Part shown: positions 1-64,000 of the stretch, piece after piece
Position numbering within the stretch: the stretch's first letter is position 1
Layout: each line of letters starts with the position of its first letter
Origin: Cellulomonas humilata
GTDB taxonomy: Bacteria > Actinomycetota > Actinomycetes > Actinomycetales > Cellulomonadaceae
Assembly (NCBI RefSeq): GCF_030814415.1
Contig: NZ_JAUSVB010000003.1
Span: 124,001 to 188,000 of the forward strand
DNA: 64,000 nt
Direction: 5' to 3'
The notes under the pieces: generated by a model
Told to the model about the DNA's origin: nothing
The model's input: the letters and a program-made list of their open reading frames with translations, nothing else
Database searches by the model: none
Program-made: the position numbers and the translations under genes

Positions 1-404
1 TCACCTACATGGTGTTCACGCTGCCTTACGCGATCATCATGATGACAGGGTATTTCAATACCCTTCCCAAAGAGCTGGACGAGGCCGTCAAGGTGGATGG
101 CGCCGGGCCGTTGACCGCATTGTGGCGCATTCTCATGCCCATCTCCGTGCCCGGCCTGGTGTCCGTCGGCGTGTACACGTTCATGATCTGCTGGAACGAG
201 TTCCTGTTCGCACTGACTCTCACCCGGACAGAGGACATGCGGACCGTTCCCATCGGCATCCAGCTCCTCATGGGCCAGCACTCGTACGAATGGAACGAGA
301 TGATGGCGATGAGCATCCTCGGCTGCATTCCTGTTCTCATTCTCTTTCTCTTCTTCCAGCGCTACTTCATCGGGGGAATGACCGCCGGCGCTGTGAAGAT
401 CTAG
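1..404 (+). CDS. Carbohydrate ABC transporter permease, MalG type (3' part)
   Basis: This is the C-terminal part of an inner-membrane sugar ABC permease; the reading frame is open to the left edge (first full codon at base 3), so the start lies outside. The visible 133 residues contain three hydrophobic spans and, between the first two, the EAA cytoplasmic loop (ELDEAVKVDGAG, then PISVPG) that docks on the ATPase. The ending (GGMTAGAVKI) is typical of the MalG/UgpE family. It would import a sugar or sugar derivative. The aldolase gene begins 48 bases downstream on the same strand, so this transporter probably feeds the aldolase/kinase operon that follows. The substrate cannot be read from the sequence. 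Confidence 0.93.
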   Translation, partial: TYMVFTLPYAIIMMTGYFNTLPKELDEAVKVDGAGPLTALWRILMPISVPGLVSVGVYTFMICWNEFLFALTLTRTEDMRTVPIGIQLLMGQHSYEWNEMMAMSILGCIPVLILFLFFQRYFIGGMTAGAVKI

Positions 405-451
405 ACCCCCTCCCTGAGAAACACCCACACACAGGAAAGTTGATACACACC

Positions 452-1318
452 ATGTTGATGAACGGCCGAGACCTGCTCGCGGTGGCGAACGAGAACTACT
501 TCGCCATCCCCGCCTTCAACATCAGCGACTACGCGATGGGCAAGGGGATCTTCGAGATCTCCGAGAAGCTGAACGCCCCGCTGATCGTCGCGATCCACCC
601 CGACGAGGTGTCGCACATCGGGGGCGACGCGCTCGCGGCGCTCATCCAGCGCGCGCACCGCTCGTCCGTCCCGGTCGCCATCCACTGGGACCACGGCGGC
701 ACCTACGAGCAGGTGCTCGAGGCCATCCAGCTCGGGTTCACGTCGGCCATGATCGACGCGTCCATGCAGCCGTTCGAGGACAACGTCGCGATCACCAAGA
801 AGGTCGTCGACACCGCGCACGCCGTCGGCCTGTCGGTCGAGGGCGAGCTGGGCACCATCGGGAAGCTCGACGAGCAGGCCGAGGACGGCGTGCTCGTCGA
901 CCAGATCGCGTTCACCGACCCGGCCGAGGCCGTCGAGTACGTCCAGCGCACCGGCGTGGACAGCCTGGCCATCGCCATCGGTACCGCGCACGGTCTGTAC
1001 CCGAAGCACGTGACCCCGCAGCTGAAGCTCGACCTGCTGCAGCAGATCAAGGCGCTCCTGCCCATCCCGCTGGTGCTGCACGGCGGCTCCGGCAACCCGG
1101 ACGACGAGATCGGCCAGGCGGTCAAGCTCGGCGTGAACAAGATCAACATCTCCAGCGACATCAAGGTCGCGTACCACGACAAGATGCGAGAGGTCCTCGC
1201 GGACACCTCGCTGCGGGAGCCCAACAGCATCCAGCCGCCGTGCATCGAGGCCATGCAGGAGGTCGCCGCGCAGAAGATCCACCTGTTCGACGCCGCCGGC
1301 AAGGCCGACCTGTACTGA
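452..1318 (+). CDS. Class II (zinc) ketose-bisphosphate aldolase
   Basis: A 288-residue class II aldolase of the FbaA/GatY/KbaY family, which reversibly cleaves a ketose (bis)phosphate into DHAP and an aldehyde. Visible hallmarks are HWDHGG (catalytic Asp80, zinc ligand His81), EGELG near 131-135, GTAHG (His180) and LHGGSG (His210), the usual zinc and phosphate sites. The ATG at 452 is chosen because an AGGAAAG ribosome site precedes it; an in-frame ATG two codons later is possible. The long upstream extension of this frame runs through the permease gene and is not real. It is followed 33 bases later by the ADP-dependent kinase, suggesting a kinase-then-aldolase route for an imported sugar. 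Exact sugar specificity is not resolved. Confidence 0.93.
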   Translation: MLMNGRDLLAVANENYFAIPAFNISDYAMGKGIFEISEKLNAPLIVAIHPDEVSHIGGDALAALIQRAHRSSVPVAIHWDHGGTYEQVLEAIQLGFTSAMIDASMQPFEDNVAITKKVVDTAHAVGLSVEGELGTIGKLDEQAEDGVLVDQIAFTDPAEAVEYVQRTGVDSLAIAIGTAHGLYPKHVTPQLKLDLLQQIKALLPIPLVLHGGSGNPDDEIGQAVKLGVNKINISSDIKVAYHDKMREVLADTSLREPNSIQPPCIEAMQEVAAQKIHLFDAAGKADLY

Positions 1319-1351
1319 GCACGTCCTGACGCGAGAGAGGGCAGCCGACCG

Positions 1352-2542
1352 ATGAGCACGAGGTTCGTGCTGGGCATGGGTGGGACGGTCGACTACGAGA
1401 TCCGCTGGGACCCGACGGTGCTCGAGAAGCTCGCTGCGGAGCACGGGATCGGGCCGGAGGACCTCGACCTGGACACCCCGGTCGACTCCGTGCGCGACCT
1501 GGTGCGGAGCCTGCTCGCGTTCGTCCGCGACGGTGTCGGGGGAGAGCGGTTCGTCGCCTCCTCCGACATCGTCGAGGCCGTCGCCGCGCGGTTCGCCAAG
1601 GAGGTCACCCTCGGTGGCACCTGCGTGCGGGCGGCGATCGCGATGGACGTGCTGGGCATCCCGAGCACCATGCACCTGGTCTCGATCGACGACACGGTGC
1701 GGCGGCTGCTCCCGGCCTCGGTCGACTACGTGTCGAGCGCCGTGCAGGACACGCTCGACCCGCACCTGATCGTGCAGTACCCGGCCGGGACCCGCGTCCG
1801 GGTGGGCGACCTCGAGCTGGTGGCGCCGCACCCGAACCGCGTGATCTACGCCAACGACCCGCCGCACCGCGAGCTGCGGATCGCGGCCGACCTGCCCGAC
1901 GCGCTGCGCAGGGCGGACGTCTTCCTGCTCTCGTCGTTCAACGTGATCCAGGACCCGGCCACGCTCGAGTCCCGGCTGGCGCAGGTGCGCGACGCGATGC
2001 GGGTGCTCCCGCCGGACGCGCTCGTGGTGTTCGAGGACGCGGGCTACCACGTGCCGGCCCTGAGCCGCCGCGTGCGTGACGAGATGGTGTGGTCGGCGGA
2101 CATCTACAGCCTCAACGAGGACGAGATGCAGGCCTACCTGGGGCGCACGGTCGACCTGCTCGACGCGCCGACCGTCGCGAAGGCCGTGCGGGAGCTGCAC
2201 GAGGTGGTCCCGGCGCCGACGCTGGTGGTGCACACCAAGTACTGGGCGCTGGCGGTCGGGGCGCGGGCCACCCAGCTCCGGCCGGCGCTCGTCGGCGGGA
2301 TCACGATGGCGAGCACCCGCTACTGGATGGGTGACGGCTTCACGACCGAGGACTACGCCGCGACGGCCTCCCTGACGCCCGGCACGACCGCGCAACGGCT
2401 CGTGTCCGACGTCGCCGACCTGCTCGGACCCGACGCGTGCGTGGTGCCGGCGCTCGACCTGACCGGCGTCGCGACACCGACGACGATCGGGCTCGGCGAC
2501 TCGTTCGTCGGCGGCTTCCTCGCCGCGCTGGACCGGCGATGA
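1352..2542 (+). CDS. ADP-dependent phosphofructokinase/glucokinase family kinase
   Basis: A 396-residue member of the ADP-specific PFK/glucokinase family (ribokinase fold), best known from archaea. Supporting motifs are the N-terminal LGMGGTVDYEI, a GGTCVRAAIAM segment near 88-98, SSFNVIQDP, the family signature SLNEDEM at 253-259, VHTKYWAL, and the C-terminal GLGDSFVGGF with the likely catalytic base Asp383. It would use ADP to phosphorylate a sugar phosphate that the neighbouring aldolase then splits. It overlaps the next gene by an ATGA, so translation is probably coupled. Bacterial members are uncommon and their substrates are poorly defined. Phosphate-donor use is inferred from family membership, not seen. 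Confidence 0.85.
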   Translation: MSTRFVLGMGGTVDYEIRWDPTVLEKLAAEHGIGPEDLDLDTPVDSVRDLVRSLLAFVRDGVGGERFVASSDIVEAVAARFAKEVTLGGTCVRAAIAMDVLGIPSTMHLVSIDDTVRRLLPASVDYVSSAVQDTLDPHLIVQYPAGTRVRVGDLELVAPHPNRVIYANDPPHRELRIAADLPDALRRADVFLLSSFNVIQDPATLESRLAQVRDAMRVLPPDALVVFEDAGYHVPALSRRVRDEMVWSADIYSLNEDEMQAYLGRTVDLLDAPTVAKAVRELHEVVPAPTLVVHTKYWALAVGARATQLRPALVGGITMASTRYWMGDGFTTEDYAATASLTPGTTAQRLVSDVADLLGPDACVVPALDLTGVATPTTIGLGDSFVGGFLAALDRR

Positions 2543-3483
2543 CGACCTGGGGCGAGCTCACCGACGACGGTCGGGTCTCCCAGCCCGAGGCGCTCGCGAG
2601 CGTCGACGTGCGCGGGGGCGTGATCGCCGTCCGCCTGGCCGGAGGGCTCGCGTTCGACGTCCTGCCGGACCGGGGGCTGGACCTCGGAGCGACGTGGTGG
2701 GGGTCGACGCCCGTCGCGTGGCGGTCCCCGAACCCGGCCGACCCGGGCCCCGGGCGCGACTGGGAGTCGCGGTTCCTCGGCGGGCTCCTGGCCACGTGCG
2801 GTCCCGACAACATCGGCGAGCCGCGCGGCTCGTCGGGTCAGCACGGCACCCACCACCTGACCCCCGCGGTCGACGTGCGCTGGTCGCGCGAGCGGGTGGC
2901 CGACACCTGGCAGGTGCGCGTGACGGGCACGGTCGCGCACACCTCGCTGGGTGGCCCCCGCATCCTCGTCGAGCGGTCGGTGGTGGCGTCCACGGGCACG
3001 TCGGCCGTCGAGGTCAGTGACGTCGTGCGCAACGTCGGCGACCAGCCCGTCGGCGTCCCGCTGCTCTACCACGTCAACCTCGGCGCACCCTTCCTGCGGC
3101 CGGGTGCACGCCTGGACGTGGATGCCGACGAGTGGGCCGTCCGGGAGCCGCTCCCGGCGGACCGCCACCCGTTGGTCACCCCGGAGCCCGCACCCGGCCT
3201 CGCCCCCGTGGTCGCCGAACACCTCGGCGTGCGGGGCGCGCGGGCCACCCTCGTCGGTGACGAGCAGTTCCCCGACCTCGTCGTGACCTGGACCGGCGAC
3301 ACCCTGCCCCGGCTCTGTACCTGGAGCTGGCCGGCGAGCAACGCGTACGTGCTCGGCGTCGAACCCACCAACGCCCCGCTGTTCGGCCCGGAGCGGGACC
3401 TGCCGCACGCGGGCGCGCCGGTCCTCGAGCCCGGCGCTACCTGGCGCACGGGCGTCCGCATCGCCGTCGAAGGGCTTACATGA
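2539..3483 (+). CDS. Aldose 1-epimerase-like protein (DUF4432)
   Basis: A 314-residue protein of the DUF4432 group of galactose-mutarotase-like beta-sandwich proteins. Visible features are the DVLPDRGLDLG segment near residues 40-50, the GLLATCGPDNIGEP block around 82-95, GTHHLTP, LLYHVNLGAPFL near 175-186 and EPTNAPLF towards the end, all typical of sugar epimerases that bind the pyranose with His/Glu residues. The start is the ATG overlapping the kinase stop (ATGA), and the stop overlaps the next gene the same way. In this operon it probably interconverts anomers of the imported sugar or its phosphate. Activity of DUF4432 proteins is largely untested, so the epimerase call is from fold only. 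Confidence 0.82.
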   Translation: MTTWGELTDDGRVSQPEALASVDVRGGVIAVRLAGGLAFDVLPDRGLDLGATWWGSTPVAWRSPNPADPGPGRDWESRFLGGLLATCGPDNIGEPRGSSGQHGTHHLTPAVDVRWSRERVADTWQVRVTGTVAHTSLGGPRILVERSVVASTGTSAVEVSDVVRNVGDQPVGVPLLYHVNLGAPFLRPGARLDVDADEWAVREPLPADRHPLVTPEPAPGLAPVVAEHLGVRGARATLVGDEQFPDLVVTWTGDTLPRLCTWSWPASNAYVLGVEPTNAPLFGPERDLPHAGAPVLEPGATWRTGVRIAVEGLT

Positions 3484-4466
3484 GACCGCTGTTCCTGCCC
3501 GCCAACCAGCCCGCCGACAGGTTCTACGCGGGAGGTCGGCAGATCGCCGACCTGCGCGGGACCGGGCCGGCGGCGAGCCACGAGCCCGAGGACTGGGTGG
3601 GTTCGGCCACGTCGGTGTTCGGGCACGAGCCCGTCGGGCTGACCGTGCTGCCCGACGGCCGGCTGCTCCGCGACGCGATCGACGCCGACCCGGTCGCGTG
3701 GCTCGGCGCCGAGCACGTCGCCGCCTACGGCTCCGACCCCGAGCTGCTGGTCAAGCTGCTGGACGCGGGCCAGCGCCTGCCCGTGCACGCCCACCCCGCC
3801 GTCCCGTTCGCCGCCGAGCACCTGGGTCTGGCGCACGGCAAGACCGAGGCATGGGTGGTGCTCGAGCCCGCCCGGGTGCACCTCGGGTTCACGCGGGACA
3901 TCGGCGTCGACGAGCTGGCCGGCTGGGTGCGGACGCAGGACACCGGCGCGATGCTCGGCGCCATGCACGTCCTCGACCTCGCCGCCGGCGACGCCGTCCT
4001 GGTCCCCGCCGGGCTCCCGCACGCGATCGGGCACGGCGCGCTCGTCGTCGAGCTGCAGGAGCCGACCGACCTGTCGATCCTGCTGGAGTGGTCCGGGTTC
4101 CCGATCGACGGGGTCGCCGACGGGCACCTGGGCCTCGGGTTCGACGTCGCGCTCGCGGCCGTCGACCGTCGTGGCTGGTCCGCCGACGAGATCGCGCGTC
4201 TGCGCGGCGCGACCGCGGCGTCGTCGGGGGACCTGCTGCCCGACGCGGCGGCGTTCTTCCGCGTGGAGCGGTGGACCGGTCCGCGGGAGCTCGACGCGGG
4301 CCTCGCGGTGCTCGTCGTGGTCGACGGTGCAGGCACGCTCGTCGCCGACGGCGAGTCCTTGCCGCTGCGTCGGGGACACACGGTGCTCCTGCCCGCTGTT
4401 GCCGGGCCGGTCACGCTCGAGGGGGACGACCTCCAGGTCGTCGTCTGCCGCCCGCCCCGTCCGTAG
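3480..4466 (+). CDS. manA: Class I mannose-6-phosphate isomerase-like protein
   Basis: A 328-residue cupin-fold phosphomannose isomerase relative (aldose-ketose isomerisation, cytoplasmic). The N-terminal half carries the zinc site: LPVHAHPAVPF near 100-110 and HGKTEAWVVL near 118-127, followed by the second cupin motif with VPAGLPHAIGHGA around 177-190. It is shorter than classical ManA (about 390-420), matching the short ManA-like proteins of sugar operons. The start overlaps the epimerase stop (ATGA). It closes the operon; about 107 bases separate it from the phosphatase gene. It likely supplies the ketose form for the kinase and aldolase. Whether mannose-6-phosphate itself is the substrate is unknown. 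Confidence 0.85.
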   Translation: MRPLFLPANQPADRFYAGGRQIADLRGTGPAASHEPEDWVGSATSVFGHEPVGLTVLPDGRLLRDAIDADPVAWLGAEHVAAYGSDPELLVKLLDAGQRLPVHAHPAVPFAAEHLGLAHGKTEAWVVLEPARVHLGFTRDIGVDELAGWVRTQDTGAMLGAMHVLDLAAGDAVLVPAGLPHAIGHGALVVELQEPTDLSILLEWSGFPIDGVADGHLGLGFDVALAAVDRRGWSADEIARLRGATAASSGDLLPDAAAFFRVERWTGPRELDAGLAVLVVVDGAGTLVADGESLPLRRGHTVLLPAVAGPVTLEGDDLQVVVCRPPRP

Positions 4467-4573
4467 GTCCCGGCTCGGGATGCGCGTTCACCCGAACGGT
4501 CGAACCATGGACGGCACGGTCGAGAAGCGCGCCGACGTCGAGAGGGACAACGAAGTCCGAGGGACGGCACACG

Positions 4574-5878
4574 ATGCTCAACTCACGACACACATGGTTA
4601 GGAGCCGGCAGCGTTGCCGTGCTCGCAGCAGCTGGGCTCACGACGACCGGGATCGCCGGGGGCGGTGACGGCCGGGACAACGGGCAAGGTGGCGGCCGGG
4701 CCGTCGCCAAGAACGTGATCTTCATGGTGGGCGACGGCCTGAGCATCGCGGCCCGGGACGCCACCCGGCTGGCGACCGTCGGCAAGGACGGGCAGCTGCA
4801 GATGGACTCGCTGCGGTACGCCGGCTGGACCTACACCGACTCGCTGGACCCCGAGGAGGCCGTCACCGACTCGGCCGCCGCCGCCACGGCGTTCGCCACC
4901 GGGTTCCGCACGTACAACGGGGCCGTCTCGGTCGACGTGAACGGCAACGCGGTGAAGACGCTCCTGGAGCACGCGAGGGACCTGCGCAAGGCGACCGGGC
5001 TTGTCACGACGGCCCAGGTCACGGACGCGACGCCCGCCGCGTTCGGCTCCCACGTCCCCGACCGGGGCACGCAGACCGAGATCGCCCGGCAGTTCCTCGA
5101 GGAGACCAAGCCCGACGTCATCCTCGGCGGCGGCGAGGACTGGTGGTACCCCGTGGGCGACCCGGGTGCGTACCCGGACGACCCCGCCGACCCGCGGCCC
5201 GAGGTCAGCAAGAGCACGATCGGGAACCTCGTCGAGCTGGCCGAGGGGCAGGGCTACGACTACGTCAGCACCCCCGACGAGCTCGCCGCTACCCGGTCCG
5301 ACAAGGTGCTCGGGCTGTTCGCCAACGAGGAGATGTTCGAGCAGTTCCCGGAGGGCCAGGGCGACGAGTACGCGCCCGTGGTCCCGCTCACGACGATGAC
5401 CGCGAAGGCGCTCGACGTCCTCTCGCGCGACCGGCAGGGGTTCTTCCTCCTGGTCGAGGAGGAGGCCATCGACGAGTTCGCGCACGCCAACAACGCCGAG
5501 CGCACTATCCAGGCCGGACAGGCGCTGGACGCGACAGTGGCGCTGGTGCGGGAGTACGTCGCGAAGCACCCCGACACCCTGGTGGTCATCGTCGGTGACC
5601 ACGAGACGGGTGGGCTGGCGATCGAGAACGTCTCCGGCGCCGACGAGTCCGGCGATCCCGCCAGCACCGACCCCGCCGTCGTGCAGAGCCTCGAGGACGG
5701 GCCGTTCCCGATCGCGAACAGCGACCTGGAGTTCACGGTCGACTGGACGACCGGGAGGCACACCGGTGCGGCGACGCCGTTGACGGCCGAGGGCCCACGG
5801 GCCGAGCGGCTGGCGCGGGCGCAGGACAACACGGACGTGTTCACGGTGGTCCTGGACGCGATGCGCGGCAAGCGCTGA
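4574..5878 (+). CDS. Secreted alkaline phosphatase (PhoA superfamily)
   Basis: A 434-residue exported metal-dependent phosphomonoesterase. Residues 1-30 form a signal peptide (short basic start, hydrophobic AGSVAVLAAAGLTTTGIAG). Catalytic signatures are FMVGDG near 50 (metal Asp), VTDSAAAATA with nucleophile Ser100, LVEEEAIDEFAHANN (metal ligands Glu297, Asp300, His304), VGDHETGG (Asp342, His343) and TGRHTG (His396). The ATG at 4574 is picked because it opens the signal peptide; the frame continues far upstream only as a shadow of the manA-like gene. It would release phosphate outside the cell. A strong hairpin follows 6 bases after the stop. Confidence 0.93.
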   Translation: MLNSRHTWLGAGSVAVLAAAGLTTTGIAGGGDGRDNGQGGGRAVAKNVIFMVGDGLSIAARDATRLATVGKDGQLQMDSLRYAGWTYTDSLDPEEAVTDSAAAATAFATGFRTYNGAVSVDVNGNAVKTLLEHARDLRKATGLVTTAQVTDATPAAFGSHVPDRGTQTEIARQFLEETKPDVILGGGEDWWYPVGDPGAYPDDPADPRPEVSKSTIGNLVELAEGQGYDYVSTPDELAATRSDKVLGLFANEEMFEQFPEGQGDEYAPVVPLTTMTAKALDVLSRDRQGFFLLVEEEAIDEFAHANNAERTIQAGQALDATVALVREYVAKHPDTLVVIVGDHETGGLAIENVSGADESGDPASTDPAVVQSLEDGPFPIANSDLEFTVDWTTGRHTGAATPLTAEGPRAERLARAQDNTDVFTVVLDAMRGKR

Positions 5879-5883
5879 GAGGG

Positions 5884-5921
5884 GACGAGGGCGGCTGCGC
5901 GGATGCGCAGCCGCCCTCGTC
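5884..5921. terminator. Bidirectional hairpin terminator
   Basis: Perfect 17-bp inverted repeat (5884-5900 with 5905-5921) around a GGAT loop, lying between the convergent alkaline phosphatase and alpha/beta hydrolase genes. No U-run is present, as is common in GC-rich actinobacteria. Its position 6 bases from one stop and 9 from the other supports termination in both directions. Confidence 0.85.
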
Positions 5922-5929
5922 GTCGGCGC

Positions 5930-6754
5930 TCAGGAGCGGATGAACTCCAGGATGTCGGCGTTGATCGTCGCGGCCTCCGTGGTCGGCATCCCGTGCGGGA
6001 ACCCGGCGTACGTCTTCAGCGTGCCGTTCTGCAGCAGCTCGGCCGACAGGGGGCCGGAGTCGGCGTAGGGGACCACCTGGTCGTCGTCGCCGTGCATGAC
6101 GAGCACGGGGACGGTGATCTTCTTCAGGTCCTCCGTGAAGTCGGTCTGGGAGAACGCGACGATGCCGTCGTAGTGCGCCTTCGCGCCGCCCATCATCCCC
6201 TGGCGCCACCAGTTCTCGATGATCGCCTCGGAGGGCTCGCGGCCCGGGCGGTTGTACCCGTAGAACGCGGTGGACGGCAGGTCGCGGTAGAAGTTCGACC
6301 GGTTGGTGGCCACCTGCTCCTGCAGCCCGTCGAACACGCTCTTCGGCAGGCCGCCGGGGTTGGCGTTGGTCTGCACCATGATCGGCGGGACGGCGGCGAT
6401 GAGCACGGCCTTGGCGACGCGGCTCTCACCGTGCCGGGCGATGTAGTGCACGACCTCGCCGCCACCGGTCGAGTGCCCGATGTGGACGGCGTCGTGCAGG
6501 TTCAGGTGCTCGGTGAGCGCCGCCAGGTCGTCGGCGTAGTGGTCCATGTCGTGGCCGTCGCTCGTCTGCGTGGACCGCCCGTGGCCGCGGCGGTCGTGCG
6601 CGATGACGCGGTAGCCGTGCTGGAGGAAGAACAGCAGCTGGGTGTCCCAGTCGTCGGCCGACAGCGGCCAGCCGTGGCTGAACACGAGCGGCTGACCCGA
6701 GCCCCAGTCCTTGTAGAAGATCTCCGTGCCGTCCGTCGTGGTGATGGTGCCCAT
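5930..6754 (-). CDS. Alpha/beta hydrolase, non-heme chloroperoxidase-like
   Basis: A 274-residue alpha/beta-hydrolase fold enzyme of the cofactor-free haloperoxidase/esterase group. Visible are the oxyanion segment [13 protein letters not shown] near 26-37, HDRRGHGRS at 53-61, nucleophile elbow GHSTGGG with Ser95, the acid in [10 protein letters not shown] (about 223-231) and the catalytic His in FPHGMP near 253. The combination W-P-L-S-A-D-D-W is characteristic of the non-heme chloroperoxidase family, whose members act as esterases or perhydrolases. It is a monocistronic minus-strand gene, convergent with the phosphatase. The physiological substrate is unknown. Confidence 0.9.
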
Positions 6755-6826
6755 GAACGTCCTCCCGTGGCTCGGTCCAGCTGACTCTCCCGAGCGTAGG
6801 TGTGGCTCACAGGCTCCGCGACAGGG

Positions 6827-7135
6827 TCAGCCGGCGGCGGCGACCCGCTGCCGCACGAGCTCGACCAGCCGGCCGACGTTCAGGGTCCACCCGACGCCGA
6901 ACACGCGCGGGCTGATCAGGTGCGCACCCTCGGGGTCCCACATGCGCTCCTTGACGCGCGCGAGGGTCGGGACGCGGAAGTCGTAGGGCACGAAGCCCAG
7001 GACGCCGTTCCACGTCCGTTCCTCGGGCGGCGTCCGCAGCTCCTTGACGACGGCGGCGACCGCCAGCGCCAGCGTGATCAGCCGGATGATCTTCTGGAGG
7101 TCCATCCCTGTCGCGCGCTCGTCCTGCGATGCCAT
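6827..7135 (-). CDS. Small DUF5808-like protein
   Basis: A 102-residue protein with one hydrophobic helix near residues 15-30 (IIRLITLALAVAAVV), a middle TWNGVLGFVPYDFRVPTL segment and a C-terminal part with PRVFGVGWTLNVGRL. The last block resembles the DUF5808 signature (a Gly-Trp-Thr-Leu-Asn-x-Gly core) found in small actinobacterial membrane-associated proteins. No function is known. It lies between the hydrolase and the TetR gene on the same strand with 50 bases to the latter, so it may be cotranscribed with the regulator. The family match is from memory of the motif only. Confidence 0.7.
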   Translation of the reverse strand: MASQDERATGMDLQKIIRLITLALAVAAVVKELRTPPEERTWNGVLGFVPYDFRVPTLARVKERMWDPEGAHLISPRVFGVGWTLNVGRLVELVRQRVAAAG

Positions 7136-7185
7136 CTCGACTCCCTCGTCGGCGGGTGATCACCCCATCGTCCACCCGGGGGTGG

Positions 7186-7749
7186 TCAGCCTTCCAGCAC
7201 CCCGTCGAGCAGCGCCAGCGCCTGGGCCACCGCATCTCGGGCCTCGTCGTCGGTGACAGCCGTCGCGACGACGCCGTAGACCATGCGCTGCAGCAGCAGG
7301 ACGTCGGCGACGGTGAGGTGGGCGGAGACGAGACCGGCCGACTGCGCGCGCGGCAGGGTGGCCGCGACGAGGGCGGGCAGCCGGTCGGCGAGGTCGGTCT
7401 CGGCCAGGTCGTGCCGTGCCGCCAGGAACATCTCGACGAACGCGGACTCCTCGACCGTGAGCTCCAGGAGCCGCGTCCAGAGGCGGCCGAACGCGCCCGC
7501 GTCCGGCTCGGCGGCGAGGGCCTCGAGCTCGACGAAGTGCTGCTCGAACACCTCGAGAGCGAGGTCGAGCCGCGTCGGGAAGTGCCGGTACAGAACGCCT
7601 TGACCCACACCGGCCTCCTGCGCGATGGCGCTGAGCGGGGCGCGGTACCCGCGCTCGGCGAACACGCGACGGGCTGCGTCGAGCAGGGCGCGGCGGTTCT
7701 CCGGCGCGGCGGCGGGGCCACGGTTGCTTCCGCGGGTCGCGTTGGGCAT
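7186..7749 (-). CDS. TetR/AcrR family transcriptional regulator
   Basis: A 187-residue repressor with an N-terminal TetR helix-turn-helix: RRALLDAARRVFAERGY (about 18-35), then APLSAIAQEAGVGQGVLYRHF (37-57). The remainder is the all-helical ligand-binding and dimer domain. It is divergent from the KstD-like flavoprotein gene with 55 bases between starts, and a CCGGACA/TGTCCGG palindrome sits in that gap, so it probably represses both itself and the flavoprotein and is released by a lipid- or steroid-like ligand. The ligand is inferred only from the neighbour. Confidence 0.93.
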   Translation of the reverse strand: MPNATRGSNRGPAAAPENRRALLDAARRVFAERGYRAPLSAIAQEAGVGQGVLYRHFPTRLDLALEVFEQHFVELEALAAEPDAGAFGRLWTRLLELTVEESAFVEMFLAARHDLAETDLADRLPALVAATLPRAQSAGLVSAHLTVADVLLLQRMVYGVVATAVTDDEARDAVAQALALLDGVLEG

Positions 7750-7766
7750 GCTGTCATCCTAGACAT

Positions 7767-7784
7767 CCGGACACTGTTGTCCGG
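7767..7784. promoter_or_regulatory. Probable TetR operator
   Basis: Inverted repeat CCGGACA (7767-7773), 4-base spacer, TGTCCGG (7778-7784), centred in the 55-base gap between the divergent TetR and flavoprotein genes. The size and symmetry fit a TetR-dimer site, placed to block both promoters. It begins 18 bases from the TetR start codon and ends 20 bases before the flavoprotein ATG. Confidence 0.7.
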
Positions 7785-7804
7785 TTACCTCGAAGGAGCG
7801 GTGA

Positions 7805-9430
7805 ATGTCCGAGCTCAGCTACGACGTCGTGGTCGTCGGAACGGGTGGTGCGGGGTTCGCCGCAGCCATGGGCGCAGCCGACGAAGGACTGTCCGTCCTC
7901 ATGCTGGAGTCCACCGACAAGTGGGGTGGCAGCACGGCCATGTCGGGCGGCGGCATGTGGTTGCCGGACAACCCGCTCGGGCAGCGCGCCGGTGTCGGTG
8001 ACTCCCGCGAGGAGGCCCTCACGTACATGGAGGCCACGATCGGCGACGACTACCGCGCCACCTCCCGGGAGCGCAAGGAGGCCTTCGTCGACGGGGTCGC
8101 GGACTTCGTCACCACCGCCGAGAAGTACGGCATGCGCTTCGCCCGCGCGGCCGACTACCCCGACTACTACCCGGAGCTCCCCGGCGGCAAGATCGGGCGG
8201 GCGCTCGAGGTCGAGCCGTTCGACTCCAAGAAGATCGGCGCCTGGTGGAAGACCAGCCGGGCGCTCATGCCGCTGCCGCTCAAGACCGACGACGTCTGGC
8301 TCCTGAGCCGGGCCTGGTCGACCCCGGCCGGCTTCGTGCGCGGCGCGGGCTTCGTGTTCCGCACGCTCGGCGGGGCGGTCCGCGGCAAGCGCCTCGTGGG
8401 CACCGGGGCAGGGCTCGCGTGCTCGTTCCTCCATGTCGTGGTGAACGAGCAGCGCACCCCCCTGTGGCTGAACGCGCCGGTCGAGGGCCTCGTCACCGTC
8501 GACGGCCGCGTCGTGGGGGTGCAGACCGTGCGCGACGGGCGCGCGGTGACCGTGACCGCGACCCGCGGCGTCGTGCTCGCCGCCGGCGGCTTCGACCACA
8601 ACACGATCCTGCGGCAGAAGTACCAGGGCATCGACGGCAACCCGTCGGGGAACCCGGGCAACGTCGGCAGCACCCTGGAGATGGTGCAGGACCTCGGCGC
8701 GTCGGTCGAGCTGATGGACGACGCCTGGTGGGGTGCCTCGGTGGCGCCGCTGCCCGGGACGAGCCCCGGCTTCCTCGTCGGCGAGCGGTCGATGCCGTAC
8801 TCGATCATGGTCGACGCGGAGGGGGACCGGTTCGCCAACGAGTCGGAGTCCTACGTCGACCTGGGCCACCACATGCTCGACCACGACAAGGACGGCACCT
8901 ACTGGCTCGTCGCCGAGGCCCGGCACGCCCGCCGCTACCTGCGCGGCTACGCCATGGACCCGCGCGTCACCAAGGCGATGGCGGCCGCCGGCACGATGGT
9001 GAAGGCGGCGACGCTCCAGGAGCTCGCGCGGGGCATCGGCGCACCGCACCTGCCGGCGACGGTCGACCGGTTCAACGGCTTCGCACGCTCGGGGGTCGAC
9101 GCGGACTTCGGGCGCGGCAACTCGGCCTACGACCGCTACTACGGCGACCCGACCGTGCACCCCAACGCCAACCTCGGCCCGCTCGAGAAGGGTCCGTTCA
9201 CGGCGTTCAAGGTCGTCATCGGGGACCTGGGCACCAAGGGCGGGGTGGTGACCGATGCGGACGCCCGCGTCCTGCGCGACGACGGCTCCGTCATCGAGGG
9301 CCTCTACTCGGCGGGCAACAACTCCGCCTCCGTCATGGGCCGCACCTACCCGGGTCCCGGCTCGACCATCGGGCCGGCCGCCGTCTTCGGGCTGCGGGCC
9401 GCCCGGCACATGGCGCGCAGCGCGGGCTGA
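7805..9430 (+). CDS. FAD-binding dehydrogenase, 3-ketosteroid-1-dehydrogenase-like
   Basis: A 541-residue flavoprotein of the fumarate reductase/KstD superfamily. Residues 8-35 hold the Rossmann dinucleotide motif (GTGGAGFAAA, ending LMLES). KWGGSTAMSGGGMW follows at about 38-51, a VLAAGGFDHN segment near 258, and the C-terminal YPGPGSTIGPA block, whose Tyr-x-Gly-Pro-Gly is the KstD active-site signature. It would remove hydrogens from a ketosteroid or related cyclic lipid, passing electrons through FAD. A GAAGGAG site precedes the ATG by 6 bases. The divergent TetR gene and palindrome suggest induction by substrate. No other sterol-catabolism gene is visible, so the true substrate may differ. 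Confidence 0.85.
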   Translation: MSELSYDVVVVGTGGAGFAAAMGAADEGLSVLMLESTDKWGGSTAMSGGGMWLPDNPLGQRAGVGDSREEALTYMEATIGDDYRATSRERKEAFVDGVADFVTTAEKYGMRFARAADYPDYYPELPGGKIGRALEVEPFDSKKIGAWWKTSRALMPLPLKTDDVWLLSRAWSTPAGFVRGAGFVFRTLGGAVRGKRLVGTGAGLACSFLHVVVNEQRTPLWLNAPVEGLVTVDGRVVGVQTVRDGRAVTVTATRGVVLAAGGFDHNTILRQKYQGIDGNPSGNPGNVGSTLEMVQDLGASVELMDDAWWGASVAPLPGTSPGFLVGERSMPYSIMVDAEGDRFANESESYVDLGHHMLDHDKDGTYWLVAEARHARRYLRGYAMDPRVTKAMAAAGTMVKAATLQELARGIGAPHLPATVDRFNGFARSGVDADFGRGNSAYDRYYGDPTVHPNANLGPLEKGPFTAFKVVIGDLGTKGGVVTDADARVLRDDGSVIEGLYSAGNNSASVMGRTYPGPGSTIGPAAVFGLRAARHMARSAG

Positions 9431-9438
9431 CGTCGCAC

Positions 9439-9470
9439 GACGGCGGGGCGGTGCCTCACGCCCCGCCGTC
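9439..9470. terminator. Hairpin between convergent genes
   Basis: Perfect 12-bp inverted repeat (9439-9450 with 9459-9470) with an 8-base loop, just after the flavoprotein stop and running into the last codons of the convergent hydrolase gene. It is placed to terminate both transcripts; no U-run is visible. Confidence 0.7.
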
Positions 9471-10322
9471 GAGGACCTGACGTAGCCGCGCGGCGAACGC
9501 CTCCGGCTGCCCTGCCTGGCCGAACTCGTCGCCGAGGAAGCCGCCGTGGTTGCTGGGGAAGACCGTCAGCCCGAGGCCGAGCTGCTCCGCGAGTGCCGCC
9601 GACGTGCGCCACGTCATCGTGTCCTGGCTCTCGACGCCGCCCGCGACGACCACCCGGGTCGGGGCACCCGTGAGCGCGGGGACATCCGGGCGGTACGCCG
9701 TGATCGCGTTGGAGGCACCCGACAGCAGCGGGTCGATGCGCGACCCGTCGTCGGCGGTCGGCAGCCCGAACGCGGACGGGTCGGGCAGCTCTCGGCCGAA
9801 GTCGGGGCTGAACTCGCCCTGCACGGACGTCAGCGCGATGAACGCCGCCATGCCGGCGCCCCAGCCGCGCCGGTGGTACACCTCCTGGACGCGCTGCTCC
9901 GCCGCGAACGCCTGGGCGGCGTCCGGCAGGACCGACAGCACGGGCGGCTCGTGCGCGACGAACGTGCGGACGTCCTCGGGGTGCGTCGCCACCAGGTGCA
10001 GCCCCGTGACGGCGCCGCCGCTGCTCCCGAACAGGTCGACCGTCCCACCCAGCTCGCCGACCAGCAGGTGCAGGTCCTCGGCCTGCTGCTGCGGGGTGTT
10101 CACCAGCTCACCGTCGCGACGCGTGCTGCGTCCCAGGCCGCGCGGGTCGTACGTCACGACCGTCCGGTCCGGGAAGTGGGACGCGAGCGTGCCGAAGCCG
10201 GACGCGTCCATCGGCTGGCCGATCAGCAGGAGCGGCGGACTGCCGTCCGCGGCCGGGAGCGGCCCTCGCACGTCGTAGGTGAGGGTCGCTCCCGGTGCGT
10301 CCAGGGTGTGCGTCGTCTTCAC
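9456..10322 (-). CDS. Alpha/beta hydrolase
   Basis: A 288-residue alpha/beta-hydrolase fold protein. Residues 30-45 carry the first strand and oxyanion region (PLLLIGQPMDASGF), TYDPRGLGRS is at 57-66, the nucleophile elbow is FGSSGGA with Ser101, and the catalytic His is probably in SNHGGFLGDEF near 260. The elbow differs from the usual Gly-His-Ser but matches the Gly-Ser-Ser-Gly-Gly variant seen in many actinobacterial hydrolases. Its stop lies inside the hairpin shared with the convergent flavoprotein. Substrate unknown; it may simply be a neighbour rather than a partner of the flavoprotein. Confidence 0.87.
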   Translation of the reverse strand: MKTTHTLDAPGATLTYDVRGPLPAADGSPPLLLIGQPMDASGFGTLASHFPDRTVVTYDPRGLGRSTRRDGELVNTPQQQAEDLHLLVGELGGTVDLFGSSGGAVTGLHLVATHPEDVRTFVAHEPPVLSVLPDAAQAFAAEQRVQEVYHRRGWGAGMAAFIALTSVQGEFSPDFGRELPDPSAFGLPTADDGSRIDPLLSGASNAITAYRPDVPALTGAPTRVVVAGGVESQDTMTWRTSAALAEQLGLGLTVFPSNHGGFLGDEFGQAGQPEAFAARLRQVLDGGA

Positions 10323-10390
10323 GTGTGTGCTCCTGTCGGCCGTCGTTGGCGTTACTCGCCAGTATCACGGCGCCGACCGGTGCGCGCCGG

Positions 10391-12241
10391 TCACACCAGC
10401 AGGACGCGCACCGCCTGCGTGGTCCCGCCGCTGCTCAGCGACCAGGTCCCGTCGTCCGTCGGCAGCAGCGTCCACGTGCCGCACCCGGCCCCGTCGCTGC
10501 CCGAGCGGACGAGCGTCAGGTCGGAGCCGAGGCACGCGACCTGCCCGCGCCGGACGTCCGCCTCGACGCTGCGCACGGTGTAGCCGGCGGTCCCGGGCAC
10601 GGACTCCACCCGCCACGTCTGGCACGCACGCGGGTCGCGAGGCTCGAACGTGACCGTGCCTGCCTTCGGCGCGTGCTTCGCCTGGCAGCGCGCCACGCTC
10701 AGCGTCCGGTCGGCGTCCGTGGGGCTCGCCAGGAGCACGTCGCCCACCGGCTCGACGCGGAACTGCTGCTCCGCCCCGCCCGTCGGCGAGCTGATCGCGA
10801 CGTTGGCGCCCGCCACCGGGCCGCCCTGCACCGTCCAGGCGCGGTTGCCGGGCAGCACGCTCGCGACCGTCGTCCAGCCGTCGCCCGCCGCCGTGAAGCT
10901 CCAGCGCTGGCAGTCGTTGTTCGGCAGGAACCCGAGCCAGCCCCACTGCGCGACGTTCCCGCCGTCGACGTTCTGGCACGCGCCCACCTCGGCGACGCTG
11001 TTGCTGAACCGGTTGAGGATCCGGGTCCCGTTGCCGCGGTCGGAGAGCTGCCAGTGCTGGCACCGGTTGTCGAGGTCGAGCCAGAGGGCGATGTTCGCGC
11101 CCTCGTACCCGCAGCCGGCGTTCTCGACGACCGCCGTGCCGTCCCGCGGGACGATCTGCACGAACGCGTCGCCGTGGCCGATCGAGCGGCTCGGGTTGAT
11201 CGGGTCGCCGATGACCGGCCAGCCGTCGCGACCCCAGGTCAGGGTGCGGACGTTCAGTCGCGGGGCGCCGCCGTCGGTCGCGTCGTAGTAGTGGTTCACG
11301 AAGAGCCCGGTGCGGCCGTTCTTGTCCATGAGCAGGTCGCCGCCACCGGCGCCGACGAACTCGTTGTAGCCGCGCAGGATCTCGGTGCCGCCCTTGTCGC
11401 CGAGCAGCGGGACGCCGTCGGCGTCGACGTACGGGCCGGTCAGGCTGGGGGAGCGGCCGACGATCGTCCGGTAGTCGCTCTCGACGCTGCGGCAGCAGTA
11501 GTCCCAGGACACGAACAGGTAGTAGTAGCCGTCGTGGAAGGCGATCGTCGGGTTCTCCTCGGCGTTCGGCGCGAACTGGCGCTGAGCGATCCGGACGGGC
11601 TGCTCGCCGGCGACGGGCTTGCCGGTGGCGACGTCGACCGGCACGACGTGGATGCCGGAGAAGAACGAGCCCCACGACAGCCAGGTCCCGCCGTCGGCGT
11701 CGGTCACGAGGTTCGGGTCGATGGCGTTGAACGTGTCGACGCCCGGCTGCGAGCGGACCACCAGGCCGCGGTCCTCCCACTGCGCGTTCGCGAGGGTCGG
11801 CGAGGTCAGCAGCCCGATCACGGAGTTGTTGGTGCCGAACTGGGACACCGCGTAGTAGAGGCGCCACTCGGTGCCGGACCAGCTCAGGTCGGGTGCCCAG
11901 GCGTCGCGCGGTGCGTTCTCGGGGGTCACCCCGAGCGACTCGAGCACCCAGGTCGGGAGCTCGGTGATCGCCGGGCCGAGCTCCTCCCAGTGCACCAGAT
12001 CGCGGGAGCGCTTGAGCGGCAGGTAGGTGTCGTCGAAGGCGGCGTCGCCCGTGATCGCGACGTAGTACCAGCCCTTCTCCTTGACGATCGTCGGGTCGTG
12101 CGCGATGGGGTCGACGGGCCGGGCGGCCGGTGGTCGGGACGTGGGCGCGGTCGGTGCCGCGGTCGCGGGGGCCGTCAGGCCGATCACGCCGAGCAGGGCC
12201 GCGATCGCGATCAGGACGGTCGTCAGGGAGGTGCGCTTCAT
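10391..12241 (-). CDS. Secreted GH43 arabinanase-like glycosidase with C-terminal ricin-type lectin repeats
   Basis: A 616-residue exported enzyme. Residues 1-29 are a signal peptide ending PATAA. The GH43 five-bladed propeller spans about 45-360: catalytic-base Asp49 in HDPTIV, DAWAPDLSW at 112-120, AIDPNLV with Asp174, and the probable acid Glu in EENPTI (227-232). From about 365 a beta-trefoil-like region follows (NRCQHWQLSD, NDCQRWSFTA) with the repeated Cys-Gln-x-Trp pattern of ricin-B/CBM13 lectins, and a weaker second set near the end (ACQTWRVESV). It likely debranches or cleaves arabinan outside the cell, the lectin holding polysaccharide. The start at 12241 was chosen because it opens the signal peptide. 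Confidence 0.9.
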   Translation of the reverse strand: MKRTSLTTVLIAIAALLGVIGLTAPATAAPTAPTSRPPAARPVDPIAHDPTIVKEKGWYYVAITGDAAFDDTYLPLKRSRDLVHWEELGPAITELPTWVLESLGVTPENAPRDAWAPDLSWSGTEWRLYYAVSQFGTNNSVIGLLTSPTLANAQWEDRGLVVRSQPGVDTFNAIDPNLVTDADGGTWLSWGSFFSGIHVVPVDVATGKPVAGEQPVRIAQRQFAPNAEENPTIAFHDGYYYLFVSWDYCCRSVESDYRTIVGRSPSLTGPYVDADGVPLLGDKGGTEILRGYNEFVGAGGGDLLMDKNGRTGLFVNHYYDATDGGAPRLNVRTLTWGRDGWPVIGDPINPSRSIGHGDAFVQIVPRDGTAVVENAGCGYEGANIALWLDLDNRCQHWQLSDRGNGTRILNRFSNSVAEVGACQNVDGGNVAQWGWLGFLPNNDCQRWSFTAAGDGWTTVASVLPGNRAWTVQGGPVAGANVAISSPTGGAEQQFRVEPVGDVLLASPTDADRTLSVARCQAKHAPKAGTVTFEPRDPRACQTWRVESVPGTAGYTVRSVEADVRRGQVACLGSDLTLVRSGSDGAGCGTWTLLPTDDGTWSLSSGGTTQAVRVLLV

Positions 12242-12302
12242 CGGGTGTCCTCTACTTCCACATCGTCGTGGGGGCTCGCCGTGGCACATCCTGGCACATT
12301 TC

Positions 12303-12342
12303 TACAACGTTGGAAATGGACATACAACGATGGAGACGAACG
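12303..12342. promoter_or_regulatory. Tandem 20-bp repeat, probable regulator site upstream of GH43 gene
   Basis: Two imperfect head-to-tail 20-base units, 12303-12322 and 12323-12342, both starting TACAACG and continuing T/A-TGGA. The first contains the palindrome CAACGTTG (12305-12312), the kind of core seen in LacI-family sites. They lie about 60 bases upstream of the GH43 start, in the 200-base gap shared with the divergent symporter. A 20-bp period places both units on one face of the helix. No regulator gene is adjacent. Confidence 0.5.
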
Positions 12343-12441
12343 TCGGACTGTGACCACCGTCTCGGAAGAAGACACCCGGCTCGTCCTGTTGCGGACGGAG
12401 GCTGGAGAACGCCGGCCGCCGTCGCACCCTCTGGGAGTCCC

Positions 12442-13860
12442 GTGTCCGACACCACCACGCAGCGCGCGCGCCGGTTGCGCCTGCCGTCCTTCTCGGTCCA
12501 GGTCCTGCTCGGCCTCGGGCTCGGCATCCTCCTCGGCTGGGTCGCGCTGCAGATGGGCCCGACCGCGTCGGGCGACCCGAACTGGCTGACCACGACGCTG
12601 GACACCATCGGGGCCTCGTTCGTGACCCTGCTCAAGACGATCGTGCCTCCGCTGGTGTTCCTCGCGATCGTCGCGTCGATCGCCAACCTGCAGCAGGTCA
12701 CCAACGCCGCTCGGCTCGCCTGGCAGACGCTCCTCTGGTTCGCCATCACCGCAGGCATCTCCGTGGCGATCGGTATCGGCCTCGGGCTGGTCTTCCAGCC
12801 GGGCAACAACTCGACGCTCAGTCCCGAGTCGGGCTCCGAGGTCGGCACCACGGGCAGCTGGCTCGACTTCCTCAACGGTCTGATCCCGAGCAACTTCCTC
12901 GGCCTCGGTGCCAGCACGCAGGAGACCGACGGGTCTCTGACGACGGCGATCTCCTTCAACGTGCTGCAGATCGTGGTCGTCGCGATCGTCGTCGGCATCG
13001 CAGCCCTGCGCAGCGGCACGGCCGCCGAGCCGTTCCTCGGCTTCACCCGGTCCGCGCTCGCGGTCGTGCAGAAGATCCTCTGGTGGGTCATCCGCCTCGC
13101 GCCCCTGGGCACCCTCGGCCTCATCGGCCGTGCCGTCGCGACCTACGGCTGGGACCTGCTGGCCCCGCTCGGGTCGTTCGCCGTCGCGATCTACGTCGGC
13201 CTGGCGCTCGTGCTGTTCGTCGTCTACCCCGTGATCCTGCGGACCAACGGGCTCGGGATCCGCAGCTTCTTCCGGGGCGCGTGGCCGGCGATCGAGCTCG
13301 CGTTCGTGTCGCGGTCGTCCGTCGGCACGCTGCCCGTGACGCAGCGGGTGGTCGAGCGCAACCTCGGCGTGCCGCGCTCCTACGCCTCGTTCGCGGTTCC
13401 GTTAGCGGCCACCACCAAGATGGACGGCTGCGCCTCGATCTACCCGGCGATCTCCGCGATCTTCGTCGCGCAACTGTTCGGCATCGACCTGTCGATCACC
13501 GACTACCTGCTCATCGCGTTCGTCTCCGTCGTCGGCTCGGCCGCGACCGCCGGCCTGACCGGCGCCGTGGTCATGTTGACCCTCACGCTCTCGACGCTCG
13601 GGCTGCCGCTGGCCGGAGTCGGCCTGCTGCTCGCGATCGACCCGATCCTCGACATGGGCCGGACGGCCGTGAACGTCGCGGGGCAGGCGCTGGTGCCCAC
13701 GGTCGTCGCGAAGCGTGAGGGCATCCTCGACCTGGAGCGGTACGCGTCGGCGTCCGCGGAGGACCTGTTCTCCGACGACGACACGTCCGAGACCTCCGAG
13801 GTCTCCGAGACCTCCGAGGTGGTCGGGTCCGGGCGACGCGAGAGCGTCTCCGTCTCCTGA
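12442..13860 (+). CDS. Dicarboxylate/amino acid:cation symporter (DAACS family)
   Basis: A 472-residue membrane transporter of the DctA/GltP family, moving dicarboxylates or acidic amino acids with Na+ or H+. It shows about eight hydrophobic spans, the TKMDGCASIYPAI loop near 320-333, and the C-terminal DMGRTAVNVAGQ motif (Arg-Thr-x-x-Asn-Val-x-Gly) that forms the substrate site. The GTG at 12442 follows a GGGAG site. The cytoplasmic tail is acidic and serine-rich, with four TCCGAG (Ser-Glu) units at 9-base spacing (13786-13818). A TTA leucine codon sits at 13402-13404, rare in such DNA. The gene is divergent from the arabinanase. The substrate is not determined. Confidence 0.92.
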   Translation: MSDTTTQRARRLRLPSFSVQVLLGLGLGILLGWVALQMGPTASGDPNWLTTTLDTIGASFVTLLKTIVPPLVFLAIVASIANLQQVTNAARLAWQTLLWFAITAGISVAIGIGLGLVFQPGNNSTLSPESGSEVGTTGSWLDFLNGLIPSNFLGLGASTQETDGSLTTAISFNVLQIVVVAIVVGIAALRSGTAAEPFLGFTRSALAVVQKILWWVIRLAPLGTLGLIGRAVATYGWDLLAPLGSFAVAIYVGLALVLFVVYPVILRTNGLGIRSFFRGAWPAIELAFVSRSSVGTLPVTQRVVERNLGVPRSYASFAVPLAATTKMDGCASIYPAISAIFVAQLFGIDLSITDYLLIAFVSVVGSAATAGLTGAVVMLTLTLSTLGLPLAGVGLLLAIDPILDMGRTAVNVAGQALVPTVVAKREGILDLERYASASAEDLFSDDDTSETSEVSETSEVVGSGRRESVSVS

Positions 13861-13873
13861 CCGCATCCGCGTG

Positions 13874-13899
13874 GAGGCCCCGGTCGCGGCCGGGGCCTC
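13874..13899. terminator. Hairpin between symporter and dinB
   Basis: Perfect 10-bp inverted repeat (13874-13883 with 13890-13899) around a 6-base loop; the pairing extends outward by CGCGT/ACGCG with one bulged base. It lies between the convergent symporter and DNA polymerase IV genes, 13 bases past the symporter stop, and overlaps the dinB stop codon. Confidence 0.8.
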
Positions 13900-15091
13900 A
13901 CGCGTCGGGCAGCAGCGGCACGGCGATCCCCTCGCCGCGGCGCAGCAGGCTCGCGCGCATCACGGCCTGCGTCCCGAACCGCAGCGCGACCGCGTCGACC
14001 GCCTCGTCGAGCCCGCCGTGGTCGGGGTGGTCCAGGGGAAGGGCGAGCTGCACGAACCGGTCCGACGACAGCCCCGTCAGTGCGACCCCCACCAGCGTGA
14101 TCCCGCGCTCGCGGATCAGCGGTCCGGCGGCCTCCAGCAGCCCGACTGCGGCGGCCGCGATGTCCTCGGACGAGTCCGTGGCGGCATGGAACGACCGCGA
14201 CCGCGTGGCCTTGGTGTAGTCCTCGAACCGCAGCCGCAGCACGACCGTCCGCGCGATCCGGTCCGCCTTGCGCATCCGTCGGCACACGCGGTCGACGAGC
14301 CCCAGCAGCGCGGCGCGGACGAACGCCTGGTCGTGCGGTCCGTGGCCGAGGGCGCGCTGCGCACCGATCGACCCGCGCGACCCGCCCACCACCACCTTCG
14401 CCGGCGTGTGCCCGTGCACGACCGCGTACAGGTGCCGCCCGCCCGCCGGCCCGAGCGCGCCGACCAGGACCGACTGGGGGAGCAGGGCGACGTCCCCGGC
14501 GGTCCGCAGCCCGTAGGCGTGCAGCTTGGCCGCGGTCACCGCGCCGACGCCCCACAGCATCTCGACCGGGAGCGGGTGCAGGAACGACTCCTCGTCGGCC
14601 GGGAGCACCAGCAGCAGCCCGTCCGGCTTCGCCACCCGGGACGCGACCTTGGCCAGGAACGGCGTCCGCGCCACGCCGACCGTGATCGGCAGGCCGACGA
14701 CGTCCCGGACCTGCGCGCGCAGCCGCGCCGCGATGTCCACGGGCGGCACGTCGATCTTGTGCAGGCCGCCGACGTCGAGGAACGCCTCGTCGATCGACAC
14801 CCCCTGGACCAGCGGTGTCGTCTGCCGGAAGAGCTCGAAGACCGCCTTGCTCGCCTCGAGGTAGGCGTCGAACCGCGGGCGCACGATGATCAGGCCAGGG
14901 CACAGCGCCCGGGCCTGGCGGCCGCCCATCGGCGTGGTCACGCCGCGGCGCTTGGCCTCGTACGACGCCGCCAGGATCACCCCACCGCCGACGGCGACAG
15001 GTCGGTTGCGCAGGCGGGGGTCGTCGCGCTGCTCGACGGACGCGTAGAAGGCGTCGAGGTCGGCATGCAGGATGGTGGAGCGCACGAACAC
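13898..15091 (-). CDS. dinB: DNA polymerase IV (Y-family translesion polymerase)
   Basis: A 397-residue Y-family polymerase that copies past damaged bases at the cost of fidelity. The palm motifs are visible: ILHADLDAFYASVEQ (metal Asp11), PVAVGGG, ASYEAKRRGV at 42-51, and GVSIDEAFLDV with catalytic Asp101/Glu102; helix-hairpin-helix and little-finger domains follow. The GTG start at 15091 is the first codon in frame and lies inside a LexA-type box, so the true start may be a few codons later (GTG at 15085) on a near-leaderless transcript. It ends in a shared hairpin with the symporter gene. The SOS box predicts DNA-damage induction. Confidence 0.94.
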   Translation of the reverse strand: MFVRSTILHADLDAFYASVEQRDDPRLRNRPVAVGGGVILAASYEAKRRGVTTPMGGRQARALCPGLIIVRPRFDAYLEASKAVFELFRQTTPLVQGVSIDEAFLDVGGLHKIDVPPVDIAARLRAQVRDVVGLPITVGVARTPFLAKVASRVAKPDGLLLVLPADEESFLHPLPVEMLWGVGAVTAAKLHAYGLRTAGDVALLPQSVLVGALGPAGGRHLYAVVHGHTPAKVVVGGSRGSIGAQRALGHGPHDQAFVRAALLGLVDRVCRRMRKADRIARTVVLRLRFEDYTKATRSRSFHAATDSSEDIAAAAVGLLEAAGPLIRERGITLVGVALTGLSSDRFVQLALPLDHPDHGGLDEAVDAVALRFGTQAVMRASLLRRGEGIAVPLLPDA

Positions 15092-15097
15092 ATGTTC
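15086..15097 (-). promoter_or_regulatory. LexA (SOS) box at dinB start
   Basis: GAAC-ACAT-GTTC, an exact match to the GAAC-N4-GTTC core of the Gram-positive SOS box, with flanking bases (TTCGAAC on the minus strand) close to the actinobacterial consensus TCGAAC-N4-GTTCGA. It overlaps the dinB start codon, so LexA bound here would block transcription at or near the +1 position. Confidence 0.85.
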
Positions 15098-15137
15098 GAA
15101 CCTACGTCTGACATCGGGCCGACACTAGGGTTGCGAC

Positions 15138-15515
15138 ATGCACCGGATCATGCTCCGCGAGGTCATCATCGACGCACCCGCGGCCGACATCGACGCCGTC
15201 ACCACGTTCTGGTCGGGCGCGCTGGACGCGAGCCCGCAGCCGATCCCGGGGGAGCCGTTCGTGGCCCTGCGGGGCGCCGCGTCGCTGCCGCACGTGGCGA
15301 CCCAGAGCCTCGGGGGCGACGACGGGCCGCGGTTCCACCTCGACATCGAGACCGACGACCTCGAGGCCGAGATCGCGCGCCTCGAAGGGCTCGGCGCGAC
15401 CGTGCGCACCCGCTACGACGACTACGCCGTGATGGCCGACCCGGTCGGGCTGCTCTTCTGCCTGCTGCCGCCGGTGTCGGAGGAGTTTGCGACGCGGTCG
15501 AGGACCGTCGGGTAG
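15138..15515 (+). CDS. VOC-family protein (glyoxalase-like)
   Basis: A 125-residue vicinal-oxygen-chelate fold protein: MLREVIIDAP (1st strand), a central FHLDIETDDLEAEIARLEGLGA segment near 63-84, and DPVGLLFCLLPP near the end. The paired beta-alpha-beta-beta-beta modules are clear, but the metal-ligand pattern of true glyoxalase I is not complete, as in the actinobacterial Glyoxalase_6 group. Function unknown; such proteins may bind small metabolites or antibiotics. It is divergent from dinB with 46 bases between starts and shares that SOS-box gap, so damage regulation is possible but unproven. Its stop nearly touches a small minus-strand ORF. Confidence 0.85.
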   Translation: MHRIMLREVIIDAPAADIDAVTTFWSGALDASPQPIPGEPFVALRGAASLPHVATQSLGGDDGPRFHLDIETDDLEAEIARLEGLGATVRTRYDDYAVMADPVGLLFCLLPPVSEEFATRSRTVG

Positions 15516-15521
15516 CGCCCG

Positions 15522-15644
15522 TCAGTCGTAGAACGGCGGCAGGAGGTCGGCGGCGTCGTCGACGTTCTCGGTGCGGGTGGAGCTGTCGTTCGTGGTCTGC
15601 CGGCTGTCGGCCGCCAGACGCCACCAGGGTGCGTTCACACCCAC
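15522..15644 (-). CDS. Small conserved-looking hypothetical protein (40 aa)
   Basis: A 40-codon ORF beginning with GTG at 15644, preceded by a good GGAAGGA ribosome site 2 bases before the start (8 bases before the next in-frame GTG at 15638, which may be the true start). The peptide is polar and not Arg/Pro-biased like the shadow ORFs around it; it starts VGVNAPWWRL and ends in an acidic DDAADLLPPFYD. No domain is recognised and no membrane segment is present. It sits alone between a VOC gene and the YCII gene. I consider it probably real, but only conservation in relatives would prove it. Confidence 0.5.
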   Translation of the reverse strand: MGVNAPWWRLAADSRQTTNDSSTRTENVDDAADLLPPFYD

Positions 15645-15733
15645 GATCCTTCCGGTGCGAGGCGTGCCCGACCAGGGACGTTCGGCCCGAGCGACCCGCA
15701 CCCTGGGCGGGGTGCGAGCCGCCCTCGGGCCGC

Positions 15734-16114
15734 TCACTCCCAGACGTACGCCGGCCGCAGCTCCGCGATGCTCCCCGGCCCGGCGAACTGCGCCGCGACC
15801 TCCTCCGCGCGCTCGCGGGTGGCGCAGTCGACCAGGAAGAAGCCGGCCAGGTGCTCCTGCGTCTCGGCGTACGGCCCCTCGCTGGCCAGCGAGTCGCCGC
15901 TGCGCCAGCGGTACACGGTGGCCGACGCGGGATCGGCCAGGGCCTCCGCGGTGACCAGCTCGCCGTTCGCGGACAGCTCCCCGAGCAGCACGTCGAACTT
16001 GCGGTCGCCCTCCTCGTGCTCGGCGACGCTCAGCGCGCGGCCCTCGTCGGTGAATCGCGACGTCGGGTGCGCCCACGGCTTGGGGTTGGAGTGGATGAGG
16101 ATCAGGTACTTCAC
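15734..16114 (-). CDS. YCII-related domain protein
   Basis: A 126-residue YCII/DGPF-domain protein. The family core is visible: MKYLILIHS-type first strand (here starting with GTG), a GELVTAEALAD segment near 52-62, GPYAETQEHLAGFFLVDC around 80-97 and the final ELRPAYVWE. These dimeric alpha-beta proteins resemble muconolactone isomerases; functions are mostly unknown, and in other genomes they sit beside ECF sigma factors, which is not the case here. An AGGAGG site precedes the GTG start. The start overlaps the stop of the nucleotidyltransferase gene (GTGA), so the two are translated as one operon. Confidence 0.85.
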   Translation of the reverse strand: MKYLILIHSNPKPWAHPTSRFTDEGRALSVAEHEEGDRKFDVLLGELSANGELVTAEALADPASATVYRWRSGDSLASEGPYAETQEHLAGFFLVDCATRERAEEVAAQFAGPGSIAELRPAYVWE

Positions 16115-16716
16115 GATGGACCTCCTGGTGTGGGTGCTGTCGGGGCATGACGCGGAGGGTCCGCGGTTCTCGACACGTCCTCGTCCAGCCCGTCGTGCAG
16201 GTCGCCGCACTCGACCTCGACGACGCCGTGCGCGACGAGGTAGCCGCGCGCACCCCGGTCGCCGGTGAGGGTGTCGGACAGGGGAGCCCAGTGGTCCGCG
16301 CCGATGAGCACGGGGTGCCCCGGGCGCCCGTCGTAGACCGCCTGCCGGAGCGTGTGCCGGTCCCACGTCGCGGCCAGGCGCTCGACGACGCTCACCGGGG
16401 TGCCGGGCAGGTCCACGAGCGTGACCACGACCGCGTCGCCGGCTGCGTGCGCGAGCCCCGTGCGCAGCGACTCGCCGAGCCCGTCCGCCCACTGCCGCGC
16501 GACCACCGTCGTGACCCGGGCGTCGTCGGGGACGAGGCTGCGCGCCTCGTCGGCCGCCGCGCCCAGGACCACGACGACGCGGGCGCAGCCGCCGTCGAGC
16601 AGGAGCCGCACGGCGTCGGCGAGCCAGGGCACCACCAGCGCCTTCGGGCCGCCGTGCCGCGTGCCCGCCCCAGCCGCGAGCACGATGCCGCTGAGGCTTG
16701 CGTCGGTGGGAGGCAC
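16111..16716 (-). CDS. MobA/MocA-like nucleotidyltransferase
   Basis: A 201-residue nucleotidyltransferase of the MobA/MocA type, which transfers CMP or GMP to molybdopterin. The N-terminal IVLAAGAGTRHGGPKAL (about 10-26) is the nucleotide/pyrophosphate loop, VTLVDLPGTP near 95-104 the metal-binding Asp region, and GRPGHPVLIG the substrate loop. The GTG at 16716 is the first start that leaves the motif near the N-terminus; upstream frame extension is Arg/Gly-rich shadow. It lies next to uric-acid and xanthine-dehydrogenase genes, so it most likely makes the cytosine-dinucleotide cofactor for the molybdenum hydroxylase at 20.3-23.8 kb. That assignment is contextual. Confidence 0.8.
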   Translation of the reverse strand: MPPTDASLSGIVLAAGAGTRHGGPKALVVPWLADAVRLLLDGGCARVVVVLGAAADEARSLVPDDARVTTVVARQWADGLGESLRTGLAHAAGDAVVVTLVDLPGTPVSVVERLAATWDRHTLRQAVYDGRPGHPVLIGADHWAPLSDTLTGDRGARGYLVAHGVVEVECGDLHDGLDEDVSRTADPPRHAPTAPTPGGPS

Positions 16717-16770
16717 GTCCCGTACGGTGCCAGTGCGCGCGTGCGGAGCGCTACCCGGGAGGCGGCCTTG

Positions 16771-17232
16771 ATGATCGACGACGGACCCGAGACGCGGTCG
16801 CTGCTGGCGACCGCCCTGCACGTCCCGCGCTGGATCGACGAGGTCGCGTCCGGCTGCCCCTACCCCTCCGTCGACGCGCTCCTCGGTGTCGCGGACCTCG
16901 CCGCGCGCACCCTGACCCCCGCGGAGGTCGACCAGGCCCTCGCCGCCCACCCCCGGATCGGCGAGAGGTCCACCGGGCTGAGCAGCGCCGAGCAGGCCGC
17001 GTCCGCCACCGACGACCCCGCGCTCATCGAGGCGATGGCCGTCGGCAACGAGACGTACGAGCAGCGGTTCGGTCGCATCTTCCTCATCCGCGCCGCCGGT
17101 CGCAGCCGCGTCGAGGTCCTCGCCGAGCTGCACCGCAGGCTCGGGCTCTCCGACGCCGAGGAGGCCGCCGAGGTGGCCGACCAGCTCCGCCAGATCGCGC
17201 TCCTGCGCCTCCCGACCCTGTTCGCCTCATGA
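16771..17232 (+). CDS. uraD: OHCU decarboxylase
   Basis: A 153-residue 2-oxo-4-hydroxy-4-carboxy-5-ureidoimidazoline decarboxylase, the last step making S-allantoin from urate. The catalytic His60 lies in the signature AAHPRIGE (58-65), followed by SSAEQAA with Glu74 and the helix ALIEAMAVGNETYEQRFGRIFLI typical of the all-helical family. The ATG at 16771 follows a GGGAGG site by 8 bases. The stop overlaps the uraH start (ATGA). It works with uricase and uraH encoded nearby on both strands. Confidence 0.95.
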   Translation: MIDDGPETRSLLATALHVPRWIDEVASGCPYPSVDALLGVADLAARTLTPAEVDQALAAHPRIGERSTGLSSAEQAASATDDPALIEAMAVGNETYEQRFGRIFLIRAAGRSRVEVLAELHRRLGLSDAEEAAEVADQLRQIALLRLPTLFAS

Positions 17233-17561
17233 GCCAGCTCACGACGCACGTCCTCGACACCACCCTCGGGCAGCCCGCGGCCGGCGTACCGGTGACCCTG
17301 GCGGCGTCCGTGTCCGGAGTCTGGACCGAGCTGGCGTCCGGGATGACCGACGACGACGGCCGGGCACGGTCGCTCGGACCGGACGCCGTGCCGCCCGGGC
17401 GGTACCGGTTCGTGTTCGACACCGCTGCCTACTTCGCCGCGACCGGGCAGGTGGGGTTCCACCCGGAGGTCGTCGTGGTGTTCGACGTGGTCGACGACGG
17501 GCACTACCACGTGCCGTTGCTGCTCAGCCCGTTCGCGTACTCGACGTACCGGGGAAGCTGA
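17229..17561 (+). CDS. uraH: 5-hydroxyisourate hydrolase
   Basis: A 110-residue transthyretin-like hydrolase that opens 5-hydroxyisourate, the product of uricase. The N-terminal THVLDTTLGQPAAG (His7) and the C-terminal tetrapeptide YRGS, the family signature that forms the active-site edge, are both intact, and the length is normal. It is translationally coupled to uraD by an ATGA overlap. Its stop is 4 bases from the stop of the convergent guanine deaminase gene, so no room remains for a separate terminator. Confidence 0.96.
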   Translation: MSQLTTHVLDTTLGQPAAGVPVTLAASVSGVWTELASGMTDDDGRARSLGPDAVPPGRYRFVFDTAAYFAATGQVGFHPEVVVVFDVVDDGHYHVPLLLSPFAYSTYRGS

Positions 17562-17565
17562 CGGC

Positions 17566-18039
17566 TCAGTACTCGACGCGCGTCGGCCGGGCCAGCCAGG
17601 CCTCCATCGGGGCGGTCGCCGTCGGGACCCGGTGCCCGAGCACGGGCATCGGCCACGTGGCGGGGTCGGAGTCGAACAGGTCGTAGAAAACGCTGTCGTC
17701 GAAGCCCGCGCGGGCGGCGTCGTTGCGGTCGGCGGCGAAGACGACGCGGTCCACCCGCGCCCACAGGCAGGCGGCCAGGCACAGGGGGCACGGCTCGCAC
17801 GACGTGTAGACGGTGGAGCCGGCCAGCGAGAAGGTGCCGATGGTCTGGCACGCCGCCCGGATGGCCAGGACCTCGGCGTGCGCGGTGGGGTCGTTGTCGC
17901 GCGTGACACGGTTCTGACCGGCGCCGATCACCACCCCGGCGCGCACCACGACCGCCCCGAACGGGCCACCGCCGTCGGCGACGTTCGCGGTCGCGAGCGC
18001 GACGGCCTGCGACAGCCAGCTCTCGTCGTCGGGGGTCAC
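17566..18039 (-). CDS. Nucleoside/guanine deaminase
   Basis: A 157-residue zinc-dependent deaminase of the cytidine-deaminase fold, most like bacterial guanine deaminase (guanine to xanthine). The zinc site is intact: HAEVLAI with His54 and catalytic Glu56, and SCEPCPLC with Cys81 and Cys84. The C-terminal FDDSVFYDLFDSDP fits the guanine deaminase group rather than tRNA adenosine deaminase. The GTG start overlaps the uricase stop (GTGA), making a uricase-deaminase operon. Its product xanthine is the substrate of the dehydrogenase encoded at 20.3-23.8 kb. Confidence 0.9.
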   Translation of the reverse strand: MTPDDESWLSQAVALATANVADGGGPFGAVVVRAGVVIGAGQNRVTRDNDPTAHAEVLAIRAACQTIGTFSLAGSTVYTSCEPCPLCLAACLWARVDRVVFAADRNDAARAGFDDSVFYDLFDSDPATWPMPVLGHRVPTATAPMEAWLARPTRVEY

Positions 18040-18929
18040 GGTGCACCCACCGATCGCGTCCAGGCGTCGCCCGCGTCCGGGGTGCCGTCCCGCACGACCA
18101 CCGCCTCGATCAGTCCGTAGGGCCGGTCGGCCGCGAAGAAGACCTCGCCGGGGTTCTCCAGCCCGAACGGGCTCAGGTCGGCCAGGAAGTGGTGCTTGTT
18201 CGGCGCCGCGAACCGGATCTCCACCACCTCCGGGACCGCGTCGAGGACGGCCTCGCCCATCTGCCACAACGTCTGCTGCAGAGCCAGGGAGTGCCGGGTG
18301 GCGAAGGTGGCGAGCATGACCTCGCGGACGCGGGCGTAGGTGACGTCGAAGTCCACGTCGTCGCCCGCGTAGCGCCACTGGGCCACGAGCGAGGTCGCGA
18401 GCACCCGGTCGGACGTCTCCGGGAGCGTCGTGTACTCGTCGGTGAGGAAGCCGCGGAACTCCGAGCCGGTCGACTTCAGCACGGTCAGGTCCTTCAGGCC
18501 GGCGATCACGGTCGTCCCCTCGGCGTCGGCGGTCACCGAGGCGGTGCGGACCTCCTGCCCGCTGCGGACCCACGTGTGGTCGTGCTCGACACCGTCGACC
18601 AGGACGCGGACCCAGGCGTGCTCCTGGACGTCGACCCGCGCGCCGGTCACGGGGACCACGTCGTCCACGAAGTGCCGGGCGAGCAGGGTGGCGAACGCCT
18701 CGGGGGAGGACACGCCGTGCTCCTTGGCGTACGCGAACGCCATGTTCCTCTGGGTGTCCGTGGGCAGCACGGCCGACTGGTCGCCGTCGAGGTAGGCGGC
18801 CGCGAAGTCACCGCGCAGGGCCGTCGAGACGTTGAGGTCGCGGATCTCGTGGCGGGGCGTGTCGCGCACGATCCGGACCACGCGCGTCTCGGCCTTGCCG
18901 TACTGGTGGGCGTGCAGTCGGGCCGTCAT
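18036..18929 (-). CDS. pucL: Urate oxidase (uricase)
   Basis: A 297-residue cofactor-free urate oxidase, converting urate to 5-hydroxyisourate with O2. Two T-fold halves are visible; signatures include the NVSTALRGDFAAAYLDGD segment near 33-50 with the catalytic Thr region, SEFRGFLTDEYTTLPE around 150-165 and the C-terminal PNKHHFLADLSPFGL. The length is normal. It is divergent from xdhC with about 127 bases between starts and is cotranscribed with the guanine deaminase gene. No clear ribosome site precedes the ATG. A single-gene regulator of this locus is not visible. Confidence 0.96.
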   Translation of the reverse strand: MTARLHAHQYGKAETRVVRIVRDTPRHEIRDLNVSTALRGDFAAAYLDGDQSAVLPTDTQRNMAFAYAKEHGVSSPEAFATLLARHFVDDVVPVTGARVDVQEHAWVRVLVDGVEHDHTWVRSGQEVRTASVTADAEGTTVIAGLKDLTVLKSTGSEFRGFLTDEYTTLPETSDRVLATSLVAQWRYAGDDVDFDVTYARVREVMLATFATRHSLALQQTLWQMGEAVLDAVPEVVEIRFAAPNKHHFLADLSPFGLENPGEVFFAADRPYGLIEAVVVRDGTPDAGDAWTRSVGAP

Positions 18930-19056
18930 GGCCGCAGTGTGCCCGGCTGATGTGACATGCGCGTTTCCTCCTGGACGATGGGCCGACGCTACTCGCGGCG
19001 ATCCGGTAGCGGTCTACGCTCGTCGAACCCCGTCAGCGTCCCGGGAGGTGACCGCC

Positions 19057-20061
19057 GTGCTCGAGATCGCGGACCGCCTGCTGGCCACGCTGACCGCCGG
19101 CCACCGGGTCGCCGTCGCGACGGTCGTGTCGATGACCGGCAGCGCGCCCACCGTCGTCGGCACGTCGATGGCCGTGGACGACACCGGCGCCGCGCTCGGC
19201 AGCGTCGCGGGAGGGTGCGTCGAGGGAGCCCTGTACGACCTGTGCACCTCGGTGCTCGACGGCGCCGCGCCGGGCCTGCAGGAGTACGGCGTCACCGACG
19301 AGGACGCGTTCGCCGTCGGCCTGACCTGCGGCGGCGTGCTGCGCGTGCACGCGCGCGAGCTGGGCCCGGCCGACGTGCCCGTGCTCGCCGCGGCGGCCCG
19401 CGGCGACGAGGCCGTCCTCCTGACCGCGCTCGACGGTCCGCTGCCGGACGACGTGCCCGTCCCGGCCCGGTCCGGCATCGTCCGCGTCCAGGGTCCCGAC
19501 GGTGGCGTCGAGGTGTTCGTCGAGGTCGCGTCGGCCCCGCCCCGGATGGTCGTCTACGGCGCGCTCGAGTTCTCGTCGGCCCTCGCCCTCGTGGCGCGGG
19601 CCGTGGGCTACCGCGTCACCGTGTGCGACGCCCGGGCCGTGCTCGCCACCCCGCGCCGCCACCCCGGGGCCGACGAGGTCGTCGTCGACTGGCCTGTCCG
19701 CCACCTCGCGCAGCAGCGTCTCGGTGCTCGCGACGTCGTCTGCGTCATGGCGCACGACGACCGGTTCGACGCCGACCTGGTCCTCGCTGCGCTGCGGTCC
19801 GGGGCGGGGTACGTGGGTGCGATGGGGTCGCGACGGACGCAGGACCGCCGCATCGCGGAGCTGGTCGAGCGGGGGGTCACCGACGACGAGCTGGCCCGGC
19901 TGCACGCCCCGATCGGCCTCGACATCGGCGCCTCGACGCCGGGGGAGACGGCGGTGTCGGTGCTCGCAGAGGTCCTCGCGTCCCGCACGGGCGCAACAGG
20001 CCTCCCACTGACGGACCTGGCGGGCCCGATCCACCGCCCGACCCCGACACCCCACCCCTGA
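19057..20061 (+). CDS. xdhC: XdhC-family molybdenum-cofactor insertion protein
   Basis: A 334-residue XdhC/CoxI protein, which binds and sulfurates molybdenum cofactor and hands it to xanthine dehydrogenase. The N-terminal XdhC_CoxI domain (about 1-75) includes VSMTGSAPTVVGTSMAV and AGGCVEGAL; the Rossmann-like C-terminal domain runs from about 155 to 300 with MVVYGALEFSSAL and GYVGAMGSRRTQDRR. The GTG at 19057 has a GGGAGG site 8 bases before it; the GTG at 19048 overlaps that site and is less likely. A hairpin and two palindromic repeats separate it from the convergent dehydrogenase it probably serves. Confidence 0.92.
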   Translation: MLEIADRLLATLTAGHRVAVATVVSMTGSAPTVVGTSMAVDDTGAALGSVAGGCVEGALYDLCTSVLDGAAPGLQEYGVTDEDAFAVGLTCGGVLRVHARELGPADVPVLAAAARGDEAVLLTALDGPLPDDVPVPARSGIVRVQGPDGGVEVFVEVASAPPRMVVYGALEFSSALALVARAVGYRVTVCDARAVLATPRRHPGADEVVVDWPVRHLAQQRLGARDVVCVMAHDDRFDADLVLAALRSGAGYVGAMGSRRTQDRRIAELVERGVTDDELARLHAPIGLDIGASTPGETAVSVLAEVLASRTGATGLPLTDLAGPIHRPTPTPHP

Positions 20062-20103
20062 CGTCCGAGCATCCGGTCGCCAGGTCGGCCAGATGCTCGG
20101 ACG
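20062..20103 (+). terminator. Hairpin after xdhC
   Basis: Perfect 12-bp inverted repeat CGTCCGAGCATC (20062-20073) and GATGCTCGGACG (20092-20103) around an 18-base loop, starting directly after the xdhC stop. It probably ends the xdhC transcript, though the long loop is unusual for a terminator. Confidence 0.6.
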
Positions 20104-20140
20104 CAGCGACGGGAGGCTGACGCGCGCCCCCCACCCACGC

Positions 20141-20188
20141 GGACGTCCGCACGTTCGGTCGTCGGGACGCGCGAATGTGCGGACGTCC
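20141..20188. repeat. 48-base palindromic repeat, copy 1
   Basis: A 48-base element with perfect 12-bp terminal inverted repeats (GGACGTCCGCAC / GTGCGGACGTCC) around a 24-base middle. The arms themselves contain the 8-base palindrome GGACGTCC. It is identical to copy 2 except for one base (A at 20174). It lies in the 207-base gap between convergent xdhC and the dehydrogenase gene and does not code for a plausible protein. Confidence 0.9.
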
Positions 20189-20203
20189 CCTAGGAAAACC
20201 ACG

Positions 20204-20251
20204 GGACGTCCGCACGTTCGGTCGTCGGGACGCGCGGATGTGCGGACGTCC
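20204..20251. repeat. 48-base palindromic repeat, copy 2
   Basis: Second copy in the same orientation, offset by exactly 63 bases from copy 1 with a 15-base AT-richer spacer (20189-20203, containing CCTAGGAAAACC). It differs from copy 1 at a single base (G at 20237). It ends 18 bases before the dehydrogenase stop codon, so it may terminate or stabilise that mRNA. The near identity suggests recent duplication or a dispersed repeat family. Confidence 0.9.
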
Positions 20252-20269
20252 GGGCGGGGCAGGGGGTGG

Positions 20270-22963
20270 TCAGGGCCGCCGCAGGCGCCAGAGGCGGTCG
20301 GCGGACATGGGGAGCTCGTGGGGGCGGATGCCGACGGCGTCGCGGATGGCGTTGGCCAGCGCCGGCGCGACCGGGTTGTACGGGGCCTCGCTCATCGACT
20401 TGGCACCCAGGGGTCCCAGGTCGTCGGCGGTCTGCGCGAAGAGCACCTCCGTGCGGGGCAGGTCGATCATCTGCGGCACGTGGTAGCTGCGGAACGAGGC
20501 GGTGGTCACGCGGCCCTCGTCGTCGAGCCGCATCTCCTCGTAGAGCGCGGTGCCGATGGCCTGCCCGGTGCCGCCCTCGACCTGGCCGCGCAGCTGTTCG
20601 GGATGCAGCACGGTGCCGGCGTCGACCGCCTGCACAGACCGCAGGACGGTGACCTCGCCGGTCGCGGGGTCGACCGCGACGCGGAACCCGTGCACGTTGA
20701 AGGCGACCGACCGTGGGGAGCCGTCGTGGGTGCCCTGGCCGGTGAGGCCGGGGACGGCCCGCGCGATCTCGGTCAGCGGGACGCCGCTCGCCGACTCGGG
20801 TCCGAGGTCCTGGGCGTCCCAGGTGCGCGGCTCGTCGCTCGGGTGGTCGCGCAGGGCGGCGGCCGCCGAGAGGATCTTGGTGCGCAGCTGGAGGGCGGCG
20901 CGGTGCAGGGCGAGCCCGGCGACGACGACACCCGCGGACCCGAACGCGCCGGTGTCGTACCCGGTCACGTCGGTGTCGGACTGCCGGATCACGATGCGGT
21001 CGACCGTGGTGCCCAGCGCCTGGGCGACCAGCTGGCCGTGCACGGTCGTGGTGCCGTTGCCGAACTCGGTGGTCCCGACGCTGATCTCGTACCGGCCGTC
21101 GTCGAGCAGGCGGACCGACGCCTCGGCGTAGTGCCCGCGCGGGGCGATGGTCGCGATCATGGCGACGGCCGTCCCGGAGCCGACGAGGGTTCCGGGGGGA
21201 GCCGGCAGGTCCGCGGAGCGCTCGGCCAGGGCGTCCTCCACGAGGTCGAGGCACTGGTCCATGCCGTAGGAGTGCATGTCGAGGTCGCCCACCTCGTCGG
21301 GGTCGGCCACGAGCAGCCGGTCGCCGGGGACGACGACGTTGCGGCGGCGGACGTCGAACGCGGAGATCCCGACCGACCGCGCGAGGTCGTCCATCGCCGA
21401 CTCGATGGCGAAGATGACCTGCCCGAGCCCGTACCCGCGGAAAGCGCCCGACGGCAGCGTGTGCGTGTAGACGGACTCGGCGTCGACCCGCTTGTTGGCG
21501 CACCGGTACACCGCGACCGACTCGCTGACGCCGTGGAACATGACGCCCGGCCCGTGGTTGCCGTAGGCGCCGGTGTTGGTGAGGACGTCGATGCGCATCG
21601 CGGTCAGCACGCCGTCGGCGTCGGCACCGAGCTCGACCTCGACGCGGACCGGGTGCCGGCTGGGCACGATGGTGAACTCGTCGGCCCGGGTCATCTCGTA
21701 CTGCACCGGGCGGCCGGTGCGCAGGACGGCGAGCGCGACGACGTCCTCGGTGAGCAACTCCTGCTTGCCGCCGAACCCGCCGCCGACGCGACCGGTGAGC
21801 ACGCGGACCTGGGCGGGGTCGAGCGCGAAGATGTGTGCGATCTCGTCGCGGACCAGGTACGGGACCTGGGTGCTGGTGCGCAGGACGAGGCGGCCGTCCT
21901 CGTCCAGCCAGCCGCGGGTCGCGTGCGTCTCCAGGGCCGCGTGCGACACGCGGCTGGTGCGGTACGTGCCGCCGACGCGGTGCGCGGAGGCGGCGAGGGC
22001 CTCCGAGACGGAGCCCATCTCCGCGTGCAGCTGCGCGACGACGTTGCGGCCCGGCTCCGAGATGCGCGCCTCCGGACCCTTGTCGCCGTGCACCAGGGGA
22101 GCGCCGGGCTCCCGCGCCTGCTCCGGGTCGAGGACGGCGGGCAGCACCTCGTACTCGACCTCGATGAGGCGCAGCGCCCGCGACGCCTCGCGCAGCGACG
22201 CGGCGACGACGACGGCGACGCGCTGCCCGTGGAACCGCAGGACCGGGTCGAGCACGCGGGTGTCGTCGGGGTCGTCGAGGCGGCTCTCGTGGCGGGCGGT
22301 CGAGAACAGGGTGGCCGGGGAGTCCTCGTGCGTGAGGACGGTCAGCACGCCCGGGGCTGCCAGGGCGGCGGTGGTGTCGATCGAGACGATCCGCGCGTGG
22401 GCGTGCGGGCTGCCCAGGACGGCCAGGTGGGCCAGGTCGGTGGCGGGGACGTCGAGCGTGAACGGTTCGCGCCCGGTCACGATCCGGCGCGCCGCGGGGG
22501 AGCGGACGGAGCGCCCGGCGTCCTGGCCGGCCACGGGGTCGACCGTGTTGCAGCGGCGGGCGACGGCGTCACAGATCGACCGGTAGCCCGTGCAGCGGCA
22601 GAGGTTGCCCTTGAGCAGGCGGGTGGTCTCGTCGTCGTCCGTCGTGAGGCCGAGACCCGCCACCGTGGTGACCATGCCGGCGGTGCAGAAACCGCACTGG
22701 AACGCGGCGGCGTCGACGAAGGCGTCGCCCACCACCGGGTCCAGCCCGGTCACCGTCGTGACGGAACGACCCGACGCCCGGTAGGCGGGGACCAGGCAGG
22801 AGTGGGTGGGGCGTCCGTCGAGCAGGACGGTGCACGCGCCGCAGTCGCCCGAGTCGCAGCCCTTCTTCACCTCGACGTGCCCCTGCTCGCGCAGCAGCGT
22901 CCGCAGCACCTGGCCGGGGGCGGGCTCGGCGTCGACGGGCGTGCCGTTCACCTCGAACCTCAT
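20270..22963 (-). CDS. Xanthine dehydrogenase, fused 2Fe-2S and molybdopterin subunits
   Basis: An 897-residue molybdenum hydroxylase with the iron-sulfur and molybdenum parts in one chain. Residues 1-150 hold two 2Fe-2S clusters: Cys36, 41, 44, 56 (plant-ferredoxin type) and Cys90, 93, 122, 124 (helical type, QCGFC and NLCRC). Residues about 160-897 are the molybdopterin region, with VGGGFGGKQ, SGAFRGYGLGQ (substrate Arg) and the C-terminal GAKSMSEAPYNP containing the catalytic Glu. With the separate FAD gene upstream (ATGA overlap) it makes a two-gene enzyme for hypoxanthine/xanthine to urate. Position among uricase and guanine deaminase genes supports xanthine over aldehydes or nicotinate. 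Confidence 0.93.
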   Translation of the reverse strand: MRFEVNGTPVDAEPAPGQVLRTLLREQGHVEVKKGCDSGDCGACTVLLDGRPTHSCLVPAYRASGRSVTTVTGLDPVVGDAFVDAAAFQCGFCTAGMVTTVAGLGLTTDDDETTRLLKGNLCRCTGYRSICDAVARRCNTVDPVAGQDAGRSVRSPAARRIVTGREPFTLDVPATDLAHLAVLGSPHAHARIVSIDTTAALAAPGVLTVLTHEDSPATLFSTARHESRLDDPDDTRVLDPVLRFHGQRVAVVVAASLREASRALRLIEVEYEVLPAVLDPEQAREPGAPLVHGDKGPEARISEPGRNVVAQLHAEMGSVSEALAASAHRVGGTYRTSRVSHAALETHATRGWLDEDGRLVLRTSTQVPYLVRDEIAHIFALDPAQVRVLTGRVGGGFGGKQELLTEDVVALAVLRTGRPVQYEMTRADEFTIVPSRHPVRVEVELGADADGVLTAMRIDVLTNTGAYGNHGPGVMFHGVSESVAVYRCANKRVDAESVYTHTLPSGAFRGYGLGQVIFAIESAMDDLARSVGISAFDVRRRNVVVPGDRLLVADPDEVGDLDMHSYGMDQCLDLVEDALAERSADLPAPPGTLVGSGTAVAMIATIAPRGHYAEASVRLLDDGRYEISVGTTEFGNGTTTVHGQLVAQALGTTVDRIVIRQSDTDVTGYDTGAFGSAGVVVAGLALHRAALQLRTKILSAAAALRDHPSDEPRTWDAQDLGPESASGVPLTEIARAVPGLTGQGTHDGSPRSVAFNVHGFRVAVDPATGEVTVLRSVQAVDAGTVLHPEQLRGQVEGGTGQAIGTALYEEMRLDDEGRVTTASFRSYHVPQMIDLPRTEVLFAQTADDLGPLGAKSMSEAPYNPVAPALANAIRDAVGIRPHELPMSADRLWRLRRP

Positions 22964-23760
22964 GCGAGCTCCTCCCGCACCTGCTCGGCGAGCCGGAGCG
23001 TCATGGCCCGGCGCCAGTCCGGGGCGCCGTGGGGGTCGTCGTACCAGTCGTCGACCGCGTCGACTGAGGCGGACAGCTCGTCGGGGGTCGGCATCGTCGG
23101 GAACGCGAGGCGGTGCGGGTGGGTCACACCGGCGGTGAGGGTGACGACGAGCCCACCCGCGTCGTCGCGACGGCCCGCCACGATCGCCCCGGACCTCCCG
23201 TGCTTGGTCAGCGCGACCCGGCGGAACGCGACCGGCTGCGCGAGCACCTCGGCGGTCACCGACACCGAGCGGAGCACCTCGCCCTGGCTCAGTGAGGTGG
23301 TCCGCACCCCGGTGACCAGCGACGCGACCGGCTCCCGGCGCTCACCGCCGTCCGGCGTCCACACCACGGCGGTCGCGTCGAGCGCGACCGCGAAGGAGGT
23401 CAGAGCGCCTGCCGGGAGCGCCAGGCAGATGTTGCCGCCGACCGTCGCCCAGTCCCAGATCTTCTCCGAGGCCACCAGCGACCGCGCGCACTCCTGCACC
23501 AGGTGCTGCGACCGCCAGCCCGCGACCGGAGGCAGGTCCGCCAGCGACCGGATCGTGCAGGTGGCGGCGAGCGTCAGACCGTCGGCCGTCTGCTCGACCG
23601 CGGGCCAGCCGAGCGTCGTGAGGTCGACGAGCTCCTCCAGGCCGGGTTGCGGCTCAGAGAACAGCCACGTGCCCCCGGCCAGCGGCGCGCTGCGGGGGCC
23701 GAGCGCGAGCTCGGTCCGGTCGTGTGCCGCACGGATGCGGTCCAGCGAGATGAGGTCCAT
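22960..23760 (-). CDS. Xanthine dehydrogenase FAD-binding subunit
   Basis: A 266-residue FAD subunit of a molybdenum hydroxylase. The flavin-binding segments are APLAGGTWLFSE (25-36) followed by LVDLTTLG, and WATVGGNICLALPAGAL near 104-120 (the Thr-x-Gly-Gly-Asn motif); a C-terminal CO_deh_flav_C-like region follows. It is the first gene of the two-gene dehydrogenase operon and overlaps the next start by ATGA. Electrons from the molybdenum centre would pass through the two iron-sulfur clusters to this FAD and then NAD+. Confidence 0.9.
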   Translation of the reverse strand: MDLISLDRIRAAHDRTELALGPRSAPLAGGTWLFSEPQPGLEELVDLTTLGWPAVEQTADGLTLAATCTIRSLADLPPVAGWRSQHLVQECARSLVASEKIWDWATVGGNICLALPAGALTSFAVALDATAVVWTPDGGERREPVASLVTGVRTTSLSQGEVLRSVSVTAEVLAQPVAFRRVALTKHGRSGAIVAGRRDDAGGLVVTLTAGVTHPHRLAFPTMPTPDELSASVDAVDDWYDDPHGAPDWRRAMTLRLAEQVREELA

Positions 23761-23830
23761 GGTCTGCCCGAGTGAACCGTACCCACGTGTCCGGCGTGTG
23801 ACGACAGGCGGTTCGTCCTAGCGTCGATCC

Positions 23831-24226
23831 ATGACGACCCGGCACCTGCGCCAACCGACCCTCGACTGCGCCGAGCCGCGCGAGCTCGCCGAGTTCTACC
23901 GGCAGCTGCTGGGCTGGGTGTACGCGGACGGGCACGAGGAGCCCGACCCCGAGGGCGACGACTTCCTCCTCCTGATCGACCCGTACCGTCCGGTGCGGCT
24001 GGGGTTCCAGCGCTCGGACGCGACGGTGGCGCCGTGGCGGGTGGGCGCCCGCGTGCACCTCGACCTCGACGTCGACGACCTGGATGTCGGGCACGACGAC
24101 GCCGTACGCCTGGGTGCGCGTCCGCTCACGGGCACGCCCGAGGAGGAGGGGCACGCGGACGACCCGTTCCGCGTGTACGCGGACCCGTCGGGACACCCGT
24201 TCTGCCTGTGCCTGGCCGATCAGTGA
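23831..24226 (+). CDS. VOC-family protein (glyoxalase-like)
   Basis: A 131-residue VOC fold protein. LRQPTLDCAEPRELAEFYRQ opens the first module, GARVHLDLDVDDLDVGHDDAVRLGA the second, and YADPSGHPFCLCLADQ ends it, a pattern seen in actinobacterial Glyoxalase_6 proteins. Complete glyoxalase metal ligands are not evident, so substrate and reaction are unknown. It is divergent from the FAD subunit gene by 70 bases and overlaps the 3' end of the convergent amidotransferase gene by 7 bases. Confidence 0.87.
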   Translation: MTTRHLRQPTLDCAEPRELAEFYRQLLGWVYADGHEEPDPEGDDFLLLIDPYRPVRLGFQRSDATVAPWRVGARVHLDLDVDDLDVGHDDAVRLGARPLTGTPEEEGHADDPFRVYADPSGHPFCLCLADQ

Positions 24227-25059
24227 GCCGGTGACCTGGGCTCGAACGGGATGAGCTCCTCGCGACCGGCGTCGATCAGCAGGCACGTGCTCTCGGGCAC
24301 CTCGTGCCAGGCGCCCTTGAGATCGCCGAGCGGCTCCGAGACGACGATCCGCGTCTCGTCGGACAGGTCGTGCAGGACCGGGTTCTCCGGGTACTGCTCC
24401 TTGAGCACGGCGACGTCCGCGTTGTGGAAGAGCGACCGGCTCTGGCCCTCCGTCGAGTAGCGGAACGCCCACAGCCGCTGCCCGTCGGTGGTGCACACGG
24501 TCATCTGCACGGGGAACGCGACGCCGTGCGCGCGACCGACCTCCTCGACCAGCCCGACGGCGCGGGCCACGGCGGCGGGCGGGTCGTCCTCGAGCCCGAA
24601 CGTCAGGGCGAGGTAGAACAGCACCTCCGAGTCCGTCGACCCCTCGATGAAGGGGAACAGGTCGGGGTCGACGGCGAGCACCAGATCACGCTTCATGGCG
24701 GAGAACCCGGCGAGCAGACCGTTGTGCATCCACAGCCAGCGACCGTGCCGGAACGGGTGGCAGTTGGTCTGCTGCACGGCGGAGCCGGAGGTGGCGCGGA
24801 TGTGCGCGAGGACCATGCCCGAGCGCACGTGCTCGGCCAGCTCCCGCAGGTTCCGGTCGCTCCAGGCGGGCTCGATGCTGCGGAAGACGCCGGGGGTCGG
24901 GGAGCCCTCGGTGTACCAGCCGACGCCGACCCCGTCGCCGTTGGTGGCCTCGGCGCCGAGCCGGCTGTGCAGGCTCTGCACGACGAGCGAGTTGGTCGGC
25001 TTGTAGATCAGGTCGTCGATGAGGACGGGCGATCCGGTGTACGCGAGCCAACGACACAC
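24220..25059 (-). CDS. Class II glutamine amidotransferase (YafJ/EgtC-like)
   Basis: A 279-residue Ntn-type glutamine amidotransferase domain protein. The start is set at the GTG at 25059 because this puts Cys at position 2 (MCRWLAYTGSP), the catalytic N-terminal nucleophile, and an AAGGAGG site lies 5 bases upstream; a GTG six codons earlier would bury it. LAHIRATSG, TNCHPF, WMHNG (oxyanion Asn) and STDSEVLF are the other conserved blocks. No synthetase domain is attached, as in YafJ and the ergothioneine hydrolase EgtC. No ergothioneine genes are nearby, so its amide substrate is open. Confidence 0.9.
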   Translation of the reverse strand: MCRWLAYTGSPVLIDDLIYKPTNSLVVQSLHSRLGAEATNGDGVGVGWYTEGSPTPGVFRSIEPAWSDRNLRELAEHVRSGMVLAHIRATSGSAVQQTNCHPFRHGRWLWMHNGLLAGFSAMKRDLVLAVDPDLFPFIEGSTDSEVLFYLALTFGLEDDPPAAVARAVGLVEEVGRAHGVAFPVQMTVCTTDGQRLWAFRYSTEGQSRSLFHNADVAVLKEQYPENPVLHDLSDETRIVVSEPLGDLKGAWHEVPESTCLLIDAGREELIPFEPRSPAH

Positions 25060-25120
25060 GACGGCCTCCTTCGGCACGGGCTCCGCCGGACGGACCCCAC
25101 CCCGCCCACGTTACGGCGCG

Positions 25121-25786
25121 TCAGCCGCGCGGGAGCCAGGGCGCTGTGGGGCGACCTTCGTCGAACTCGCCGCCCGGTCCGCAGCCCCCGACGTAGTTCG
25201 CCGGCATGCGCGGGTACACCTCGGTCCAGTACCGCAGGGCGAGGGCGCTCGCCTGTGCGGGCGACGCGCCGAGCGCCGTGGCCATCGCGGCGTCCCGCTG
25301 CACGGCCGCGCACTCGGTGCGGGCCTCGTCGACGACGCCGACCATGTGCATGGTCTCGTGCGTGAGCACGTGCACGGCGATGACCTGGTCGAGCGAGGGG
25401 TCGTTCTTCCGCGAGCCGAGCCAGGCGCGCAGGTCGTTGCAGACGCGCACCTTGATGAGGGTCGCGCGCTCGGGGACGCCGTCGGGCTGCCACCTCACGT
25501 AGCCGAGCTCCTGCCCGACATCGACGAAGGCCTGCCCGAAACTCTGGCAGTCGACCTCGACGGGGACGCCCGCGATCCGGGTGGCGGCCGCCTCGAGCCG
25601 GTGCTCGAGCCAGGCCTCCAGCGCCATCGGGACCGCGCAGCCCAGCGCCAGCACGAGCGACAGCCCGACGCTGATCGCCGGGAACGGCGCGACGCGGCCG
25701 AGCACGTCGACGCGTCGCCTCAGCCACCGCACGACGATGCTCGCGGCGAGCGCGAGGAAACCGATCAGCGACAGGAGGAGGAGCAC
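25121..25786 (-). CDS. Membrane-anchored putative zinc metalloprotease (HExxH)
   Basis: A 221-residue unrecognised protein. Residues 1-19 and about 36-56 are transmembrane helices joined by a basic loop; the remainder, probably extracytoplasmic, carries HETMH (143-147), the zinc-protease HExxH pattern, with Glu153 or Glu158 (VVDEARTECAA) as possible third ligand. Four Cys in the outer part (about 80, 116, 159 and 213) could form disulfides. It directly follows the MarR gene on the same strand (3 bases between), so it may be cotranscribed with it. Proteolytic activity is inferred from the motif alone; HExxH also occurs by chance. Confidence 0.75.
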   Translation of the reverse strand: MLLLLSLIGFLALAASIVVRWLRRRVDVLGRVAPFPAISVGLSLVLALGCAVPMALEAWLEHRLEAAATRIAGVPVEVDCQSFGQAFVDVGQELGYVRWQPDGVPERATLIKVRVCNDLRAWLGSRKNDPSLDQVIAVHVLTHETMHMVGVVDEARTECAAVQRDAAMATALGASPAQASALALRYWTEVYPRMPANYVGGCGPGGEFDEGRPTAPWLPRG

Positions 25787-25789
25787 ACC

Positions 25790-26281
25790 TCAGTCATCGG
25801 TCGGTGCGGCCCCGCCCATGACGTGCGACGGGTCGAGAACCTCGAGGATGCGCCCCATGATGCGGTCGAGGTCGGCGACGTCGGCCGAGGTCAGGGGGTC
25901 GATCACCGTCTGCCGGACCGTGCCGACGTGCCCCGGGGCGGCGGCCACGACTGTCGTCCAGCCGGCCGGGGTGAGGACCGCGTTGGTGGCGCGGCGGTCC
26001 TCCGCGCACGCCTCCCGGCGCACCAGCCCGCGCTTCTCCAGCCGCGAGACGACGTGGGACAGGCGTGCGAGGGTGGAGTTCGTGTGCGCTGCGAGGGTGG
26101 TCATCCGCAGGGTCCGGTCGGGCGCCTCGGAGAGCATCGCGAGCGTGAAGTACTCGAAGTGGCTCAGGCCGGAGTCGCGCTGGAGCTGGGACTCGAGGGT
26201 GCCGGGGAGCAGCTCGACGACCGCGATGAGCTTCTTCCAGGCGCGCAGCTGCTCGTCGCTGAGCCATCGCGTGTCCGTCAC
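25790..26281 (-). CDS. MarR family transcriptional regulator
   Basis: A 163-residue winged-helix repressor. The MarR core is visible: LSHFEYFTLAMLSEAPDRTLRMTTLA (40-65), the recognition helix STLARLSHVVSRLEKRGLVRRE around 69-90, then the wing CAEDRRATNAVLTPAGW. It is divergent from the F420-type oxidoreductase and two-domain VOC genes, with an inverted repeat and a promoter in the 81-base gap. MarR proteins of this context (MhqR, YodB types) sense quinones or other electrophiles and control dioxygenase-like VOC and reductase genes; that role is inferred here. Confidence 0.92.
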   Translation of the reverse strand: MTDTRWLSDEQLRAWKKLIAVVELLPGTLESQLQRDSGLSHFEYFTLAMLSEAPDRTLRMTTLAAHTNSTLARLSHVVSRLEKRGLVRREACAEDRRATNAVLTPAGWTTVVAAAPGHVGTVRQTVIDPLTSADVADLDRIMGRILEVLDPSHVMGGAAPTDD

Positions 26282-26299
26282 GACACCGACCGTACCAAA

Positions 26300-26339
26300 T
26301 ACTTGACGCTACAACTATCAGGCGTAGAGTACTTGTAGC
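26300..26339. promoter_or_regulatory. Promoter and MarR-type operator
   Basis: A promoter for the plus-strand genes reads TTGACG (26303-26308), 16 bases, TAGAGT (26325-26330). Over it lie inverted repeats GCTACAA (26308-26314) and TTGTAGC (26333-26339), and the direct repeat TACTTG at 26300 and 26330, exactly 30 bases apart. A repressor bound to these would cover both -35 and -10. A GAGGAGGA ribosome site follows at 26351-26358. Confidence 0.65.
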
Positions 26340-26362
26340 AACAACCAATCGAGGAGGACGCT

Positions 26363-26974
26363 ATGAGCACGGTGACGATCGTCGGAGCGGGCAACATGGG
26401 TGCGGCCATCGCGTGGCGCGTGATCGCGGGCGGGAACGACGCGCAGGTGCTCACCCGGACGCCGCTGAAGGTCGCCATCCCTGGGGCGAAGCACGGCACG
26501 GTCGGGGACCCGATCACCGGTGACATCGTCGTCCTCGCGCTCCCGTACGCCGCCGTGCCCGAGGTGCTCGCGCAGTACGAGGGCCAGCTCGACGGCAAGG
26601 TCATCGTGGACATCACCAACCCGGTCGACCTCGCGACGTTCGACTCCCTGGTCGTCCCGACGGGCAGCTCGGCGGCCGCCGTCATCGCCGAGGCCGTGCC
26701 CGGCGCGTCGGTGCTCAAGGCCTTCAACACCACGTTCGCGGCGACGCTCACCACCGGCGAGGTGGGCAACGAGCGGACCACGGTCCTCGTCGCGGGCGAC
26801 GACGCCGACGCCAAGGCCGCGCTCGCTGCCGTCGTCGACGCGGGCGGGCTGCGGGTGGTCGACGCCGGCTCGCTCAAGCGCGCGCACGAGCTCGAGGCCT
26901 TCGGGTTCCTGCAGCTCACCCTCGCCGCGACCGAGCAGACGTCGTGGACCGGCGGGTTCGGGCTGACGGCATGA
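26363..26974 (+). CDS. NADP/F420-type oxidoreductase (NAD(P)-binding)
   Basis: A 203-residue Rossmann protein of the F420-dependent NADP reductase-like group. It opens with VTIVGAGNMGAAIA (dinucleotide loop 7-12), then VVLALPYAAVPEVL, VDITNPVDL near 91-99, and LKAFNTTFA, all typical of the family that includes Fno and short YyaL-type reductases. The second helical domain of true Fno is reduced. It probably reduces a small electrophile or flavin with NADPH. Its promoter carries the MarR-type operator, and its stop overlaps the next start (ATGA), so it forms one operon with the two-domain VOC protein. Confidence 0.85.
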   Translation: MSTVTIVGAGNMGAAIAWRVIAGGNDAQVLTRTPLKVAIPGAKHGTVGDPITGDIVVLALPYAAVPEVLAQYEGQLDGKVIVDITNPVDLATFDSLVVPTGSSAAAVIAEAVPGASVLKAFNTTFAATLTTGEVGNERTTVLVAGDDADAKAALAAVVDAGGLRVVDAGSLKRAHELEAFGFLQLTLAATEQTSWTGGFGLTA

Positions 26975-27822
26975 CCGAGATCCTCGACGCCCGGACCGAC
27001 GTCGGCGCCGTCACCCTCAAGGTCGGCGACCTCGACGCGATGACCGACTACTACGCGCGCGGCATCGGCCTCAGCGTCCTCGGGCAGGAGGGCGACCGCG
27101 TCACCCTCGGCCGGCTGGGCGTCCCGTCCGTCGTGCTCGAGCACACCCCCCTGCTCAAGCACGCGCCGTCGTCGGCGGCCGGGCTCTTCCACACCGCGAT
27201 CCTCTTCGGCGAGCAGAGCGACCTCGCCTCGTCGGTGTTCTCCGTCGCCCGGCACTTCCCGACGTCGTTCACCGGCAGCTCCGACCACCTCGTGTCCAAG
27301 GCGCTGTACTTCGACGACCCCGAGGGCAACGGCGTCGAGCTGTACTGGGACCGGCCGCGCGAGCAGTGGGGCTGGGAGGACGGTCGCGTCGCGATGGCCA
27401 CCGAGTACCTCGACCCGAACGCGTTCCTGCGGGAGAACCTCGTCGACCCCGACGCCCTCGACGGGGCCGCCGCCGTCGGCCACGTCCACCTCAAGGTCGG
27501 CGACATCACCACCGCGCACGAGTTCTACGTCGACACTGTCGGGTTCGAGGTCACCGCCGAGTACGGCACGCAGGCGCTGTTCGTCTCCGCCGGCGGCTAC
27601 CACCACCACCTCGCGATGAACACGTGGCAGAGCCGGGGCGCGCAGGGTCGGTGGCCTGCGCTCGGCCTGGGCGAGGTCACCATCGAGCTGCCCACCGACG
27701 ACGAGCGCGGAGCCCTCGGTGCCCGGCTCGCGAGTCGCGGCATCGCGACCCGCGACGACGGCCGCGTGCTGACGTTCGAGGACCCGTGGAACAACGAGAT
27801 CCGCGTGGTCGTCGCGGGCTGA
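26971..27822 (+). CDS. Two-domain VOC protein, CatE-like extradiol dioxygenase family
   Basis: A 283-residue protein with two VOC modules: residues about 10-130 (GAVTLKVGDLDAMTDYYARG ... YFDDPEGNGVELYWDRP) and 168-283 (VGHVHLKVGDITTAHEFYVD ... TFEDPWNNEIRVV). Candidate metal ligands are His in LFHTAIL, His in VGHVHLKV and Glu in NEIRV. The length and the layout match CatE/MhqO-type ring-cleavage proteins of Bacillus, which are MarR-controlled and remove quinones. Translationally coupled to the preceding reductase. Catechol cleavage is inferred from the similarity and the MarR context. Confidence 0.85.
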   Translation: MTEILDARTDVGAVTLKVGDLDAMTDYYARGIGLSVLGQEGDRVTLGRLGVPSVVLEHTPLLKHAPSSAAGLFHTAILFGEQSDLASSVFSVARHFPTSFTGSSDHLVSKALYFDDPEGNGVELYWDRPREQWGWEDGRVAMATEYLDPNAFLRENLVDPDALDGAAAVGHVHLKVGDITTAHEFYVDTVGFEVTAEYGTQALFVSAGGYHHHLAMNTWQSRGAQGRWPALGLGEVTIELPTDDERGALGARLASRGIATRDDGRVLTFEDPWNNEIRVVVAG

Positions 27823-27847
27823 ACGGTGCTCAGCCAGGACCGCGCCG

Positions 27848-30553
27848 TCAGACCGGGATCGCGTCCGCCAACTCCTCGCGTGACCGGATCCCGAGCTTCA
27901 GGTACACGTTGCGCCGGTGGTACTCGATCGTCTTCGGGCTGAGGAACAGTGCCGCGCCGGTCTCCCGCGTGGTGCGCCCGCTGGCCAGCATGCGGGCGAC
28001 CTGCAGCTCCTGCGGCGTGAGGTGGTCGAGCCCGGTGGAGCTGCGGCGCTGGGCAGTCTCTCCGGTGGCGCGCAGCTCGGCGGCGGCCTGGTCGGCCCAC
28101 GGGACGGCGCCGAGGCGCTCGAAGGCCGCCAGTGCGGTGCGCAGGTGCGGCCGGGAGTCGACGCGACGCTTCAGGCGCCGCAGGCGCGAGCCGTACGCGA
28201 GCTCGGTGCGGGCGGCCTCGAAGTCGTCGGGGGTGTGCTGGTGGTAGGCGAGGGCGACCGAGAAGCACACGTCGACGTCGGGGTCGGGGCAGGTCATGCC
28301 GGCAGCGCGTGCAGCGCGGGCCATCGACCACGGCTGGCCCTTGATCTCGGCGCGCTCGGTCAGCGTCCGCGCCAGGGTGCTCGCCTCGTCGGCCAGCCCC
28401 AGGTGCACCATCGCCTCGACCATCTCGGCGGCGGGGGAGAGGTCGACGTCGACGAGGCCGAGGTCGGTCAGGACGGCGTCGAGCTCGCGGTACCGCTCGA
28501 GCGCGGCGTCCGTGCGGCCGAGGCCGAGCTCGAGCTCGGCGAGGGCGGTCATCGCCCAGGTCTGGAAGAACCCGAGGTGGTGCTCACCGGCGAGCGCCAG
28601 GGCCTCCTCGGCGTGTGCTCGACAGGCGTCGACGTCCCCGCGTCGTGCCTCGAGCCAGGACAGCCCCGCCAGGCACGCGGTGACGTCGGTGGCCTGACCG
28701 GCCTCGCGCGCGAGCTGGATCGCCTCGGTGTACCCGGCGACGGCGTCGTCCCACCGGTCGGTGGTCGCCTGGTCGCGGGCGACGTAGAACAGCAGGATCG
28801 GCAGTCCGCCGATGTCGCTGCGGCGTCGCGAGTGGGCGACGACGGTGGGGATGAGGTCACGGCCGACCGCGCTCTCCCGCAGGTACAGCGGCGCGACGAC
28901 GAGCCAGGGGGCCAGCTGGGGGTCGTCGAGGAAGGTGTCGACCTCCGCGGACGCCGACCGCAGGAGCTCCGGTCCGCCGGCTCCGGCGAGGATGTCCGCC
29001 ACGGAGGTCGCCATCGCCCCGACCCATCGGGCCTCCGCGGTCTGCGGGTCGAGCCCGGCGATGAGCCGCGCCGCCGACTCTGCCGCGGCGACGTCCCCGG
29101 CGAACTGGCTGGCCAGGATCGCTTCGGCCAGCAGCATGACGGCGGTGTCGGGGTCGTCGTCGGCGGCGCGCGTGCCGGCGGCGAGGTAGACGTCGCGGGC
29201 ACGTTCGACGGCACCGGTCCGCGCGGCGACGGCTCCGTCGAGCGCCGCGGACCGCGTGCGCAGCCCGTTGGACAGGGGAAGGGCGGAGGCGCGGTCGAGC
29301 AGGTCGCGGGCGCTGTCGGGGAGTCCTGCGCGCCAGGCGCTCTCCGCCGCTGAGATGAGGCGCACCGCGCGGTCGGCAGGGTCGGGGGTCAGCCGCGCCG
29401 CGCGCTCGTACCCGGCGGAGGCCACGGCCCACGCGCCGCGGGCCCGGGCGCGGGTGGCGGCGTCGTCGAGAACGCCCGCGACGGCGGCGTCCGGGGTGGC
29501 CGTGGCCTCGCCGAGGTGCCACGCGTGCCGGTCCACGTCGGCCGCGGGCACCGCCCGTGCGAGGGCGGCGTGCACCGCGCGACGGGCCGTCGGCGGGGCC
29601 TCGGCGTAGACGCCGGACCGGACCAGGTCGTGGCGGAACACGATCCGGGCCGCGTCGACGGTGAGCAGCCCACCGCGCGCCGCCTCGTCGAGATCGCTGA
29701 CGGACACGCCGAGCAGCACGCAGGCGCCCGCGACGGTCGCGAGGTCCCCGCCGGCTGCCGCCGCGACGAGCAGCGCCGTCCGGGTGTCCGCCGAGAGCGC
29801 GTCGGCGCGGCGGGCGAACGTACGGGCCAGGGAGGCCGGGACCGGCACGGGTGCACCGGGCGGCAGGGCGTCGAACCCCTCGTCGGTGAGCTCGAGCAGC
29901 GCGAGCGGGTTGCCGGCGGCCGACGTCAGCAGGCGGGACCGCGCCTCGGCCGAGAGGCGGTGGCCGAGCCCGGCCGCCAGCGACTCCGCATCGGCCGCTT
30001 CGAGGCCGCCGACCACGAGCTCCGGGAGCCCGGCCGAGCGGACCACCGACGGTTCGTCGCGCGCGGCGAGCAGGACGACGACGGGGTCGGCGGTGAGGCG
30101 TCGGGCGGCGAAGCAGAGCGCCTGCGCCGACGGTGGGTCGAGCAGGTGGGCGTCGTCGACGATGACGGCGAGCGGCCGGTCCTCGGCGACGCGGCTGAGC
30201 AGGCTGAGCACGGCGGCGCCGACCGCGAACCGTTCACCGCTGGATCCCGGCACCAGCGCGAGCGCCGAGCCCAGGGCCTCGGCCTGCGGTGCGGGGAGGG
30301 CGTCGAGCTGGTCCAGCACGGGGCGCAGGAGCTGGAGCAGACCTCCGAACGGCACCTCCCGCTCGGCATCGACGCCGGCCGCGCGCAGCACCCGCATGCC
30401 CGCGGCGCCGATCGCCGACTCGGCGTCGTCGAGCAGCGCGCTCTTGCCGATCCCCGCCTCGCCGGACAGCAGGAGCGTGCCGCTCTCACCCACGCGCGCG
30501 GAGGCCACCAGCCTGCTGATGACCTGCCGTTCGCGCTCGCGTCCGACCAGCAC
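27848..30553 (-). CDS. LuxR-family LAL regulator (AAA ATPase + LuxR HTH)
   Basis: A 901-residue large ATP-binding LuxR-type regulator. Walker A is GEAGIGKS at 31-38 and Walker B LAVIVDDAHLLD at about 128-139 in an AAA/MalT-like N-terminal domain; the middle is TPR-like helical repeats, and the last 65 residues are a LuxR helix-turn-helix (LTPQELQVARMLASGRTTRE ... SPKTIEYHRRNVYLKLGI). Such activators control secondary-metabolite or carbohydrate genes. It is divergent from the methyltransferase/hydrolase-glycosyltransferase pair with 111 bases between starts that hold two inverted repeats, so those genes are its likely targets. Confidence 0.93.
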   Translation of the reverse strand: MLVGRERERQVISRLVASARVGESGTLLLSGEAGIGKSALLDDAESAIGAAGMRVLRAAGVDAEREVPFGGLLQLLRPVLDQLDALPAPQAEALGSALALVPGSSGERFAVGAAVLSLLSRVAEDRPLAVIVDDAHLLDPPSAQALCFAARRLTADPVVVLLAARDEPSVVRSAGLPELVVGGLEAADAESLAAGLGHRLSAEARSRLLTSAAGNPLALLELTDEGFDALPPGAPVPVPASLARTFARRADALSADTRTALLVAAAAGGDLATVAGACVLLGVSVSDLDEAARGGLLTVDAARIVFRHDLVRSGVYAEAPPTARRAVHAALARAVPAADVDRHAWHLGEATATPDAAVAGVLDDAATRARARGAWAVASAGYERAARLTPDPADRAVRLISAAESAWRAGLPDSARDLLDRASALPLSNGLRTRSAALDGAVAARTGAVERARDVYLAAGTRAADDDPDTAVMLLAEAILASQFAGDVAAAESAARLIAGLDPQTAEARWVGAMATSVADILAGAGGPELLRSASAEVDTFLDDPQLAPWLVVAPLYLRESAVGRDLIPTVVAHSRRRSDIGGLPILLFYVARDQATTDRWDDAVAGYTEAIQLAREAGQATDVTACLAGLSWLEARRGDVDACRAHAEEALALAGEHHLGFFQTWAMTALAELELGLGRTDAALERYRELDAVLTDLGLVDVDLSPAAEMVEAMVHLGLADEASTLARTLTERAEIKGQPWSMARAARAAGMTCPDPDVDVCFSVALAYHQHTPDDFEAARTELAYGSRLRRLKRRVDSRPHLRTALAAFERLGAVPWADQAAAELRATGETAQRRSSTGLDHLTPQELQVARMLASGRTTRETGAALFLSPKTIEYHRRNVYLKLGIRSREELADAIPV

Positions 30554-30575
30554 GGATCGAGTCTAGGGAGCACAC

Positions 30576-30639
30576 CAGGGGGGTCCCCTGATGCGATGGT
30601 CGCACCCGGACGGCCAGGGTCGGACACGACATATCCGAC
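30576..30639. promoter_or_regulatory. Inverted repeats between LAL regulator and methyltransferase
   Basis: Two inverted repeats lie in the 111-base divergent gap: CAGGGG-GGT-CCCCTG (30576-30590) and GTCGGA-N9-TCCGAC (30619-30639). Either could be the binding site of the adjacent LuxR-type regulator. No convincing -35/-10 pair was found. Confidence 0.45.
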
Positions 30640-30664
30640 ACCGTCTCCGAGGAGAACCACGATC

Positions 30665-31744
30665 ATGACCGAGACGCTTCCCCAGCGGACCATCGACCCC
30701 GACAAGCTCATGTCCTTCGTGTTCCGCGCCGTCGACGAGGTCGGCGCCACCCTGAACACCGCGACGGTGGTGATGGGCGACAAGCTCGGCTACTACGCGG
30801 TGATGGCCGACGGCCGACCCGTGACCCCCGCGGAGCTCGCGGAGCAGACGTCGACGAGCGAGCACTACGCCCGCGAGTGGCTCAACAACCAGGCCGCGGG
30901 CGCCATCGTCGAGTACGACGCCGAGACGCGCCGGTACACGCTGCCCGCCGAGCACGCCGTCGCGCTCGCGGACCCGACGAGCCCGGCGTACCTGGCCGGC
31001 TTCTTCCAGCTGGCGCTGGGCACGGTCCACGGCGCCGAGAGCATCTACCAGGCGGCGCGCGACGGTGACGGCATCGGTTGGCACGAGCACCACACGGACG
31101 TCCACCACGGGTGTGAGCGTTTCTTCCGCACGATGTACAACGGGCACCTGCTCAACGAGTGGATCCCGGCGCTCGACGGCGTCGCGGCGAAGCTCGAGGC
31201 GGGTGGCAAGGTCGCCGACGTCGGCTGCGGCCACGGTGCGTCGACGATCCTGCTGGCGAAGGCCTTCCCGAACGCCACGTTCGTCGGCTCGGACTACCAC
31301 GCGGCCTCGATCGAGGTCGCCCGCGAGCGCGCGGCGGCCGCCGGGGTCTCCGACCGGGTGACGTTCGAGGTCACGGCCGCGACCGGGTTCACCGGGACCG
31401 GGTACGACCTGATCGCGATGTTCGACTGCCTGCACGACATGGGCGACCCGGTGGGTGCGGCCCGGCACGTACGCGAGGCGATCGCCCCGGACGGCACGTG
31501 GATGGTCGTCGAGCCGATGGCCGGCGACCGCGTCGAGGACAACTTCAACACCGTCGGCCGGGCGTACTACGGGTTCTCCACCCTGCTGTGCACCCCGGCG
31601 TCGCTGAGCCAGGACGTCGGTCTGGCTCTCGGCACGCAGGCGGGTCCGGCGAAGATCCGCGACGTCTCCACGGCGGCCGGGTTCACGGCGTTCCGGACCG
31701 CCGCGTCCACCCCGTTCAACAACGTGTTCGAGGTCCGTCCGTGA
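30665..31744 (+). CDS. Class I SAM-dependent methyltransferase
   Basis: A 359-residue two-domain methyltransferase. Residues about 25-100 form a winged-helix dimerisation domain (LGYYAVMADG ... TSTSEHYAREWLNNQAAGAIVEYD), and the SAM-binding Rossmann domain has motif I VADVGCGHGAST (183-194), GSDYHAASIEVARERAA as motif II, and FDCLHDMGDP as motif IV. This layout is shared by small-molecule O-methyltransferases and by so-called rRNA-methyltransferase-like proteins. A GAGGA site precedes the ATG. Its stop overlaps the GTG of the hydrolase-glycosyltransferase gene (GTGA). The methyl acceptor is unknown; a natural-product or lipid substrate is plausible from the neighbours. Confidence 0.88.
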   Translation: MTETLPQRTIDPDKLMSFVFRAVDEVGATLNTATVVMGDKLGYYAVMADGRPVTPAELAEQTSTSEHYAREWLNNQAAGAIVEYDAETRRYTLPAEHAVALADPTSPAYLAGFFQLALGTVHGAESIYQAARDGDGIGWHEHHTDVHHGCERFFRTMYNGHLLNEWIPALDGVAAKLEAGGKVADVGCGHGASTILLAKAFPNATFVGSDYHAASIEVARERAAAAGVSDRVTFEVTAATGFTGTGYDLIAMFDCLHDMGDPVGAARHVREAIAPDGTWMVVEPMAGDRVEDNFNTVGRAYYGFSTLLCTPASLSQDVGLALGTQAGPAKIRDVSTAAGFTAFRTAASTPFNNVFEVRP

Positions 31745-33915
31745 CTCGGGATCCTCTCCAGGCGGACACTGCTCGGGTGAGTGCTCACCCGAGCAGGTCC
31801 GCCGATCCCGACGTCACGGGCGTCACGGTGCGGGACGGCGTCGAGCTGGCGTACGAGGTCTTCCACCAGGACCACCCCACCACGGTGGTCCTGGTTCCGA
31901 CCTGGTCGATCGTGCCCTCGCGGTTCTGGAAGGCGCAGATCGGGTTCCTGGCCCGGCACTACCGGGTGATCACGTTCGACGGCCGGGGGAGCGGGCGGTC
32001 GGGCCGGCCGGAGGGAGCCGAGGCGTACACGGACCGGCAGTACGCCGACGACATCCTGGCGGTGCTGGACGCGACCGCGACCGAGAACGCCGTGCTGGTC
32101 ACCGAGTCGTGCGGTGCGTCCTGGGCGGTGCACGTCGCGGTGGGGGACCCCGAGCGGGTGCTCGGGATCATGGCGATCGCCCCGTCGTGCGGCCTCGACG
32201 TGGCCACGCCCGGCCGTGACCACGTGCCGTGGGACGAGCCGCTGGACTCGACCGAGGGCTGGGCCAAGTACAACAAGCACTACTGGCTCGGCGACGGCTA
32301 CGACGACTTCACGGAGTTCTTCTTCCACAAGATGTTCTCCGAGCCGCACTCGACCAAGCAGATCGAGGACTGCGTCGGCTGGGCGCACGAGATCTCGCCG
32401 CAGACGCTCGCGGACACCACCGCAGGGCGGATCGGGTGCGACGGCGCGGTGTGCGAGCCGGTGGCCCCGCTGGCCCGGCAGGTGACGTGCCCGGTCGTCG
32501 TGGTGCACGGCACCGAGGACCGGATCCGGCCGGCGGCGTTCGGTGAGCGGTTGGCCGAGCTCACCGGCGGAGAGCTCGTGCTGCTGGAGCACGCCGGGCA
32601 CGGTCCGTCGGCGCGCGACCCGGTGAAGATCAACCACCTGATCGCACAGCTCGTCGACCGGTTCGTCCCGCACAGGGAATCCCGCACGACATGGGTGCGG
32701 GCGATGCGACGACCGCGGAAGGCGCTGTACCTCTCGTCGCCCATCGGGCTCGGGCACGCGCAGCGGGACGTCGCGGTCGCGGCGGAGCTGCGGGCACGCC
32801 GGCCGGAGCTGCAGATCGACTGGCTCGCGCAGAACCCGGTCACCCGGGTGCTCGCGCGGCACGGCGAGACGGTCCACCCCGCGTCGGCGTGGCTGCGCAA
32901 CGAGTCGGGCCACATCGAGCACGAGGCCGGCGAGCACGACCTGCACGCGTTCCAGGCCATCCGCCGGATGGACGAGATCCTGGTGCACAACTTCATGGTC
33001 TTCGACGAGGTGGTGGCCGACGGCGGCTACGACCTGGTGATCGGCGACGAGGCGTGGGACGTCGACTACTTCCTGCACGAGAACCCCGAGCTCAAGCGGT
33101 TCTCGTTCGCGTGGATGACGGACTTCGTCGGCTGGCTCCCGATGCCCGACGGTGGCCCGCGCGAGGCGGCGCTGACCGCGGACTACAACGCGGAGATGAT
33201 CGAGCAGCGTGCCCGGTTCGCGCGTGTGCGGGATCGCTCGGTGTTCGTCGGGGACCCGGACGACGTGGTCGAGGACGACTTCGGCCCCGGGCTGCCGAGC
33301 ATCCGGACGTGGACGGAGGAGAACTTCGACTTCGCCGGGTACGTCACCGGGTTCGACCCCGCGGAGCTGGAGGGCATCGAGCGGTTGCGTGCGGAGCTCG
33401 GTGTGGGTCCGGGGGAGAAGCTCTGCCTGGTCACGGTCGGCGGGTCCGGCGTCGGGACGTCGCTGCTGCGCCGGGTCATGGACGTCGTGCCGCTGGTCCG
33501 CCAGCTCGCGCCGGAGCTCCGGTTCGCGTTCGTCACCGGCCCCCGGATCGACCCGTCGTCGTTGCCGGCCTGGGAGGGCTCGATGGTGCTCGGCTACGTG
33601 CCCGACCTGTTCCGGCACCTGGCCGCGTGCGACGTCGCGGTGGTCCAGGGTGGCCTGACCACGACCATGGAGCTGACGGCCCTGAACAAGCCGTTCGTGT
33701 ACGTCCCTCTGCGGCACCACTTCGAGCAGAACCTGCACGTGCGCAAGCGGCTCGACCGGTACGAGGCGGGCCGGCACCTGGCCTACGAGGACGCGGTCGA
33801 CCCGGACGCGCTCGCGGAGGCCATCGTGAAGGAGGCCAGCCGCGACGTGCGGTACCGCCCGGTCGCCACGGACGGTGCGGCGCGGGCGGCGGCGATGCTG
33901 GCCGAGCTCGTCTAG
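31741..33915 (+). CDS. Alpha/beta hydrolase-glycosyltransferase fusion protein
   Basis: A 724-residue bifunctional protein. Residues about 20-310 are an alpha/beta hydrolase (FDGRGSGRSGRPEG, nucleophile elbow TESCGAS, acid in HGTEDRI, His in EHAGHGPSA). After a linker (RAMRRPRK), residues about 325-724 are a GT-B glycosyltransferase of the UDP-GT/MurG kind: YLSSPIGLGHAQRDV, TVGGSGVGTSLL, and the donor-site segment VVQGGLTTTMELTALNKPF with FEQNLHVRKRL. No stop interrupts the join. The start is uncertain: GTG 31741 overlaps the methyltransferase stop, but a 28-base palindrome lies in the first codons and GTG 31777 is an alternative. The pair may tailor a glycosylated, acylated metabolite. Confidence 0.88.
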   Translation: MTRDPLQADTARVSAHPSRSADPDVTGVTVRDGVELAYEVFHQDHPTTVVLVPTWSIVPSRFWKAQIGFLARHYRVITFDGRGSGRSGRPEGAEAYTDRQYADDILAVLDATATENAVLVTESCGASWAVHVAVGDPERVLGIMAIAPSCGLDVATPGRDHVPWDEPLDSTEGWAKYNKHYWLGDGYDDFTEFFFHKMFSEPHSTKQIEDCVGWAHEISPQTLADTTAGRIGCDGAVCEPVAPLARQVTCPVVVVHGTEDRIRPAAFGERLAELTGGELVLLEHAGHGPSARDPVKINHLIAQLVDRFVPHRESRTTWVRAMRRPRKALYLSSPIGLGHAQRDVAVAAELRARRPELQIDWLAQNPVTRVLARHGETVHPASAWLRNESGHIEHEAGEHDLHAFQAIRRMDEILVHNFMVFDEVVADGGYDLVIGDEAWDVDYFLHENPELKRFSFAWMTDFVGWLPMPDGGPREAALTADYNAEMIEQRARFARVRDRSVFVGDPDDVVEDDFGPGLPSIRTWTEENFDFAGYVTGFDPAELEGIERLRAELGVGPGEKLCLVTVGGSGVGTSLLRRVMDVVPLVRQLAPELRFAFVTGPRIDPSSLPAWEGSMVLGYVPDLFRHLAACDVAVVQGGLTTTMELTALNKPFVYVPLRHHFEQNLHVRKRLDRYEAGRHLAYEDAVDPDALAEAIVKEASRDVRYRPVATDGAARAAAMLAELV
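31769..31796 (+). promoter_or_regulatory. Near-perfect palindrome at methyltransferase/fusion junction
   Basis: Perfect 13-bp inverted repeat CTGCTCGGGTGAG / CTCACCCGAGCAG separated by 2 bases, beginning 25 bases after the methyltransferase stop. It could be an RNA hairpin that attenuates or controls translation of the downstream fusion gene, or a dimeric repressor site. It contains the alternative GTG start at 31777. Confidence 0.55.
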
Positions 33916-34208
33916 AGGTCCACCAGGGCGAGGTGCACCCGCACGGTGTCGCCGACGTCGAGCCCCTCGGCCTTGCGGACCGCCTTCTTCACGGGCAGCA
34001 CGTACGTGTCCGTCGACGGGAAGATCGACGTCCGCCACACGGTGGTGCCGACGGTCACCTCGACGCGCACCGAACCGAAGCCGCGTGCGGAGTCGCCGAC
34101 GAGGTCCAGCACCTCGTCGGCGACCTGCGTGGGCAGGCTGACGAACGTCCACGCGTCGCTCTTGCGGGCGTCCCACAACCACAGCGGCGCCTCGAACTCG
34201 TACGTCAT
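33912..34208 (-). CDS. DUF1905 domain protein
   Basis: A 98-residue protein matching the DUF1905 beta-barrel family: YEFEAPLWLWDARKSDAWTFVSLP opens the domain, VGTTVWRTSIFPS is the central strand pair and YVLPVKKAVRKAEGLDVGDTVRVHLAL the C-terminal part with the conserved Pro-x-Lys-Lys. Function is unknown; larger relatives carry a C-terminal YdeI-like part that is absent here. Its start overlaps the stop of the uronate dehydrogenase-like gene (ATGA), and its stop overlaps that of the convergent fusion gene by 3 bases. Confidence 0.87.
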   Translation of the reverse strand: MTYEFEAPLWLWDARKSDAWTFVSLPTQVADEVLDLVGDSARGFGSVRVEVTVGTTVWRTSIFPSTDTYVLPVKKAVRKAEGLDVGDTVRVHLALVDL

Positions 34209-34969
34209 GACGCCGCCATGTCGCCGCCGAGCAGGCTCGGACCCGTGTACTCGGTGACGTCACCGGCGAACTGTTCGGCGTCGTCCTGCGGTGCGTAGCC
34301 CAGCGCCCGCGCACCAGTGAGGTCCCACCAGCCGCGGGTGTTCGCCGAGATGCCGTAGACGACGGTCGGACCGCTCACCGGACCGCGCAGCGCGGCGTCG
34401 ACGAGCCGGACGGCGTCGCCCGGGCTCAGCCAGATGCCGAGGTCGAACGCGGAGAGCGGCCGGTCGACGCAGCTGCCGATCCGCAACGACACCACCTCCA
34501 GCCCGTGCCGGTCCGCGTAGAGGCTGCCGAGCGCCTCGAGCGCCGCCTTGGAGACGCCGTAGAGGGTGTCCGGCCGGACGGGCCGGTCCGTCGGCGCGAC
34601 CGACCCGGTGGGGTAGAACCCGACGGCGTGGCACGAGCTGGCCAGGACGGCGCGCCGCACACCGGCACGGCGCGCGGCCTCCAGGACGCGGTAGGTGCCG
34701 TCGATGTTCGTCCGGCGGAGGGCGTCCCACGTGTCCTCGTGCGGGATGGCGGCCAGGTGCACGACGGCGACCGCGCCGGCCATCGCGTCCGTCAGGGCGT
34801 CGAGGGCGCCGTCGTCGCCGATGTCGATCGCGGCGTGCGCCTCGCCGGGGTCCGCGGTGTCGACCAGGACGAGCTCCCACCCCCGCGCCGGGAGGCCCCC
34901 GTCCACCCGCCGCAGGTACGTGCCGATGCGGCCCGCCGCGCCGGTCACCACCACCACCGTGTCGCCCAT
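34205..34969 (-). CDS. NAD-dependent epimerase/dehydratase, uronate dehydrogenase-like
   Basis: A 254-residue short-chain dehydrogenase of the extended type. VVTGAAGRIG (8-16) binds NAD, HLAAIPHEDTW follows at 71-81, the active site is Ser111/112 with YGVSK (Tyr137, Lys141), and LRIGSCVDRP is close to the uronate dehydrogenase substrate loop. That family oxidises glucuronate or galacturonate to the aldarolactone, fitting a pectin/arabinan user. A GGGAGGA site precedes the ATG at 34969; the longer upstream frame is a shadow. It is coupled to the DUF1905 gene and divergent from the DinB_2 gene by 78 bases. Confidence 0.85.
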   Translation of the reverse strand: MGDTVVVVTGAAGRIGTYLRRVDGGLPARGWELVLVDTADPGEAHAAIDIGDDGALDALTDAMAGAVAVVHLAAIPHEDTWDALRRTNIDGTYRVLEAARRAGVRRAVLASSCHAVGFYPTGSVAPTDRPVRPDTLYGVSKAALEALGSLYADRHGLEVVSLRIGSCVDRPLSAFDLGIWLSPGDAVRLVDAALRGPVSGPTVVYGISANTRGWWDLTGARALGYAPQDDAEQFAGDVTEYTGPSLLGGDMAAS

Positions 34970-35047
34970 CGATCCTCCCGGTCTCCGTCGCGCGCTCGGC
35001 CGAACGCCGACGTACCGTCGATCGTCTCTGACAAAGGATGGTGCTGC

Positions 35048-35563
35048 ATGGATGTTGCCGGACTCCTGATCGAGTCGTTCGGACGGCTGGACGGGGTGCT
35101 GACCCGCGCCGTCGACGCGTTGAGCGTCGACGAGCTGGCCTTCCGGCCCGACCCGCAGGCGAACTCCATCGCGTGGCTCGCGTGGCACGCCGCGCGCGGC
35201 GAGGACGCGCAGATCGCCGACGTCGCCGGCTCCGAGCAGGTGTGGACCAGCCAGGGCTGGGCGGACCGGTTCGACCTGCCGTTCGACGACTCGGCGACGG
35301 GTTACGGCCACAGCGCGCAGGACGTCGGCCGGGTGCGGGCGTCGTCGGACCTGCTGCTCGCCTATGCCCGGGCGGTCGCGGACCGCACGCAGGACTACCT
35401 CGCCGGGCTCACGGACAGCGACCTCGACCGCGTGGTCGACGAGCGCTGGGACCCGCCGGTGACGCTCGGTGTCCGGCTGGTCAGCATCGTCGGCGACAGC
35501 CTCCAGCACGCCGGTCAGGCGGCGTACGTGCGTGGGCTGCTGGAGCGCTCTACCCGAGCGTGA
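35048..35563 (+). CDS. DinB-superfamily (DUF664) thiol transferase-like protein
   Basis: A 171-residue four-helix-bundle protein of the DinB/DUF664 group, which in actinobacteria includes mycothiol-dependent S-transferases and maleylpyruvate isomerases. The metal-binding triad is suggested by IAWLAWHAARGED (about 40-52) and the C-terminal DSLQHAGQAAYVRGLL (His near 154). The name refers to the damage-inducible fold, not to DNA polymerase IV. It is probably a detoxification enzyme joining mycothiol to an electrophile. The final 14 bases overlap the convergent acyltransferase gene. Not every member has a known activity. Confidence 0.85.
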   Translation: MDVAGLLIESFGRLDGVLTRAVDALSVDELAFRPDPQANSIAWLAWHAARGEDAQIADVAGSEQVWTSQGWADRFDLPFDDSATGYGHSAQDVGRVRASSDLLLAYARAVADRTQDYLAGLTDSDLDRVVDERWDPPVTLGVRLVSIVGDSLQHAGQAAYVRGLLERSTRA

Positions 35564-37178
35564 GCGCCGCCTCCGGCCGGTGCACGCCGCGTGGCCGGTA
35601 GCCGAGGGCGTCGGACTGGTCGAGCAGGTCGGCCGCGTACCAGAGGGTGGCCAGCCACATCTCCGTGCCCTGCAGGGTGGGGGTGCCGCCAGGCCCGGTC
35701 TCGAACGCGAAGCCTCGGCCCGGGACCCACCGCCGGACGATCCGCTCGGCGTGCGTGCGGGCGACCTGCTGGATCTCGGGCCACCGGTGGCGTCGGTCGT
35801 GCCGGGTCAGCCACCACAGGGGGTGCAGCACGTCGAGCGCGTCGCACGCGGTCTCGCGGCCGGGGCCGAACGTGCGGGGGTCGGCGGCGTGGCGAAGGAT
35901 CGCGTCGATCGTCGCCTCGGTGCCGGGCAGGTCGACGCCGAGCTGGGCGAACGTCCCGCGGACCGTCCGGTAGAAGCCGTTGACGGGGAGCCGTAGACCG
36001 TCGACGTCCCTCGCGACACCCCACAGGCCCGTGCCCGGGTCTCGGTGCACCAGGAGCCAGCCCAGCAGGGCATCGACGACCCCGTCCGGAACGGGACGGC
36101 CCGCCCGGAGCTCCCAGGTCAACGCGGTGCCCAGCGCGTCGGCGCGGTGGCCGGCCGACCAGGCGTCGTGCGGGAAGTCGAGGTCCTGAAGCGCGCGGAC
36201 CACCCCCGCGGGGTCGAGCGTGGCGACGGGTGCGAGCGGGGCCGGCCACCCGGATCCGAGCAGGTCGAGGGCATAGCCGACGCAGAGCAGGTGGTAGACG
36301 TCGGTGTCGTCCCCGAGCCCCGGGAGCGGGAGGTCAGGGACGGCCACCGACGAGCCGAGCTCGTGGACCAGTCCGTCGTCCGCCTGCCAGCCGCGCAGCC
36401 GGGCCAGGTGCTCGGCGCGGGACCACGGCGCGGGTGGGGTGCCGAGCAGCAGGTCGGCGATCTCGACGGCGTCGCAGTGCGCGCGGACGGTGGGCTCGCG
36501 GCCGGGGGAGTCGGTCCACGCAGAACCGTCCCAGTGCCGCGCGAGCAGGTCCGGGGCGTCGGCGCGAGCCTGGTCGGCGAAGGAGCGCAGGGCGTCGGGT
36601 GACGCCCCGACGGTCCGGCGATCGCGGACGACCCGAGCGGGGTTCCCGACGACCACGGCCCACTCGGGGACGTCCCGGGTCACGACGGACCCGGCGCCGA
36701 CCACGGCGTGCGAGCCGATGCGGACACCGTCGAGCACGACGACGTGCGAGCCGATCCAGACGTCGTCGCCGACCGTGATCCCGAGCGAGGACATCGGCTG
36801 CCGGAAGATCGGCTCGGTGAGGTCGGCCATGCCGTGGTCGAACCCGAGCAGGCTGGTCTGGCCGCCGATCCGCACGGCGTCGCCCAGCCGGACCGTCCCG
36901 CGCACGACCGTGCTGACGTTGACGGTGCAGTCGGCGCCGATGACGAGGTCACCCGACAGGTGCGCGTAGGCAGCCACGGTCGACCGGTCACCCAGGGTGA
37001 GCGTGTCGGGGTGGACCGCGGCGAGCCGGGACACCACGCAGTCCCGCCCGATGGTGTGGCCGCGGGCACGCAGCTCGTCCTGGTAGGCGGCCTGGTCGGC
37101 GCGGGTCGCGGGGGAGGCCAGCTGCCCGAACGACCAGGGTGCGTAGTCCTCGCGCAGCGCGATCTCGTGCTCGTCCAT
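35550..37178 (-). CDS. Hexapeptide-repeat acyltransferase fused to an alpha-helical toroid-like domain
   Basis: A 542-residue protein. Residues about 35-195 are a left-handed beta-helix O-acetyltransferase (GDLVIGADCTVNVSTVVRGTV, FDHGMADLTEPI with the catalytic His, DDVWIGSHVVV, GAGSVVTRDVPEWAVVVGNPARVV). Residues about 205-542 are helical, with repeated Trp/His-rich blocks (ARHWDGSAW, LWGVARDVDG, NGFYRTVRGTFAQLG, WWLTRHDRRHRWPEI, GTEMWLATLWYAADLL), reminiscent of alpha/alpha-toroid enzymes such as terpene-cyclase-like or glycan lyase/hydrolase folds. The acyl donor is probably acetyl-CoA. The C-terminal role is unknown. It is convergent with the DinB_2 gene. Confidence 0.85.
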   Translation of the reverse strand: MDEHEIALREDYAPWSFGQLASPATRADQAAYQDELRARGHTIGRDCVVSRLAAVHPDTLTLGDRSTVAAYAHLSGDLVIGADCTVNVSTVVRGTVRLGDAVRIGGQTSLLGFDHGMADLTEPIFRQPMSSLGITVGDDVWIGSHVVVLDGVRIGSHAVVGAGSVVTRDVPEWAVVVGNPARVVRDRRTVGASPDALRSFADQARADAPDLLARHWDGSAWTDSPGREPTVRAHCDAVEIADLLLGTPPAPWSRAEHLARLRGWQADDGLVHELGSSVAVPDLPLPGLGDDTDVYHLLCVGYALDLLGSGWPAPLAPVATLDPAGVVRALQDLDFPHDAWSAGHRADALGTALTWELRAGRPVPDGVVDALLGWLLVHRDPGTGLWGVARDVDGLRLPVNGFYRTVRGTFAQLGVDLPGTEATIDAILRHAADPRTFGPGRETACDALDVLHPLWWLTRHDRRHRWPEIQQVARTHAERIVRRWVPGRGFAFETGPGGTPTLQGTEMWLATLWYAADLLDQSDALGYRPRGVHRPEAALTLG

Positions 37179-37243
37179 GGACCGTCTCCCTCGTCGGAAC
37201 CCCTGAATCCTTTCACGATCCCACCCGCGTAGGCTTCCCGACC

Positions 37244-38389
37244 ATGCGGTGTGCCTACTTCGATGCAGGGGTCTGCCGCTCCTGCACCTGGATGGGGCGC
37301 CCGCACGGCGAGCAGGTGGCCGACAAGGAGCGGCACTGCGCCAACCTGCTCGGCGAGCGCGACGACCTGGTGTGGCTGCCCCCGGTCGCGGGCCGCGAGT
37401 CGGGGTACCGCAACAAGGCGAAGATGGTGGTCGGTGGGACGGTCGAGCACCCGACCCTCGGCATCCTCGATGCCGGCGGCCAGGGCGTGGACCTGCAGGG
37501 CTGCGGCCTGTATCCCGGCTCGCTCGCGGCCTGCTTCCCGGTGCTCGCGGCGTTCGTCACCCGCGCGACCCTGACGCCCTACGACGTCCCGGCGCGCACC
37601 GGCGAGCTGAAGAACCTGCTGCTCACGCAGTCCCCGGACGGTGAGCTCCTGCTCCGGTTCGTGCTGCGTTCGCAGGAACCGGTGGCCCGGATACGCAAGC
37701 ACCTGCCGTGGCTCCTGGACGCGCTGCCACAGCTGCGGGTGGTGTCCGTGAACCTGCTGCCCGACCACAAGGCGGTGCTCGAGGGCGAGCGGGAGATCCT
37801 GCTGACGGCCACCGAGACCCTGCGGATGCGCGTGAACGGGATCGACCTGCACCTGCGCCCACAGAGCTTCTTCCAGACGAACACGGAGGTCGCAGCCGCC
37901 CTGTACCGGCACGCGGCGTCCTGGGTGGAGGAGCTGGCGCCGGCCACCGTGTGGGACCTGTACTGCGGCGTGGGCGGGTTCGCGCTGCACGTGGCCGCGC
38001 GTGGCCGTGAGGTCGTCGGCATCGAGACGAGCGTCGAGGCGATCGCGAGCGCGACCCTGAGCGCCGCTGACCTCGGCCTCGCCGGCGTGCGGTTCGCCGC
38101 CGGGGATGCGACGGAGTTCGCGCTGAGCGCCCCAGCCCCCGACCTGGTGATCGTCAACCCGCCGCGGCGGGGGATCGGCGAGGTCCTGAGCCGCTGGCTG
38201 GAGGCCTCCGACGTGCGGCACGTCGTCTACTCCAGCTGCAACGCGGCCTCGCTCGCCCGCGACCTCGCGCTCATGCCGTCTCTGCGCCCCCGCCGCGCGC
38301 AGGTGCTCGACATGTTCCCCCAGACGACCCACTACGAGGTGCTCACACTTCTCGAGCGCACCTCACCCTCTTGGACGGGCGTCCATTAG
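37244..38389 (+). CDS. rlmC: 23S rRNA (uracil(747)-C(5))-methyltransferase RlmC
   Basis: A 381-residue RNA m5U methyltransferase. The four Cys that hold the 4Fe-4S cluster (Cys3, 11, 14 and 87) fall at exactly the spacing of E. coli RlmC, and no N-terminal TRAM domain is present, which separates it from RlmD. SAM motif I is VWDLYCGVGGFAL, NPPRRG is motif IV, and the catalytic nucleophile is Cys332 in VYSSCNAASLARDL. The ATG at 37244 is set by the cluster Cys3; no strong ribosome site is visible. It modifies U747 of 23S rRNA. It is divergent from the acyltransferase fusion by 65 bases. Confidence 0.94.
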   Translation: MRCAYFDAGVCRSCTWMGRPHGEQVADKERHCANLLGERDDLVWLPPVAGRESGYRNKAKMVVGGTVEHPTLGILDAGGQGVDLQGCGLYPGSLAACFPVLAAFVTRATLTPYDVPARTGELKNLLLTQSPDGELLLRFVLRSQEPVARIRKHLPWLLDALPQLRVVSVNLLPDHKAVLEGEREILLTATETLRMRVNGIDLHLRPQSFFQTNTEVAAALYRHAASWVEELAPATVWDLYCGVGGFALHVAARGREVVGIETSVEAIASATLSAADLGLAGVRFAAGDATEFALSAPAPDLVIVNPPRRGIGEVLSRWLEASDVRHVVYSSCNAASLARDLALMPSLRPRRAQVLDMFPQTTHYEVLTLLERTSPSWTGVH

Positions 38390-38404
38390 ACGATAGGAAG
38401 AGGC

Positions 38405-39535
38405 ATGAGCACCTCTCCCGTCATCGTCATCGGCGCCGGACCCGCCGGCCTCGCGGTCGCCGCCTCGTTGCGGCAGCAGGGTGTGCGCGCCCTGGTCCTC
38501 GAGCGTGCCGACGACGTCGGCGCCTCGTGGCGGCGGCATTACGAGCGGCTGCACCTGCACACCACCCGCCGCTGGTCGGGGCTGCCGGGCTTTCCGATCC
38601 CGCACCGCTTCGGCCGGTGGGTCGCCCGCGCGGACGTCGTCAACTACCTCGAGATGTACGCCGTGCACCACCGGATCGACGTGCGGACCGGCGTCCAGGT
38701 GAAGCGTGTCGCCCGGGAGGGCTACGGCAGCTGGGTGGTCGAGACCGAGGCGGGGGAGTCGTTCACCGCGTCGACCGTCGTCGTCGCGACGGGGTACAAC
38801 CACACGCCCGTGCCGCCGGCGTGGCCGGGCGTCGAGAACTTCCCCGGTGAGCTCGTGCACGCCTCGGAGTACCGGAACGCCGCGCCGTACCGCGGCAAGG
38901 ACGTGCTCGTCGTCGGCGCGGGCAACACCGGCTCGGAGATCGCGGTCGACCTCACCGAGGGCGGGGCGTCGCGCGTCCGGCTCGCCATCCGCACGGCCCC
39001 GCACATCGTCCGGCGCTCGAACCTCGGCTGGCCGGCGCAGGGCACCGGCATCCTGGTGCGCCACCTGCCCGTCCCGGTGGTGGACCGCATCGCGGCCCTG
39101 GTGGCCCGCGTCGAGGTACCGGACCTGTCGTCGTACGGCCTCCCGCGACCGACCACCGGTCTGTACTCGCGCGTGAAGGAGGGCTCGGTCCCGCTGCAGG
39201 ACGTCGGGTTGATCGCCGCGGTGCAGGCGGGGCTGGTCGAGCCGGTGACGGCGGTCGAGTCGTTCGACGACGACGGCGCCGTGGTGCTGTCCGACGGCTC
39301 GCGGCTCACACCGGACGTGATCGTCGCGGCCACCGGCTACCGCCGCGGGCTGGAGGCGCTGGTCGGCGACCTCGGCGTGCTCGACGAGCGCGGGCTGCCG
39401 CGGGTGCACGGACCGCGGAACTTCCACTCGGCGCCCGGTCTCTACTTCACGGGGTACACCAACCCGATCAGTGGCATGTTCCGCGAGCTGCGGATCGACG
39501 CCGAGCGGATCGCCCGGGCGATCGGCCGCGCCTGA
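38405..39535 (+). CDS. Flavin-containing monooxygenase-like NAD(P)/FAD oxidoreductase
   Basis: A 376-residue two-dinucleotide flavoprotein. FAD binds at IVIGAGPAGLAVA (8-20), and the NADPH site is VLVVGAGNTGSEIAVDL near 166-182; the ATGY-type motif VVVATGYNHTP lies between them and a second VAATGYRRG near the end. The lack of the full Baeyer-Villiger fingerprint points to a group B FMO-like or thioredoxin-reductase-like enzyme acting on N- or S-containing compounds, or to the plant-YUCCA-like bacterial group. It lies 15 bases after rlmC on the same strand and may be cotranscribed. Substrate unknown. Confidence 0.9.
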   Translation: MSTSPVIVIGAGPAGLAVAASLRQQGVRALVLERADDVGASWRRHYERLHLHTTRRWSGLPGFPIPHRFGRWVARADVVNYLEMYAVHHRIDVRTGVQVKRVAREGYGSWVVETEAGESFTASTVVVATGYNHTPVPPAWPGVENFPGELVHASEYRNAAPYRGKDVLVVGAGNTGSEIAVDLTEGGASRVRLAIRTAPHIVRRSNLGWPAQGTGILVRHLPVPVVDRIAALVARVEVPDLSSYGLPRPTTGLYSRVKEGSVPLQDVGLIAAVQAGLVEPVTAVESFDDDGAVVLSDGSRLTPDVIVAATGYRRGLEALVGDLGVLDERGLPRVHGPRNFHSAPGLYFTGYTNPISGMFRELRIDAERIARAIGRA

Positions 39536-39544
39536 CGGGACGCG

Positions 39545-40156
39545 TCAGCGCACGACGCGGAACGTGAGGTGCGTGGCCTCGTCCGTCGCGACGAGGCCGG
39601 TGCGGACCAGCTCGGTCGTCGTGTCCCCGTCGACGTCGAGCAGCCGTTCGCCCCGGTGCAGGAGGACCGGCACCAGGTTGAGGGTGATCTCGTCGACCAG
39701 GCCGGCGGTCAGCGCCTGGCGGGACACGTCGGCGCCGCCCATCACCAGCACGTCCCGGTCGCCCGCGGCAGCGACGGCCTGGGCCACGGCGCTCGCGACG
39801 CCGTCCGTGACGAACGTGAAGGTGGCGCTCGTCATGGGCCGCGGCTCGTGAGGGCGGTGCGTCACGACGAACGTGGGCACCGGGAACGGGGTGTCCTTCC
39901 ACAGCTCGACCCCGATGTCGTAGGTCCGGCGCCCGACGACGACGGCGCCGGTGCGGGCGAACGCCTCCGCCGCGACGGCGGCGTCCGCTCCGGTGGGTGT
40001 CGTTCCGGCGGCGGCGACGTCACGGTCGCCACCCGCCGGGAACAGCCAGCGGTGCAGCCGCTCGCCGCCGACGCCCAACGGCGCCGCGTCCGACGTGTCG
40101 GGTCCGGCGCTGAACCCGTCCAACGACACCGATGCACTCACTCGCACGATTCCCAT
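39545..40156 (-). CDS. Dihydrofolate reductase family protein (RibD C-terminal-like)
   Basis: A 203-residue protein with the DHFR/RibD_C fold: VRVSASVSLDGFSAG at the N-terminus, AVVVGRRTYDIGVELW near 71-86, then DVLVMGGADVSRQALTAGLVDEITLNLVPVLLHRGERLL near 140-178, the typical substrate/NADPH segment. True folate reductase is unlikely since the usual folate Asp/Glu pattern is not seen; most such stand-alone proteins have no known substrate. It is divergent from the MocR regulator with only 47 bases between starts, so it may be the MocR target. It is convergent with the monooxygenase gene. Confidence 0.88.
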   Translation of the reverse strand: MGIVRVSASVSLDGFSAGPDTSDAAPLGVGGERLHRWLFPAGGDRDVAAAGTTPTGADAAVAAEAFARTGAVVVGRRTYDIGVELWKDTPFPVPTFVVTHRPHEPRPMTSATFTFVTDGVASAVAQAVAAAGDRDVLVMGGADVSRQALTAGLVDEITLNLVPVLLHRGERLLDVDGDTTTELVRTGLVATDEATHLTFRVVR

Positions 40157-40192
40157 GCGGCCCACGCTAGGTCGCGACCGGACCACCGGTAA

Positions 40193-40227
40193 GGTCCACT
40201 TCTGTGACCGTCGAGTGGTCCACTTCT
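40193..40227. promoter_or_regulatory. Direct-repeat operator of the MocR regulator
   Basis: Identical 11-base direct repeats GGTCCACTTCT at 40193-40203 and 40217-40227, 24 bases apart, with an inverted half-site GGACCA at 40180-40185. They lie on the MocR start region, the GTG at 40204 falling between them. A TAAGGT at 40190-40195 is a possible -10 that would give a leaderless mRNA. Direct repeats of this kind are typical binding sites of MocR/GabR proteins. Confidence 0.65.
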
Positions 40228-41595
40228 CCACCGCCGCTGGTGCTGCGGGTGGACCGCGACGCGCCGGACCTCCTGCGCGACCAGCTGCAGGACGCGCTGC
40301 GGGACGCGATCCGTGACGGACGCCTGGTGCGAGGGGAGCGGCTGCCGTCGTCGCGCGCGCTCGCCGGCGAGCTGGGGGTCGCGCGGGGGGTGGTGACCGA
40401 GTGCTACGCACAGCTCCAGGCTGAGGGGTACCTCCGCTCGCAGCGCGGCTCGGCCACGTGGGTGGGTGACGCGGGCCTGCCGACGGCCGAAGCCGCCCTG
40501 CCGTCGGTCGAGGTGCCGCCGCTGCGCGTCGACCTGCGTCCGGGGCTGCCCGACCTGTCGTCGTTCCCGCGTGCCGACTGGGCCCGCTGCCTGCGGGACG
40601 CGGTCCGCGACGCCCCGGACGCGGTGCTCGGGTACCCCGACGGGGCCGGCGTCCCGGAGCTCCGCGAGGTTCTTGCCGGCTATCTGCGCCGCGTGCGCAA
40701 CGCCCACGCCCGCGCCTCGGAGGTCGTCGTCTGCGCGGGGTTCGCGCAGGGGCTGCACCTCGTGCTGCAGGCGCTCGTCGCGCGCGGGCTGACCACGCTC
40801 GCCGTCGAGGACCCGGGGGACCGCGACTCGCACGCGGTCGCGGCCGGGCTCGGCATCCGGGTGGTGCCCGTGCCGGTCGACGCCGACGGGATCGTGGTCG
40901 AGGCGCTCGGTGAGGCCGGAGCGGTGCTGGTGACCCCGGCGCACCAGTCGCCCACCGGGGTGCTGCTGAGCGCGCGGCGCCGGCAGGAGCTCGTCGCATG
41001 GGCGCGGGAGCGCGACGCCGCGATCCTCGAGGACGACTACGACGCCGAGTTCCGGTACGGCGACGAGCCCGTCGGGGCGCTCCAGGGCCTCGCGCCCGAC
41101 CGCGTGGTGCTGCTCGGCTCGGTGAGCAAGTCGCTGGCGCCCGGGCTCCGGCTCGGCTGGGTCGTGTGCCCGCCAGAGCTGGTGCGGTCGGTCGCCGACG
41201 GCAAGGCGCTCGCGGACCGCGGGTCACCCGTGCTGGACCAGCTGGCGCTGGCATGGATGGTCCGCTCCGGCCGGTACGACCGGCACCTGCGCCGGATGCG
41301 CGTGCGCTACGCACAGCGGAGGGCGGTGCTGGTCGGGGCTCTGCGTGAGCACGCACCGGGGGTGCGGGTCGGTGGGCTGGCGGCCGGCTTCCACGTCGTC
41401 GCGACGCTGCCTCCGGGTGTGTCCGAGGAGGAGGTCATCGCGGCTGCGAGGGAGCGGTCGGTCGGGCTGTACCCGATGAGCGGATACCGAACGTCGTCCG
41501 TCGCCGCAGGTCCGCAGCTGGTGCTCGGCTACGGAAACGTCCGGACGCCGGCCGTCGCGGACGCGATCCTGCGGGTCGCCGATCTTCTCGGTTGA
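40204..41595 (+). CDS. MocR-type regulator (GntR HTH + aminotransferase domain)
   Basis: A 463-residue transcription factor of the MocR/PdxR/GabR family. Residues about 10-85 are a GntR winged helix (LRDQLQDALRDAIRDGRLVRG, LPSSRALAGELGVARGVV); about 105-463 is a fold-type I aminotransferase domain that binds PLP through Lys309 in LGSVSKSLAPGLRLGW, with TPAHQSPTG and DDYDAEFRYG also conserved. These proteins sense PLP with GABA, taurine or vitamin B6 forms. The GTG at 40204 starts 47 bases from the divergent DHFR-family gene. Its effector cannot be read from this context. Confidence 0.93.
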   Translation: MTVEWSTSPPPLVLRVDRDAPDLLRDQLQDALRDAIRDGRLVRGERLPSSRALAGELGVARGVVTECYAQLQAEGYLRSQRGSATWVGDAGLPTAEAALPSVEVPPLRVDLRPGLPDLSSFPRADWARCLRDAVRDAPDAVLGYPDGAGVPELREVLAGYLRRVRNAHARASEVVVCAGFAQGLHLVLQALVARGLTTLAVEDPGDRDSHAVAAGLGIRVVPVPVDADGIVVEALGEAGAVLVTPAHQSPTGVLLSARRRQELVAWARERDAAILEDDYDAEFRYGDEPVGALQGLAPDRVVLLGSVSKSLAPGLRLGWVVCPPELVRSVADGKALADRGSPVLDQLALAWMVRSGRYDRHLRRMRVRYAQRRAVLVGALREHAPGVRVGGLAAGFHVVATLPPGVSEEEVIAAARERSVGLYPMSGYRTSSVAAGPQLVLGYGNVRTPAVADAILRVADLLG

Positions 41596-41620
41596 CCGCC
41601 GCAGGGAGCCGATGTACGTT
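41592..41620 (+). promoter_or_regulatory. Promoter of the ArsR-SRPBCC operon
   Basis: TTGACC (41592-41597), a 17-base spacer, and TACGTT (41615-41620), predicting transcription from about 41627, directly at the edge of the AT-rich operator palindrome. Spacing is ideal for the housekeeping sigma factor. Confidence 0.55.
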
Positions 41621-41628
41621 GAAGACGT

Positions 41629-41642
41629 TCCTTAATTAAGGA
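41629..41642. promoter_or_regulatory. ArsR-type operator palindrome over ribosome site
   Basis: TCCTTAATTAAGGA, a perfect 14-bp palindrome just after the predicted transcription start, and containing the AAGGA ribosome site of the ArsR gene (start 10 bases later). Such an AT run is exceptional in this DNA and fits an autorepressor site at +1. Confidence 0.7.
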
Positions 41643-41651
41643 GTTGCTGAA

Positions 41652-41996
41652 ATGCCAGCTCGGGACGCGTTGAGCGTGGTCTTCGCCGCGCTCGCCGACC
41701 CCACGAGGCGCGCGATCCTCACGCACCTCCAGCAAGGACCCTCGACCGCCGGGGACGTGGCAGCACCGTTCGCCATGAGCCGGTCGGCGATCTCCCAGCA
41801 CCTGCGGGTGCTCGAGGACGCCGGTCTGATCGAGCGGACGGTGACCGCGCAGTGGCGTACCTGCGTCCTGCGCACCGAGCCGCTCGACGAGGTCGCGACG
41901 TGGGTGGACAGCCACCGACGCCTGTGGGACGAGCGGTTCGACCTGCTGGACGAGCGGCTGCGGCGGCTCCACGAGAGACAAGGAGAGGCACCATGA
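41652..41996 (+). CDS. ArsR-family winged-helix regulator
   Basis: A 114-residue ArsR/SmtB-type repressor: LADPTRRAILTHLQQGPSTAGDVA (15-38), then the recognition helix MSRSAISQHLRVLEDAGLIERT (42-63). No Cys-rich metal site is present in the helix, so this belongs to the non-metal ArsR group that pairs with SRPBCC proteins. It is coupled to the next gene by an ATGA overlap and preceded by a palindromic operator, arguing for autoregulation of a two-gene operon. Confidence 0.93.
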   Translation: MPARDALSVVFAALADPTRRAILTHLQQGPSTAGDVAAPFAMSRSAISQHLRVLEDAGLIERTVTAQWRTCVLRTEPLDEVATWVDSHRRLWDERFDLLDERLRRLHERQGEAP

Positions 41997-42436
41997 CCGA
42001 GACCGACCAGAAGACCTTCACCATCACGCGCATCTTCGACGCCCCGCGGGCAGCGATCTGGCACGCGTGGACCGACCCCGACGAGGCTGCGGCCTGGTGG
42101 CACCCGGAGGGGGTCGTCACCCCTCGGGACTCGGTCGAGCTCGACGTCCGACCCGGGGGCTCGTACCGGTACACGATGATCGATCCCAAGGGCGGGAAGT
42201 ACCCCACGGGCGGCGTCTACCACGAGGTCGTCGAGCCGGAGCGGCTCGTGTTCACGTGGGCCGACCCGGGCGACCCGCAGGACGGGGCGCCGGTGGTCAC
42301 GGTGACCCTGGAGGACCTGGGGGAGCGGACGCGGATGGTCTTCCACGTGGACGGCCACGGCGGGCAGCCCGGCGACGAGAGCGTCTACGACGGCTGGGAC
42401 TCGGCGTTCGACGTCCTCACGCGGCACCTGGCGTAG
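41993..42436 (+). CDS. SRPBCC (AHSA1-like) domain protein
   Basis: A 147-residue START/Bet v1-like helix-grip protein. FTITRIFDAPRAAIWHAWTDP opens the fold, AAWWHPEGV and RPGGSYRYTMID are conserved in the CalC/AHSA1 subgroup, and the C-terminal helix is DGWDSAFDVLTRHLA. It would bind a hydrophobic ligand; family members confer resistance by binding or sacrificing themselves to toxic small molecules, but many have no known role. It is the second gene of the ArsR operon. Its last 20 bases overlap the convergent DUF998 gene. Confidence 0.9.
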   Translation: MTETDQKTFTITRIFDAPRAAIWHAWTDPDEAAAWWHPEGVVTPRDSVELDVRPGGSYRYTMIDPKGGKYPTGGVYHEVVEPERLVFTWADPGDPQDGAPVVTVTLEDLGERTRMVFHVDGHGGQPGDESVYDGWDSAFDVLTRHLA

Positions 42437-42992
42437 CGCGACGCAGGGCGACGACGACCACCAGCGGCCAGACCGCCTGAGCGCCGGCCACGGCCCGCTC
42501 CGAGAGGCCGATCAGGTCGCCGTCGCCCTGCAGCTCGACGACGAACCAGCCGAGCAGCCCCGTGAGCACGACCGACGCGCCGACGGTGACGGCCGGCCGC
42601 AGGACGCCGGGCGCACCGCGGCGTGCGGCCAGCGCGGGCCAGAGCGCGAGCGCGCCGAACCCGATCCCGGCGGCGACGCCGTGCGCCTGCGGGGCGGCGT
42701 CGGACGGGAACAGCGCGACGGCGAGGGTGGCGGCCCCGCCGATCGCGTGCAGCACCCGCGCCCGCCGCGGGACCGGTCGGAGGCCGGCTGCGGTGACCAT
42801 GTGCGCGACGCCGGTGATCGCCAGACCCGCCGTCATGATCCACGGGTCCGTCGCCGTCGAGGTCGCGAGCGCGCTGATCGTCTCCTGCACGGGGTCGAAC
42901 GACGGCTGCCGTGCGGCGGCCAGCGTCCAGCCACCGATCATGGCGACGGGGGCGGCGATCGCGGACGCGAGCGCCCAGCGGGGGACGGTCAT
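42417..42992 (-). CDS. DUF998 membrane protein
   Basis: A 191-residue integral membrane protein with about six hydrophobic spans (7-25, 50-70, 80-97, 103-120, 131-150, 165-180). The N-terminal WTLAAARQPSFDPVQETISALA is the DUF998 signature (a Pro/Asp/Glu-Thr-Ile-Ser motif just after the first helix). Function unknown. It reads against the SRPBCC gene, which it overlaps by 20 bases, and is divergent from the GH16 gene by 41 bases. Confidence 0.9.
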   Translation of the reverse strand: MTVPRWALASAIAAPVAMIGGWTLAAARQPSFDPVQETISALATSTATDPWIMTAGLAITGVAHMVTAAGLRPVPRRARVLHAIGGAATLAVALFPSDAAPQAHGVAAGIGFGALALWPALAARRGAPGVLRPAVTVGASVVLTGLLGWFVVELQGDGDLIGLSERAVAGAQAVWPLVVVVALRRATPGAA

Positions 42993-43033
42993 GGGGGCTG
43001 CCTTCTGGTCGGGAGGTGTCGGAGACTGGGTTC

Positions 43034-43831
43034 GTGACCGACCGCCCCGACGGATGGGTGCTGGCTTTCGAGGACCACTTCGACGGCCCCGGGCTCGATC
43101 CTGCCGTGTGGCTGCCGCACTACCTGCCGGCGTGGAGCTCCCGCGCGCAGACGGCCGCCTCCTACGAGTTGCGCGACTCCTGCCTGCACCTGCGCATCCC
43201 GCCGGAGCAGGGGCTGTGGTGCGCCGACGACCACGTGCCGCCGATGCGCGTGTCGGGCATCCAGTCCGGCAACTTCTCCGGCCCGGTCGGCAGCACCCGG
43301 GGGCAGCAGCCGTACCAGGACGGTGTCCGCGTGCGCGAGGCGCAGGAGGCGTTCTGGGGCTGGACCCCGTCCGGCGGGTACGTCGAGCTGCGGGCGCGTG
43401 CCGTGGTCACGCCGCGGTCGATGGTCGCGTTCTGGATGGTGGGGCTCGAGGACGAGCCGGACCGCTGCGCGGAGGTCTGCGTGACCGAGATGTTCGGCGA
43501 CGCCGTCGAGCCCGGGTCGGCGGCCGTGGGCATGGGTCTGCACGCGTTCCGCGACCCTTCCGTGGCCGAGGACTTCGCGGCGGTCCGGCTGCCGCTCGAC
43601 GTCGCCGAGCTCCACACGTACGCGGTCGACTGGTCGGCCGAGCAGGCCACGTTCCTCGTCGACGGCATGGTGGTGCGCCGCTGCCCCCGGCCGCCGACGT
43701 ACCCGATGCAGATGATGCTCGCGGTCTTCGACTTCCCCGAGAGGTCCGTCGGGGACGACGCGGACGCGGTTCCCGAGCTCGTGGTGGACAGGTTGCGGGG
43801 CTATGTGCGCCGCCGTTCGGATGGTTTCTGA
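43034..43831 (+). CDS. GH16-family concanavalin-fold protein with atypical active site
   Basis: A 265-residue intracellular-looking GH16 protein (no signal peptide). The lectin-like fold is indicated by VLAFEDHFDGPGLDPAVW near 9-26, GGYVELRARAVV (114-125), FWMVGLED (133-140), the active-site strand, and LHTYAVDWSAEQATFLVDG near 204-222. The catalytic motif reads EVCVTE (Glu147, Cys149, Glu152) instead of the usual Glu-x-Asp-x-x-Glu: nucleophile and acid remain but the middle Asp is Cys. It may be a weak or specialised beta-glucanase/agarase relative, or non-catalytic. GTG start at 43034 with a GGAG site 9 bases before it. Confidence 0.85.
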   Translation: MTDRPDGWVLAFEDHFDGPGLDPAVWLPHYLPAWSSRAQTAASYELRDSCLHLRIPPEQGLWCADDHVPPMRVSGIQSGNFSGPVGSTRGQQPYQDGVRVREAQEAFWGWTPSGGYVELRARAVVTPRSMVAFWMVGLEDEPDRCAEVCVTEMFGDAVEPGSAAVGMGLHAFRDPSVAEDFAAVRLPLDVAELHTYAVDWSAEQATFLVDGMVVRRCPRPPTYPMQMMLAVFDFPERSVGDDADAVPELVVDRLRGYVRRRSDGF

Positions 43832-43929
43832 ACTCGTCGCCCACACGGGCGCCAAACCGGCTCGCGAACGCGATCCCGCACGGTATAACCGAGCGGCCGC
43901 CATCTTCGCCGACCCGAGGACTCCGACGC

Positions 43930-44442
43930 ATGCTGATCTTCTGGGTGATCGCCGGGGTGGCGCTGCTGCTCCTGCTCCTCACCGTCGTCTTCGGCGACTT
44001 CCTCGACGGGGTCATCGACGCGATCGACGTCACCGGCGGGTACCTCTCGTCGACGGTCGTGCTGTCGTTCCTGGCCGCGTTCGGCATCGTCGGTGGCCTG
44101 GTGCTGGCGACGACGGACGCGAGCGTGCTGCTCGCCACCCTCGCCGGCGTCGTGGCCGGTGCCGCGGTCGGCGCCGGGGCCGGTGTGGCCACGCGTGCGC
44201 TGACCAACGGCCCGACGGCCCACCAGATCACCAGCAGCGACTACGTCGGCCAGCCCGCCACGGTCACCACCTCGATCCCGTCCGACGGGCTCGGTCAGAT
44301 CTCCCTCGTCGTCGCCGGTCAGAGCACCGCGCTCGCGGCCCGCGCCGACGCCCCGGTGCCCACCGGCGCCGGCGTGACGGTCGTCGCCAACCTCGGTCCC
44401 GGCGTCGTCAAGGTCGCCACCACCTCCACCCAGTCTCTCTAG
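43930..44442 (+). CDS. nfeD: NfeD-like membrane protein
   Basis: A 170-residue NfeD-type protein: an N-terminal helix (LIFWVIAGVALLLLLLTVVFG), a second and third membrane span around 41-85 (VVLSFLAAFGIVGGLVLA, LATLAGVVAGAAVGAGAGVA), and a C-terminal OB-fold-like domain from about 100 (DYVGQPATVTTSIPSDGLGQISLVV). NfeD proteins partner flotillin-like SPFH proteins in membrane microdomains. The SPFH gene starts 9 bases downstream, its AGGAG site overlapping this stop codon, so they form one operon. A GAGGA site lies 9 bases before the ATG; TATAAC at 43884-43889 is a possible -10. Confidence 0.87.
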   Translation: MLIFWVIAGVALLLLLLTVVFGDFLDGVIDAIDVTGGYLSSTVVLSFLAAFGIVGGLVLATTDASVLLATLAGVVAGAAVGAGAGVATRALTNGPTAHQITSSDYVGQPATVTTSIPSDGLGQISLVVAGQSTALAARADAPVPTGAGVTVVANLGPGVVKVATTSTQSL

Positions 44443-44451
44443 GAGCTCTCC

Positions 44452-45870
44452 GTGCCCGAATCCTGGCTTCCCGTCGCCGGCGTCGCAGGTCTCGTCCTGG
44501 TCGTCCTGCTCGTCGGCATGGCGATCGCCAAGCGCTACCGCGTGGCCCGGCCCAACGAGGCGTTCATCGTCACGGGCCGCAAGGGCAAGACGTCGAACGA
44601 CCTGTCGGGGCAGAAGGTGGTGACCGGTGGTGGCGTGTTCGTCCTGCCGTTCGTCCAGCAGCTGTCGGTGCTCGACATGTCGTCCCGCCGGATCACGGTC
44701 GAGGTCAACGGCGCCCCGTCGTCGCAGGGCATCGCGCTGAACGTGTCAGGCGTCGCGATCGTCAAGGTGCACAACGAGGACGTCTCCATCCGCGCGGCCG
44801 CCCAGCGCTTCGGCAGCCAGCAGGAGGAGATCGACAGCTTCACGACGAACCAGCTCTCCGGTGCGCTGCGCGCCATCGTCGGCAACCTGACCGTGGAGCA
44901 GGTCATCCGGGACCGCGAGTCGTTCTCCCAGCAGGTGCTCGAGTCGGTCACCGGGTCGCTGAGCGCGCAGGGGCTGAGCCTCGACGCGTTCACCATCCAG
45001 GAGGTCGGCGACCACGGCGGTGGCTCGTACATCCTCGACATGGGCCGCGCGTCGGCCGCCGCGATCCGCCGCGAGGCCGAGATCGCCGAGGCCGAGGCAC
45101 GCCGGCTCTCCGAGGAGAAGCGGATCCATTCCGAGACGGAGGTGGCCAACTACCAGCGCGCGCTCGACCTGCGGCAGGCGGAGATCCTCGCCGAGACGGA
45201 CCGTGCCAAGGCCCTGTCGGCGTCGGCCGGACCGCTCGAGGCCGCTGCCCGCCAGCAGGAGATCCTCGCCCAGGAGGAGCTCGTCGCGGAGCGGCAGGCC
45301 ACCCTGACCGAGCGCCAGCTGGACACCACCGTGCGCCGGCCCGCCGACGCCGAGCGCTACCGCCTCGAGCAGCAGGCCGAGGCGCAGCGCGTCACCGCCG
45401 TCAAGGCCGCCGAGGCGGCCAAGGCCGAGAACGAGCTCCGTGGCGCCGGTGAGCTGGCGCTCCGGTCGGCCCAGGCGCGGGCCACCGAGCTCGAGGGTGC
45501 GGCGGTGGCCGCTGCGGTCCTCGCCCGCGGCAAGGCCGACGCCGAGGCGCTGCAGAAGCGGGCGGAGGCGTACAAGGAGTTCAACCAGGCGGCCGTGTTC
45601 GACCGTCTGCTGGAGACCCTCCCGGAGATCGCCAAGCAGCTCGCCGCGCCCATGGCCAGCATCGACACGCTCACGGTCGTCTCGACGGACGGCGCGTCGG
45701 CGCTGCCCAAGGCCGTCGCGGGCAACTTCCTGCAGCTCCAGGAGCTGATCAAGTCGACCACCGGGCTGGACCTGACGCAGATCGTGCACCAGCTGACGGA
45801 CTCCTCCACGTTGGTCGTGCCGACGGAGCCGGTACCGGCGACCAACGGGTCACCGACCTCCGCGGTCTGA
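44452..45870 (+). CDS. Flotillin-like SPFH domain protein
   Basis: A 472-residue flotillin/prohibitin-family scaffold of membrane microdomains. An N-terminal membrane segment (about 7-25) precedes the SPFH domain (about 30-200: ARPNEAFIVTGRKGK, GGGVFVLPFVQQ, LDAFTIQEVGD), then a long Ala/Glu/Arg/Gln-rich coiled coil (about 205-390) with repeated Glu-Ala units typical of flotillin-1, and a C-terminal segment from about 400. It oligomerises in the cytoplasmic membrane with the NfeD partner. Start GTG at 44452. The operon lies immediately upstream of the RsbQ-RsbP pair (17 bases). Confidence 0.93.
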   Translation: MPESWLPVAGVAGLVLVVLLVGMAIAKRYRVARPNEAFIVTGRKGKTSNDLSGQKVVTGGGVFVLPFVQQLSVLDMSSRRITVEVNGAPSSQGIALNVSGVAIVKVHNEDVSIRAAAQRFGSQQEEIDSFTTNQLSGALRAIVGNLTVEQVIRDRESFSQQVLESVTGSLSAQGLSLDAFTIQEVGDHGGGSYILDMGRASAAAIRREAEIAEAEARRLSEEKRIHSETEVANYQRALDLRQAEILAETDRAKALSASAGPLEAAARQQEILAQEELVAERQATLTERQLDTTVRRPADAERYRLEQQAEAQRVTAVKAAEAAKAENELRGAGELALRSAQARATELEGAAVAAAVLARGKADAEALQKRAEAYKEFNQAAVFDRLLETLPEIAKQLAAPMASIDTLTVVSTDGASALPKAVAGNFLQLQELIKSTTGLDLTQIVHQLTDSSTLVVPTEPVPATNGSPTSAV

Positions 45871-45887
45871 CGCATACGCTCGACCCT

Positions 45888-46703
45888 ATGAGCGTGCTCA
45901 CCCGGAACAACGTCGTGCTCTCGGGCGTCCCGAGCGCGCCGGCCATGGTGTTCGCTCACGGGTTCGGGTGCGACCAGAGCATGTGGCGGTTCGTCGCGCC
46001 CGCGTTCGAGGCGACCCACCGGGTGGTCCTGTTCGACCACGTCGGCGCGGGCGGCTCCGACCTGGGCGCCTACGACCCGCAGCGGTACGGCTCGCTGCAC
46101 GGGTACGCGGACGACGTGGTGCAGATCCTGGACGCGCTCGACGTGGGCCCGGTGGTGTTCGTCGGGCACTCGGTGAGCGCGATGATCGGCGTCCTCGCGG
46201 CGGCGCGCCGGCCGGAGCTGTTCGACCGGCTGGTGCTCGTCGGACCCAGCCCGCGGTACGTCGACGATGATGACGGCGGGTACAGGGGTGGCTTCTCTGC
46301 TGCGGAGATCGACGAGCTGCTGGCGACCATGGACGACAACTACCTCGGTTGGTCCGCGTTCATCGCGCCGGTGATCGTGGGCAACGCGGACCGGCCCGGG
46401 CTGGGCGAGGAGCTGACCAACTCGTTCTGCCGCACGGACCCCGCGATCGCCCGGCGGTTCGCGCGGACCACGTTCCTGGCGGACAACCGCGCCGACCTCG
46501 CGGGTGTCACCACGCCGGCCCTGGTGCTCCAGTGCCGCGAGGACGTCATCGCGCCCCCGGAGGTCGGCCGGTACGTCCACGAGCACCTCGCCGGCAGCGA
46601 GCTCGTGCTCCTGGACGCCGTCGGGCACTGTCCCAACCTCAGCGCGCCGGACCAGGTCGTCGAGGCCATCACCGCGTACCTGGCCCGTGTCCCCTCCCGA
46701 TAA
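45888..46703 (+). CDS. rsbQ: RsbQ-like alpha/beta hydrolase, sigma-regulation energy-stress sensor
   Basis: A 271-residue alpha/beta hydrolase very close to Bacillus RsbQ: MVFAHGFGCDQSMWRFVAPAF (20-40), DHVGAGGSDLGAYDPQRYGSL, and a catalytic triad Ser95 (GHSVSAMIG), Asp219 (CREDVIAP), His247 (GHCPN) at positions matching RsbQ within one residue. In Bacillus, RsbQ is needed with the phosphatase RsbP to turn on sigma-B when energy falls. Its stop is overlapped by the start of a PAS-GAF-PP2C phosphatase gene, reproducing the rsbQ-rsbP arrangement. The small ligand made or bound by RsbQ is still unknown. Confidence 0.92.
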   Translation: MSVLTRNNVVLSGVPSAPAMVFAHGFGCDQSMWRFVAPAFEATHRVVLFDHVGAGGSDLGAYDPQRYGSLHGYADDVVQILDALDVGPVVFVGHSVSAMIGVLAAARRPELFDRLVLVGPSPRYVDDDDGGYRGGFSAAEIDELLATMDDNYLGWSAFIAPVIVGNADRPGLGEELTNSFCRTDPAIARRFARTTFLADNRADLAGVTTPALVLQCREDVIAPPEVGRYVHEHLAGSELVLLDAVGHCPNLSAPDQVVEAITAYLARVPSR

Positions 46704-48228
46704 CGACGCCTGGGACGCCGCTCCGGTCGCGCTCCTGCGGCTGGACGGCGACGGCACGATCCTCGACGCCAACCGCGTGCTCCTCGACTGGGTCGGTCGC
46801 CCCGCGCAGGGCCTGCGCCTGGCCGACCTGCTCTCCGTGGGCGGTCGCATCTACTGGGAGACGCACCTGTCCCCGCTGCTGCACATGCAGGGCCGGTTCG
46901 ACGAGGTCGCGGTGGAGCTGCGCGGCCCGGACGGTCGCCTTCCCGTGCTCATGTCGGCGCTCGTGCACACCGCGGCCGACGGCGGGCGCCGGGTCGACGT
47001 GGCGCTGTCCCGGGCCACCGAGCGCTCGCGGTACGAACGCGAGCTGCTCGCTGCGCGGACGGCCGCGGACCGCTTGACGGACCAGCTCCGCGCCCTGCAG
47101 GCCACGACGGCGGCCCTGTCGCAGGGCGTCGGGACCGAGGGGGTCGCCCGCGCGCTCGTCGAGGTGGCCGTCACCCACCTGGGCGCCGTGAACGCGACCG
47201 TGTGGGTCGCGGCCGAGGACGGCACGCTGGTGCGTCGGACGAGCTCCGGTGCCGGCGCCGAGGAAGGCACCGATGTGCCGGACGAGCCGTGGGCCCCGGC
47301 ACCGCGCGCGGCGCCCGACCAGCCGCCCGCCGACCGGGTCACGCCCGACGCCGTCGAGCAGCACGCCGGCGGCGTCGTCGTCGTGGCGCTCGGTGCGCCG
47401 GACACCCCACGCGGCGTGCTCGTCCTGTCCCCGCGCGACGACCCGTTCGACGTCGGCGTCCTCACCGCCGTCGGGCAGCAGGCGGGACTGGCGCTGGAGC
47501 GTGCGCAGCTGTTCGACCAGAAGGCGTCGGTCGCCCACGAGCTCCAGCGCGCACTGCTCAGCACCCATCTGCCGGTCGACGACCGGTTCAGCGTCACGAC
47601 GGAGTACCGCCCCGGTGTCCAGGCGCTCGAGGTCGGCGGCGACTGGTACGACGCCTTCCTGATCGACGACGACGTGCTCGCGGTGGCGGTCGGCGACGTC
47701 GTCGGCCGTGGCCTGCACGCCGCCACCGCCATGGGGCAGCTGCGCAGCGCCGTCCGCGCGCTCGCCGGGCCGGGTGTCGGTCCTGCCGCGCTGCTCACGC
47801 GGTTGGACCGGTTCGTGACGCAGGCGGCCGTCGGCTTCATGGCCACGCTGGCGTACGCCGAGATCGACCTGGTGACCGGGCAGGTGCGGTACGCGTGTGC
47901 GGGGCACCTGCCACCGCTGCGTTTCACGGCGGGTGGCGCGCACGAGTTCCTGTGGGAGGGCAGGTCGACACCGCTCGGTATCGGCGTCGGCCGGACCGAG
48001 GCCGTCACCGTCCTGGCCCCGCAGGACCTGCTCGTGCTCTACACCGACGGTCTCGTCGAGCGCCGGGACCGCCCGCTGCCCGACGGCCTGCACGCCCTGG
48101 CGACCGCGGGCGCGGAGCTCGGGGACGGCTCGGTCGCGGACCTGGTCACGGGCCTGCTCGCGCGTGCCGGCGACGAGCGCGACGACGTGTGCGTGCTCGT
48201 CGCCGCTTGGACACCGCGGAACCCGTGA
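46687..48228 (+). CDS. RsbP-like serine phosphatase (PAS, GAF, PP2C/SpoIIE)
   Basis: A 513-residue soluble phosphatase. Residues about 8-125 are a PAS domain (VALLRLDGDGTILDANRVLLDWVG), a coiled segment follows, then a GAF-like domain (about 150-285), and the SpoIIE/PP2C domain occupies about 290-510 with LEVGGDWYDAF, VAVGDVVGRGLHAA, YACAGHLPPL and LYTDGLVERRD metal/substrate motifs. The GTG at 46687 overlaps the RsbQ stop by 17 bases. By analogy with RsbP it would dephosphorylate an anti-anti-sigma factor under stress. Bacillus RsbP lacks a GAF domain, so an added input is likely. No anti-sigma or sigma gene is nearby. Confidence 0.9.
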   Translation: MSPPDNDAWDAAPVALLRLDGDGTILDANRVLLDWVGRPAQGLRLADLLSVGGRIYWETHLSPLLHMQGRFDEVAVELRGPDGRLPVLMSALVHTAADGGRRVDVALSRATERSRYERELLAARTAADRLTDQLRALQATTAALSQGVGTEGVARALVEVAVTHLGAVNATVWVAAEDGTLVRRTSSGAGAEEGTDVPDEPWAPAPRAAPDQPPADRVTPDAVEQHAGGVVVVALGAPDTPRGVLVLSPRDDPFDVGVLTAVGQQAGLALERAQLFDQKASVAHELQRALLSTHLPVDDRFSVTTEYRPGVQALEVGGDWYDAFLIDDDVLAVAVGDVVGRGLHAATAMGQLRSAVRALAGPGVGPAALLTRLDRFVTQAAVGFMATLAYAEIDLVTGQVRYACAGHLPPLRFTAGGAHEFLWEGRSTPLGIGVGRTEAVTVLAPQDLLVLYTDGLVERRDRPLPDGLHALATAGAELGDGSVADLVTGLLARAGDERDDVCVLVAAWTPRNP

Positions 48229-48252
48229 GCGAGCCCCGCGGCGTCGTGGGCC

Positions 48253-49248
48253 TCAGAACACGCGGTTGGCGATCTCGGCGGGGGCCAGCAGCAGCTCGGT
48301 GATCTCGTCGTCGAGCTGGACCAGCGTGAGGGACGCGCCGGCCATGTCGAGCGACGTGCAGTACTCGCCGACGTAGCTGCGGCCCACGGTGATGCCCTGG
48401 GCGGCGAGCTTCTCGTGCGCCAGCCCGTACAGCAGGTACAGCTCGCTGATCGGGGTGCCGCCGAGGCCGTTGATCATGAGCGCCACCGAGTCGCCCGAGG
48501 AGTACGGCAGGTCGGGGACGACCGCGCCCAGCAGCTCGTCGACGATCTCGTCGGCGCTGACCAGCTTGGCGCGACGTCGACCGGGCTCGCCGTGGATGCC
48601 GACACCGACCTCCATCTCGTCGTCGGCCAGCTCGAACAGCGGTGAGCCCTTGGCGGGCGGTGTGCACGGCGTCAGGGCGATGCCCATGGTCCGCGTGACG
48701 GAGTTGACCTTCTCGCCGATCCGGACCAGCTCCTCCAGCGACGCGCCCGCCTCCGCGGCGGCGCCGACGGCCTTCATGACGAAGAAGTTCCCCGCCACGC
48801 CACGCCGACCGACCGTCCACGTGGAGTCCTTGACGGCGACGTCGTCGTTGATGAACAGCGTCCGCACGTTCAGGCCCTCGGCCTCGGCCAGCTCGGCAGC
48901 CATCTCGAACGCCATCTTGTCGCCCGTGTAGTTGTTGACCAGCAGCAGGACGCCCTTGTCCGAGGCCAGCAGCTTCGCGGTCTCCAGCACGTACTCCATC
49001 GGCGGAGCGGCAAACACGTCACCGGGACACGCCCCGTCCAGCATGCCCTTGCCGACCACCATGACGTGCGCCGGCTCGTGGCCCGACCCGGAGCCCTGGA
49101 TGATCGACACCTTGTCGGGGCTGGGGGCGTCGGCCCGCATGATCAGGTTGTACTCGGGCACGTACCGCAGGGTGTCGGGGTTGGCCAGGGCGATGCCCTT
49201 GAGCATCTCGGGGACGAAGTTCAACGGGTCGTTGACGAACTTCTTCAT
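48253..49248 (-). CDS. dhaK: Dihydroxyacetone kinase subunit DhaK
   Basis: A 331-residue DhaK substrate-binding subunit. It begins MKKFVNDPLNFVPEMLKGI, has IQGSGSGHEPAHVM (49-62) and NNYTGDKMAFEMAAELA, and the His that covalently holds the ketose is His219 in GVGIHGEPGR. Together with DhaL it phosphorylates dihydroxyacetone or related triose/tetrulose. It is the last gene of a four-gene minus-strand operon (aldolase, HAD, dhaL, dhaK). No DhaM or PTS gene is adjacent, so whether ATP or a PTS phosphoryl carrier is the donor is not settled by context. Confidence 0.95.
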   Translation of the reverse strand: MKKFVNDPLNFVPEMLKGIALANPDTLRYVPEYNLIMRADAPSPDKVSIIQGSGSGHEPAHVMVVGKGMLDGACPGDVFAAPPMEYVLETAKLLASDKGVLLLVNNYTGDKMAFEMAAELAEAEGLNVRTLFINDDVAVKDSTWTVGRRGVAGNFFVMKAVGAAAEAGASLEELVRIGEKVNSVTRTMGIALTPCTPPAKGSPLFELADDEMEVGVGIHGEPGRRRAKLVSADEIVDELLGAVVPDLPYSSGDSVALMINGLGGTPISELYLLYGLAHEKLAAQGITVGRSYVGEYCTSLDMAGASLTLVQLDDEITELLLAPAEIANRVF

Positions 49249-49322
49249 CAGTCATTCCTCCACATCGTCGTGATCGGTCGACCTGCCGCCGCGTCGCCCC
49301 CCGGAGCGCGGACGTGTGTGCG

Positions 49323-49943
49323 TCACCAGCTGTCGGCGACGCGTTCCGCGAGCACCGCGACCGCGACCGCCCCGGGGTCCAGCGACCCGATGCTGCGCTC
49401 GCCCGTGTAGGACGCGCGTCCGCGACGGGCCTGCATGGGCCGGGTCGCCTCGGCGGCGTCCCGGGCGCTGACGGCGGCGGCCTTCGCGATGTCCGCGGGT
49501 GCCGACCCCGCCGCGAGCTCGCGCTCGATCGTCTCGGTCATCGGCGCGAGCGCGTCGAGCAGCGTCTTCTCACCGAGGTCGGCGCCGCCGCGCGCCTTGA
49601 TGCCCTCGATCGCGGCCCGCAGCATCGCGACGACGTCGTCGCCGGCGATCTCCTGCTTGCCCTTGACCTGACCTGCCGCGCGCAGGAACGCGGTGCCCCA
49701 GATCGGCCCGGACGTCCCGCCGATCCGGCCCGACATGACGACGGCGACCTTCTGCAGGAACGTGCCCGTGTCGGAGCGGTCGAACGAGTCCCACTGCTCG
49801 AGCACCTTCTCGAACCCGCGGGCCAGCGAGAACCCGAAGTCACCGTCGCCGACGACGGAGTCGAGGTCCCCGAAGTACTTCTCGTTCTCGATGCAGCCTT
49901 CGGTGATGGTGCGGACGACGGACTCGACGCGGGCATCGGACAC
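49323..49943 (-). CDS. dhaL: Dihydroxyacetone kinase subunit DhaL
   Basis: A 206-residue DhaL nucleotide-binding subunit: the metal/phosphate motif GDLDSVVGDGDFG (Asp28, Asp33, Asp35), KVAVVMSGRIGGTSGPIWG near 66-84 (nucleotide loop), and KTLLDALAP. The DhaK gene is 74 bases downstream and the HAD gene 15 bases upstream, in the same operon. It transfers the phosphoryl group to the ketose on DhaK. The distinction between ATP-bound and PTS-type DhaL is not readable here. Confidence 0.94.
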   Translation of the reverse strand: MSDARVESVVRTITEGCIENEKYFGDLDSVVGDGDFGFSLARGFEKVLEQWDSFDRSDTGTFLQKVAVVMSGRIGGTSGPIWGTAFLRAAGQVKGKQEIAGDDVVAMLRAAIEGIKARGGADLGEKTLLDALAPMTETIERELAAGSAPADIAKAAAVSARDAAEATRPMQARRGRASYTGERSIGSLDPGAVAVAVLAERVADSW

Positions 49944-49958
49944 GGCAGTCGCTCTCTT

Positions 49959-50735
49959 CTAGGGGGTGTGCAGGAGGTGCTCGACGTGCGACAGCTCGAC
50001 CTGGCCGTCGACGGCGACGCCGTGGGGGTCGCTCAGCACGACCGCGGGGTCGTCGGGGAGGTCGCCGAGGGAGCTGACGACGAGGGAGGCGCCGGTGAAG
50101 TCCTCGTCGGCGGTGTAGCTGCTCACGGTGACGATCGTCCGCAGCCCGGCACCGAGCGCGGCGCGCAGGCCGTTGGCGCTGTCCTCGACGACGACGACCT
50201 CCTCGGGGCCGATGCCGAGCTCCTGCAGTGCGAGCAGGTAGATGTCGGGGGCGGGCTTCTTGGCGGGCACGACGTCCCCGGCGAACACGGTGAACTGTGC
50301 GGCGAGCTCGGCACCGACGGCGTGCTCGAGCACCGCCCGGACGGAGGCCTCGGCGGACGTCGACGCGACGGCGAGCCCCCAGCCCTCCGCGGACGCCTCG
50401 GCCACGAGCCGCGCGATCCCGGGCCGTCCCGGCAGCACGCCGTCGGCCACGAGAGCCGTGTAGTGCGCGGTCTTCGCCTTGTGCCAGCGCGCGACCAGGT
50501 CCCGTTGCTCGTCGGGGTCGGTGGGCAGGTTCGCGGTCTCGACGAACACCGGGGTGAACACGGTCGCGAGCCGTTCCTTGCCGCCACCGATCGCGAGCAG
50601 GTGCCCGTACTCCTCCTCGCTCCAGTGGATGGGGAGGCCGGCCTCGGCGAACGTCTGGTTGAACGCGGGCAGGTGGCCGTCGCGCTCGGTGTCGGCCAGG
50701 ACGCCGTCGCAGTCGAAGATCAGCGTGGGGCTCAT
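49959..50735 (-). CDS. HAD-superfamily sugar phosphatase/phosphoglucomutase-like
   Basis: A 258-residue HAD hydrolase. Motif I FDCDGVLADTE (Asp8, Asp10) is of the beta-phosphoglucomutase/CbbY type; the cap domain covers about 15-90, motif II is VASTSAE near 122-128, motif III KKPAPDIY and motif IV VEDSANGLRAA. It would dephosphorylate or mutate a small sugar phosphate. The ATG at 50735 overlaps the aldolase stop (ATGA). In this operon it may remove phosphate from a side product of the aldolase, or be the actual pathway phosphatase giving the free ketose used by DhaKL. Confidence 0.9.
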   Translation of the reverse strand: MSPTLIFDCDGVLADTERDGHLPAFNQTFAEAGLPIHWSEEEYGHLLAIGGGKERLATVFTPVFVETANLPTDPDEQRDLVARWHKAKTAHYTALVADGVLPGRPGIARLVAEASAEGWGLAVASTSAEASVRAVLEHAVGAELAAQFTVFAGDVVPAKKPAPDIYLLALQELGIGPEEVVVVEDSANGLRAALGAGLRTIVTVSSYTADEDFTGASLVVSSLGDLPDDPAVVLSDPHGVAVDGQVELSHVEHLLHTP

Positions 50736-51592
50736 GGGGAGGCCTTCCCGGCCGCGCCGAACTCCTCGATGTGCACCGCGATCGCGGCCTGCACGGCTGC
50801 GGAGATGTCCCGGAACATCGACGGCGGGTCCCACCTGTTCTTCGCACGCGCCTCGGCGAGGTGCTGCTCGGCCGAGCGCATGTAGGCGACCTTCACGCCG
50901 GTCGAGATGTTGATCTTGGACACCCCAGCGGAGATGAACGTCGCGAAGTCCTCGGCGGACAGTCCCGTGCCGCCGTGCAGCACGATCGGGCGGTCGGTCA
51001 GCGCGGCGAGCTCCCGCACACGTTCCGGGAGCAGGACCGGCTGCGCCTTGTACTCGCCGTGCGCGGTGCCCAGCTGGGGTGCCAGCAGGTCGGCACCGGT
51101 GCGCTCCGCGACGGCGGCCAGCGTCGCGACGTCGTAGGAGTGGAGGCTCACGTCGGACCCGACGCCGTCCTCGACGCCGATGATGTTCTCGATCTCCGAC
51201 TCGACGTCGACCCCCGCGGCGTGCGCCTCCGCGACCACCTCCGCCGTCTCCCGCTCGGCCGTCTCCAGGTCCCGGTCCGAGGCGTCGAAGAGCACCGACG
51301 ACCACCCGGCCCGGACGACGTCGGAGATGACGGCCCGGTCGGGGCAGTGGTCGAGGTGCAGCGCGACGGGCACCGGGACGTCGGCGGCGGCGTGCCGGAA
51401 CATCGTCGTGATCAGGTCGGTGCCGATCGAGCGGACCGTCTTGACGGAGATCTGGATGATCAGCGGCGAGCTCGCGGCCACCGCGGCGGCGACGACGGCG
51501 CGCAGGGACAGGTCGTCGAGGATGTTCACCGCCGGCACCGCGTAGCCGCGCTCGCGAGCGGTCCGCGTCATCGCGAGCGTCGACGAGATCAT
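50732..51592 (-). CDS. Class II ketose-bisphosphate aldolase (second copy in window)
   Basis: A 286-residue zinc aldolase of the FbaA/GatY family. ALHLDHCPD contains Asp81 and His82, ESEIENI is the Glu segment near 133-139, GTAHGEYK and LHGGTGLS give the other zinc His residues. It is only distantly like the aldolase at 452-1318 (LDHC rather than WDHGG), so it is not a recent duplicate. It is the first gene of the dihydroxyacetone-kinase operon and is divergent from the GntR regulator, with the regulator operator between. It likely cleaves a ketose phosphate to DHAP and an aldehyde. Confidence 0.93.
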   Translation of the reverse strand: MISSTLAMTRTARERGYAVPAVNILDDLSLRAVVAAAVAASSPLIIQISVKTVRSIGTDLITTMFRHAAADVPVPVALHLDHCPDRAVISDVVRAGWSSVLFDASDRDLETAERETAEVVAEAHAAGVDVESEIENIIGVEDGVGSDVSLHSYDVATLAAVAERTGADLLAPQLGTAHGEYKAQPVLLPERVRELAALTDRPIVLHGGTGLSAEDFATFISAGVSKINISTGVKVAYMRSAEQHLAEARAKNRWDPPSMFRDISAAVQAAIAVHIEEFGAAGKASP

Positions 51593-51655
51593 GGCTCAGC
51601 CCTCCCGGCGAGCGGTCCTGCACGACCGGGACCGCATCGTCCCGACCACTCGGCA

Positions 51656-51670
51656 GTCTAGACAGGTCTA
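51656..51670. promoter_or_regulatory. GntR (HutC/UTRA-type) operator
   Basis: GTCTAGAC (51656-51663) and TAGAC-AG-GTCTA (51659-51670) overlap to form a stretch close to the GGTCTAGACC core of DasR/NagR-type sites. It lies between the divergent aldolase operon and GntR genes, 46 bases before the preferred GntR start (or 4 before the alternative ATG at 51674). Binding here would block both promoters. Confidence 0.65.
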
Positions 51671-51715
51671 CTCATGCACGACCAGGGAGGCGATTTCCAT
51701 GGAACCCTGGACCCC

Positions 51716-52450
51716 ATGACGGAGGTCCTGCAGCGAGAGTCGGCGGTGCCGCTCTACGCGCAGCTCGAGCAGATCCTGCACACCCGGATCACCAGCGGCG
51801 AGTGGCTGCCCGGGCAGCGCATCCCGTCGGAGAACGAGCTCAACCGCATCTACGGCCTCAGCCGGATGACCGTGCGCGGCGTGCTCACCAAGCTCGTCGG
51901 CGACGGTCTGCTGGTCCGGGTCCCGGGCAAGGGCACCTACGTCGCCACGCCCAAGATCAACGCGGTCTCACCGGCCTACCGGGGCGTGCGCGAGCAGCTC
52001 GAGGGCCTCGGCTACGAGACGTCGACGCGGCTGGTCTCGGTCGGCCTCGAGACACCGTCCTCCGGGGTCCGCGAACGGCTCGTGCTGGGTGAGGGCGACG
52101 AGACGTACGTGATCGTCCGCGTCCGCTCCGTCCAGGGCGAGCCGATCAGCCTGCACCGCTCCTACGTGCCGGCCCGCCTGGCGCCCGGGCTCGACGGGCA
52201 CGACGTCGTCGCCAACCAGCTGTGCGTCGTTCTCGAGGAGCACTACGGCCTGCCCATGAAGCGCGTCCACGAGGAGCTCGAGGCCGTCGCCGTGACCTCC
52301 GCGGACGCCAAGCACCTGGGCATGCGGCGCGGCGAGCCGGCCCTCCAGCTGCAGGACGTGATCTCCGATGCGCTCTCGAGGCCGTTCGAGTACTCGTCGA
52401 TCGTGTTCCGCGGCGACCGCATGCGCCTGCGCTTCGACTACGACCGCTAG
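51716..52450 (+). CDS. GntR-family regulator, HutC/UTRA subfamily
   Basis: A 244-residue regulator. Residues about 8-75 are the GntR winged helix (VPLYAQLEQILHTRITSGEW, PSENELNRIYGLSRMTVRGVL) and about 85-235 the UTRA ligand domain (YVIVRVRSVQGEPISLHRSY, FEYSSIVFRGDRMRLRFDYDR), as in DasR, NagR and TreR. Such regulators bind sugar phosphates. The start was set at ATG 51716; an ATG 14 codons upstream (51674) is also in frame. The divergent aldolase/HAD/DhaLK operon is its evident target. The effector is probably an intermediate of that pathway. Confidence 0.92.
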   Translation: MTEVLQRESAVPLYAQLEQILHTRITSGEWLPGQRIPSENELNRIYGLSRMTVRGVLTKLVGDGLLVRVPGKGTYVATPKINAVSPAYRGVREQLEGLGYETSTRLVSVGLETPSSGVRERLVLGEGDETYVIVRVRSVQGEPISLHRSYVPARLAPGLDGHDVVANQLCVVLEEHYGLPMKRVHEELEAVAVTSADAKHLGMRRGEPALQLQDVISDALSRPFEYSSIVFRGDRMRLRFDYDR

Positions 52451-53767
52451 TCAGCCCTCCAGCAGACCGCCGCCGACCCAGGAGCGGATCGCTGCCACGT
52501 CGCCGGTGCTCATCTGCATCCGGGCGCCTCGGCACAGTCCGACGACGTTGTCGGCCCACGCCGTCGCGAGGTCGCGCGATGTGACGGACGACGTGAGTCG
52601 CAGCCCGGCGAAGATGATGCCGCCGATGACGAAGTTGACTGTCGAGAGGCCGATCTTGGCGCCGGCCTTCTGGCATGCGTCGCGCACACGGCGTGAGGTC
52701 TCGGCGCGGTCGAACGGCTGGCCTGCGAGGTCGGCGGCAAGCGTTGTGAGCAGGACGCGGTAGGTGGACTGGCTCAAGCCGGGGGTGTCGGTCACGGCGA
52801 CCACCTGGTTCTGCAGCGCGCTGGGGGCCGTGTCCGTGGCGGCGCCCGGCAGGTCGGCCTCGCCGAACCGCGTGGGGTCCCACACGTAGCCCGGCGGACG
52901 CGACGAGACGCCGACCTCGGGGACGACCTTCGCGAGCCAGGGCAGGAACCCACCGGCACCCGCCCACCGGGTCTCCGGCAGAGCCGGCTCGGTCTTCTGC
53001 GCCAGCTGCGCCATGGTGCCCAGCGGCACCGGGCGGTCGGCCGTCTGCACGCGCTGGAGCACGGCCTTGCGCGCCGCGGAGCTGGCAGGCGGTGCGGCGA
53101 CGACGGGCTCCGGCGCCGCCTTCTTGGTGCGGGCAGGCGGTGTCGCGGCGGTGGGCGGCTCGACGACGACCGGCGGCTCGGCGACCACGGTCTCCACCGG
53201 CAGCGTCGACGCGGTGTGCGTGACCAGGTCCGCCAGCTCGTCGGCGGTGATGACGGAGTCGGCCACCGCGCGGTACGCGCTCGCGGCCGGGCTGGCGGTC
53301 ATGATCGTGACCCGGCGGGCCGCCGCCCGGCAGCGCAGGGCCAGAGGAGTGAAGTCCGCGTCGGCGGACACGATGACGAACTCCTCGTAGTGCGTCGGCG
53401 CGGCCAGCGCGTCGACGGCGTCGAGGACGAGGTTGATGTCGGCGCTGCTCTTGCCCTGCTGCGTGAGCGACGGGCAGTCGACCACCTGGAAGCCGGCGCG
53501 CGTGAAGTTCGGGCGGAACTGCGAGAACCGCGACGGGTTCAGGTAGCACGCGCGGATGAGGAACCGTCGCGAGAAGTCGCCCTCGGAGTCCGTGCCGGAC
53601 TCCAGCTCGCTGAGCCAGTGGGCCGGGTTCGTGGCGAAGGCCTCGGCCGCCACGGGGTCGAGGCGCTGCAGGCCGATGTAGACGTTGTCGAAGTCGACGA
53701 ACAGGGCGGTCCGAAAACGCCGGGCCGCGTCGGCTCGGTCGGCAGAGGTCACGCTGGGGGAGGTCAC
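52451..53767 (-). CDS. NYN-domain (LabA/PIN-like) nuclease with OST-HTH-like domain
   Basis: A 438-residue protein. Residues about 18-165 form a NYN/PIN-fold ribonuclease domain: TALFVDFDNVY with Asp25, Asp27, Asn28, KSSADINLVLDAVDAL, and IVSADADFTPLALRC, giving the four acidic metal residues. A Pro/Ala-rich linker follows (about 185-235), then KAVLQRVQTADRPVPLGTMAQ ... GGFLPWLAKVVPEVG (about 240-305), which looks like an OST-HTH/LOTUS RNA-binding module, and a helical C-terminal part. GTG start with a GGGGAGGA site. It may cut structured or foreign RNA. It is convergent with the GntR gene. Confidence 0.85.
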   Translation of the reverse strand: MTSPSVTSADRADAARRFRTALFVDFDNVYIGLQRLDPVAAEAFATNPAHWLSELESGTDSEGDFSRRFLIRACYLNPSRFSQFRPNFTRAGFQVVDCPSLTQQGKSSADINLVLDAVDALAAPTHYEEFVIVSADADFTPLALRCRAAARRVTIMTASPAASAYRAVADSVITADELADLVTHTASTLPVETVVAEPPVVVEPPTAATPPARTKKAAPEPVVAAPPASSAARKAVLQRVQTADRPVPLGTMAQLAQKTEPALPETRWAGAGGFLPWLAKVVPEVGVSSRPPGYVWDPTRFGEADLPGAATDTAPSALQNQVVAVTDTPGLSQSTYRVLLTTLAADLAGQPFDRAETSRRVRDACQKAGAKIGLSTVNFVIGGIIFAGLRLTSSVTSRDLATAWADNVVGLCRGARMQMSTGDVAAIRSWVGGGLLEG

Positions 53768-53924
53768 CCGGTCATCCTCCCCTGCGAGAGCGGGACGGCG
53801 CGCACTGGCGGTGTTCAACCCGTTCGAGCCGGCGCGCTCTCGCGGCCCGAGGGACCGGTGGCCCGGGTGTCCCGGGAATGTGGACGCGTGGGAGCATGAA
53901 GGATCGCCGACTACGGGGGCAGTC

Positions 53925-55421
53925 ATGGGAGGTGACGTCGAGGGGCTCGGCTTCGCGGACCTGCACCTGCACCAGCACGCCCACCTTGCGTTCGGCGGGC
54001 GCGTGATTGCCGGAGCCCCGTCGGGCGAGCTCGCGGACGCTCTGGCATCGTGCCGCGCGGCCCACGGCCCGCACGGGATTCTCGACCTCCTCGGCAACAT
54101 CGGCCGGGTGGTGCTCCTGGGTGCCGGCTGGCGCGCGCTGCTCGGCCACCGAACCACCGGGTACCCCGCGTTCGACGACTGGCTGCGCTGGGACGACCTC
54201 ACGCACCAGGGCGCGCACGAGGACATGCTCCGGCGGGCGGTCGACGGGGGACTGCGACTCGTCGTCATGCACGCCCTCCACAACGAGCTGGTGTACCGCC
54301 TGACACCGGGTGCCCGCGGCCCGGGCAACGACATGGCGGTGGTCGATCTCCAGCTCGCGGCGGCCCATGAGATGGAGGCGTCCATCGACGCCCGGTCTGG
54401 CGGGCACGGACGTGGGTGGTACCGCATCGTCCGGACGCCGGAGGAGGCGCGCGAGGTCATCGCGTCCGGCCGGCTCGCGGTCGTGCTCGGCATCGAGGTC
54501 GACACCCTGTTCGCGACCCCGGGGGTCGAACCGACTCCCGCGTCGGTCCGCGCCGCCGTCGCCAAGTACCACGACGCCGGCGTGCGGCACGTCATGCCGT
54601 GCCATCTCCGGGACAACGCCTTCGGCGGTGCTGCGTTCGCACTCCTCCTGCACTGGTCGCGGTCGGCGGGCATCTTCTCCACGGTCAACCCGCTCGGCTC
54701 CCTCCCCGTGTACCGGATGCGCACCGAGCCCGGGCAAACGGACACGTACCGATACCGCGGAGGCCACCGCAACCCCCGGGGCCTCACCGACCTCGGCGGC
54801 GTGCTCGTCGACGAGCTGATGGCGCACGGCTTCCTCATCGACGTCGACCACATGTCCGCCGCGACGCGGGCCGACGTCCTCGACCGCACCGGGGCCAGGC
54901 ACTACCCGGTGGTCGCCGGCCACGCGGAGCTCCTGACGACCAGTCGACCCGAGCTGCGCAGCGAGCGCCAGCTCACCGACGCGGAGGTCGCCCGGATCGA
55001 GGCCGCCGGAGGCGTCGTGGCGCTCCTGCTCCGGCAGTCGGTCCAGGCCGGTCCCGCGACGAGCCGGGGCACGTCGGACACCTTCGCCGAGGCGTACCGG
55101 CACCTGCTGCGCACCGCCCCGGGCGCGGCGGGCGGGTTCGGTTCGGACCTCAACGGGTTCGCCGGCTCGCCTGGTGCGCGAGCAGGAGCCTCGGTGCAGT
55201 ACCCGTTCCCGTCGCCTGTCGGGACCGCCTCGATGCCGCGGGCCACGCTCGGGACGAGGACGTTCGACATTGCCGACCACGGTGTCGCGCACGCCGGGAT
55301 GCTTCCGGACTTCGTCGCCGAGCTCCGGGTCGCCGGCCTCTCGGAGCATGAGCTCGCGCCACTGCTCCGGTCCGCCACCCGGTACGTCGAGATGTGGGAA
55401 CGTGCCATGACCGCCCGATGA
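53925..55421 (+). CDS. Membrane dipeptidase-like (M19 family) metallohydrolase
   Basis: A 498-residue amidohydrolase-fold protein resembling renal-type dipeptidases. FADLHLHQH (10-18) is the N-terminal His-x-His metal motif, [10 protein letters not shown] near 189-198 supplies the bridging Glu, [14 protein letters not shown] and LIDVDHMSA (about 303-311) the His ligands, and [10 protein letters not shown] near 405-414 the catalytic Asp. The chain is longer than usual M19 proteins (about 350-400) through insertions around 100-170. No signal peptide is evident at this ATG. Substrate may be a dipeptide or another amide; the metal centre is inferred from motif order. Confidence 0.82.
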
Positions 55422-55489
55422 CGACGGTCGGCGGTCCGGGACGACGTGGGTGGGTCGCCGGAGGCAACCCCGGCGGCCACACTGGGCGG

Positions 55490-55813
55490 ATGCACCTCCT
55501 GACCGGCGCAGGGCTGCCCGGCCCCACCGCGTACACCGAGCACCTGCGGGTCCCCGACCTCAGTGTCGGCACCTACGTGCTTGCCGTCGGGGACGTCGAC
55601 GGGCAGCAGCCGCACACCGAGGACGAGGTCTACGTGGTCCTCCGGGGCCGCGCGCGACTGTGGACGCCGGACGTGACCGTCGACGTGGGGCCGGGTGCGG
55701 TCGCGTTCGTGCCCGCGCTCGAACCGCACCGGTTCGTCGACATCACCGAGGACCTGCAGGTACTCGTCGTGTTCGGACCGGCCGAGTACAGCAACGCCGG
55801 GGCCGCGACGTGA
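55490..55813 (+). CDS. Cupin-domain protein
   Basis: A 107-residue single-cupin protein: the first motif is [17 protein letters not shown] (about 41-57; the first His and Glu are metal ligands) and the second is [18 protein letters not shown] (about 67-84; His). The start at ATG 55490 leaves a compact cupin with no extra N-terminus. It is coupled to the acylphosphatase gene by a GTGA overlap. Small cupins of this sort have many roles; none can be assigned. Confidence 0.87.
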
Positions 55814-56079
55814 TCCGCCGGCACCTCGTCGTCCGCGGGATGGTGCAGGGCGTCGGCTACCGGTGGTCGTTGTCCCGTGAGGCGCGCCGGCTCGGCGTGC
55901 ACGGCTGGGTCCGCAACCGCGCCGACGGGGCCGTGGAGGCCGTGGCCGAGGGGCCCGCCGAGGCTGTCGAGGCGCTCGTCGCCTGGTGCCGGTCCGGCCC
56001 CGGTGGCGCCCAGGTGGCCGGCGTCGAGGTCATCGACGAGGCGCCGGAGGGTCTAGCGGGTTTCGAGATCGAGCCGTAG
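55810..56079 (+). CDS. Acylphosphatase
   Basis: An 89-residue acylphosphatase, hydrolysing carboxyl-phosphate bonds. The signature [14 protein letters not shown] (7-20, phosphate-binding loop and catalytic Arg18) and [17 protein letters not shown] (32-48, catalytic Asn36) are intact, and the length is typical. It starts with GTG overlapping the cupin stop. It is convergent with the GNAT-like gene 3 bases downstream. Confidence 0.95.
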
Positions 56080-56082
56080 CCG

Positions 56083-56769
56083 TCAGCGGACCCAGACCTG
56101 CAGCCGCCCGACAGGCTCGAACCCGACCGCGACGGGCGGGAGCAGGTCCGGTCCCGACTCGTAGCCGACGAGCCGGTGCGCGCCGAGCTCGCGACGGGCG
56201 AGCATCGCGAGCTCCGACCACACGAGCTCGGGCTCGCAGCGCAGCACCTGCACGTTGGAGAGACCCACGACGGTGTCCGCGCCCGCGCCGGAGCGGTTGA
56301 GCGCGGCGACGGCGACCGGGCCGTCGGCGTCGGCCGCCAGCAGCAGCCGCACGTCCGGGTCGTCGACGACGCTCGGCCGGATCGCCGCCGAGCCGTGGGC
56401 GGAGAGCCAGAGCGGCAGGGTCTGGCCGTCGACGGTCCGCCACGGCAGTCCGGGAGCCGCCGCCGGCACGGCGGGAAGGGTCAGCCACTGCGCCTCGAAC
56501 AGGACCGACCAGCCGTGCGGCGCCAGGTCGAGGTCGGCGAACGAGTCCTTCACCGAGGCGCCGTCGGAGTCGTCGACTGCCGCGAGCACGGCGGCCACGG
56601 GGACCCCGGGTCGCAGCGTGACGGCGTCCGGGTAGGCGTCGGGGGAGCGGCGCGAGGTTGACCAGAGGTCACGGCCCAGCACGGTGGGCAGACCGACGGC
56701 GCGGCAGACGAGGTCGCACCAGGAGGCGTTGTTGGCGACCGCGGCGGCGACGATGCGGGCGTCGGACAT
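56083..56769 (-). CDS. GNAT-like N-acetyltransferase protein
   Basis: A 228-residue protein whose C-terminal half (about 140-228) has a GNAT-like pattern (DGPVAVAALNRSGAGADTVVGLSNVQV, then YESGPDLLPPVAVGFEPVGRLQVWVR) but without the clear acetyl-CoA loop (Arg/Gln-x-x-Gly-x-Gly/Ala). The N-terminal half (RIVAAAVANNASWCDLVCRAVG) is found in actinobacterial uncharacterised acetyltransferases. The start ATG is 63 bases from the divergent AhpD-like gene start. Acetyltransferase function is probable but the weak CoA motif leaves doubt. Confidence 0.75.
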   Translation of the reverse strand: MSDARIVAAAVANNASWCDLVCRAVGLPTVLGRDLWSTSRRSPDAYPDAVTLRPGVPVAAVLAAVDDSDGASVKDSFADLDLAPHGWSVLFEAQWLTLPAVPAAAPGLPWRTVDGQTLPLWLSAHGSAAIRPSVVDDPDVRLLLAADADGPVAVAALNRSGAGADTVVGLSNVQVLRCEPELVWSELAMLARRELGAHRLVGYESGPDLLPPVAVGFEPVGRLQVWVR

Positions 56770-56832
56770 GGTCCCGACTCTGCCGCACGACCGTGCTCGA
56801 CGCCGACGGACCCGCACCGCCATGATCTGCCC

Positions 56833-57426
56833 ATGAGCTGGATCCAGGACGCCACGCCGGACGACGACGACCCCACGGGCGAGGTGACGGAGGCGTTCGA
56901 GAAGGACCGGGCGTCGCTCGGCCACGTCGCCAACTACACGCGGGTCTTCGCGCACCGACCCGCCGTCCTGCGCGCGTGGCAAGGCCTCAACGGGGCGATC
57001 AAGGGCATGGACCCTCGACGCTACGAGGTGGCCACGACCGCGGCGGCGCTGCGGCTGCGGTCGAGCTACTGCGCGCTGGCGCACGGCAAGGTCCTGGCGA
57101 CCGCGCACATGAGTCCGGACGCCGTGCGCGCGCTCGCGGACGGCGAGGACTCGCCCGAGTTGACCGAGGTCGACCACGCGGTCGCCCGGCTGGCCGACAA
57201 GGTCGCGGCGGGGGCGGCGGACATGCGGCCCATCGACCTGGACGAGCTGCGCGCCCTCGGGTGGACCGACGACGAGGTCCTCGACGTTGTGCTCGCCGCG
57301 GCCGCGCGGTGCTTCTTCAGCACAGTCCTGGAGGCCGTGGGTGCGGAACCGGACGCTGCGTACCAGGCGCTGGACGCACCGATGCGGGAGGCCCTCACGG
57401 TCGGGCGACCGATCGCACCGGCCTGA
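56833..57426 (+). CDS. Carboxymuconolactone decarboxylase/AhpD-family protein
   Basis: A 197-residue all-helical AhpD-like protein of the peroxidase-related group. The active-site region reads SSYCALAHGKVL, with Cys80 and His84 present but Ala where the second redox Cys of AhpD (Cys-x-x-Cys) is found, so disulfide chemistry as in AhpD is unlikely; members of this subgroup nevertheless form part of antioxidant responses. The C-terminal half (IDLDELRALGWTDDEVLDVVLAAAARCFF) is the second helical repeat with a lone Cys. Monocistronic, divergent from the GNAT-like gene. Confidence 0.87.
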   Translation: MSWIQDATPDDDDPTGEVTEAFEKDRASLGHVANYTRVFAHRPAVLRAWQGLNGAIKGMDPRRYEVATTAAALRLRSSYCALAHGKVLATAHMSPDAVRALADGEDSPELTEVDHAVARLADKVAAGAADMRPIDLDELRALGWTDDEVLDVVLAAAARCFFSTVLEAVGAEPDAAYQALDAPMREALTVGRPIAPA

Positions 57427-57444
57427 CCCGCCCAGTCGTGCTCG

Positions 57445-58563
57445 CTACGGCACGTCCCGCCGGGCCGGGCCCACGTACTGGCTCAGCGGCCGGATCAGCG
57501 AGTTCGCGTTCAGCTGCTCCATCACGTGCGCCGTCCAGCCCGTGATCCGGCTGGCGACGAACAGCGGCGTGAACGTCGGGGTGTCGAAGCCCATGAGGTG
57601 GTACGCGGGGCCGGTGGGGTAGTCGAGGTTGGGCAGGATGTTCTTGCGCTCGGTCATCGCGGACTCCAGCGCGTCGTACAGGTCGAGCATGTCCTGCCGG
57701 TCGTAGTGCTCGACCAGGGTCACCAGCGACTCGCGCATGGTCGGCACCCGGGAGTCGCCGTGCTTGTAGACGCGGTGCCCGAAGCCCATGATCTTGCGCT
57801 TGCTCGCCAGGGCGTCGTCGAGCCACGCCGCCGTGCGGTCCGCGGTGCCGATCTCCGTGAACGTGGCCATGACCGCCTCGTTGGCGCCTCCGTGCAGGGG
57901 ACCCTTGAGCGCGCCGACCGCGCCAGTGACCGCGGAGTGCAGGTCCGACAGGGTCGAGGCGATGACGCGGGCGGTGAACGTGGACGCGTTGAAGGAGTGC
58001 TCGGCGTACAGCACCATCGACACCTCGAACGCCTTGACGACGACGGGGTCCGGCACCTCGCCGAACGTGACGTGCAGGAAGTTCTCCGCGAACCCGAGGT
58101 CGTCGCGCGGTGCCACGGGGTCCTGCCCGCGGCGACGGCGCTGGTCGAGGGCCACGACCCCGGGCAGCTGCGCGAACAGCCGCACCGACTTGGCCAGGTT
58201 CGCCTCGCGCGACGAGTCCTCCTCGGTCGGGTCGTGCGCCCCGAGCACGCTCACGGCGGTGCGCACCACGTCCATCGGGTGGCAGGTGGTGGGCAGCGAC
58301 AGCACGGCCTGGACCACGTCGTCGTCGAGCACCCGCTGCGACCTCTCGGCCGCCTCCAGCTCGGCCAGCTGGTCCGGGGTGGGCAGCTCACCGTGCCACA
58401 GCAGGTACGCGACCTCCTCGAACGAGCAGCGCGCCGCCAGCTGCTGCACGGGGTAGCCGCGGTACAGCAGCGAGTTGCTGGCGGCGTCGACCGAGGAGAC
58501 CTCGGTGGTGTCGACGACCACGCCGGCGAGGCCCTTGTGGATCTGCGTGTCGGTCTCGGTCAT
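57445..58563 (-). CDS. prpC: 2-methylcitrate synthase
   Basis: A 372-residue citrate-synthase-family enzyme joining propionyl-CoA and oxaloacetate. Catalytic motifs are visible: NSLLYRGYPVQQLAA (about 35-50), LHGGANEAVM near 225-234 (His), GFGHRVYKHGDSRV near 262-275 (His), and DYPTGPAYHLMGFDTPTFTPLF with the catalytic Asp. Being last of prpD-prpB-prpC, it is methylcitrate rather than citrate synthase. The ATG at 58563 has GGAGG 8 bases upstream; an ATG five codons earlier would place that site inside the gene. Confidence 0.93.
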   Translation of the reverse strand: MTETDTQIHKGLAGVVVDTTEVSSVDAASNSLLYRGYPVQQLAARCSFEEVAYLLWHGELPTPDQLAELEAAERSQRVLDDDVVQAVLSLPTTCHPMDVVRTAVSVLGAHDPTEEDSSREANLAKSVRLFAQLPGVVALDQRRRRGQDPVAPRDDLGFAENFLHVTFGEVPDPVVVKAFEVSMVLYAEHSFNASTFTARVIASTLSDLHSAVTGAVGALKGPLHGGANEAVMATFTEIGTADRTAAWLDDALASKRKIMGFGHRVYKHGDSRVPTMRESLVTLVEHYDRQDMLDLYDALESAMTERKNILPNLDYPTGPAYHLMGFDTPTFTPLFVASRITGWTAHVMEQLNANSLIRPLSQYVGPARRDVP

Positions 58564-58622
58564 GCGGTGTGCCTCCATCGTCGTTGACGGGACTCGTGCG
58601 TGAGAAAGAGCAGAGGTGCTGG

Positions 58623-59516
58623 TCAGAGCGTGAAGTTGAAGACGTTCGTGTCGAACTGGCCGTAGGCCTCGTAGTCGAGCAGCTCGTAGAGCTCGGCGCG
58701 CGTCTGCATCTTGTCGAGCAGGCCGGCCTGGGTGCCCTCGGCGCGGATGGTATCGAGCCCGGTCATCGCGGCGCCCATGGCCAGCCGGAGCAGGGTGACC
58801 GGGTAGATGACGATGTTGATGCCGATGTCCTCGAGCTGGCGCGCGGTCAGCAGCTCGCCCTTGCCGAACTCGGTCATGTTGGCCAGCAGCGGCACGTCGA
58901 CCGCCGCGCGCACGGCCTCGAACTCGTCGGGACCGGTCAGCGCCTCGGGGAAGATGGCGTCGGCACCGGCGTCGACCAGCGCCTTGGCCCGGTCGATCGC
59001 CGCCGCCAGGCCGTCCACGGCCCGGATGTCGGTGCGGGCCATGATGAGGAAGTTCGGGTCCCGGCGACCGTCGACCGCGGCCCGGATGCGCTTGAGCGCG
59101 GTGTCGTCGTCGACCACCGCCTTGCCGTCGAGGTGCCCGCAGCGCTTCGGGTTGACCTGGTCCTCGATGTGGCAGCCCGCCAGGCCGGCGTCCTCGAGAC
59201 CCTGGACCGTCCGGGCCACGTTCATGGGCTCGCCGAACCCGGTGTCCGCGTCCACGATCGCGGGCAGGTTGCTCATGCGAGCGATCTGGCCGGCGCGCTG
59301 CGTGACCTCGGTGGCCGTCGTCAGCCCGATGTCCGGCAGCCCCAGGTCCGCGGCGAGCACGGCCCCCGAGATGTAGACGCCGTCGAAGCCCTTAGCCTCG
59401 ATCAGCCGCGCGGACAGCGGGTTGAACGCGCCGGGGAGCCGCAGCAGGCGTCCGGACGCGAGCCCGTCCCGCAGGGCGACGCGCTTGTCCGCGGGGGTCG
59501 CGGTCGCGTAGAGCAT
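58623..59516 (-). CDS. prpB: 2-methylisocitrate lyase
   Basis: A 297-residue PEP-mutase/isocitrate-lyase superfamily enzyme that splits 2-methylisocitrate into pyruvate and succinate. The catalytic loop is NPKRCGHLDGK (Lys124, Cys126, His128), with VYISGAVLAADLG near 48-60, DADTGFGEP (89-97) as the metal site and ARTDIRAVDG near 152-161. The longer upstream frame is not used. Its ATG shares one base with the prpD stop (TGATG), so it is coupled to prpD. The gap to prpC is 59 bases. Confidence 0.95.
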   Translation of the reverse strand: MLYATATPADKRVALRDGLASGRLLRLPGAFNPLSARLIEAKGFDGVYISGAVLAADLGLPDIGLTTATEVTQRAGQIARMSNLPAIVDADTGFGEPMNVARTVQGLEDAGLAGCHIEDQVNPKRCGHLDGKAVVDDDTALKRIRAAVDGRRDPNFLIMARTDIRAVDGLAAAIDRAKALVDAGADAIFPEALTGPDEFEAVRAAVDVPLLANMTEFGKGELLTARQLEDIGINIVIYPVTLLRLAMGAAMTGLDTIRAEGTQAGLLDKMQTRAELYELLDYEAYGQFDTNVFNFTL

Positions 59517-61042
59517 CAGAAGAGTCCTTCCGGGGTGCTGACCGTGTCGAGCCAGCCCGCGGGTGCGACGACCGTGAGGCCGGAAAGCTCGTCGGCGGTC
59601 AGGGACGGCAGGCGCTGGGCGACGTCGAGGAACCGCTCGATCTCGTCGGGCGCGAGCACCCCGGCCGCGAGCGAGCGGAACTTCGCGACGTACTGCTCCC
59701 GGGCGAACGGCCGGGCGCCCAGCGGGTGGGCGTCGGCCACGGCGAGCTCCGCGACGACGACCTCTCCGCCGGTGGTCGTGATCTCGACGCGGCCGCCGAA
59801 CGCCTTCTGCGCTGGGTCGCTCGAGTGGTACCGCTCCGTCCAGGCAGGGTCCTCGGTGGTGGTGACCTTCTGCCACAGCTCGACCGTGTCCGCCCGGGCC
59901 GCCCGGTCGGGTGCGTACGACGCGACGTGGTCCCAGACGCCGTCCTGCAGCGCGACCGTGAAGATGTACGGGATCGAGTGGTCGAGCGTCTCGCGGGACG
60001 CCGTCGGGTCGTACTTCTGCGGGTCGTTGGCGCCGGAACCGATCACGTAGTGCGTGTGGTGCGACGTGTGGATGACGATCGACGCCACGTTGTGCGGGTT
60101 GGTCAGGTCCGGGCGCTCGCGGTGCAGGCTGCGCGCCAGGTCGATGAGCGCCTGCGACTGGTACTCCGCCGAGTGCTCCTTGGTGTACGTGTCGAGGATC
60201 GCCCGCTTGGCCTCGCCGGGAGCGGGCAGCGGCACGTCGTAGGCGGCGTCGGGACCATCCAGCATCCAGGCGATGACGCCGTCCTCGCCCTCGTAGATGG
60301 GGGTGGGCGACGTCTCGCCGCGCATCGCCCGGTCCACCGCCTCGATGGCGATCTTGCCCGCGAACGCCGGGGCGTACGCCTTCCACGACGAGATCTCGCC
60401 CTTGCGCGACTGCCGCGTGGCCGTCGTCGTGTGCAGTGCCTGGCCGACCGCGTGGAAGATCACCTCGGGCGACAGGTCGAGCAGCGTGCCCAGACCGGCG
60501 GCCACCGACGGGCCCAGGTGGGCGACGTGGTCGATCTTGTGCGCGTGCAGGCTGATCGCGCGCACCAGGTCGACCTGGATCTCGTAGCCCGTGGCGATCG
60601 CGCGGACCAGCGCGGCCCCGTCCCGACCGGTGTGCTGCGCGACGGCGACGATCGGCGGGATGTTGTCGCCCGGGTGGGAGTAGTCGGCCGCGAGGAACGT
60701 GTCGTGGTAGTCGAGCTCGCGGACCGCGACGCCGTTCGCCCACGCCGCCCACTCCGGGCTGACCCGCGTGGCCGGGTCCACTCCGGAGACCGTCGCGCCG
60801 TTGCGCGGACCCGCGTACGGGTGCGCGAGCGCCTGGGCCCGGGCAGTCGACGGGGGAGTGCGTGTCAGGGATGCGACCGTGACCGCCGCGTTGTCGATCA
60901 CGCGGTTGATGATCATGTCGACCACGTCGTCCGGCACCTCGACGGGGTCGGCGGCGACCTCCGCGATGGCCCAGGCCAGCTGGTCGGTACGCGCCAGGCG
61001 GTCGGCGCTCGGGTGCACGCGCACGGCGTGGTTCTGGGTCAT
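59516..61042 (-). CDS. prpD: 2-methylcitrate dehydratase
   Basis: A 508-residue MmgE/PrpD-family enzyme making 2-methylaconitate (and methylisocitrate in one-step organisms). [19 protein letters not shown] near 117-135 holds conserved active-site residues; [49 protein letters not shown] and [15 protein letters not shown] are the other family blocks. Because only PrpD (no AcnD/PrpF) is present, the direct route is expected. The ATG at 61042 is the first Met in a well-conserved N-terminus. It follows mtnN by 38 bases. Confidence 0.94.
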
Positions 61043-61080
61043 CAGGTCGCTTCCTGTGAGAGGTCCGGCGAGAGAGACGG

Positions 61081-61800
61081 TCAGCGTGCGTGGGCCATGT
61101 CCCCGACGGCCAGCCGTCGGAGCACCTCGATGACGACCGCGGCGGACCGGTCCGCAGCATCGTCCACGTGCGTGAGGAAGTCCGCACCCGCGACCGGGCC
61201 GCACAGGTCGGAGATGCCGCGCACCGACAGGAACGGCACCCCGTACAGGTGGGCCGTGTGGGCCAGCGCCGCCGACTCCATGTCGGTGGCCATGGCCGCC
61301 GGGAACGCCGCACGGATGCGGTCGATGCGGCTGGCGTCGATGAACGCGTCGCCGGACAGGATGGTGCCGGTCAGGACGCGCAGGTCGACGGTCGCGGTCA
61401 CCGCGGCGTCGTGCAGGATCTGCTCCGCCTCGTACACCTCGGGCATGCCCGGGACCTGGCCCAGCTCGTACCCGAACGCGCGTGCGTCGGCGCCGGAGTA
61501 CAGGTACTCGGACCCGACGACGACGTCGCCGACCCGGACGTCCAGCCCGACGCCGCCCGCGCTGCCGGCGCTGATGACCGCCCGCGGGTGCGTGCCCTGG
61601 ATGGCGACGGCGGCGGCCGTGGCGGAGTTCACCAGACCGATCCCGCACTGCACCAGCAGCACCTGCCGGCCGCAGACGGTGAGCAGGCGGTGCTCGGCGT
61701 GACCCATCTGGGTGGGGTCGCCGACGACGTCGGCACGCGCGAGGAACGCGGCCGACTCGTCGGGCATCGCGGTGACGATGACCGCGTCGACGGCGATCAT
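61081..61800 (-). CDS. mtnN: 5'-methylthioadenosine/S-adenosylhomocysteine nucleosidase
   Basis: A 239-residue MTA/SAH nucleosidase (phosphorylase fold). [13 protein letters not shown] and [21 protein letters not shown] bind the ribose/phosphate region, SGDAFI is near 155, and the catalytic Asp lies in VRGISDLCG near 200; [14 protein letters not shown] carries the Glu of the active site. It yields S-ribosylhomocysteine for LuxS from SAH. Its ATG overlaps the luxS stop (ATGA), so luxS and mtnN form one unit that continues into prpD. Confidence 0.93.
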
Positions 61801-62264
61801 GCGGTGACCTGGCTCCACTCCCCGCGGGCGGCCAGGAACGTCGTCGCCGCCTCCTGGGCACCCGAGAGCGTGTGGTTGGCGCCCCAGCCGCACTGGACCT
61901 CGTTCGCGGCCGGCACCTCGGTCGCCGTCGTGATGTCCGTGAGCGTGTCCTGGACCAGGCCCAGGACGTCGTCGTAGTCCCACTCGCCCTGCAGGATCAG
62001 GTAGAACCCGGTCTGGCAGCCCATCGGGGAGAAGTCGATGACCCGCTCCGAGTGGTTGCGGGAGTGCTCCGCGAACAGGTGCTCGAGGGAGTGCACCGTC
62101 GGCATCTCGAGGTGCGCGACGTTCGGCTGCGTGAAACGGACGTCGTACTTCTGGATCACGTCCCCGGCGGGAAGCTGCTTGGTGTCGGCCAGGCGCACGT
62201 ACGGCGCGGCGACGGTCCGGTGGTCGAGGTTGAACGACTCGACGTTCATGCGGGGCTGGTTCAC
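61797..62264 (-). CDS. luxS: S-ribosylhomocysteine lyase
   Basis: A 155-residue Lux[22 protein letters not shown] with metal ligands His58 and His62 and catalytic Glu61, GCQTGFYLI with Cys83, and NEVQCGWG with metal ligand Cys125. It converts S-ribosylhomocysteine to homocysteine and the AI-2 precursor. It heads the luxS-mtnN-prpDBC run. The AI-2 signalling role is possible but a recycling role in the activated-methyl cycle is enough to explain the gene. It is divergent from the NUDIX gene by 85 bases, where no clear promoter motif is visible. Confidence 0.96.
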
Positions 62265-62349
62265 GGCACAAGGTCCTTCTCGGTCGGCGACGGTCCATTC
62301 TCACCCCCGGGAGCCCGGTGGCCGAACGCGCCCTCGTACCATCGGCCAG

Positions 62350-62817
62350 GTGTCGATCCCCGAGTACGTCCGCACCCTGCGCTCCGCCGTCGGCCACGAC
62401 CTCCTCTGGCTGCCCGGCGTGACCGCCGTCGTCGTCCGCGACGATCAGGTCCTGCTCGTGCGTCGAGCGGACAACGGCGCCTGGACACCGGTGACCGGGA
62501 TCATCGACCCGGGCGAGGAGCCGGCCGTCGCGGGCGCCCGCGAGGTGCTCGAGGAGGCCTCGGTCGTCGCGGTCCCGGAGCGCCTCACGTGGGTGCACGC
62601 GCTGCCGCCGATGGTCTACGACAACGGGGACCGCGCGCAGTACCTCGACCACACGTTCTTGTTCCGGTACGTCTCCGGCGAGCCGTTCCCCGCCGACGGC
62701 GAGAACACCGAGGCGGCGTGGTTCGCGCTCGACGCGCTCCCGGCGATGTCCGCGGAGATGCACGCGCGGATCGCGAGCGCGCTGGCATCCGCCGGGCCGG
62801 CTGAGTTCGCGTCCTGA
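62350..62817 (+). CDS. NUDIX hydrolase
   Basis: A 155-residue NUDIX protein hydrolysing a nucleoside diphosphate linked to another moiety. The NUDIX box runs GIIDPGEEPAVAGAREVLEE (about 57-76), matching G-x5-E-x7-REx2EE, though the usual trailing Gly is Ser-Val. The N-terminal IPEYVRTLRSAVGHDLLWLPGVTAVV resembles actinobacterial 8-oxo-dGTPase/ADP-ribose-type members. GTG start at 62350. Substrate unassigned; the gene is monocistronic and convergent with the FAD protein 1 base downstream. Confidence 0.91.
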   Translation: MSIPEYVRTLRSAVGHDLLWLPGVTAVVVRDDQVLLVRRADNGAWTPVTGIIDPGEEPAVAGAREVLEEASVVAVPERLTWVHALPPMVYDNGDRAQYLDHTFLFRYVSGEPFPADGENTEAAWFALDALPAMSAEMHARIASALASAGPAEFAS

Positions 62818-62818
62818 C

Positions 62819-63856
62819 TCAGCGCGCGAGGCGCTCGACCACCGCCCCGTACAGCCCCGGTGCTGTGACGGCCAGCGGGACGATGGCGCGCCGCAGGGGA
62901 GTGCGCGCGGCGGCGAGCAGGCTGCTGGTCACCACGCGGTAGTCGCGGGTGGCCGCGGTCCACGCCTTCTCGTAGGCGGCGTTGGAGCGGCGGACGTCCT
63001 CGCCCAGCGTCGCGACGGCGGCGTGCGCCTGGGCGAGCCCGACCCGCACGCCCTCGCCGGTCAGGGCGTCGACGTAGCCCGACGAGTCGCCGACCAGCCG
63101 CACGCGCCCTGCGGTGCGGTGCTGGCTCTGCTGGTACATCGGGCCGGCGCCGCGCGCGGGGCCGAGCCGCTCCGCGTCGCCGAGGTGGTGGCGCAGGGCG
63201 ACGAACGAGTCGAGCGTCCGGTCGTAGTCGTGGTGGGCCGGGCCCAGGAGCGCGACGCCGACGACGTCGTCGGCCACCGGGGTCACGTACGCCTCGACGG
63301 AGCGCCCCCAGTGCACCTCGACGAGGTCGGTCCACGGTGCCACCCGGAAGTGGCGGCGCACCCCGAACCGCCGGGCGCGCAGGCGGTGGTGCGTGGAGAG
63401 GTCGACCTGGCGGCGGACCGTCGAGTGCAGGCCGTCACAGGCCAGGAGCCAGCGCCCCCGGATCCCCGCGCACCAGACGGAGGACGCGTCCTGCTCGACC
63501 GCACCCGCCCGGCCGGGGACGACGACGGCGCCGAGCTCCAGCGCGCGTGCGGCGAGGGCGGCGTGCAGGACGGTCCGCCGGACGCCGCGCCCGGGCGACT
63601 CCGCGAAGAGGTGGTCGGCGGTGTGCGCGCCCCGCAGGTACCGGATCCCGGTGAGGGTGTGGCCCTCCGGGTCGACGCCGAGGCGCGCGAGCGCCGCCAC
63701 CGCACCGGGCATCAGCCCTTCGCCGCAGGCCTTGTCCACGGGCGTAGCCCGAGGTTCGACGACGATCACGGACAGGCCCGCGAGCCGCCCCTCGATCGCG
63801 ACGGCGAGCCCCACCGGTCCGCCACCGATGACCAGCAGGTCCGCGTCGGGGGTCAT
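62819..63856 (-). CDS. FAD-dependent monooxygenase/hydroxylase (SrsC-like)
   Basis: A 345-residue flavoprotein of the p-hydroxybenzoate hydroxylase/geranylgeranyl reductase superfamily. The FAD loop is LLVIGGGPVGLAVA (7-20), KACGEGLMPGAV near 52-63 is the conserved reductase-like block, and GDSSGYVDALTGEGVRVGL near 265-283 is the FAD-pyrophosphate DG motif. It is coupled by an ATGA overlap to an upstream methyltransferase-like gene, matching the srsB-srsC order of alkylresorcinol clusters, where the flavoprotein hydroxylates the lipid ring. Assignment to that pathway is contextual and depends on a polyketide synthase gene beyond the edge. Confidence 0.85.
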   Translation of the reverse strand: MTPDADLLVIGGGPVGLAVAIEGRLAGLSVIVVEPRATPVDKACGEGLMPGAVAALARLGVDPEGHTLTGIRYLRGAHTADHLFAESPGRGVRRTVLHAALAARALELGAVVVPGRAGAVEQDASSVWCAGIRGRWLLACDGLHSTVRRQVDLSTHHRLRARRFGVRRHFRVAPWTDLVEVHWGRSVEAYVTPVADDVVGVALLGPAHHDYDRTLDSFVALRHHLGDAERLGPARGAGPMYQQSQHRTAGRVRLVGDSSGYVDALTGEGVRVGLAQAHAAVATLGEDVRRSNAAYEKAWTAATRDYRVVTSSLLAAARTPLRRAIVPLAVTAPGLYGAVVERLAR

Positions 63857-64000
63857 GCCGGAGCCGGGCTGACAGACCGCAGGGCGCGCTCCTCGGTCGG
63901 GATCCGGAAGCCGAGCAGGAGCACGGCGTTCAGCACCGTGAAGGCGACCGCGGTGACCCACGCGGTGTGCACCAGGGGCAGGGCGGCGCCCTCCACGGCG
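63853..64000 (-). CDS. Isoprenylcysteine methyltransferase-family protein (3' end)
   Basis: The last 48 codons of a minus-strand gene that continues past the window (open frame from 63999). The visible peptide ends with a membrane-like segment and the block VHTAWVTAVAFTVLNAVLLL followed by RIPTEERAL, a pattern common at the end of isoprenylcysteine carboxyl methyltransferase-family membrane proteins. It overlaps the FAD enzyme start (ATGA). In actinobacteria this pair commonly follows a type III polyketide synthase gene. Only the C-terminus is seen, so the family call is tentative. Confidence 0.55.
   Translation of the reverse strand, partial: AVEGAALPLVHTAWVTAVAFTVLNAVLLLGFRIPTEERALRSVSPAPA

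Follow-up and report, generated by a model that had tools for sequence, protein, structure and literature searches.

The window analysed here, a 64,000-nucleotide stretch of a Cellulomonas humilata contig, opens with part of a sugar operon. The 3′ part of a second CUT1-type ABC permease (1..404, + strand; PF00528, 55.2 bits), whose gene starts upstream (L002:11520-12404), is followed on the same strand by four complete genes. These encode a class II (F_bP_aldolase) aldolase (452..1318; PF01116, 299.8 bits, cut-off 25.5), a PF04587 (ADP_PFK_GK) ADP-dependent-type sugar kinase (1352..2542; 76.9 bits, cut-off 27), a mutarotase-like DUF4432 protein (2539..3483; PF14486, 185.7 bits, cut-off 32.5) and a ManA-like protein of the type I phosphomannose-isomerase (PMI) fold (3480..4466; PF21621 cupin domain, 37.6 bits, cut-off 27), which scored 62.8 bits against TIGR00218, under the cut-off of 116.2. 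The profile matches agree with the first-pass annotation, which had listed the same four genes at 452-4466. It had also described five same-strand genes with ATGA overlaps; five genes are present if the permease ending at 404 is counted, but of the four junctions only kinase/DUF4432 and DUF4432/ManA-like overlap in this way, the permease-aldolase and aldolase-kinase gaps being 47 and 33 bp. Upstream of the window the operon includes the first of its two CUT1 ABC permeases and a substrate-binding protein (SBP; start near L002:9185-9197), and a divergent DeoR-family regulator is also located there. Since the closest solved relatives of the SBP comprise binders of acarbose/maltose along with various other proteins, the sugar cannot be named from this protein.

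Conservation was examined in the best 80 of 345 relatives, so that the counts describe the nearest part of the family. In all 80 loci the kinase gene is immediately preceded by an aldolase gene, at a gap of −4 to 150 bp, and this adjacency exceeds chance. A contig edge truncates four of these aldolase genes, and the aldolase of L118 is irregular in that its BLAST alignment spans residues 149-288 only. The order and strands of the core genes are kept in 69 of the 71 loci having enough upstream DNA. DUF4432 (18/80 loci) and the PMI-like isomerase (46/80) are accessory genes. A synteny check of aldolase, ADP kinase, DUF4432 and ManA across actinobacteria had been suggested earlier, and the gene order is conserved there. 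The examined DNA of 32 of the 80 loci has neither a DUF4432 nor a PMI-like gene, which indicates that the isomerase step is not universal; three of these loci reach a contig edge soon past the kinase, two carry an AGE gene and two a PF01261 gene. Relatives with no isomerase gene near the kinase include Cryobacterium and Agreia. The AGE/YihS-type protein fills the slot after the kinase in L121 and L127, where its gene overlaps that of the kinase, and scored 422 bits against NF051846 (D-mannose isomerase), below the cut-off of 600. Together with the PF01261 genes of L096 and L103, the AGE genes were the only isomerase-like neighbours among those scanned.

ADP-dependent sugar kinases form a mostly archaeal family with a role in archaeal and animal glycolysis. 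Their occurrence in bacteria has also been noted, and the excerpted text of that source ties no bacterial pathway to them (PMC7948494). An AlphaFold model of the kinase (pLDDT 92.6) retrieved only ADP-dependent kinases in the first 22 Foldseek rows. In the VIA comparison rows 1-17 were ADP-dependent kinases, with Z-scores from 37.9 (5o0j) down to 28.6, and the first other kinase followed at 24.0. According to its predicted structure the kinase has the ADP-dependent family fold, in line with the earlier description of a bacterial sugar operon with such an enzyme. The kinase tree contains no archaeal rows, and the link to archaeal members is drawn from profile and fold scores only.

The SLNEDE and GLGDS motifs noticed earlier are indeed encoded, with N-E-D-E (255-258) at 2114-2125 and G-L-G-D (380-383) at 2489-2500. 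Residues were tallied over 97 kinases, including 16 from the order sample that stand outside the aldolase-adjacency count. The nucleotide and catalytic residues R163, E228, N255, E258 and H294 are invariant (97/97) and D383 occurs in 96, the remaining sequence having a gap. The base of the GXGD motif (96/97, one gap), the N/DXXE motif and the Arg206 equivalent (both 97/97) are shared with the characterized family (T. litoralis and P. furiosus GK, P. horikoshii PFK, M. jannaschii PFK/GK and AncMsPFK), as are the fold, the Glu of HXE and the His360 equivalent. In AncMsPFK, as far as described in the excerpt of PMC7948494, the equivalents of R163, H294-T/S295, E228 and N255/E258 contact ADP and Mg. 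In our reading ADP is the most likely phosphoryl donor. That the pathway proposed below runs unchanged on a kinase that has become ATP-dependent seems unlikely: the identity to solved ADP kinases of 16-20%, the shorter protein (396 residues compared to 432-488 in solved chains) and the missing N32 and HXE His would fit such a shift, but the retained ADP/Mg contacts and the fold scores (Z 38 vs. 24) argue against it.

The glucose site of ADP-glucokinases such as TlGK includes a Gln in addition to a Glu and a His. No Gln occurs within six residues of GG in any of the 97 kinases, and a one-residue gap at this place in the HMMER alignment to archaeal enzymes leaves the counterpart of their Gln unsure. 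A glucokinase-type pair, E65 and H138 (the latter encoded at 1763-1765), is present in all 97; in the available account of ADP-glucokinase such a Glu and His belong to the glucose site (PMC7948494). The same excerpt gives N32, N34, K179 and N181 as phosphate contacts of ADP-PFK and R212 as PFK-conserved (PMC7948494). When kinase positions were matched to PFK numbering through profile alignment (HMMER), the N32 equivalent was never Asn (Gly in 95, Gln in 2), the N34 equivalent was Asn in only 6 of 97, Lys was absent at K179 (0/97), and the N181 and R212 equivalents were His and Asp throughout (97/97 each). The Glu of HXE was kept in all sequences and the His in none. Judged from these alignments, most sugar-phosphate contacts are lost across the 97 sequences, and the kinases lack the phosphate-contact set of an ADP-phosphofructokinase. 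Unlike the characterized members, they are without most PFK phosphate contacts, N32, the HXE His and the sugar-site Gln, and that of the window is encoded beside an aldolase in a bacterial importer-linked operon.

The aldolase shows a corresponding change. Its PF01116 profile is accompanied by the metal and catalytic positions of the E. coli enzymes (kept in 79-81 of 81 operon aldolases), shared with FbaA, GatY and KbaY, but codon 1223-1225 (N258) occupies the position of their DPR Arg, and the Arg marking class II bisphosphate aldolases is replaced in all 81 sequences (N 68, L 11, D 2). We take this position to be the Arg331-type residue of FbaA that binds the C6-phosphate. The Arg is present in FbaA, GatY, KbaY and the FBP aldolase chains 7nc7, 4to8, 2fjk and 1rv8; it is absent from YdjI and from chains 8q57 and 8q58, which are presumably class II SqiA enzymes. 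Among curated models, the uncharacterised subfamily PRK08185 scored first (385.7 bits), followed by FBP aldolases. R255 is invariant in 80 of 81 operon aldolases and missing from all four E. coli references; a different charged group, at the substrate's far end, might be its binding partner. The E. coli pair YdjH/YdjI, annotated in NC_000913.3 as octuluronate kinase and octuluronate-1-phosphate aldolase, likewise combines a single kinase with a class II aldolase of this family without the DPR Arg, although the transporter and gene set differ, the aldolases are 36% identical, and YdjH is, we assume, a PfkB-type ATP kinase.

Related actinobacteria contain a sister module consisting of a second kinase, an Arg-bearing aldolase, an SDR and a sulfatase. 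This second, diverged kinase type is paired with an Arg-bearing aldolase in 5 of 5 loci, and in mixed loci the window-type kinase is paired with an Arg-less aldolase (3/3). Kinase type and aldolase type co-vary in the paralogous module, which serves as an internal control.

The DUF4432 protein had been read as an epimerising enzyme, but its sequence suggests a mutarotase-like protein and not a carbon epimerase: it matches 3ty1, titled 'hypothetical aldose 1-epimerase' (E 1.6e-7), and H178 and E275, which we take for the catalytic His/Glu pair of mutarotases, are invariant in 15 of 15 aligned members. The PMI-like protein has the fold of ManA from E. coli/Salmonella and B. subtilis (Z 33.1 for 1zx5, down to 29.2; next non-PMI structure 15.8). 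Equivalents of H99, E134, H255, E264, K86 and K132 are kept, with the metal-site H, E, H in 47/47 sequences. In contrast to type I PMI, the Arg274 equivalent is Leu, Ser95 is Pro and Gln97 is His in all 47; in the window Leu201 (codon 4080-4082) replaces Arg274. We assume Arg274 and Arg304 to be sugar-phosphate-site residues of PMI, and a PDB title records an R274A mutant of the Salmonella enzyme.

The first-pass annotation had the kinase act on a sugar phosphate made by another kinase. A sugar monophosphate as substrate of an ADP-phosphofructokinase-like step, with an unspecified first kinase before it and a bisphosphate aldolase after it, would agree with the family name, with FBP aldolases as the nearest curated models past PRK08185, with the retained Lys86 and Lys132 equivalents of the PMI-like protein and with the Asn at N34 in 6 of 97 kinases. 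We consider it improbable since the kinase phosphate contacts are mostly gone, the marker Arg is missing from both aldolase and isomerase, the Arg-bearing aldolase is found in the separate module, and the kinase profile favours the best glucokinase (63.2 bits) over the best phosphofructokinase (38.2 bits). With these losses in all three enzymes, a single kinase that takes a free ketose as substrate would suffice.

We therefore propose, with slightly more confidence than doubt, an inducible operon in which a free sugar is phosphorylated once by the PF04587 kinase and then cleaved by the aldolase. The DeoR-type regulator would control a CUT1 ABC importer of the unphosphorylated sugar. In the window's version of the operon DUF4432 would mutarotate the free aldose, and the PMI-type protein without the Arg274 equivalent would isomerise it to a ketose. 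The kinase would then phosphorylate the hydroxyl beside the keto group to give a ketose-1-phosphate, which the aldolase would probably cleave into an aldehyde without phosphate and DHAP. Every gene in the window's operon could be assigned, and none is an enzyme for this aldehyde product. That gap speaks against the proposal, as do the 32 loci lacking both DUF4432 and a PMI-like gene, the Asn at N34 in 6 of 97 kinases and the near-invariant R255 of the aldolases. Because two isomerase types were found in the slot, our guess for the sugar is a manno-configured aldose, either D-mannose, which would yield D-fructose, or D-lyxose, which would yield D-xylulose. Of the earlier interpretation, the underlying observation and the set of mutarotase-like protein, isomerase, kinase and aldolase are retained. 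A more specific version, in which the kinase is an ADP-dependent ketose 1-kinase working with a monophosphate-specific aldolase and the sister module plays the equivalent part for a substrate charged at its far end, is tentative and falls somewhat short of an even chance.

If true, ketose 1-kinase would be a further specificity of the family, with a glucokinase-like pocket and phosphofructokinase-like C1 chemistry, and the operon would represent a bacterial ADP-driven upper glycolysis in which the free sugar is activated at the cost of one ADP and no ATP. The operon, being conserved, linked to a transporter and equipped with its own aldolase, predicts a new substrate specificity and gives the PF04587 kinase a testable physiological role. 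The hosts are mesophilic, mostly cultured soil bacteria, a system for asking why ADP rather than ATP is spent on sugar activation. None of the papers listed in searches of the open-access literature deals with a PF04587 operon in actinobacteria, and the two papers listed for DUF4432 concern other topics.

The proposed order of mutarotase, free-sugar isomerase, C1 kinase and DHAP-forming aldolase is that of the sulfo-EMP pathway (YihR/YihS/YihV/YihT; SqvD/SqiK/SqiA). The operon could serve a sulfosugar, with sulfofructose C1 kinase and sulfofructose-1-phosphate aldolase steps, and the excerpted descriptions match this layout (PMC12890257, PMC8873060). Also compatible are the missing DPR Arg in 8q57/8q58, the YihS-type isomerase in two loci, the invariant R255 of the aldolase and an SBP whose matches include SmoF (56 bits, ranked sixth). 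Against this, the operon kinase is of the PF04587 family, the isomerase is PMI-like rather than YihS in 46 of 80 loci and in the window, and no sulfolactaldehyde reductase or dehydrogenase or sulfoquinovosidase is found among the genes of the window's operon; sulfo-EMP in actinobacteria has been described with YihS/YihV/YihT-type genes (PMC12890257). A sulfosugar is very doubtful on these grounds. Least probable is an ADP-glucokinase-like kinase that supplies an aldose 6-phosphate to normal glycolysis while the aldolase handles another compound of the regulon, as E65 and H138 would allow, given the adjacent aldolase gene in 80/80 loci, the co-varying kinase and aldolase types of the paralogous module and the lack of a Gln after GG in all 97 kinases.

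Rfam gave no match at the gathering threshold for positions 1-6500, and in an 8-10-mer search of the regulator-SBP gaps (n = 71) the best shared word occurred in at most 23. Little conservation across loci is seen in the first gene past the kinase or isomerase. A GH27 gene is present in L054.

In the window (bases 124001-188000 of contig C3, in a genome of 4.64 Mb) the + strand carries, behind an ABC permease gene of which only the 3' part falls within the first 4.5 kb, four genes: 452-1318 for a class II aldolase, 1352-2542 for a PF04587 kinase, 2539-3483 for a DUF4432 protein and 3480-4466 for a type I phosphomannose-isomerase-like (PMI-like) protein. Upstream of the window, stretch L002 encodes a CUT1-type substrate-binding protein with two permeases and, on the strand opposite to the operon, a DeoR-family regulator. 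The sugar operon with PF04587 kinase and class II aldolase genes recognized at 452-4466 in the first-pass annotation was confirmed with small corrections: of the ATGA overlaps described there, those at the kinase/DUF4432 and DUF4432/isomerase junctions exist, and the permease-aldolase and aldolase-kinase genes are separated by gaps of 47 bp and 33 bp. An alkaline phosphatase gene (4574-5878; PF00245, 232.5 bits) starts 107 bp past the operon end. Since it was found in just 6 of 80 related loci, every one Cellulomonas, it was left out of the system.

These loci are the best 80 of 345 stretches encoding relatives found by scanning a genome collection of 84,980 species; all 80 are from Actinomycetota, as judged by titles and tree labels. 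In each, an aldolase gene precedes the kinase gene, the junction ranging from a 4 bp overlap to a 150 bp gap (four of the 80 aldolase genes are cut off by contig edges). Upstream synteny was counted in the 71 loci with >7 kb of upstream DNA: regulator, substrate-binding protein and both permeases occur in the same order in 70 and also on the same strands in 69, the exceptions being L118, where neither importer nor regulator was found, and L068, with the regulator on the other strand. The aldolase-kinase-DUF4432-ManA order held for its first pair in 80/80 loci and only in part for the remainder, as DUF4432 was present in 18/80 and the PMI-like gene in 46/80 (43 immediately downstream and 3 at other positions, on the opposite strand), and neither was found in 32/80. 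On a kinase tree of 93 rows the MPI label and the MPI+DUF4432 label each require five changes, with starred branches forcing at least two and at least three changes, respectively. The accessory genes therefore seem to have been gained and lost over time, with the aldolase-kinase pair retained throughout. An alpha-galactosidase-type gene (Melibiase_2) lies behind the isomerase gene in a single Cellulomonas strain (L054:11207-12514), and two Promicromonospora have a xylose-isomerase-like TIM barrel gene (PF01261) on the downstream side of the kinase (L096:9415-10164, L103:9296-10030).

Sequence identity between the window kinase and solved ADP-dependent kinases is low. A profile of 25 homologues retrieved the solved ADP-dependent glucokinase 1ua4 (63.2 bits) and phosphofructokinase 1u2x (38.2 bits). 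With the AlphaFold model (pLDDT 92.6), ADP-dependent kinases were the top matches in Foldseek (rows 1-22) and in VIA-align (rows 1-17, Z 37.9 to 28.6), where the next row was a probable sugar kinase from Rhizobium etli (Z 24.0). As far as the source describes them, N32, N34, E90, N181, K179 and Q244 contact the phosphate of F6P; phosphofructokinases and bifunctional enzymes share K179, N181 and R212, whereas E90 is shared by glucokinases and bifunctional enzymes; the T. litoralis glucokinase has His at the N181 position; and R206, E282, D310/E313, H360 and S361 have nucleotide and metal roles (PMC7948494). Positions were matched via the alignments of the profile search (Q244 lies outside the mapped set) and tallied in 97 bacterial kinases: the window, the 80 loci and 16 from the order sample. 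The nucleotide residues are retained, and D36, E90 and the glucokinase His are present in 97/97. Lys179 and Asn32 are found in none (Gly 95 and Gln 2 at position 32), position 34 is Thr 74, Cys 16, Asn 6 and Ser 1, and position 212 is Asp in 97/97. Judging by these tallies, the substrate is probably unphosphorylated. Glucose is also improbable, since a Gln after the GG of the sugar site was found in 0/97. The HXE motif has lost its His and kept its Glu in all 97. Characterised relatives are described as using ADP, and fold and residues suggest ADP as the donor for the window-type kinase.

In an alignment with E. coli enzymes, the position of the DPR Arg, which we take to be Arg331 in FbaA contacting the C6-phosphate, is Asn in 68, Leu in 11 and Asp in 2 of 81 operon aldolases, and Arg in FbaA, GatY and KbaY. 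DPR is present in the FBP aldolase chains 7nc7, 4to8, 2fjk and 1rv8 and missing from YdjI (annotated octuluronate-1-phosphate aldolase) and from 8q57/8q58, whose PDB titles read KbaY and ketose-bisphosphate aldolase and which are presumably the sulfofructose-1-phosphate aldolases SqiA. Metal and catalytic positions are retained in 79-81 of the 81. Counting against a simple Arg-loss reading, R255 (window 1214-1216) is Arg in 80/81 operon aldolases and in none of the four E. coli references, which may mean that the far end of the substrate carries another anion.

The window's genome has one PF04587 match. A paralogous module in five genomes from another family of the order (L138-L142; G690, G653, G703, G832, G860) comprises in 5/5 a substrate-binding protein, importer genes, an SDR, a second aldolase and a second PF04587 kinase that shares no more than 24-26% identity with the window kinase; a regulator was called in 4/5, and a sulfatase gene lies on the regulator side in 4/5 (the L141 copy scores 309.5 bits with the NCBIfam arylsulfatase model, below the cut-off of 481). 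The H138 and D169 columns lack conservation across the two kinase types (alignment A3). All five second aldolases carry the DPR Arg, and in three of the five genomes a window-like kinase with an adjoining Arg-less aldolase is also present in the same operon. Kinase and aldolase types thus co-occur (5/5 and 3/3), a pattern that would be expected were each kinase to supply the substrate of the adjacent aldolase.

The PMI-like model (pLDDT 93.7) matches type I PMIs with Z 33.1 to 29.2, other cupins being far lower (15.8). Equivalents of K86, H99, K132, E134, H255 and E264 are all retained in 47 sequences, and Arg274 is replaced by Leu, Ser95 by Pro and Gln97 by His in 47/47. In two Propionibacteriaceae an AGE/YihS-type isomerase gene (L121:9212-10438, L127:1810-3036) overlaps the end of the kinase gene; the L121 protein scores 422 bits with the NCBIfam D-mannose isomerase model (below the cut-off of 600) and matches YihS 2rgk with E 2e-101, and the starting residues of the L127 copy are nearly identical to those of L121. 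That one slot is occupied by two unrelated isomerase families, of which one is known to act on free sugars, favours isomerisation ahead of phosphorylation. DUF4432 retains a His/Glu pair in 15/15 aligned members, and it matches 3ty1 (hypothetical aldose 1-epimerase).

In the proposed pathway the importer would deliver a free aldose, which would undergo mutarotation and conversion to the ketose; the ketose would be phosphorylated to ketose-1-phosphate with ADP giving AMP, and then split into DHAP and an aldehyde. Strains without nearby mutarotase and isomerase may import the ketose itself or encode the isomerase elsewhere. The alternative upper glycolysis of the first-pass annotation, which called for an additional first kinase, is partly supported and simplified to a single C1 phosphorylation, the phosphate-contact residues being mostly changed in the 97 kinases. 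The operon as proposed encodes an EMP-like split that follows a single phosphorylation at C1, the kinase being of an unusual family. The step order is that of sulfo-EMP (PMC12890257, PMC8873060), but the window operon's kinase is from another family and no sulfolactaldehyde enzyme is present in the operon.

Kinase matches occur in 40/221 genomes of the same family (E <= 1e-5; a few are fragments) and in 1/396 genomes sampled phylum-wide (E <= 1e-10), namely the window's own. Over the order, PF04587 is present in 33/396 sampled genomes and the second kinase type in 5/396.
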